Position numbers and translations under genes: made by a program
Virus record (IMG/VR): IMGVR_UViG_3300048032_000078
Location: 1-23,304 of that record
Source: a virus
DNA length: 23,304 bases
Strand: one strand, 5' to 3'
Notes under the pieces: generated by a model
The model's database searches: none
What the model saw: the letters and a program-made list of their open reading frames with translations, nothing else
What the model was told of the DNA's origin: nothing
Shown: piece by piece, positions 1 to 23,304 of the stretch
How positions within the stretch are numbered: position 1 is the stretch's first letter
Layout: each line of letters begins with the position of its first letter

Positions 1-112
1 GGATATATAATGACCTTTGCTAGTCTATTGAGTGTTATATCAGTGTATCATTATGCGTTGAGTCGTTTGTCCATTTGAGGCAAATGACGCGTTTTTGTGG
101 TTCACTTATTGA

Positions 113-231
113 ACACCTATTGAACACCTAGTAACACTCATCGACACTCAATAACACCTAGCAACACTCAGTAACACTCATCGACACTCAGCGACACTCA
201 GCGACATGTAGCAACACCTAGCAACACATTG
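113..231. repeat. Tandem decamer repeat array (about 12 units)
   Basis: About twelve head-to-tail units of 10 bp (the first is 11) start with ACAC, or ACAT in one unit, with consensus ACACYYAGYR. Examples are ACACTCAGCG twice in a row at 184-203, ACACCTAGCA at 154 and 214, and ACACTCATCG at 134 and 174. The + strand is strongly C/A rich. The 10-bp period is close to one helical turn, so equivalent bases lie on the same DNA face. T7 has arrays of imperfect short repeats just inside its terminal repeats, and iteron-type origins also look like this; which applies here is inference. Confidence 0.9.
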
Positions 232-246
232 TCTCTCTCTCTCTCT
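232..246. repeat. (TC)7 dinucleotide tract
   Basis: An uninterrupted polypyrimidine TC run directly follows the decamer array. Mirror-symmetric homopyrimidine tracts can form triplex DNA and are prone to slippage. No gene overlaps it. Confidence 0.9.
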
Positions 247-254
247 TATAATAA

Positions 255-275
255 CTTAGGCGGGTTTTTCCTAAG
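255..275. other. Hairpin CTTAGG / CCTAAG in the left non-coding region
   Basis: A perfect 6-bp inverted repeat (255-260 and 270-275) surrounds a 9-nt loop, CGGGTTTTT. The same hexamer pair recurs in the opposite order at 4721-4742, just before the RNA polymerase gene. A second weaker inverted repeat, TTTCTTT/AAAGAAA, lies at 329-351. The rest of 1-434 shows no supportable gene; it is probably the left-end control region, with host promoters I could not place with confidence. Confidence 0.5.
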
Positions 276-434
276 CGTCTCAAAAAAACTTTCAAGCTCT
301 AAGCCAGTAAACAAGCGGCCTCCGAGACTTTCTTTAATTATTTAAAAGAAAAAGCTTGCACGCATGTATTTGTTTCTATTGATTTCTTTCCATCGAAAGC
401 ATGACGCCGCCGAAAAACACAAATCAAACTTACA

Positions 435-539
435 ATGAATACCACACAGAAAACACTCAATGCTCTCATTTACACCCTAGGCGTATTACTCGCGGGCTCC
501 TTAGGCGCTTTGCTTATGTTCCTAGTCATTGACGTCTAA
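435..539 (+). CDS. 34-aa predicted single-pass membrane peptide
   Basis: ATG to TAA, 34 residues. A polar start (MNTTQKT) is followed by a hydrophobic stretch from about residue 9 to 32 (ALIYTLGVLLAGSLGALLMF) that fits one transmembrane helix. The leader CAAATCAAACTTACA before the ATG resembles the leader repeat before the next gene, which supports real translation. No family is recognised. Small membrane peptides in the left end of T7-like phages often interfere with host envelope functions, but nothing here shows that. Its shortness is the main reason for doubt. Confidence 0.5.
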   Translation: MNTTQKTLNALIYTLGVLLAGSLGALLMFLVIDV

Positions 540-590
540 TTCAATCAAACTTAATACAAATACACGTTAATTCAATCAAACTTAATACAA
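537..590. repeat. Perfect 23-bp direct repeat with 31-bp period
   Basis: The 23-bp sequence beginning TAATTCAATCAAACTTAATA occurs at 537-559 and again at 568-590. A shortened version (AATCAAACTTA) precedes the ATG at 435. It looks like a tandem duplication of a 31-bp leader segment, about three helical turns. A TTGACG hexamer at 529-534, 17 bp before TAATAC at 552, could form a weak host-type promoter overlapping the first copy. Confidence 0.8.
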
Positions 591-603
591 CCACATTAAA
601 AAC

Positions 604-867
604 ATGAAAATTACAACAAACAATCACTACCGCGATCTTTTAACTGAATACGATCTAACATCAAAAGAGCTAGAATCATTCGACTACTTAGAAGACGGCG
701 AGGGTTCATTCATTCGATACAGAGGCCGCGTATGGGAGCTTGGCGAATTCACCCGCACCGAAATAGAAGATTGGGACGGCATCAGTTCAGACACTTATTT
801 CAGCGGTGCAGTTATTAAACTTTCTGAAGACGGCGAGACCGTAAAGGTCGGCTACGTTTACTCTTAA
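604..867 (+). CDS. 87-aa early-region protein of unknown function
   Basis: An acidic, soluble-looking protein of 87 residues with no membrane segment or signal peptide. The central part (EDGEGSFIRYRGRVWELGEF) reads like a beta-strand-rich domain. It starts at an ATG with the A-rich leader CCACATTAAAAAC and no Shine-Dalgarno, like most genes here. It sits in the cluster of very small genes at the left end, where T7-like phages keep host-takeover functions. I recognise no family and assign no function. Codon use and good spacing to the next gene make it a credible gene. Confidence 0.7.
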   Translation: MKITTNNHYRDLLTEYDLTSKELESFDYLEDGEGSFIRYRGRVWELGEFTRTEIEDWDGISSDTYFSGAVIKLSEDGETVKVGYVYS

Positions 868-905
868 TCAATAAAACACAAATAAAACCACAAATAAAAC
901 ACATC
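868..905. repeat. A-rich leader made of repeated CAAATAAAAC units
   Basis: The gap between two small genes consists of three near-identical units (CAATAAAACA, CAAATAAAAC, CACAAATAAAAC) ending in ACATC before the ATG at 906. It is probably an untranslated leader for non-SD initiation. Confidence 0.6.
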
Positions 906-1139
906 ATGAAACCTACAGCACAATCAATTCGCGAAAGCCTAGCACTCGGCCCTTATTTCTTCTCTAAAGACACGCTCAGATTCTTCGGGCAAACCATGCA
1001 TTCATTCAAAGTCGAATGGCACGACAAAGAGCAAGGCATTATCCGCCTATTCGCTCCCATGAAAAGCGACGGCAAGCGCGTAGGCACTACTGAGCGCCTC
1101 ATTGACGTTTCAGACCCCGCCAACTTTAAAGAAGTATAA
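906..1139 (+). CDS. 77-aa early-region protein of unknown function
   Basis: 77 residues, ATG start with an ACACATC leader and no SD. It is basic to neutral, with several aromatic residues in a compact core (YFFSKDTLRFFGQ, then FKVEWHDKEQGIIRLF) that suggests a small folded beta-rich protein. No signal peptide, membrane helix or known motif is visible. It is followed within 20 bp by a GC-rich hairpin that probably ends the first small-gene transcript. Function is unknown. Confidence 0.7.
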   Translation: MKPTAQSIRESLALGPYFFSKDTLRFFGQTMHSFKVEWHDKEQGIIRLFAPMKSDGKRVGTTERLIDVSDPANFKEV

Positions 1140-1150
1140 CCTATAACCAG

Positions 1151-1177
1151 CCCCGTAGTTTAACCGCTACGGGGTTT
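1151..1177 (+). terminator. Probable intrinsic terminator
   Basis: The stem CCCCGTAG / CTACGGGG (8 bp, perfect) has the loop TTTAACCG and is followed by only three T residues, then CGGGG. It is a strong hairpin but a weak U tract, so attenuation or an RNA processing site is also possible. Confidence 0.6.
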
Positions 1178-1258
1178 CGGGGTGCAAGGGTAACACTTAC
1201 TACTTGCAACACATTAAAACGCCTTTAAGGGGCAATAAAACGAAACTAAATACATATC

Positions 1259-1498
1259 ATGAAAACATATATTACAGCCACATTTGAAAATGGTGACACT
1301 ATAAAAACTGAAATTAAGGCAACGCCGCGTGAAGCCACCGCTTACTATTACGGGAAGGTTTTTAACCTTGGCGCCGAAGAGGATAATTTGCAAAGATGCG
1401 TATCTGTTATCACTTCACCTGAACCAAGTAGCAATTGCACCTTTGAGGATTCTTTAAACCAATCTAAAGACGCCGCGGGTAAACTAGCGCGTGTTTAA
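1259..1498 (+). CDS. 79-aa early-region protein of unknown function
   Basis: 79 residues, ATG start preceded by AAATACATATC without an SD. The N-terminal third (MKTYITATFENGDTIKTEIK) looks like a two-stranded beta hairpin, and the TPREATAYYYGKVFNLG segment like an amphipathic helix. It contains two cysteines but no metal-binding pattern. It lies 120 bp beyond the hairpin at 1151, so it may begin a new transcript. No family recognised. Confidence 0.65.
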   Translation: MKTYITATFENGDTIKTEIKATPREATAYYYGKVFNLGAEEDNLQRCVSVITSPEPSSNCTFEDSLNQSKDAAGKLARV

Positions 1499-1504
1499 AT
1501 CAAG

Positions 1505-1811
1505 CAAACCGCCGCACATAAACCACACATAACAAGTTTGCGGATCTTTCAAACCGCCACACAATAAATACTATGGACAAACAAACCGCCGCACATAAAC
1601 GCTTCCAAGCGTACTATCTAGACTACCTTCTCAACTATCAAAGCATCGGTAGCTATGCCGCCTCTCACGGGCTCACTTATGAAACCGCCAAGTATCGCAT
1701 TGAGACAGGCGAACGGGTGCACTTGTCACAAACTGTGACCACCTTGTGACACACTGGCCGCCACAGGGCTTGCTTTCTTTTAGATAAACAAACCGCCACA
1801 CATAAACCGCC
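1505..1811 (+). repeat. Dispersed leader repeats CAAACCGCC-R-CACATAAA
   Basis: The sequence CAAACCGCCGCACATAAAC occurs at 1505 and 1582, with one change (G to A) at 1789; a shorter relative lies at 1550. They precede or overlap the starts of the small genes at 1573 and 1812. They belong to a wider family of twelve exact AAACCGCC octamers between 1506 and 3231, all on the + strand. Confidence 0.85.
1573..1749 (+). CDS. 58-aa putative helix-turn-helix protein
   Basis: ATG to TGA, 58 residues. The segment at about residues 24-48 (SIGSYAASHGLTYETAKYR) has the spacing of a helix-turn-helix: a first helix with two alanines, a turn with HGL, then a second helix TYETAKYR. This suggests sequence-specific DNA binding, perhaps a repressor, antirepressor or excisionase-like regulator near the integrase. 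That role is inference, and no family was matched. The gene overlaps one AAACCGCC octamer at its start and another inside. No SD; leader CACAATAAATACT. Confidence 0.55.
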   Translation: MDKQTAAHKRFQAYYLDYLLNYQSIGSYAASHGLTYETAKYRIETGERVHLSQTVTTL

Positions 1812-1985
1812 ATGAAAGACATCACCGAACGCCTAAACCTAGCACGTATGCTTATACGGAACGCCATTGGTTCCCATCAAGGGACACCTGAAACCGCCGC
1901 AAGGTACGCTATAAGACAGCTAGACCTACCAAGCGACGTTGAACAATCACTCATTCAATACGCAACACAAACCGCCAACAAATAA
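1812..1985 (+). CDS. 57-aa protein of unknown function
   Basis: ATG to TAA, 57 residues, mostly helical in appearance (KDITERLNLARMLIRNAIG, then TAARYAIRQLDL). The ATG follows directly on an AAACCGCC octamer, with CACATAAA just upstream, like its neighbour. Two more octamers lie inside the gene (1891, 1969). No motif or membrane segment. A small helical regulator or recombination accessory protein is possible, but nothing in the sequence proves it. Confidence 0.5.
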   Translation: MKDITERLNLARMLIRNAIGSHQGTPETAARYAIRQLDLPSDVEQSLIQYATQTANK

Positions 1986-1992
1986 CACACAT

Positions 1993-2214
1993 ATGACACC
2001 ACTACACGCACGACCTAAAGCTTACCGCAACCTCCACAACGCCCGCCGCGTATCAAACCGCGGGGGCAAATCAGAAGCTACACTCGATAGAGAATATAAT
2101 AAAGAAACAGCCAAGCTTATTGACGAAGGCTGGAAAGCTTTCTGGGAGAAGCGCGGGTTAAGCAAACCGCCCTACGTATCAGACAGACAGATAGGTGTCT
2201 TCGATACGTTATAA
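1993..2214 (+). CDS. 73-aa basic protein of unknown function
   Basis: I place the start at the ATG at 1993 rather than the upstream in-frame ATG at 1939. This avoids overlapping the previous gene and puts AACACACAT immediately before it, matching the other leaders. The product has 73 residues with a strongly basic first half (HARPKAYRNLHNARRVSNRGG), suggesting nucleic-acid contact, and a helical second half containing EGWKAFWEKRG. No recognised domain. It is the last small gene before the integrase control region. Confidence 0.6.
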   Translation: MTPLHARPKAYRNLHNARRVSNRGGKSEATLDREYNKETAKLIDEGWKAFWEKRGLSKPPYVSDRQIGVFDTL

Positions 2215-2400
2215 CATCACATGAGGCAGTATGTCGCAAAATGATACCTTCTGTTGCACTTGATGCACGTGCCTAGAAAGATAGGTTAGCTCAAACATAT
2301 TCAAAGAATCGAAGATTTGAATATCTAAAGGGAGGATTCACAAAACGCATTTATGCAATAATGTACTACCCAAACAGACACACACACGAAAGAATAGAAG
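2215..2400 (+). promoter_or_regulatory. Integrase upstream region with 9-bp inverted repeat
   Basis: This 186-bp gap has no convincing gene. It contains the perfect inverted repeat ATATTCAAA (2297-2305) / TTTGAATAT (2316-2324) with a 10-nt centre, a plausible operator or integrase arm-type site. A purine run, AAAGGGAGG, at 2327-2335 lies too far upstream of the integrase start to be its ribosome site. A 28-codon reading frame from 2361 overlaps the integrase but is not supported. Confidence 0.45.
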
Positions 2401-3423
2401 ATGAGTATAAGAAAGAGTGGGAAAAACGACAACAAGTTCATGGCTGACTTCATGGTCAAAGGCGTAAGATACCGCCGCCAATGGCCTACCTATGAGGAAG
2501 CAGCCGCGTGGGAGTCAGAGCTAAAAAAGAGAATACGCCTAGGGATACCCTACACGGAACTCTTGGAAGGCACAGGTGACTTCATCACATTAGGCGAGCT
2601 AGCCGACAAGACGATGATACGTTATTGGGAGGGAACCGCCAACGAAAGCACCATGCGTTCCAACGTAAAGATTGTTCTTGATCACTATGGACAAGGCTAT
2701 GACGTCTCTCAGCTAGACGTTGCGGCAGTGGACACCCTCATCTTTGCCCTAGAGAAGAAGGGGCTGGCAAAGGCTACTATAAACCGCCGCCTATCTTGCC
2801 TGTCTAAGATCCTCACCTTCGGGGTAGACCGTGGGTTCCTTACACACAAGCCTAAGATAGAACAGAAGAAGCTCTCCAACACTCGCATGAGGTTCCTTAC
2901 AGAAGAAGAAGAGTATGAGATCGTGGACGCGCTCGAAGCCTCTGGAAGGGATGACTTCGCGAGGTTCTTTGAATGGCAAATTGATACAGGTATGCGACCT
3001 ATAGAGGCTCGTCATATACCGCAAACCGCCGTGAGAGAAGATCCTGAGCACGGCTGGTTGGTTGATCTGAGCAAGACCAAGAACAACTATCCGCGCACCA
3101 TCTGGCTCACCGAGAGGGCTTACAAGGCTTACCTTGCTTTATCGGATGAACAGTTCCCATTTGCTAGGTTCACCGAAGCTAAGATAGCGAGCACTTGGAA
3201 GTTCATACGGGAAGCACTTAACGAAACCGCCGACAAGGACTTTGTGTTCTATCTTACAAGGCATACCTGCGCGTCGAGATTAGTGCAGCGTAACGTGCCT
3301 CTCCAAATCGTCAAAGAGTGGATGGGTCACCGTAACTTTGAGATGACCTTGAGGTACGCTAAGCTTACTCCCACTAATATGCTTGACGCAAGGAACGCCC
3401 TTCAACAATCTCACATACACTAA
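2401..3423 (+). CDS. int: Tyrosine recombinase (phage integrase)
   Basis: 340 residues, a usual size for phage integrases. The N-terminal part (about 1-60) is the arm-binding type, about 60-155 is the core-binding SAM-like domain, and the rest is catalytic. The catalytic set is complete: Arg199 in DTGMRPIEA, Lys225 or Lys227 in LSKTKNN, Arg287 in YLTRHT, His310 in WMGHRN, and the nucleophile Tyr319 in TLRYAKLT. The first position of the HxxR box is Tyr284 instead of His, a substitution often seen in active phage integrases. It should recombine attP with a host attB for lysogeny. Its place upstream of the RNA polymerase matches other temperate T7-like phages. Three AAACCGCC octamers lie inside the gene. 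Start ATG at 2401, no clear SD. Confidence 0.95.
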   Translation: MSIRKSGKNDNKFMADFMVKGVRYRRQWPTYEEAAAWESELKKRIRLGIPYTELLEGTGDFITLGELADKTMIRYWEGTANESTMRSNVKIVLDHYGQGYDVSQLDVAAVDTLIFALEKKGLAKATINRRLSCLSKILTFGVDRGFLTHKPKIEQKKLSNTRMRFLTEEEEYEIVDALEASGRDDFARFFEWQIDTGMRPIEARHIPQTAVREDPEHGWLVDLSKTKNNYPRTIWLTERAYKAYLALSDEQFPFARFTEAKIASTWKFIREALNETADKDFVFYLTRHTCASRLVQRNVPLQIVKEWMGHRNFEMTLRYAKLTPTNMLDARNALQQSHIH

Positions 3424-3581
3424 GCACTGCTTCGATTATTCCCTACAGCCGTAGCTAGACTACAACGCTAGGGGATACACTAACCAACAACGTGTCCTCA
3501 TTTAATTACATCTGAGGACACATAAACTCACGCACTCAAAGTTAAACAAGGGTTGATTTCGGGGGCGGGCAACTAAGCACT
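3424..3581 (+). promoter_or_regulatory. Integrase downstream region with inverted repeats; candidate attP
   Basis: This gap holds a compound hairpin around 3441-3473 (outer CCCTA/TAGGG, inner GTAG/CTAC) and a perfect 9-bp inverted repeat, GTGTCCTCA (3492-3500) / TGAGGACAC (3513-3521). The latter could be a U-tract-less terminator or a recombinase core. No tRNA 3'-end sequence was found that would mark attP. A G-rich stretch (TTTCGGGGGCGGGC) lies at about 3556 before the next gene. Confidence 0.4.
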
Positions 3582-3905
3582 ATGAAAAAACTAAGTGACA
3601 CACTAACGGAACTAGGGATTGCATTCAGCTTCCCTATCGAGATTATGGAAGCCAATGACAGAGTGACCTACTTCGAGGACTGTGATGGCTTCTGTCGTAA
3701 GTATGAGTATGATACCAATGGTGAACAGACCTACTATGAGGACAGCGATGGCTATTGGTGTAAGTATGAATACGACGCCAATGGTCGTCCAACTTACTAC
3801 GAGGACAGCAAGGGCGTAAAGAAAGGAACACCTAAGTCATCTAAGACCTGCGAAGGTAAGGTAATCGAGGTTGACGGAATTAAATACAAACTAAAAGCAC
3901 TATGA
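3582..3905 (+). CDS. YD-like repeat protein, copy 1
   Basis: 107 residues, acidic. After a helical N-terminus (MKKLSDTLTELGI) it carries a 21-residue repeat starting at Thr29, Thr50 and Thr71 with the pattern TYYEDSxGYWxKYEYDxNGxx; the third copy is truncated. Such tyrosine/aspartate-rich repeats, resembling RHS/YD repeats, occur in many phage proteins of unknown role and probably stack as beta hairpins. The N-terminal 35 residues are nearly identical to those of the gene at 4136, so the two are paralogues. The TGA overlaps the next start (ATGA). It lies between integrase and RNA polymerase, so it is early or lysogeny-associated. Function unknown. Confidence 0.75.
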   Translation: MKKLSDTLTELGIAFSFPIEIMEANDRVTYFEDCDGFCRKYEYDTNGEQTYYEDSDGYWCKYEYDANGRPTYYEDSKGVKKGTPKSSKTCEGKVIEVDGIKYKLKAL

Positions 3906-4129
3906 AAACAATACCAATAAAAGTAAGCATCAAGTCAGCTAGTCTCGACTGGAATCCAATCTTCAATAGCGTCCAAGTCGGCGTCGATGATGAAGCCTCT
4001 GGTTCTTTCCTAATCATATACGGAAACGACTCTCAAAACGACAGTGCTAAAATCTCCCTCGACTGGGACGAATGGGACGACCTTGTAAAAGTTGTTCGTA
4101 AGTATCGTAACGAATGGGAGTGGAAATAG
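3902..4129 (+). CDS. 75-aa acidic protein of unknown function
   Basis: 75 residues, start coupled to the preceding stop by an ATGA overlap. The sequence alternates hydrophobic and charged residues (VQVGVDDEASGSFLIIYG) as expected for beta strands, and ends with a tryptophan-rich helix (LDWDEWDDLVKVVRKYRNEWEW). It is unrelated to the two repeat proteins on either side, although sandwiched between them. No known domain or signal peptide. Being co-translated with a repeat protein suggests a common role, which remains unknown. Confidence 0.65.
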   Translation: MKTIPIKVSIKSASLDWNPIFNSVQVGVDDEASGSFLIIYGNDSQNDSAKISLDWDEWDDLVKVVRKYRNEWEWK

Positions 4130-4135
4130 AACACT

Positions 4136-4504
4136 ATGAAACCACTAAGCGACACACTAACAGAACTAGGGATTGATTGTGCGTTCCCTATCGAGATTAT
4201 GGAAGCCAATGACAGAGTCACCTACTTCGAGGACTGTGACGACTACTGGGAGAGGTACGAGCGTGATGTCAAGGGGCGGCCAACTTACCACGAAGACAGT
4301 AATGGCTTCTGGCAGAAGTGGAAGCGTAATGCAGATGGTGACGTTCTTTATTATGAGGACAGCACAGGCGTAAAGAAAGGCATACCTGAATCATTAACCA
4401 AACCACTAACCGAATCGAAGGAGCGTTGTGCCTTCTGCGATAAGCCCGATGTGTACCTCAAGGGTCTCTGCCCTGTGTGTTTCGAGGATCACTACGGGAA
4501 TTAG
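4136..4504 (+). CDS. YD-like repeat protein, copy 2, with C-terminal zinc-ribbon motif
   Basis: 122 residues. Residues 1-35 match the protein at 3582 almost exactly, and the repeat region (periods at residues 29, 50 and 71) is diverged. It then adds a C-terminal extension containing Cys98-x2-Cys101-x10-Cys112-x2-Cys115 with His119, a likely zinc-binding ribbon absent from copy 1. The DNA from about 3588 to 3686 and 4142 to 4240 is nearly identical, so the pair arose by recent duplication and one copy gained or lost the finger. The zinc ribbon suggests nucleic-acid or protein binding; the biological role is unknown. Its stop codon overlaps the first copy of the 23-bp repeat at 4501. Confidence 0.75.
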   Translation: MKPLSDTLTELGIDCAFPIEIMEANDRVTYFEDCDDYWERYERDVKGRPTYHEDSNGFWQKWKRNADGDVLYYEDSTGVKKGIPESLTKPLTESKERCAFCDKPDVYLKGLCPVCFEDHYGN

Positions 4505-4770
4505 GTGACAAATCGCTGACAAAGTTTGTCAAAATAGCTAAAACAAAGGAAAGTGCGAGGTGACAATTAAAAGAAATTATCGTTGCAAATCAATACGTTG
4601 ACATAGCTTCAAAAAAAGTTAAGATATTGCTCATGGGATAGTAAATGTCTTTATTGTCACCTCTAGCCGTAACCCTATTGAAATATAAGCATTTTTAAAC
4701 AAACACTTATCCGTTTTGTTCCTAAGTATTTATTTGCTTAGGTGACAAATCACTGACAAATAAATTGACT
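4501..4770 (+). promoter_or_regulatory. Repeat-rich control region upstream of the RNA polymerase
   Basis: This AT-rich stretch is bounded by a 23-bp direct repeat with one mismatch, TTAGGTGACAAATCRCTGAC plus AAA, at 4501-4523 and 4738-4760. Inside are a palindrome GACAAA-G-TTTGTC (4518-4530), an 11-bp inverted repeat GAGGTGACAAT (4557-4567) / ATTGTCACCTC (4653-4663), and a hairpin CCTAAG (4721-4726) / CTTAGG (4737-4742). GGTGACAA recurs in direct and inverted form, as operator half-sites do. A possible host promoter is TTGACA at 4598-4603, 16 bp before TAAGAT at 4620. Regulator binding, an origin, or both are possible. Confidence 0.7.
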
Positions 4771-7191
4771 ATGGACACGCAGCTCACCCAAGACGAACTC
4801 AACACTGACATGACCACCGTAGGCGTGGGACGCTACCGTAATAAGGTAGAGGGAGCACGTGCTCGTGGTATGGAGAGTGAGACATCTTATGGTCAGCGTT
4901 TAATACGTGGTGCGTTACCTTCATATATCAAGGCTATTGATGACGTAAAAACAAAGTGGCGTGGATTTAAGAACAATGCACGGTGGCAACTAGACCTCCT
5001 AGAGATGCCCTCCGAGAAGATTGGGTTCCTTGTTATCCGTACTGTTTTAGACCAGCTTACACAGAACTCTAAGATGACCGCTATGTGTACCAAGGTGGGC
5101 AACGTCATCGACTACCAGCGTCGCTCCGAGCACCTCGTACGCAACAACCCTAAGGGTGAAGGGATTGTTCTAGGGGCTACCCGTAAGAGTGGCTGGCAAG
5201 CTACCAAGAACCACATCCGTCTAAGTACCAAGCACGAGGTAGAAAAAGGGCTCATGGAAGAGATCCCGTCTTGGACACGTAGAGACATAGCAGCAACAGG
5301 ACTTAACCTTGTAGAACTCCTTCGGGATGTCACAGGGATTATTGAGTACAGGTTCATTACTGATACAGGCAGACGCAACCCTACAAGGTACGTCACAGCC
5401 TCCCCAGAGACTCTCAAGTGGATTGATGAGTTCAACTACCACAAGGAAATCATAAGCCCCTTCTGGCTACCTACAGTGGATACACCGATGGAGTGGAAGA
5501 ACGTATGGGAAGGTGGCTACAAGACAGAAGAGACAGACCTCCCAAAGCTTCCATTCATCAAGTCAACCAACATGGACTTCCTCCGAGGCATCGAAGGTAA
5601 GATTGAAGAGCCTATGGAGGCTTGTAACCTTATCCAGCAGACACCTTGGAAGATTAACGAAGAAGTCCTGAAGACAATGCAGTGGGCTTGGAAGAACTCC
5701 GTAAAGGTCGGTGGGCTTCCTAGTCGTGACGATGAGGTGATGCCTGACATCCCTGACGACTTCCACGAAAACAAACTAAGTAACCTCCAGTGGCGTACGA
5801 TGGCCTCAGGTGTTCACAAGCGTAACATGAGCACACGCTCAAGACGCCTGTTGGTAGCCAAGGTGCTTTACCTAGCAGAGAAGCTTACAGATAGTCGGTT
5901 CTTCTATCCATCTCACTGCGACTTCCGAGGTCGTGTATATAACATCCCTGCCTTCCTAGGTATCCAAGGCCCTGATATGTGCCGTGGGTTGCTTCGGTTT
6001 GCTAGACCTCAACGTATTAAGACAGCAACAGACCGCAAGTGGTTAGCTATTCAAGGTGCTAACACTTGGGGCTACGATAAAGTCACACTCGACAAACGTG
6101 CTGAGTGGGCTGAGAACTTTTCCAAGGACGCTATCCGTATCGCAGCTAACCCTACCAAGGAGCTACTATGGACAGAAGCGGGTGACCCTTGGCAATTCCT
6201 TGCGTGGTGCTTTGAATGGGCAACGCTACAGAACACGGGTAAGCTAGATACCTTCCTCCCAGTGAATATGGATGCCACCAATAACGGACTCCAGATTCTT
6301 TCTATGCTTACCCGTGACCCCTACGGGATGACTGCTACGAATGTGTTACCTACAGACACACCAGCGGACATCTACGGGGTGGTCGCAAAACAAGCGGAGG
6401 TTATCCTTAAAGCACAAGCAGAGACTGGTGATGCTATCTCTAATGCTTGGGTCAACTTTGGTATCGACCGTAAGACAACCAAGAGACCCGTTATGTGTTA
6501 CTCGTATGGTCTTACCGAATACAGTAATCGCTTGTATATCTCTGACTGGTATGAAGACCAGATACACGGTGAGGGACGCACCAGACCCTTTGATGAGAAG
6601 GAGAAGTACCTTGCCATTCACGTGCTTGCTAAAGCCGTCTGGAAGGGTATCGAGAGTGTCCTAGAGAAGCCTAAGGAATGTATGAAGTGGTTCCAAGATT
6701 GTGCCGCTATACTTACTGAGGCTGAACTACCTGTGTCTTGGGTTACTCCTAGTGGCTTCCCTGTTCACCAGCAGTATTTCAACTTCACGAGTAAGAACAT
6801 CAAGACTTGGATTAGCGGAACAGCTACTCACATTCGTTTCCGTGAGAATGACGATAAGCTTTCCAAGGTACGCCAGCGTAACGGAGTGAGCCCTAACTTT
6901 GTTCACTCACTAGATGCTGCGGCTCTCCACAAGACAATCATCAAAGCCAACAAAGAGGAAGGAATCTATGACTTTGCATTTATCCACGACAGCTACGGAA
7001 CACACGCTACAGGATGCGAAGCTTTAAGTAAAAGTTTGCGAGATGTGTTTATTTCTACCTTTAGTGTTGACCTCCTTCGGGATTGGAAACATCAATTAGA
7101 ACAGCAATCGGGATTAGAACTTCCTGAGCCGCCAGAATATGGCACTGCTGACATCTCCCAAATTAAAAATAGCACGTATTTCTTCAGTTAG
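4771..7191 (+). CDS. Single-subunit (T7-type) DNA-directed RNA polymerase
   Basis: 806 residues from the ATG at 4771, preferred over a TTG two codons upstream; T7 RNA polymerase has 883. Palm and fingers motifs are all present: DFRGRVYN at about 384-391, the first catalytic Asp501 in NMDATNNGLQ, Lys571-Arg572 and Tyr579 in KRPVMCYSYG (equivalents of T7 Lys631 and Tyr639), VTPSGFPV, His712 in NFVHSLDAAA, and the second catalytic Asp740 in FIHDSYGTH. The enzyme should transcribe the phage middle and late genes from phage-specific promoters, which I could not identify. The C-terminus ends FFS rather than the FAFA foot of T7. It follows a repeat-rich control region and is separated by 53 bp from the SSB gene. 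Confidence 0.98.
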   Translation: MDTQLTQDELNTDMTTVGVGRYRNKVEGARARGMESETSYGQRLIRGALPSYIKAIDDVKTKWRGFKNNARWQLDLLEMPSEKIGFLVIRTVLDQLTQNSKMTAMCTKVGNVIDYQRRSEHLVRNNPKGEGIVLGATRKSGWQATKNHIRLSTKHEVEKGLMEEIPSWTRRDIAATGLNLVELLRDVTGIIEYRFITDTGRRNPTRYVTASPETLKWIDEFNYHKEIISPFWLPTVDTPMEWKNVWEGGYKTEETDLPKLPFIKSTNMDFLRGIEGKIEEPMEACNLIQQTPWKINEEVLKTMQWAWKNSVKVGGLPSRDDEVMPDIPDDFHENKLSNLQWRTMASGVHKRNMSTRSRRLLVAKVLYLAEKLTDSRFFYPSHCDFRGRVYNIPAFLGIQGPDMCRGLLRFARPQRIKTATDRKWLAIQGANTWGYDKVTLDKRAEWAENFSKDAIRIAANPTKELLWTEAGDPWQFLAWCFEWATLQNTGKLDTFLPVNMDATNNGLQILSMLTRDPYGMTATNVLPTDTPADIYGVVAKQAEVILKAQAETGDAISNAWVNFGIDRKTTKRPVMCYSYGLTEYSNRLYISDWYEDQIHGEGRTRPFDEKEKYLAIHVLAKAVWKGIESVLEKPKECMKWFQDCAAILTEAELPVSWVTPSGFPVHQQYFNFTSKNIKTWISGTATHIRFRENDDKLSKVRQRNGVSPNFVHSLDAAALHKTIIKANKEEGIYDFAFIHDSYGTHATGCEALSKSLRDVFISTFSVDLLRDWKHQLEQQSGLELPEPPEYGTADISQIKNSTYFFS

Positions 7192-7244
7192 CACTCTGCT
7201 GGCTGATTAGTAAAACCACCGATAACAGGTAATAGTAAAACAAA

Positions 7245-7847
7245 ATGAGTAAAGTAATAACAACACCAAAAGGTAAAGCAGTATGGCCACGCATCGACAC
7301 ACCAGACACCAAGTTTGATGAAGATGGCGTTTATAGCTGTAAGCTCCACGTAAGTGAAGGTGACTTCAAAGCTTTCGAGGCAATCGTAAAGCCGAAGCTT
7401 GATGCCGCTTACAAGGAAGAGTGCAGTCGCCAAGGTAAAGACAAGATCCGCATGGCTGCGTCGTCTCCTCTCCGTATTAACGATGAGGGTGACCACGAGA
7501 TCTATGCGAAGCAGAAAGCTAAGGTACATACTAAGTCAAAGGGAACTCTTGAGTTCACCATTGCAGCAGTAGACAGCCAAGGTAAGAAGATCGACATGCC
7601 TAAGATTGGTAGCGGTTCTACCTTAAAGATGGCAGTTGAGATCAACACTTGGTTCGTTCCAAGTCAGGGCTTCGGATACACCCTGCGTCTCCGTGCAGTA
7701 CAGGTACTCGACCTGATTGAGTACGGTGGTGGTGACAGCTCCTTCGGCTTTGGTGCTGAAGCAGACGGCTACGTAGGTAGCGGTGAATCCCTCAATGACG
7801 CATTCGAAGTAGCTGATGAAGCGGAAACGTCCAACGCGCCGTTCTAA
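7245..7847 (+). CDS. Single-stranded DNA-binding protein, gp2.5-like
   Basis: 200 residues (T7 gp2.5 has 232). The N-terminal two thirds fit the OB-fold of the T7-like SSB family, with VITTPKGKAVWPRIDTPDTK at the start and WFVPSQGFGYTLRLRAVQVL closing the barrel. The C-terminal tail is acidic and ends in phenylalanine (EVADEAETSNAPF), the hallmark that lets gp2.5-type proteins contact the polymerase and helicase. It should coat single-stranded DNA during replication and recombination. The first gene after the RNA polymerase, it overlaps the endonuclease gene by 32 bp, indicating coupled translation. Confidence 0.93.
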   Translation: MSKVITTPKGKAVWPRIDTPDTKFDEDGVYSCKLHVSEGDFKAFEAIVKPKLDAAYKEECSRQGKDKIRMAASSPLRINDEGDHEIYAKQKAKVHTKSKGTLEFTIAAVDSQGKKIDMPKIGSGSTLKMAVEINTWFVPSQGFGYTLRLRAVQVLDLIEYGGGDSSFGFGAEADGYVGSGESLNDAFEVADEAETSNAPF

Positions 7848-8193
7848 GTTCCGTTCGAAGTTCGAAGAGACAGTAGCCTCCGCCTTAAATGCGGCGGGGG
7901 TTACCCACTCTTACGAGTCGATGAAACTGGATTACACGAAGGTCTGCAAATACACGCCAGACTTCGTTTTAGATAATGGAATCATACTGGAGGTAAAGGG
8001 CTATTGGATAGCGTCAGACCGAACCAAGCACCTACGAGTGAGGGAAGCACACCCCGACCTCGACATCCGCTTTGTATTCCAACGAGCATCAAACACACTA
8101 AGCAAAAAGAGCAAGACCACCTATGGGGACTGGTGCGACAAACACGGGTTCCTGTGGTGCGAGAAAAAGCTCCCACACGAATGGACGATTTAG
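7816..8193 (+). CDS. Endonuclease I (Holliday-junction resolvase), gp3-like
   Basis: 125 residues, shorter than T7 gp3 (149) through lack of a C-terminal basic tail. The active-site residues of the PD-(D/E)xK fold are visible: Glu17 in KFEETV, Asp49 in TPDF, Glu59 and Lys61 in LEVKG, corresponding to T7 Glu20, Asp55, Glu65 and Lys67. The following WIASDRTKHLRVREAHPDLD closely follows the T7 sequence. It should cut branched DNA and degrade host DNA. The basic N-terminus (MKRKRPTRRSKFRSK) lies in the overlap with the SSB tail, and the 3' end overlaps the primase-helicase by 13 bp. Confidence 0.95.
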   Translation: MKRKRPTRRSKFRSKFEETVASALNAAGVTHSYESMKLDYTKVCKYTPDFVLDNGIILEVKGYWIASDRTKHLRVREAHPDLDIRFVFQRASNTLSKKSKTTYGDWCDKHGFLWCEKKLPHEWTI

Positions 8194-9806
8194 AGGCAGT
8201 AGCCACACACCAACCTTGCCCCGACTGCGGAAGCAGCGATGCACTCACACACAACTCTGACGGAAGCACCAAGTGTTATTCCTGCGGTACATTCACACCG
8301 AACAGAGACAAAACAAACACACCAACACAACACACAAAAATGGAAAATGTATCACCCTTAGGATTCGTAAACGGACAGTTCATGGACATCGCCCCACGTG
8401 GCATCAACAAGGACACGTGCGTAAAATATGGTTATCAAATCGGAGAACTTAACGGTAAGCCTTGTCACGTTGCTAACTATCGAAACCTAGATGGCACACA
8501 GGTAGCTCAGAAGTATCGCTTTGCAGACAAGAGCTTTCACTGTAACGGCTCTCCTAATTATTTCTTTGGTCAGAACTTGTGGCCCAATGGCGGTAAGAAG
8601 CTAGTCATCACTGAAGGTGAGATTGATTGCCTTACCGTTAGCCAACTCCAAGGTAACAAGTGGCCAGTAGTATCACTTCCTAGTGGCGCTCAGTCAGCTA
8701 AGACAATCTTTAAGAAGCAACTCGAATGGCTCTCCTCGTGGCAGGAGGTCGTTGTTATGTTTGACGAAGACAAGGCAGGACGTGAAGCGGCTGAGAGCGT
8801 AGCCCACATCCTTCCTGCTGGCACCTGTAAGATCGCTCGGTTGTCTATGAAAGACCCGAACGAAATGCTTCTAGCTAACAAAGGAGAAGAAGTTATCCAA
8901 GCTTTCTGGAACGCTAAGGTATGGCGTCCCGATGACATTGTAGATGGTACTGAGTTGTATGACCGTCTTACTGTCCCCAAGGAAAACGATAGTATCCCCT
9001 ATCCTTACTATGGACTTAACTCGCTCACTCACGGACTTCGTAAAGGTGAGATTGTTACCTTCTGTGCTGGCTCTGGCATTGGCAAGTCGGCTGTATGTAA
9101 AGAGATTGCACTCCACGTCCTCAAGACTACTGATCGTAAGCTTGGTTACATCGCCCTTGAGGAATCCATTGAGCGCACCGCTAACGGCATCATTGGTCTG
9201 GAGATGTCCAAGCCGTTACACCTAGAGCCCTTCGAGCCAGATGCTAAATACAACGAGGCTTACAAGAAGACAGTCGGCTCAGGTCGCTTCTACCTGTATG
9301 ACCACTGGGGTTCCCTAGACAGTGACAACCTACTTGGACACATCCGCTACATGGCTAAGGCTATGGATGTAGACTACGTGGTTCTGGATCACCTCTCTAT
9401 CATTGTATCTGGTATGGGTGATGGTGACGAGCGCCGCATGATCGACAACACAATGACCAAGCTACGTGCTCTTGTAGAAGAGACTAAGATTGGTGTTGTT
9501 CTTGTTAGCCACCTCAAGCGCCCTGAAGGAAAAGGACACGAGGAAGGCGCAGCGACATCCCTAGCACAACTCCGAGGCTCTGCTGCTATCGCTCAGTTGT
9601 CCGATATGTGCATTGGCTTAGAGCGCAACCAGCAAGACGTAGAGAACCGTAACAGGACAACCCTGCGTGTTCTTAAGAACCGTTTCAGCGGTGAGACAGG
9701 CGTAGCTTGTAACCTGCTTTATGACAAAGAGACCTGCCGTCTCTCAGAGGACACTAACCCTCTCTTCGAGGACACCGATGACGCCACAGCAGGCTTCGGA
9801 CACTAA
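8181..9806 (+). CDS. Primase-helicase, gp4-like
   Basis: 541 residues from the ATG at 8181, which starts directly before the zinc motif; an in-frame ATG at 8004 would add 59 residues overlapping the endonuclease and lacking any domain. Domains in order: zinc ribbon Cys13-x2-Cys16-x15-Cys32-x2-Cys35; TOPRIM primase with Glu145 (ITEGEIDC) and Asp195/Asp197 (MFDEDKAG); RecA-like helicase with Walker A GSGIGKS (297-303), Glu328, Walker B VVLDH (Asp403) and Arg501 in KNRFSG. The acidic tail (FEDTDDATAGFGH) probably contacts the polymerase as in T7. It unwinds the fork and makes RNA primers. T7 gp4 has 566 residues. An in-frame ATG at 8340 may make a helicase-only form. Confidence 0.96.
   Translation: MDDLEAVATHQPCPDCGSSDALTHNSDGSTKCYSCGTFTPNRDKTNTPTQHTKMENVSPLGFVNGQFMDIAPRGINKDTCVKYGYQIGELNGKPCHVANYRNLDGTQVAQKYRFADKSFHCNGSPNYFFGQNLWPNGGKKLVITEGEIDCLTVSQLQGNKWPVVSLPSGAQSAKTIFKKQLEWLSSWQEVVVMFDEDKAGREAAESVAHILPAGTCKIARLSMKDPNEMLLANKGEEVIQAFWNAKVWRPDDIVDGTELYDRLTVPKENDSIPYPYYGLNSLTHGLRKGEIVTFCAGSGIGKSAVCKEIALHVLKTTDRKLGYIALEESIERTANGIIGLEMSKPLHLEPFEPDAKYNEAYKKTVGSGRFYLYDHWGSLDSDNLLGHIRYMAKAMDVDYVVLDHLSIIVSGMGDGDERRMIDNTMTKLRALVEETKIGVVLVSHLKRPEGKGHEEGAATSLAQLRGSAAIAQLSDMCIGLERNQQDVENRNRTTLRVLKNRFSGETGVACNLLYDKETCRLSEDTNPLFEDTDDATAGFGH
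8310..8342 (+). promoter_or_regulatory. Possible internal start for a short (4B-like) helicase form
   Basis: Codon 54 of the primase-helicase (ATG at 8340) follows the zinc domain and is preceded by a G-poor stretch, ACAAACACACCAACACAACA then CACAAAA. This matches the A/C-rich leaders of most genes in this genome. T7 makes gp4B from an internal start at codon 64 in the same position of the protein. Confidence 0.5.
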
Positions 9807-9827
9807 TCACACCAACCAAAGGAGTAT

Positions 9828-10334
9828 ATGAGCAGATGGATACAAGACCAATCATGGAAGCGAGGTCAAGGCGTAGAAGCCATGTTCGCTAAACTGTTAA
9901 ACGAAAAAGCTATTGAAGCACGAGCGGCTGACCTAAAGGAGCAGTTCTCTCATGTGGATTACGTCACTGACTTCGGTAAGATTGACGTGAAGGCTCGTAA
10001 GCGTGTTGCCCGTAAGGATGCCGACGTACAAGACGACCTTGTATGGCTGGAGTTCAAGAACGTCCAAGGTAAGATTGGATGGGTCTATGGAAAAGCCGAC
10101 TGGATTGCCTTTGAGCGTCTCCTCGACTTCGTTTTAGTTAAGCGTGCTGACCTAGCCCTTATGGGTGAGAAGCTGTGTGATCTTGGAGATCGAGTGTCGG
10201 TAGGACGTGACGCTCTCTACAAGGGATACCAACGCAGAGGCCGCAAAGACCTCTTATCAATCGTGAAGATGTCAGATGTTCTCAAGTTGTATCATCAACT
10301 ATGGACTAAAGACGTTGACAGTACCGAACACTAA
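9828..10334 (+). CDS. PD-(D/E)xK nuclease-like protein
   Basis: 168 residues. Residues 43-80 contain VDYVTDFGKIDVKA and WLEFKNVQGKIG. With Glu17 this gives a candidate nuclease core of Glu17, Asp53, Glu75 and Lys77, as in restriction-endonuclease-like folds. Similar proteins sit beside the polymerase in other T7-like phages, and the cellular target is unknown. Uniquely in this window the start has a strong Shine-Dalgarno sequence (AAAGGAG at 9818-9824, four bases before ATG), although weaker purine stretches occur elsewhere. It lies between helicase and polymerase, so a DNA replication or host-DNA degradation role is likely. The nuclease call is motif-based and moderate. Confidence 0.65.
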   Translation: MSRWIQDQSWKRGQGVEAMFAKLLNEKAIEARAADLKEQFSHVDYVTDFGKIDVKARKRVARKDADVQDDLVWLEFKNVQGKIGWVYGKADWIAFERLLDFVLVKRADLALMGEKLCDLGDRVSVGRDALYKGYQRRGRKDLLSIVKMSDVLKLYHQLWTKDVDSTEH

Positions 10335-10354
10335 CCATTGATTTAGATACACAC

Positions 10355-12151
10355 ATGAAAACAATAGCTTACTTCGACATTGAAACCAACGGCATTACAG
10401 ACTGGTCAACTCTATCTGACCTTAAAGATCTGCACTGCCTTGTAGTAATAGACCAGCATGGTACTTGGGCTTATCGTTCTAACACCATCCAAGAAGGACT
10501 GGCTCGTCTATCTGCTGCTGACCACATCGTGGGACACAACAGTATAGGCTTTGACGCTATCGCTCTTTGGAAGCTCTACGGCTACCGTCACGCTGGTGTG
10601 TTAGACTCAGCAGTGATTGCTCGTCTTATGTATCCTGACGTTCGTAGCGATGACTTCAAACGTAACGACTTCCCAAAACAACTCATTGGTTCCCACAGCT
10701 TAAAGGCTTGGGGTTATCGCATTGGTAACAACAAGAGCGACCACGGGGAAACCGAAGATTGGTCTACTTGGTCTCAAGAGATGGAAGACTATTGTGTTCA
10801 AGATGTGGAGGTCACTAAGTCTCTCTATGAGTTCTTTCTCAAGAAGGGATTAGGTGGCCTCCAACAAGCGTGTGACCTAGAGCACGCCTTTGCTAAAGCT
10901 ATCCGCATCCAAGAGATGAACGGATTTCCTTTTGACGTTAAAGCAGCAGAAGAACTTACAGCTACCCTTATGGGTCGCCGTGCTGCTCTTGACGTAGAAT
11001 TGCGTGAGTTATTCGCGCCTACTGAAGAAGTCACCAAGAGTAATTGGTGGCTCGCTCCTGACGGTACAAAGTCCCGCACCAAGAAAGCATTGGTCGAGAA
11101 GGGCTTTAAAGCTAAGGAGATAACCAAGGGTGAGTCTGTTGTTAAGACAATCCCGTTCAACCCCAACAGTCGCGATCAGATAGCTGAACGACTAATGGCT
11201 AATGGCTGGAAGCCTAGCTCCTACGAGGGCAAACGACCAGCAATCAACGAGGCGGTACTCAAGGACATCGGTACACCCCAATCCGAGAAACTCCTTGAGT
11301 ACCTCCTCGTTACCAAGCGTCTCGGTCAGGTGGCTGAAGGTAAGCAAGCGTGGCTCAAGCTAGAGCGCAACGGACGTATCCACGGCTCTGTGAATACCAA
11401 CGGAGCTGTCTCTGGTCGATGCACTCACAGGAATCCTAATGTGGCTCAAGTGCCGTCTACTCGTGCGCCTTATGGTGGCGAGTGTCGCTCTTGCTTCACT
11501 GCTCCAGAGGGCAAGGTGCTTGTAGGTGCTGATGCTAGTGGCTTAGAGTTGCGCTGCCTAGCTCACTACCTCCACAACTGGGACGACGGTACTTACACCA
11601 AGGAGATTCTCACTGGAGATATCCACACAGCAAATCGCATAGCAATGGGTTTGGAGACGCGCGACCAAGCAAAAACGGCGATATATTGCCTCATTTACGG
11701 CGGAGGGGATGCTCGCCTAGGTTCCATATCAAACGGCGGAGCTAAGGAAGGTAAACGTCTTAAAGCTTCATTCGTTAAAAAGGTTCCCGCCTATCGTCGC
11801 CTTACAGAAGCAGTATCAAATGCTTTGGAAATGAAGGGCATGCTACGAGGTATCGACGGACGCCCTTTGCCTTGTCGTAGTCCTCATTCAGCTTTGAACT
11901 TGTTACTTCAATCAGCGGGTGCCGTTGTGATGAAGCAAGCTCTAGTGGAATTTGTAAAGATGGCTAAGCTTCCTCACGAGATCCACGGGAACATCCACGA
12001 TGAAATTCAGTTTAGCTGCAATCCAGAACACGCAGATGAGTTAGGCCGTACTTTCTGTAACGCTCTAAGCAAAGCGGGTCAGGTTCTCAACTTCAACTGT
12101 CCAATCGACGGTGAGTATTCTGTCGGTAAAAATTGGAACGATACCCACTGA
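10355..12151 (+). CDS. Family A DNA polymerase with 3'-5' exonuclease, gp5-like
   Basis: 598 residues (T7 gp5 has 704). Exonuclease motifs: Asp8/Glu10 in YFDIETNG, Asp67 in HNSIGFDAIAL, Tyr146 and Asp150 in YCVQD. Polymerase motifs: A with Asp393 in GADASGLELR, B with Arg436, Lys440 and Tyr444 in RDQAKTAIYCLIYGG, C with His548-Asp549-Glu550. The C-terminus ends in His as in T7. The segment replacing the thioredoxin-binding loop (about 220-266) is much shorter than in T7, so processivity may be achieved differently. Tyr444 is at the position equivalent to T7 Tyr526 and E. coli Phe762. It replicates phage DNA with the gp4-like helicase and gp2.5-like SSB. Confidence 0.97.
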   Translation: MKTIAYFDIETNGITDWSTLSDLKDLHCLVVIDQHGTWAYRSNTIQEGLARLSAADHIVGHNSIGFDAIALWKLYGYRHAGVLDSAVIARLMYPDVRSDDFKRNDFPKQLIGSHSLKAWGYRIGNNKSDHGETEDWSTWSQEMEDYCVQDVEVTKSLYEFFLKKGLGGLQQACDLEHAFAKAIRIQEMNGFPFDVKAAEELTATLMGRRAALDVELRELFAPTEEVTKSNWWLAPDGTKSRTKKALVEKGFKAKEITKGESVVKTIPFNPNSRDQIAERLMANGWKPSSYEGKRPAINEAVLKDIGTPQSEKLLEYLLVTKRLGQVAEGKQAWLKLERNGRIHGSVNTNGAVSGRCTHRNPNVAQVPSTRAPYGGECRSCFTAPEGKVLVGADASGLELRCLAHYLHNWDDGTYTKEILTGDIHTANRIAMGLETRDQAKTAIYCLIYGGGDARLGSISNGGAKEGKRLKASFVKKVPAYRRLTEAVSNALEMKGMLRGIDGRPLPCRSPHSALNLLLQSAGAVVMKQALVEFVKMAKLPHEIHGNIHDEIQFSCNPEHADELGRTFCNALSKAGQVLNFNCPIDGEYSVGKNWNDTH

Positions 12152-12154
12152 TTT

Positions 12155-12592
12155 ATGTACGTTCCTTGCAACCCAACAAAGAAAGAGCAAACTGCTCATG
12201 CTTCTAAATATCCTCAGGGCTACTTCAAACCTAAAGAATGTAAGGGCTGTAGTAATACCTTCATACCTAAGGCTCCTTCCGAGCTTTATTGCTCCGATAA
12301 ATGTAAAGATTCTGGTTACACGAGCGCTTATCTTCAACGTACCTACGGTATTACCGTTAATGATTATAAGGACATGCTCAAGGAACAGGACTCTAGCTGT
12401 AAGATTTGCGGCAAAGAGGGCTGGGTTATGACTACCAATCATAAAATGCGTTTAGTCGTTGACCACTGCCACACTACGGGCAAAGTTCGTGGTTTATTAT
12501 GTCACAAATGTAATCAAGCTCTCGGTCTTTTTCAGGACTCAGTTAAAAATTTAACAACGGCTGCTTCCTATATAAAACAACACCAACACTAA
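12155..12592 (+). CDS. HNH / endonuclease VII-type homing endonuclease
   Basis: 145 residues. It has an N-terminal zinc knuckle (Cys29, Cys32, Cys46, Cys50) and a recombination-endonuclease-VII-like HNH domain with Cys82-x2-Cys85, the catalytic VDHCHTTGKVRGLLC (Asp103, His104, His106), Cys116-x2-Cys119 and Asn120. The order YGIT...Y...CKICG...DHCH...GLLC..CN is typical of free-standing phage homing endonucleases. It begins 3 bp after the polymerase stop and ends 7 bp before the exonuclease start, so it is a compact insertion into a conserved gene pair. It probably promotes its own spread into phages lacking it. A second copy of the family is at 20545. Confidence 0.9.
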   Translation: MYVPCNPTKKEQTAHASKYPQGYFKPKECKGCSNTFIPKAPSELYCSDKCKDSGYTSAYLQRTYGITVNDYKDMLKEQDSSCKICGKEGWVMTTNHKMRLVVDHCHTTGKVRGLLCHKCNQALGLFQDSVKNLTTAASYIKQHQH

Positions 12593-12599
12593 TACACAC

Positions 12600-13349
12600 A
12601 TGAAAGAAACAAAAAACAAACTCCTTCTAATTGACGGTGATATGCTACTCTACAAGGCTGCTTGTGCGGCTGAGCAAGAGATGCGCTGGGATGACAACAC
12701 GTGGACACTTCAAACCAACATGGTGGAAGCTAAAGCTGAGGCAGACCGCAACATTGATACCATCAGTAAAGCACTCAAGAGTAAGAAGATTAAGGTCTTC
12801 TTCTCTCCTAGCCGTACGTTCCGCCACGATATGTGGCCAGCCTACAAAGCTAACAGAAAAGACAAGCGTAAGCCTCTAGGCATCGGTGAGCTCCGTGACT
12901 GGATGATGGAGGAGTATGACTCTGTTATGTATCCAAACATTGAGGCTGATGACGCTATCGGTATCTGGGCTACAGAAGACCCTGAGAACCGTGTTGCTGT
13001 CTCTGGAGACAAGGACTTCGGAACACTCCCGATCCACTGGTACAATCACCTAAAGGACACCTTGCGTATCATCACCAAGGAAGAGGCAGATCACTTCCAC
13101 CTAGTACAATCCCTCATGGGAGACACTACGGATGGCTTTGGTGGTCTCAAAGGTTGTGGCCCTATGACAGCTAAGAAACTCCTAGAGAAGAATGGAGCCA
13201 CTTGGCAGACTATTGTGGATGCCTACGAAGCCAAAGGGTTCACCGAGGATGACGCACTAATGACCGCTCGCCTAGCTCGTATTCTTCAGCACGGGGACTA
13301 CGACTTTGACACCAACGAAGTAACCCTGTGGAAACCTACAAATGCTTAA
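12600..13349 (+). CDS. 5'-3' exonuclease (flap/RNase H type), gp6-like
   Basis: 249 residues (T7 gp6 has 300). Metal-binding and helical-arch motifs are in order: Asp12 and Asp14 in IDGDMLLYK, YKANRK at about 82-87, Glu115, Asp117 and Asp118 in EADDAIG, Asp137 and Asp139 in VSGDKDF, Asp175 and Asp178 in GDTTDGF, then the helix-3-turn-helix GLKGCGPMTAKKLL. It removes RNA primers and degrades DNA from 5' ends, also feeding nucleotides from host DNA into phage synthesis. The leader AATACACACATG lacks an SD. The 3' end overlaps the next gene by 8 bp. Confidence 0.93.
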   Translation: MKETKNKLLLIDGDMLLYKAACAAEQEMRWDDNTWTLQTNMVEAKAEADRNIDTISKALKSKKIKVFFSPSRTFRHDMWPAYKANRKDKRKPLGIGELRDWMMEEYDSVMYPNIEADDAIGIWATEDPENRVAVSGDKDFGTLPIHWYNHLKDTLRIITKEEADHFHLVQSLMGDTTDGFGGLKGCGPMTAKKLLEKNGATWQTIVDAYEAKGFTEDDALMTARLARILQHGDYDFDTNEVTLWKPTNA

Positions 13350-13767
13350 TTCAATTGACAAATTAGTACACGACATCGAACAAGCCAACATCAAACACAA
13401 CGAAAACATGACTGAAGTAATTAAAACTGTTCTCCCCGACTCTGGGGCTCGCTCCGAGTTCACCACTGGTGCTGTCCGAGATGCCTCCGAAGGAAAGGGA
13501 AATCCCTCATTGATACCTGTAGATGCTCTTCGGGCTGTTGCTCGGCGGTTTGAAGACGGAGCCACCAAGTACGGACGCGATAACTGGAAGCAAGGTATCC
13601 CTCTTAGTCGCTACGTGGACTCCCTGTATCGTCACCTTTGGCAGCTTATGGAAGGCGATGAAACGGAAGACCACGCAGGAGCTATTATCTGGAACGCTAT
13701 GTGCCTTACTCAGACTAAGAAATGGGTCGAGGATGGTAAGCTTCCAGACGAACTTAACGACCTATAG
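13342..13767 (+). CDS. dATP/dGTP diphosphohydrolase-like (DUF5664) protein
   Basis: 141 residues. Residues about 57-125 (LIPVDALRAVARRFEDGATK, YGRDNWKQGIP, SLYRHLWQLMEGDETEDHAG) match the helical pattern of the phage family annotated as dATP/dGTP diphosphohydrolase N-terminal domain (formerly DUF5664), related in style to MazG. Conserved features are the FEDGATKYGRDNW core and the RHL...EDHAG metal-site-like residues. It would hydrolyse or adjust dNTP pools. The N-terminal 40 residues are not obviously part of the domain. Start overlaps the exonuclease gene, so translation is coupled. Substrate is not determinable from sequence. Confidence 0.75.
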   Translation: MLNSIDKLVHDIEQANIKHNENMTEVIKTVLPDSGARSEFTTGAVRDASEGKGNPSLIPVDALRAVARRFEDGATKYGRDNWKQGIPLSRYVDSLYRHLWQLMEGDETEDHAGAIIWNAMCLTQTKKWVEDGKLPDELNDL

Positions 13768-13807
13768 CGGTCTTGTCTCGCGCCCTATAATTATACTTAC
13801 TCCCGTA

Positions 13808-14011
13808 ATGATGGAAATAGACAATCAAGCAGAAATGCCACCTATTAACAAGGCGCTCCTAGATGCCCTAGAGAGTTCCTTTCCAGCACAGGATTTCCCT
13901 GCAACTGACAGTGTTCCTCAGCTTAACTTTCACTATGGACAACGCTCCGTGGTAAACTTCATTAAGCACCACTACCAACTTCAAACTGAAAATATAATCA
14001 ACCCAAAGTAA
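13808..14011 (+). CDS. 67-aa conserved phage protein of unknown function
   Basis: 67 residues from ATG 13808 (a second ATG follows at once). A much longer upstream reading frame exists but overlaps the whole end of the previous gene in another frame, so it is not used. The pattern PPINKALLDALESSFP followed by YGQRSVVNFIKHHYQLQ is one I recognise from small genes at this site in other podoviruses, between exonuclease and portal, but with no known role. TATAAT at 13785-13790 just upstream could be a host-type -10. The next gene begins 4 bp after the stop. Confidence 0.7.
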   Translation: MMEIDNQAEMPPINKALLDALESSFPAQDFPATDSVPQLNFHYGQRSVVNFIKHHYQLQTENIINPK

Positions 14012-14015
14012 TATT

Positions 14016-14219
14016 ATGTGTACATCAGCTCCCAAGATCCCAGATCCAGTACCTCCACCAGCACCTCCTCCACCTCCTACTAAGGTGGCTAAGAAGGTCG
14101 AAAACAAGGCGCTCAAGAAACGACAAAGTTCCAAGAAGAGCGGTACTTCTGCTCTTACCGTTCGTCGCTCTACAGTGAACACTGGTTCATCTGGTAGTGG
14201 TGCAAATATAAATTACTAA
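14016..14219 (+). CDS. Small proline-rich virion protein, gp6.7/gp7.3-like
   Basis: 67 residues: an N-terminal MCTSAPKIPDP, a proline-rich stretch (PPPAPPPPP at about 14-22), a lysine-rich middle, and a C-terminus reading GTSALTVRRS...SGSGANINY. T7 gp6.7 starts with MCFSPKIKTPK, and T7 gp7.3 ends with KSLSVARSSGGGINI. Both are small virion proteins encoded just before the portal, so this gene has the right ends and the right place. It is probably packaged and ejected or acts in tail assembly. Homology is inferred from these short ends only. Confidence 0.65.
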   Translation: MCTSAPKIPDPVPPPAPPPPPTKVAKKVENKALKKRQSSKKSGTSALTVRRSTVNTGSSGSGANINY

Positions 14220-14235
14220 TTTAAATAATACAAAT

Positions 14236-15270
14236 ATGGCAGACCGAACCCTCACGATTAACCACGCAGATGGAGGCAGTGAAACTTATATTCTAAAGAC
14301 CGAGGATGTCTTGGGGGTTCGGAATATGTCGGTAGATGGAGAGACGGTCACAATTGATCGCACAGCTCCAGACCTTATCCGCACTATTATAGCAGACGGA
14401 CAGACTATTACCATTGATACCACTAGGGAAGGTGTTCGCACTCTCACAGTGGATGGCACAGAGATCACCATTGATCGTTCTGAGGAGGTTAACCTTGAGA
14501 GCTTCCTTCAGGAGTTTACAGGTGCTTCCGCTGCTTACTCCCTTCGTGATCTAGCGGGATCTGGGAACACTACAGTAGTTCGTGTAAGGCGGGACAGTGA
14601 CAACGCTGAGGCTGACTTTAAGGCTAAAGAGGTGTCCGATGGGACGCTGGTTGCTTGGGTAGGTGCTGGAAACGATGGCTGTGTGCCAATTTGGTATGAC
14701 CAGTCAGGAAACGGCAATGATGCTTTTCAGCAGGTGTCTGGAAGTCAGCCTAAGATTGTTGATGCTGGTGTTCTTGTGACTAACGACGAAGGAAATCCAG
14801 CGATTCAAGGAGCAACTGGAAAATCTTTTGGCTTATCCCCTATAACGGGCCTAGAAGACGTAAGCATCTTTTTTGTAGGTTCAGTTCCTCCCTCATTTCA
14901 AGCTATTACGGGTTGGAACACTAACTTGTATATGGTTAGATTTGGTGCTTCCTATTGGGAGTTTGTGGCAAATCTAGCAAACCCAGGAAATATGGATTGG
15001 AATTCAGCTTTAACGTCAGGAGACACTGCTCTATTTAATTTTACAAGGTCTTCTGGAACCGTGACGGGATACGCAAACTCGGTAGCTTCAGATACGACTT
15101 CAAATGCAAACTCAAATCCCTTTGGTATAAATCGCATTTTTACCAGAAGTGCCGTAAACTACAACGATTATCAAGGAAAAGCATCTGAGCTAATCATCTA
15201 CAACTCCGACCAATCAGCCAACCGTGCAGCCATCGAGACTAACATTAACAATCAATACGACATTTACTAA
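14236..15270 (+). CDS. Lectin-like adhesin / fibre protein with DG-TID repeats
   Basis: 344 residues. The N-terminus carries three 19-20 residue repeats with the core VDGxTxTID(R/T) at about 33, 53 and 72, likely beta hairpins for attachment or trimerisation. From about residue 95 on, the sequence AAYSLRDLAGSGNTTVVRVR, then DNAEADF and IWYDQSGNGNDA, matches the concanavalin/LamG-like (arabinofuranosidase-B-like) fold widespread in phage fibres, ending in a helical NRAAIETNINNQYDIY. It probably binds host surface glycans, either as a receptor-binding protein or as a capsid decoration. It lies just before the portal, away from the usual gp17 position, and is coupled by a 1-bp overlap to the small gene at 15270. 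Confidence 0.75.
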   Translation: MADRTLTINHADGGSETYILKTEDVLGVRNMSVDGETVTIDRTAPDLIRTIIADGQTITIDTTREGVRTLTVDGTEITIDRSEEVNLESFLQEFTGASAAYSLRDLAGSGNTTVVRVRRDSDNAEADFKAKEVSDGTLVAWVGAGNDGCVPIWYDQSGNGNDAFQQVSGSQPKIVDAGVLVTNDEGNPAIQGATGKSFGLSPITGLEDVSIFFVGSVPPSFQAITGWNTNLYMVRFGASYWEFVANLANPGNMDWNSALTSGDTALFNFTRSSGTVTGYANSVASDTTSNANSNPFGINRIFTRSAVNYNDYQGKASELIIYNSDQSANRAAIETNINNQYDIY

Positions 15271-15506
15271 TGTACCTAATATACGAAACTGAACAGGACG
15301 CTATCGAACGTGCTGACGAAGAAGGCAAGTACAACAACTTCGCCTACTGGACGGAAGGCAAGGGGACACGCTGGTTGACTAAGCCAGTACCTACTGCTGA
15401 CGGCAAGTGGGCATTGGATGTCTCCGAGTACGACTTGGATGACCTAGAAGAACTCTCTGTTGTTGACAGCTACCTAATCCCCGACACTATCGAAGATAAC
15501 ATTTAA
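15270..15506 (+). CDS. 78-aa acidic partner of the adhesin
   Basis: 78 residues, start coupled to the adhesin stop (TAATG). The pattern MYLIYETEQDAIERADEEGK then FAYWTEGKGTRWLTKPVPTA and DGKWALDVSEY resembles small proteins commonly found directly after LamG-like fibre genes in phages; their role is not established. Translational coupling suggests a chaperone, cap or attachment factor for the adhesin. It has no membrane segment or enzymatic motif. The structured non-coding element at 15517 follows. Confidence 0.7.
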   Translation: MYLIYETEQDAIERADEEGKYNNFAYWTEGKGTRWLTKPVPTADGKWALDVSEYDLDDLEELSVVDSYLIPDTIEDNI

Positions 15507-15516
15507 CTACCCTTTA

Positions 15517-15614
15517 CCCCTTGCTCGTTCTGTAGAGAGCTCCTTAACCCCAATCGGTTAGATTTGCGCCCAACAGAAGGAAGCCCACCGTTCGAGCAAG
15601 GGTCTATTTTATAA
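15517..15614 (+). ncRNA. Structured RNA element before the portal gene (processing site or terminator)
   Basis: A perfect 10-bp inverted repeat CCCTTGCTCG (15518-15527) / CGAGCAAGGG (15593-15602) is extended by TTCTGT (15528-15533) / ACAGAA (15573-15578), with a 14-nt bulge on the 3' side. An inner hairpin TAACC / GGTTA lies at 15545-15560. The outer stem is followed by TCTATTTTAT. It does not fold as a tRNA on either strand. T7 has RNase III hairpins and promoters in this part of its genome, so an mRNA processing or partial termination site is the best guess. Confidence 0.6.
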
Positions 15615-15623
15615 AGACAATAT

Positions 15624-17168
15624 ATGAATACTGAAACAGCTCAAGCACTCTACTCCAAACTGGAAGGTAAGCGATACCAATACGTAGATCGTGCTCGCCA
15701 GTGTTCCAAACTCACCCTTCCCTACATTATGACTGAGGAAGGCTTCGGCGCACATAGCCGCCTAGAGACACCCTTTCAAGGCATTGGAGCTCGCGGAGTA
15801 AATAACCTCGCATCTAAATTACTGTTAGCACTCCTACCACCCAATGCCCCTTTCTTTCGTCTCAACGTAGACAACCACGGACTTGAACAAGAAGGCGCTC
15901 CACCAGAGTTAATATCTGAGATTGAGAAGTCCCTTCAGCAAGTCGAAGAGTCCGTCATGGATGAGATTAGCCGTGAGACATATCGCACCGCTCTCCATGA
16001 AGCCCTAAAGCATCTTATCATTTCTGGTAATGCGCTTATCTACCTTCCTGAAGAGGGTGGTATGCGTGTGTTCCACCTTGATCGTTTTACAGTGGAGCGT
16101 GACCCAATGGGTAACATTCTCTACATCTGCACCAAAGAACAGCTATCCTATATGTCACTCTCCCAAGAGATGAAAGACATTGCTGGTAATGCTGATGGTG
16201 AAGGTGCTGATAACGATGTCAACCTGTTCACTGCTGTTTGCCGCAAGGAGAATGGCTGGAAGGTATGGCAAGAAATCAATGGCAACCTTATTCCTGATAG
16301 TGAAGGCTTCTACCCACTAGACAAGAACCCTTTTATCCCCCTTCGCTTCTCCCGAATTGACGGTGAGGACTATGGACGGGGATACGTTGAAGAGTATCTA
16401 GGTGACCTGCAATCCTTAGAGAGCCTCCAAAGAGCTCTTGTTGAAGGCTCCGCAGCCGCCGCTAAGGTACTCTTCCTCGTAAATCCGAACGGCACAACCC
16501 GTGCAAAGACACTTGCTGAATCACCTAATGGTGCTATCGCTCAGGGCAACGCGGCTGATGTGTCCGTTCTTCAACTTCAGAAGTTCAATGACTTCCGAGT
16601 AGTTCAAGAGAGCATCCAAAAGATCGAAGAGCGTCTTGGACACGCCTTCTTGTTGACCTCTGGTGTTGTTCGTAACGCAGAGCGTGTTACAGCGGAAGAA
16701 ATCCGTATGCTTGGACAAGAGCTAGAGACTGCCATTGGTGGTCTTTACTCGTTGCTCTCAGTGGAGCTTCAGATGCCTATGGTTAATCGCTTGATGGATG
16801 TCATGCGTAAGAAGAAGAAGCTTCCTAAGATGCCTAAAGACATCATCAATCCTGTTATCATCACAGGTGTTGAAGCCCTTGGTCGTGGTCACGATCTACA
16901 GAAGCTGGATATGTTCCTAGCTGGTGCTGCTCAAGTAGTAGGGCCTGAAGCTGTAGCTCAATATGTGAACGTCGGAGAATACTTTAAACGTCGTGCTACA
17001 TCCCTCGGTATTAAGACTGATGGATTAGTTAAAGGCGAAGAACAAATGGCTCAAGAAGCCCAACAAGCCCAACAAATGCAGATGGCAGAGAAGCTAGGCC
17101 CAAGTGGTATTAAAGCTATTTCTGACCAAGCGAAAGTACAACAAGAACAAGCTCCCGTAGAGGAATAA
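15624..17168 (+). CDS. Portal (head-tail connector) protein, gp8-like
   Basis: 514 residues (T7 gp8 has 536). The N-terminal region CSKLTLPYIMTEEGF, then TPFQGIGARGVNNLASKLLLALLPPNAPFFRL, follows the T7 portal almost word for word. Middle and C-terminal parts show the expected alpha/beta wing and long helices, including GHAFLLTSGVVRNAERVTAEE. The tail is Gln/Glu rich (EEQMAQEAQQAQQMQMAEK), also usual. It forms the dodecameric portal through which DNA is packaged and ejected. ATG 15624 follows an A/T-rich non-SD leader. The scaffold gene begins 12 bp after its stop. Confidence 0.97.
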   Translation: MNTETAQALYSKLEGKRYQYVDRARQCSKLTLPYIMTEEGFGAHSRLETPFQGIGARGVNNLASKLLLALLPPNAPFFRLNVDNHGLEQEGAPPELISEIEKSLQQVEESVMDEISRETYRTALHEALKHLIISGNALIYLPEEGGMRVFHLDRFTVERDPMGNILYICTKEQLSYMSLSQEMKDIAGNADGEGADNDVNLFTAVCRKENGWKVWQEINGNLIPDSEGFYPLDKNPFIPLRFSRIDGEDYGRGYVEEYLGDLQSLESLQRALVEGSAAAAKVLFLVNPNGTTRAKTLAESPNGAIAQGNAADVSVLQLQKFNDFRVVQESIQKIEERLGHAFLLTSGVVRNAERVTAEEIRMLGQELETAIGGLYSLLSVELQMPMVNRLMDVMRKKKKLPKMPKDIINPVIITGVEALGRGHDLQKLDMFLAGAAQVVGPEAVAQYVNVGEYFKRRATSLGIKTDGLVKGEEQMAQEAQQAQQMQMAEKLGPSGIKAISDQAKVQQEQAPVEE

Positions 17169-17179
17169 TAAACTAGAAT

Positions 17180-18001
17180 ATGGCTGACCTACATCAAGTA
17201 CAGATCAATGAAGTAAATGAGGAAGAGAATATCTCCCTCGAAACACAAGCTGCTATGCAAGAAGAAGCAGCTAACCAGCGTAACCAAACGCTTGAAGCAG
17301 ACCCAAAAGAGGGCAAGGAAACTATCGAAGAGCAGCTCAAAGTAGACGAAGAGCCTGCTGAAGAAGAACGCCCTGAGTGGCTCGATGAGAAATTCGAGAG
17401 CCCCGAAGAAATGGCTAAGGCTTACAAAGCTCTTCAACAGAAGATGTCCAAGCCAAAGGCTGACAAGAAAGCTTCCGTAGAGGAGACCTCAGCTCCAGAG
17501 GCAACCACAGGTGCTATTGAAGATGCTCGTAATGAGTTCGCTGAATCTGGTGAGCTCTCCGATAAAGCCTTTGATGCTCTTGAGAAAGCGGGACTACCTC
17601 GTTCGTTCGTAGAGCAATACATCGCTGGTCAACAAGCTATGTCAGTACAGCAAGCTGCTACCATCCAAGAATCTATTGGTGGTGCTGGTAACTACGAGGC
17701 AATGGCTGAGTGGGCTTCTGAGAACCTTGCTGATGGTGACCTTGATGCCTTTAACGATATTGTAGAAGGACAATCAGTAGAGCAAGCTCGTGTAGCTGTT
17801 AAAGGACTGTATGCTCAGTTCCAAGCTGCTGGTGGTAAAGGCCCTGCCCTTGTCCAAGGATCCACTTCAGGTGACGCAGGTGTAAAGCCATTTGGTTCTA
17901 CTGCTCAAGTTACAGAAGCTATGCGTGATCCTCGTTATGCCAGTGATCCAGCTTATCGTGAAAACGTAGAAAAGCGGATGTCTGTTTCCTCAATCTTTTA
18001 A
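17180..18001 (+). CDS. Capsid assembly (scaffolding) protein, gp9-like
   Basis: 273 residues (T7 gp9 has 307), very acidic and predicted largely coiled or helical. The N-terminal 80 residues are Glu-rich (EEEANQ..., DEEPAEEERPEWLDEKFESP), followed by PEEMAKAYKALQQKMSK, which is typical of T7-like scaffolds. A helical C-terminal region ends with a basic RMSVSSIF. It should guide capsid assembly and leave before or during packaging. It is placed directly after the portal as in T7, but the capsid gene is separated from it by 1.4 kb carrying lysis and small basic genes. Confidence 0.9.
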   Translation: MADLHQVQINEVNEEENISLETQAAMQEEAANQRNQTLEADPKEGKETIEEQLKVDEEPAEEERPEWLDEKFESPEEMAKAYKALQQKMSKPKADKKASVEETSAPEATTGAIEDARNEFAESGELSDKAFDALEKAGLPRSFVEQYIAGQQAMSVQQAATIQESIGGAGNYEAMAEWASENLADGDLDAFNDIVEGQSVEQARVAVKGLYAQFQAAGGKGPALVQGSTSGDAGVKPFGSTAQVTEAMRDPRYASDPAYRENVEKRMSVSSIF

Positions 18002-18022
18002 ACAATAAAGTAAATTAATATT

Positions 18023-18211
18023 ATGAAAGAAATTATCTCATACCTAGTAGCCAACGTAGACAGTATTCTGTTTGCTGTTTCGGCTGTCGTAGCTGCTGCT
18101 TCTGCTGTAGCTGCTCTTACTCCTACTCCTAAAGATGACTCCATCGTAGCTAAAGCTTACAAGGTTCTCGACTGGCTCGCTCTTAACGTAGGCAAAGCTA
18201 AAGACAAGTGA
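18023..18211 (+). CDS. Putative holin
   Basis: 62 residues. One hydrophobic alanine/valine-rich helix (about 14-34, SILFAVSAVVAAASAVAAL) is followed by TPTPKDD and a short amphipathic helix ending in lysines (VGKAKDK). The TPTPKDD...KAYKVLDWLALN signature is found in small phage holins. It would form the lesion in the inner membrane that times lysis. First gene of a four-gene lysis block; its TGA overlaps the GTG of the next gene. It could instead be a different small membrane protein, but the context of a lipoprotein and an endolysin supports holin. Confidence 0.75.
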   Translation: MKEIISYLVANVDSILFAVSAVVAAASAVAALTPTPKDDSIVAKAYKVLDWLALNVGKAKDK

Positions 18212-18375
18212 TTGCTACAATCGTTCAGTTACTAATAGCGTTCCCTAAGATCGGAGCTATGTTTCTGAAGATACGAACCGAATATGTTAAAGAACTTGCA
18301 ACTCGTCGTCACCGTGAGCATAGCACTCGTATTAATGAGTGGGTGCGTGACACTAAGAGAGAGCAGGATTCCTGA
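18208..18375 (+). CDS. 55-aa putative inner-membrane spanin subunit
   Basis: GTG start overlapping the holin stop (GTGA). Fifty-five residues with an N-terminal hydrophobic stretch (MIATIVQLLIAFPKIGAMFL) and then a strongly charged helical part (KIRTEYVKELATRRHREHST...). This fits the layout of an Rz-like (i-spanin) protein: membrane anchor plus periplasmic helix. It is far shorter than T7 gp18.5 (143). The next gene, a lipoprotein, begins inside it in another frame, the arrangement typical of Rz/Rz1 pairs. The call rests on topology and context; no sequence family is recognised. Confidence 0.5.
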   Translation: MIATIVQLLIAFPKIGAMFLKIRTEYVKELATRRHREHSTRINEWVRDTKREQDS

Positions 18376-18478
18376 GTTCATCGAGGAGCTAGACCAACAC
18401 GAGTTTAGCTCCTCTGAACGGGAAACCATCGGGGACATCCTCGACTACGTGAATGATCTAGAAAACAGTGTTAATTAA
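18284..18478 (+). CDS. 64-aa lipoprotein, putative outer-membrane spanin (Rz1-like)
   Basis: 64 residues. Signal peptide with Lys3, hydrophobic LVVTVSIALVLM and a lipobox LMSG-Cys21, so lipidation at Cys21 is expected. The mature part is only 44 residues, acidic and helical. The gene overlaps the preceding small membrane-protein gene by 92 bp in a different frame, as o-spanin genes overlap i-spanin genes in many phages. Together they would fuse inner and outer membranes at the last step of lysis of a Gram-negative host. It lacks the proline-rich character of lambda Rz1. Confidence 0.65.
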   Translation: MLKNLQLVVTVSIALVLMSGCVTLRESRIPEFIEELDQHEFSSSERETIGDILDYVNDLENSVN

Positions 18479-18962
18479 ACTAATACTTTCATCCCTTTTG
18501 TTGTTCGGGTGCTGCCAAGCGGACACCTCAATAACCCTTAAAGACTTCGTTAAGTTAATCCCTCAGTGGGAAGTCTACCCTGATAGTCCTCACACAGTAG
18601 TGGGTGACAACGGGGCTGCTTATGGTCACTACCAGATCCACAAGGTAATGGTGGACGATTACAACCGTATTACTGGTTCTAAAGCCTCCCATACGGACGT
18701 ATTTGACCCAGCGTTCGGGGAGATGGTCGCCTATGCTGTCCTGAAGCACTACGCGAAGCACATTCAAGCCTCTGGTGTTACACCTACGGCTGACCACATG
18801 CTGTTCATCTGGAACGGTGGTGGTAGTGCTTGGAAGCGCGTAGAGAACCCTATCAACGACCAGAAGCAAATCAATCTTAATACCTACAGAAGTAGGGCAA
18901 CCCCAATCATAACAAAGTATCTAAATGAAAAGAAAAGGCGTCAGTCTCCGCAAGGAGCATAA
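18468..18962 (+). CDS. Endolysin, lysozyme-like muramidase or transglycosylase with signal or lipobox
   Basis: 164 residues, GTG start overlapping the previous gene by 11 bp. The N-terminal MLIKLILSSLLLFGCC is a Sec-type signal with possible lipoprotein cysteines 15 and 16. The mature part fits the lysozyme/SLT superfamily: Glu35 in IPQWEVYPDSPHT as candidate catalytic acid, then VVGDNGAAYGHYQIHKVMVDD and a late FIWNGGGSAWKR. It should cleave peptidoglycan glycan strands. A T7-type amidase (gp3.5) is missing from its usual site, so this is likely the phage's lytic enzyme. Signal-bearing endolysins can be exported without the holin; lipidation would tether the enzyme to a membrane. Confidence 0.8.
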   Translation: MLIKLILSSLLLFGCCQADTSITLKDFVKLIPQWEVYPDSPHTVVGDNGAAYGHYQIHKVMVDDYNRITGSKASHTDVFDPAFGEMVAYAVLKHYAKHIQASGVTPTADHMLFIWNGGGSAWKRVENPINDQKQINLNTYRSRATPIITKYLNEKKRRQSPQGA

Positions 18963-19164
18963 ATCAGCCAAAGGCGGTCTTACCGCTAAAGGGCGGAAGC
19001 ACTACAATGCTAAGACTGGCTCCAATCTAAAAGCACCCCAGCCACAAGGAGGCTCTCGTAAGAGATCCTTTTGTGCTCGTATGGGTGGCGTCAAAGGCCC
19101 TATGAAGGATTCTAAAGGTCGCCCTACACGTAAGGCTTTGGCACTAAGAAGATGGAAATGCTAA
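18925..19164 (+). CDS. 79-aa basic protein, DUF6321-like
   Basis: 79 residues, about a quarter Lys/Arg. The ordered pattern KGVSLRKEHKSAKGGLTAKG, then GSNLKAPQPQGG, RKRSFCARMGG and GPMKDSKGRPTRKALALRRW ending in Cys is a conserved small phage family that I recall under DUF6321, with no known function. High charge suggests nucleic-acid binding or packing with the capsid interior. It overlaps the endolysin gene by 38 bp in a different frame, so it is probably co-translated with the lysis block. Confidence 0.8.
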   Translation: MKRKGVSLRKEHKSAKGGLTAKGRKHYNAKTGSNLKAPQPQGGSRKRSFCARMGGVKGPMKDSKGRPTRKALALRRWKC

Positions 19165-19170
19165 ACTATT

Positions 19171-19296
19171 ATGAGCTTATACAAAAACATTAATCGTCGC
19201 CGTAAACTCGGCATCTCGCGTAGTAAAAAGAAATCTACTGTTAGCGCTAATTCTTACTCAAGTATGAAGAAGGGCTTTCCTGATAAGAAAAAATAA
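19171..19296 (+). CDS. 41-aa basic phage protein
   Basis: ATG to TAA, 41 residues, 6 bp after the previous stop. The start MSLYKNINRRRKLG and the end SMKKGFPDKKK match a small conserved gene type seen next to capsid or lysis genes in T7-like and other marine phages. Very basic, no membrane segment. Its stop follows a run of six A, after which the -1 frame stays open for about 48 codons, so a longer frameshifted product is conceivable. Function unknown. Confidence 0.7.
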   Translation: MSLYKNINRRRKLGISRSKKKSTVSANSYSSMKKGFPDKKK

Positions 19297-19449
19297 ACCA
19301 ATTTCGTTCCCATCCGCAAGAAGTAACAGCTTTGCCCTCCGAGGAGGATAACCTAGCGGTGAACCAAGTGAGTAAAGAACACCCAACTGTAGTCCCCACT
19401 CTGGGCGCTACTCTAAGTAAACTAACTCAAAAATAGAAATAATAACATC
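19297..19449 (+). other. Pre-capsid gap with possible 25-codon reading frame
   Basis: A frame open from before 19300 to a TAG at 19434-19436 has a GTG at 19359, 11 bases after GAGGAGG (19341-19347). This would give 25 residues (VNQVSKEHPTVVPTLGATLS...). The purine run is part of a near-palindrome CCTCC-GA-GGAGG. A translated small peptide, a frameshift extension of the preceding gene, or an untranslated capsid leader are all possible. The capsid start at 19450 has the leader AATAATAACATC. Confidence 0.35.
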
Positions 19450-20469
19450 ATGGCAAATACAAGCCCGTCCCGTTTGGGACAAGTAAACGGTTCTGGAGAC
19501 GTCGATAGTCTCTTTCTCAAAGTTTTCAGTGGGGAGATTCTCACTACCTTTGAAGAACAAAATATAATGAAGGATCTCCACATGGTCCGCACCATCTCGT
19601 CTGGTAAAACAGCTCAGTTCCCTGTTACAGGTGTCGCTGACGCTAAGTACCACACTGTTGGTGAAGACATCGTGGACAGCTCTAACAGCTACTTATCAAC
19701 CATCAAGCACGCTGAGCGTACCATCAACATCGATGACGTTCTGATTGCTTCGACGTTCATCGCCAATATCGATGAGCTTAAGAACCACTACGACGTCCGT
19801 AGCATCTACGCTAAGGAACTCGGTAAGGCTCTTGCTAAGCGCTTCGACATCGCAACAATGAAGACTCTCTTCGCTGCTGCTGGTGGTACATCGCCTATCG
19901 GTGGTAACGGTGGTACAAGCATCTCTGGTGCTACTACTGACACTGCTGCTGGTCTTGTTGACTCGCTCTATGCTGTTGCTCGCTCGCTTGACGAGAAAGA
20001 CGCTCCAGACGAAGGTCGTTTCGCAGTCCTGACTCCTTCTCAGTACTACACTCTCCTCACTTCTGACAACGTTGCGATCAATCGTGACACAGGTGGTGTA
20101 GGTAATGTTGCAACTGGTAAGATCGCTCAGGTCGCTGGTATCAACCTCTTCAAGAGCAACCACCTTGATAGCGTTATCTCTCTTGGTGACGCATCTGCTG
20201 TTGCTACTGATGACGGTGCTGCAAACAATGACGTGTTCGGTGCTGGCGGTGCTGGCTACAATGGTGACTTCTCTGGTCTTAGCGGCACAGCATCTGCTAA
20301 GGGATTCCTTGCAGGTACTAAGGAAGCTATCGGTACTGTTAAGTTGCTCGACTTGGCTACTGAAAGTGAGTACCAGATCCAACGCCAAGGTACATTGTTC
20401 GTTGCTAAATACGCAATGGGACACGCGCCACTTCGTCCAGAGTGTGCCGTTAAGGTTCTCCCTGCGTAA
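19450..20469 (+). CDS. Major capsid protein, gp10A-like
   Basis: 339 residues (T7 gp10A has 345). The T7 signatures are clear: SLFLKVFSGEILTTF, then HMVRTISSGKTAQFPVTG, the E-loop-like VGEDI region, INIDDVLIASTFI, NHYDVRSIYAKELGKALAK and the closing FVAKYAMGHAPLRPECAV. It has the HK97 fold and forms the icosahedral shell. No frameshift extension like T7 gp10B is evident, since the stop is followed at once by spacer and terminator. Codon use is more uniform and C/T-ending than in neighbours, as expected for the most highly expressed gene. Non-SD leader. Confidence 0.97.
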   Translation: MANTSPSRLGQVNGSGDVDSLFLKVFSGEILTTFEEQNIMKDLHMVRTISSGKTAQFPVTGVADAKYHTVGEDIVDSSNSYLSTIKHAERTINIDDVLIASTFIANIDELKNHYDVRSIYAKELGKALAKRFDIATMKTLFAAAGGTSPIGGNGGTSISGATTDTAAGLVDSLYAVARSLDEKDAPDEGRFAVLTPSQYYTLLTSDNVAINRDTGGVGNVATGKIAQVAGINLFKSNHLDSVISLGDASAVATDDGAANNDVFGAGGAGYNGDFSGLSGTASAKGFLAGTKEAIGTVKLLDLATESEYQIQRQGTLFVAKYAMGHAPLRPECAVKVLPA

Positions 20470-20486
20470 GTAATACCAATTAAGCT

Positions 20487-20521
20487 GAGCCCCTTGGGAC
20501 TTTCCCCTTGGGGCTCTTTTT
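20487..20521 (+). terminator. Strong intrinsic terminator after the capsid gene (T-phi analogue)
   Basis: Stem GAGCCCC (20487-20493) / GGGGCTC (20510-20516) with an inner GGG/CCC pairing, followed by TTTTT. In T7 the main phage-polymerase terminator lies at this same point, after gene 10 and before gene 11. Confidence 0.93.
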
Positions 20522-20544
20522 AAAACACGCAACCCACTATATAT

Positions 20545-20922
20545 TTGAAAGAAACTAAACAGTGCATTAAGTGTAATGAGGACTTATCCCTCAATATGTT
20601 CCACCTTCATTCCTCAAAGACGGGCAAACTCAGAAATACCTGTAAGAACTGTCGTAGAGATCAACAACTAGTGCGTATTTATGGGATTACTGCAGATGAA
20701 TATAATGCCCGTCTAGAATCTCAAAAAGGTGTTTGCGCTATATGTGGCACTGACACGCCTACCACCACTCAAGAAGACACTCACAAGCACTTATTCGTAG
20801 ACCATTGTCACACCTCAGGAGCCGTTAGAGGTCTCCTCTGTAGTTCCTGCAATACTGGTCTCGGACTTTTCAAAGACAACCCTGAGCGCCTAAAAGCCGC
20901 CATTCAATATTTAACAAAGTAA
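20545..20922 (+). CDS. HNH / endonuclease VII-type homing endonuclease
   Basis: 125 residues from a TTG start (the resulting MKETK matches the start of the exonuclease at 12600; the first internal ATG would delete the zinc knuckle). Zinc knuckle Cys7-x2-Cys10 with Cys33-x2-Cys36, then the HNH core Cys64-x2-Cys67, VDHCHTSGAVRGLLC (Asp86, His87, His89), Cys99-x2-Cys102 and Asn103. It is a diverged relative of the gene at 12155. It sits between the capsid terminator and gp11-like gene, another conserved junction, as expected of an intergenic homing endonuclease. Confidence 0.88.
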   Translation: MKETKQCIKCNEDLSLNMFHLHSSKTGKLRNTCKNCRRDQQLVRIYGITADEYNARLESQKGVCAICGTDTPTTTQEDTHKHLFVDHCHTSGAVRGLLCSSCNTGLGLFKDNPERLKAAIQYLTK

Positions 20923-20927
20923 ATAAT

Positions 20928-21521
20928 ATGCCTACTCTGACATCTAAACTAGAAGCAGTAAATTCGATGCTAGGACACATTGGTGAAACACCAATCAATA
21001 GTATCAGTAACACCAACGCACTCCCTGTTTCCGCTGCTACAGCTATCTCTGCTCTTGATGAGATTAGCCGTGCTGTTCAGTCAGAGGGTTGGCAATTCAA
21101 CACAGAAGTAAACGTATCCCTGAGCCCTGCTGGGGATGGCACTATAACTCTCTCAGAGGACATCCTTGAGCTAGACCCTATCGACACTTCAATAGATGTC
21201 GTACAGCGTGGTTTAAGTCTCTTTGATCGTTCTAATAACACCACAGTGTTCACCAAGGATCTCAAAGTGAACCAAACACGTCTCCTAGATTGGGACTCTC
21301 TACCAGAACCAGCTCGTCGCTATATTGTACTGCGTGCCTCTCGTGTGTTCCAAGGTCGCATCATTGGTTCTCGTGAGCTAGAAGCACTTATCGCTCGTGA
21401 TGAATACAAGGCTTATGCGGCTCTTATGGACTTTGATAGCGGTAGCTCTGATCGGACTATATTTGACAGCTACGAGGTAGCAACCAGAATTGGTATTAAC
21501 CGTAACTACGACCTTACATAA
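20928..21521 (+). CDS. Tail tubular protein A (adaptor), gp11-like
   Basis: 197 residues, the same size as T7 gp11 (196). The sequence SKLEAVNSMLGHIGETPINS at the N-terminus and PEPARRYIVLRASRVFQGRI...SRELEALIARDEYKAYAALMD are diagnostic of the family. It forms the dodecameric adaptor ring below the portal and joins it to the gp12-like nozzle. ATG 20928 begins 5 bp after the homing endonuclease stop. The stop overlaps the next start (TAATG), so the two tail-tube proteins are coupled. Confidence 0.95.
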   Translation: MPTLTSKLEAVNSMLGHIGETPINSISNTNALPVSAATAISALDEISRAVQSEGWQFNTEVNVSLSPAGDGTITLSEDILELDPIDTSIDVVQRGLSLFDRSNNTTVFTKDLKVNQTRLLDWDSLPEPARRYIVLRASRVFQGRIIGSRELEALIARDEYKAYAALMDFDSGSSDRTIFDSYEVATRIGINRNYDLT

Positions 21522-23304
21522 TGGCTTTAATTAACACTAGTGTTCCTAACCTTATCCAAGGTGTCTCTCAGCAACCTGATGCCACTCGTTTTGATGGTCA
21601 ATGTGAGGAGCAGGAAAACGCTCTAAGCTCTGTTGCAGAGGGACTGAAGAAACGTCCTAACACTCGGCACGTTGCTAGGTTGTTGCAGACAGCTATTGAT
21701 GCTGATAGCTTTGTTCACTTTATCAATCGAGATGATAACGAGAAGTATGTAGTTATCCACACTGGTTCGGGGATGGAAGCTTGGAACATTGTGACTGGTG
21801 TTAAGTGCTCAATGAATGGAAGCACATCCGCTCTTACTCCTCCAACTTATCTTCAAACAAGCACACCCAGAGAGAGTCTAAAGGCCCTTACGGTGGCTGA
21901 TAATACATTCATAGTAAATAAAGAAGTCAGCGTCTCTCTATCACAAACTAAGACACCAGCACTCGAAAAGAAGGGCTTTGTTTATATTGCTCAAGGAGAC
22001 TATGAGAAGAAATACGAAGTTACTATTGGAGGCAACATAAGCGGAGCCGTTGCTTCTACCGTGGCTACATTCGATGTAACCGTATCAGATAAATACTATG
22101 GTAGTGGGTGGGAAATGTTCTACATTGACGCTATATCCATAACAAATGCTGGGGAAGGATACCCCGCTGGGACTCCCACCGAACTTACCGTAAACATTGA
22201 TTTCGGAGACCTTGGCAGCTACATTAACGGGCAATGGACTTACGCTAACACAGTGGTTCAACCTGTTGTTGAAATAACATTAGTGGATGATGGCACGGGA
22301 AACGGCACTAAGAAAGTTGGAAGCGTAAGCATTACCGAGCAAGGGACTTTTGGACAACACGACACGCAAGTATCTGGAGGTGATTTCGCATTCGACTACA
22401 ATGCAAGCGTGTCTTTAACAGTGCAAGGGGACATAGCGACAGGGGCTACCCATGTATTTTCAACAATCGGCACACGGAACTCTGTCTCAGCAGATGCCTC
22501 TACAGACAACATTGCCAAGTCGTTATTAAATGACAGCTATGAGGGTTACCATTTTCATACAGTAGCTTTTAATAGTGATACGATATTTGACCCCGCTGGT
22601 GCTAATCACTTAACAGCAACCAGAGAAGGATATACAATAATCATCGAGCATAATGAGGTTGAGGGTGATTTTTCCTTAACTACCGATGATGGGTTAGGCG
22701 GAAGCGGTATCAAAGGTATTTACAAACGCACCGACTCACTAGCGGATTTACCTACAAAAGCTCCTAATAACTTTGTAGTAGAAGTCGTAGGAGATGCGGA
22801 CCTAGACCAAGATAATTATTGGGTGAAGTTTACCACACACAGTGGGCTAGACTACGGGGACGGAGCTTGGGAAGAAACCGTAGCTCCTAATATATCCGAA
22901 GGCTTTGACGTAAACTCTATGCCGATGACTATCCGAAGCACTAACCTTAATACACTTGAGGTTGTTGCATTAGATTACGCCAAGCGAGCAGCAGGGGACG
23001 AGGAGACAAATCCAAATCCATCATTTGTTGGTAAATCTATCAATGACATTGTATTCTTTAAAAATCGCTTAGGATTTATTACCGATGACAGTGTGGTGTT
23101 CTCCGAAGCTGGGGAGTTCTTTAACTTCTACAGGACGACAGTATCCTCACTGCTCGACTCAGGGCCTATCGACGTCACCGTAAGTAGCACCAAGGTCACT
23201 AACCTTAAATCTGCCACTATCTTCCAAGAGAACTTGATGTTGTTTGCGGACAACGTTCAGTTCGTGATGAAAGGTGGTGACTTATTCACACCTAAGACTG
23301 TCTC
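21521..23304 (+). CDS. Tail tubular protein B (nozzle), gp12-like, partial at window end
   Basis: The frame is open for 594 codons and runs off the window, so the C-terminus is missing (T7 gp12 has 794 residues). The N-terminus MALINTSVPNLIQGVSQQPD then CEEQENALSSVAEGLKKRPN is the classic gp12 signature. Near the end, FFKNRLGFITDDSVVFSEAG, then FFNFYRTT and LLDSGPIDVTVSS followed by FADNVQFVM again match the family. The middle (about 150-400) is an Ig-like and beta-rich insertion region. Six copies make the tail nozzle. The start overlaps the gp11-like stop by 1 bp. Confidence 0.95.
   Translation, partial: MALINTSVPNLIQGVSQQPDATRFDGQCEEQENALSSVAEGLKKRPNTRHVARLLQTAIDADSFVHFINRDDNEKYVVIHTGSGMEAWNIVTGVKCSMNGSTSALTPPTYLQTSTPRESLKALTVADNTFIVNKEVSVSLSQTKTPALEKKGFVYIAQGDYEKKYEVTIGGNISGAVASTVATFDVTVSDKYYGSGWEMFYIDAISITNAGEGYPAGTPTELTVNIDFGDLGSYINGQWTYANTVVQPVVEITLVDDGTGNGTKKVGSVSITEQGTFGQHDTQVSGGDFAFDYNASVSLTVQGDIATGATHVFSTIGTRNSVSADASTDNIAKSLLNDSYEGYHFHTVAFNSDTIFDPAGANHLTATREGYTIIIEHNEVEGDFSLTTDDGLGGSGIKGIYKRTDSLADLPTKAPNNFVVEVVGDADLDQDNYWVKFTTHSGLDYGDGAWEETVAPNISEGFDVNSMPMTIRSTNLNTLEVVALDYAKRAAGDEETNPNPSFVGKSINDIVFFKNRLGFITDDSVVFSEAGEFFNFYRTTVSSLLDSGPIDVTVSSTKVTNLKSATIFQENLMLFADNVQFVMKGGDLFTPKTV

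Follow-up and report, generated by a model that had tools for sequence, protein, structure and literature searches.

A probable T7-type subterminal repeat cluster beside the predicted terminal repeat of marine, integrase-bearing T7-like phages

In T7, a cluster of about a dozen CCTAAAG units (positions 175-355) starts ~15 bp inward of the left terminal repeat (TR, 160 bp). It lies on an A/C-rich + strand, follows the order late genes, TR, array, early genes, and precedes the annotated promoter phiOL and the E. coli promoters A1-A3. T3 carries the same CCTAAAG heptamers in a less regular arrangement (p 0.09), and SP6 has a periodic cluster directly after its 174-bp TR. To our knowledge, the role of such TR-flanking short repeats is not settled in T7, and the open literature searched yielded no stated function for the T7 repeats. 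In the Yersinia T7-like fPS phages, 11-34 repeats lie between the left TR and P1, the first phage promoter, and duplication of the TR has been described as crucial in T3 and T7 (PMC5923468). For concatemers of T7, Chung et al. 1990 suggested a hairpin end (cited in PMC4925675), and LUZ100 has an annotated TR of 244 bp (PMC10134795).

The DNA analyzed here (the window, meaning the whole stretch) is an IMG/VR contig of 23.3 kb from a T7-like, integrase-bearing phage of a marine lineage. Besides the genes listed in Table 1, it encodes a T7-type SSB, endonuclease I, primase-helicase, family A polymerase, exonuclease and a T7-type portal. Other metagenomes yielded close relatives, with T7-type RNA polymerases (RNAPs) 91-100% identical. 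One of these, contig L001, is 99% identical to window 1-1558, contains an identical array and extends further left. Upstream of the junction, L001 encodes a T7-type large terminase (1946-3613; PF22530, E 2e-40) and then an 81-aa ORF; the small ORFs after the terminase end at 4531 and are followed by ~1 kb with no known gene except a 34-aa ORF. The early genes, the integrase and the T7-type RNAP lie downstream. The array sits in the non-coding late/early junction, with the terminase end on one side and the early end on the other, where the TR of a T7-like genome is expected.

Table 1. Positions of the main features in the window
Feature	Position	Strand	Basis or remark
Last 86 bp of the predicted ~197-bp direct TR	1-86	+	Edge signals, contig-end pile-up
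Inverted repeat CATTTG-AGG-CAAATG	72-86 (imperfect longer stem 62-88)	+	Flush with the predicted 3' end of the TR
Conserved element to the right of the predicted cut, ACGCGTTTTTG	87-97	+	Relatives CTGTGTTTTTG, GCGTGTTTTTG; LUZ100 CGCTTTTTC
Subterminal array (probable), 12 units, consensus AACACTCAGC, period 10	112-232	+	Unit starts, lag identity, Tandem Repeats Finder
(TC)7 tract	232-245	+	Retained in closest relatives only
CTTAGG-CGGGTTTTT-CCTAAG	255-275 (arms 255-260 and 270-275)	+	Kept portion is GGCGGGTTTTT
Conserved block AAGCGGCCTCCGAGACTTTC...AAAAGCTTGCA, between array and early genes	313-358	+	Relatives
Tyrosine integrase	2401-3423		PF00589
T7-type RNA polymerase	4765-7191		PF00940

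A first-pass annotation of this DNA had described twelve tandem decamers, followed by (TC)7, in gene-free DNA. The decamers and the tract were both borne out. Units start at 112, 123, 133, 143, 153, 163, 173, 183, 193, 203, 213 and 223, with a step of 10 bp throughout except for the first (11 bp), and the unit at 203 (GACATGTAGC) is a degenerate one. At lag 10, base identity was 0.69, compared with 0.30 +/- 0.04 in dinucleotide shuffles (z 8.7), and none of 500 shuffles was as high; Tandem Repeats Finder reported period 10 over 133-227. The T7 unit CCTAAAG and its period of 13 (z 8.7-9.1) are not matched, the units here being AACACTCAGC or AACACCTAGC with period 10. The near-exclusion of G claimed for the + strand holds in that G is low, but G is not excluded (13 of 115 bases, 11%). 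Helical phasing as the key property did not survive comparison: the period is 9-12 bp in relatives and 13 bp in T7, and with such a range strict phasing is not the point. A conserved ORF occupies 435-539, so the gene-free stretch is 1-434. This ORF of 34 aa is of membrane type, opens the early region, shares 31 of 34 residues with L002 and had no PHROG match. The CTTAGG/CCTAAG hairpin is present, but relatives do not keep it and retain GGCGGGTTTTT instead, and it was dropped as a conserved element. GGCGGGTTTTT (251-270, after the array) looks like the TR right-edge element GCGTGTTTTTG, and contigs L100 and L104 stop just ahead of it; because of this likeness and these ends, a second processing edge is conceivable.

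Window and L001 are identical over 1-923, with 14 differing sites clustered at 924-1041 and ~306 additional bases in L001 at window 1557 (window 924-1558; L001 6486-6793); the differences at 924-1558 are recent recombination in the early region. A close prophage was sought in sequenced genomes, where only distant T7-like RNAPs (identity 39% and below) were found.

The array had also been suggested to mark the inner edge of a terminal repeat, like the arrays of T7, and the edge signals and contig ends agree with this, T7's array having the same place. Based on three independent lines (the left-edge signal in L001, contig ends and the annotated TR end of LUZ100), we infer that the right edge of the TR falls between window positions 86 and 87. 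Contigs L099, L114, L083 and L089 stop at one homologous base, and the right end of G006 (37.9 kb), aligned on the following GTGTTTTTG, is 1 nt off this base. Five contig ends from different metagenomes fall within 1 nt, and one contig, G006, has both ends there; the chance of this coincidence is ~2e-6 under a uniform model, or 5e-5 with near-identical contigs counted once. The left end of G006 lies 1 nt inside the predicted left cut, its left and right copies over the TR are 95.7% identical across 186 bp aligned, and the left copy continues into TGCGTGTTTTTG from the very point at which the right copy stops. In LUZ100, the TR end given by the annotation, ..GGCCTTG/CGCTTTTTC (a slash marks the edge), falls at the same element as the right edge in the window. 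Further contigs end elsewhere in the junction, some within or at the far end of arrays, and for this reason contig ends alone are no proof of an edge; left-end contigs sought by pattern were mostly unrelated palindromes.

In records with an exact TR, the left edge is signalled by T[CG]TGA plus 7 nt, the record ends being TCTGAGTGACTA/TCTC in T7, TCTGAATGGGTA/TCTC in T3, TCTGAATGGTCA/CCTC in gh-1 and TTTTGG..TGTGAAGGGGTA/GCTA in Syn5, each with CCCCC ~20-25 nt past the edge. The L001 counterpart, TGTGACAGGTTA/TACG, has its signal at 4806-4817, outside the window itself, and is also accompanied by CCCCC. By the rule of these four phages, the TR of L001 would begin at 4818 and measure ~197 bp; its first 111 bp, absent from the window contig, are found at L001 4818-4928. 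LUZ100 and BB8 have the same block, with the edge 19 and 13 nt after a TGA-like motif. The annotated left end of LUZ100 is 12 nt farther in than the rule gives and BB8 deviates too, and therefore the exact left-edge base may be off by ~12 nt. The whole block, TTTTGGT..AAAAATSTGA..GTATACG..CCCCC, follows the last late gene, is common to Roseobacter phage CRP-125, pelagiphages and S45-C18, and is present in a single copy in each genome among the tested long contigs and records. A phage promoter in this block upstream of the TR was ruled out by the single occurrence.

As in T7-type TR packaging, the large terminase is encoded at the late end and the left-edge signal is followed by CCCCC. With the right edge between 86 and 87, the array would start ~25 bp into unique DNA inward of the left TR; the subterminal repeats of T7, too, are short tandem units that lie in unique DNA immediately inward of its left TR.

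Comparison among related phages, proposed earlier as a check, revealed similar arrays in which unit, period and number shift quickly. A significant 10-12 bp period was found in 18 of 20 tested clade loci with ACAC-type units, the exceptions being L085 and L018; the units vary (GGACACTCACA, CACTCAGCGTC, GACACACTGAG; periods 10-12) and always lie right of the TR edge. In array-bearing clade members and T7, the + strand passes from G+T-rich to A+C-rich at this edge, with A+C at 0.31-0.49 (TR) and 0.57-0.72 (array) for the clade and at 0.35 and 0.72, respectively, for T7. The G content of arrays in relatives reaches 29%. As read from these sequences, place, strand bias and an ACAC/CACTC core are kept, and period, exact unit and number are free. 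In cousins with ~70% terminase identity the array is absent or unclear, and TR signals with no clear array were found in L033, L136, L138, LUZ100, gh-1 and Syn5; the array is therefore not essential for TR-type packaging generally.

Among described phages, the SP6 cluster differs from the present one by its period of 12, its CCTTAGT-type units and its lack of A/C bias (A+C 0.42). Pelagiphages Eistla, HTVC142P, HTVC031P and HTVC168P have ACAC-type units at the matching position, preceded by the same block and by a GTTTTTTT element, but their clusters are shorter and irregular, with period 9 significant in HTVC142P and HTVC031P and not in Eistla or HTVC168P. The uncultured phage MedDCM-OCT-S45-C18 (Ayaqvirus) has a short cluster, AACACAACCTAAAGC, behind ACCTGTGTTTTTG, including the exact T7 heptamer CCTAAAG, but with few copies and a weak period of 11 (p 0.003). 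The fPS phages, compared by their published description, are alike in repeat place and differ in being lytic and enterobacterial. The array belongs to a class of elements already known, here in a novel form and in a lineage not previously described to carry it; the unit sequence, the scattered inverted copies beside the right TR and the hairpin flush with the TR end are new.

Place, periodicity, homology within the clade and the match to TR edge signals, all of them sequence-based, make it very likely that the array is by identity and position a T7-type subterminal cluster. That it is such a cluster in a linear genome of the T7 type, sits at the concatemer junction and serves concatemer processing is probable as a whole; a terminase or TR-processing role, taken separately, is proposed tentatively, at somewhat less than an even chance. 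The array would act during concatemer processing, in which terminase would have two tasks: cutting the left edge at TGTGA-N7/ and, at the AAATG/ edge, separating the shared TR and duplicating it. Repeats beside the TR could offer many putative cooperative docking sites for a small-terminase/maturase complex, and with many docking sites the repeat number and exact unit would be able to drift while position and strand bias are kept. Alternatively, the repeats may keep the strands separated, which would allow priming by fold-back at the hairpin on the TR edge. Folding of the TR back onto the array itself was ruled out, as base pairing between them did not exceed what composition gives (mean z -0.7 in 30 phages; Eistla alone strong); folding of window 1-290 gave only z -1.1.

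It is also conceivable, if unlikely, that the array is a neutral slippage product at the TR edge, tolerated as non-coding DNA. The fast change of unit sequence, period and number between relatives would follow from slippage, as would the copy number of 11-34 in fPS phages (PMC5923468). However, position, strand bias and the ACAC/CACTC core are held across many diverged relatives, and analogous clusters are present in pelagiphages, S45-C18, T7 and SP6.

A hairpin near the TR edge was detected at p<0.1 in 10 of 24 relatives (2.4 expected), a trend which is suggestive only because some sequences are related; such a hairpin would fit the hairpin end of T7 concatemers, or else a terminator placed immediately ahead of the T run. 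The clade's own array unit recurs in inverted orientation in the right arm, in the flank that precedes the TR. Summed over 30 phages including outgroups, inverted copies cover 628 bases compared with 215 in shuffles, and direct copies 230; these counts come from related loci and are not independent, and the right-flank copies are few and scattered in most phages. In L001, 17 bases of the right-arm flank are covered (top 3.3% of windows), and relatives are clearer. T7 and T3 differ in having direct right-arm copies (51 versus 13.5 and 57 versus 17). T7-type companion copies of the same orientation inside the right TR were not seen here, the flank copies being inverted. An array near the right end, looked for as a check on the initial reading, is represented by unit copies beside the right TR, but these are scattered, inverted and few in L001. 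An improbable extension is that the marine lineage has a polar, mirror-arranged end signal, in which the same motif would be met on reading inward from either virion end and would act together with a self-priming hairpin at the TR 3' end to duplicate the TR or protect the ends, and the unit sequence would drift with polarity kept.

Slightly less probable still is a transcriptional element, in which a C/A-rich leader lacking structure would provide a rut or antitermination region to RNA that is read rightward across the junction. The low G, the C-richness and (TC)7 are in line with it, as are an RNA fold no better than shuffles (z +0.94) and the terminator-like hairpin and T run at the TR edge. 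Nevertheless, no sigma70 match was found in 1-700, the T7 cluster lies upstream of annotated rightward early promoters, arrays of relatives hold as much as 29% G, and inverted unit copies across the TR would be needless for one RNA signal. Lower again in probability is end protection by a polar Chi-like motif, read inward from both virion ends and stopping host or phage exonuclease. Inverted right-flank copies in the array-bearing clade mean that both ends can show the same polarity inward, and the 3'-ended strand is G/T-rich; against this, the T7 and T3 copies are direct, Chi needs no clustered periodic copies, and the right-flank counts have the limits of relatedness and scatter given above. 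An iteron replication origin or a partition or maintenance site of a lysogenic, plasmid-like form, both raised in the first-pass annotation, is very improbable: tandem decamers in non-coding DNA and an AT-rich stretch following the TC tract would suit it, but the T7-type replication set is encoded, the proteins scanned (small ORFs partly covered; the window is part of the genome) gave no Rep domain and no ParA/ParB-type Pfam match, and the best candidate for attP is not at the array but downstream of the integrase.

This candidate attP core (window 3475-3522) comprises 48 bp of non-coding DNA that are shared without a difference by L002 and L085; its inverted arms are GTGTCCTCA-12-TGAGGACAC. 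The array was ruled out as attP, since the conserved core with inverted arms is located here. The core had no match in an Opitutia MAG genome. L170, a contig binned in an Opitutia (Verrucomicrobiota) MAG, encodes an integrase and a T7-like RNAP (39% identical) and contains the 5' portion of a tRNA-Leu-like gene twice (1465-1500 and 2555-2595); for this distant relative, the findings suggest attachment at a tRNA and a host among the Verrucomicrobiota. Before the RNAP gene, TGACAAATCRCTGACAAA sites at window 4506-4523 and 4743-4760 flank a sigma70-like promoter (TTGACA-17-TAAGAT, ~4598-4626), and an inverted copy is found within the TR near its left end (L001 4869-4888); these may be the operators of a repressor that governs the RNAP switch in a temperate T7-like phage. 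A phage-promoter motif search of the window's intergenic regions gave nothing convincing. In L002 (5725-5797), L095 (6867-6939), L114 (3688-3763) and L011 (478-552), but not in L001, the interval from the last late gene to the TR holds tRNA genes; their anticodons include TAT (Ile), TGT (Thr) and TTA, the last of which would decode a UAA stop. An ARAGORN tRNA-Met call at window 1002-1096 (- strand) falls within an ORF (906-1139) and is probably a false positive. Paralogous ORFs of YYEDSDGYW-type repeats (window 3582-3905 and 4136-4504) differ in copy number between close relatives (e.g., L003).

These results give a way to predict the physical ends of metagenomic T7-like phages from sequence alone, by T[CG]TGA-N7/ on one side and AAATG/CGCGTTTTTG on the other. 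The survey provides ~20 natural variants of TR-flanking repeats and makes the question of the repeat role testable.
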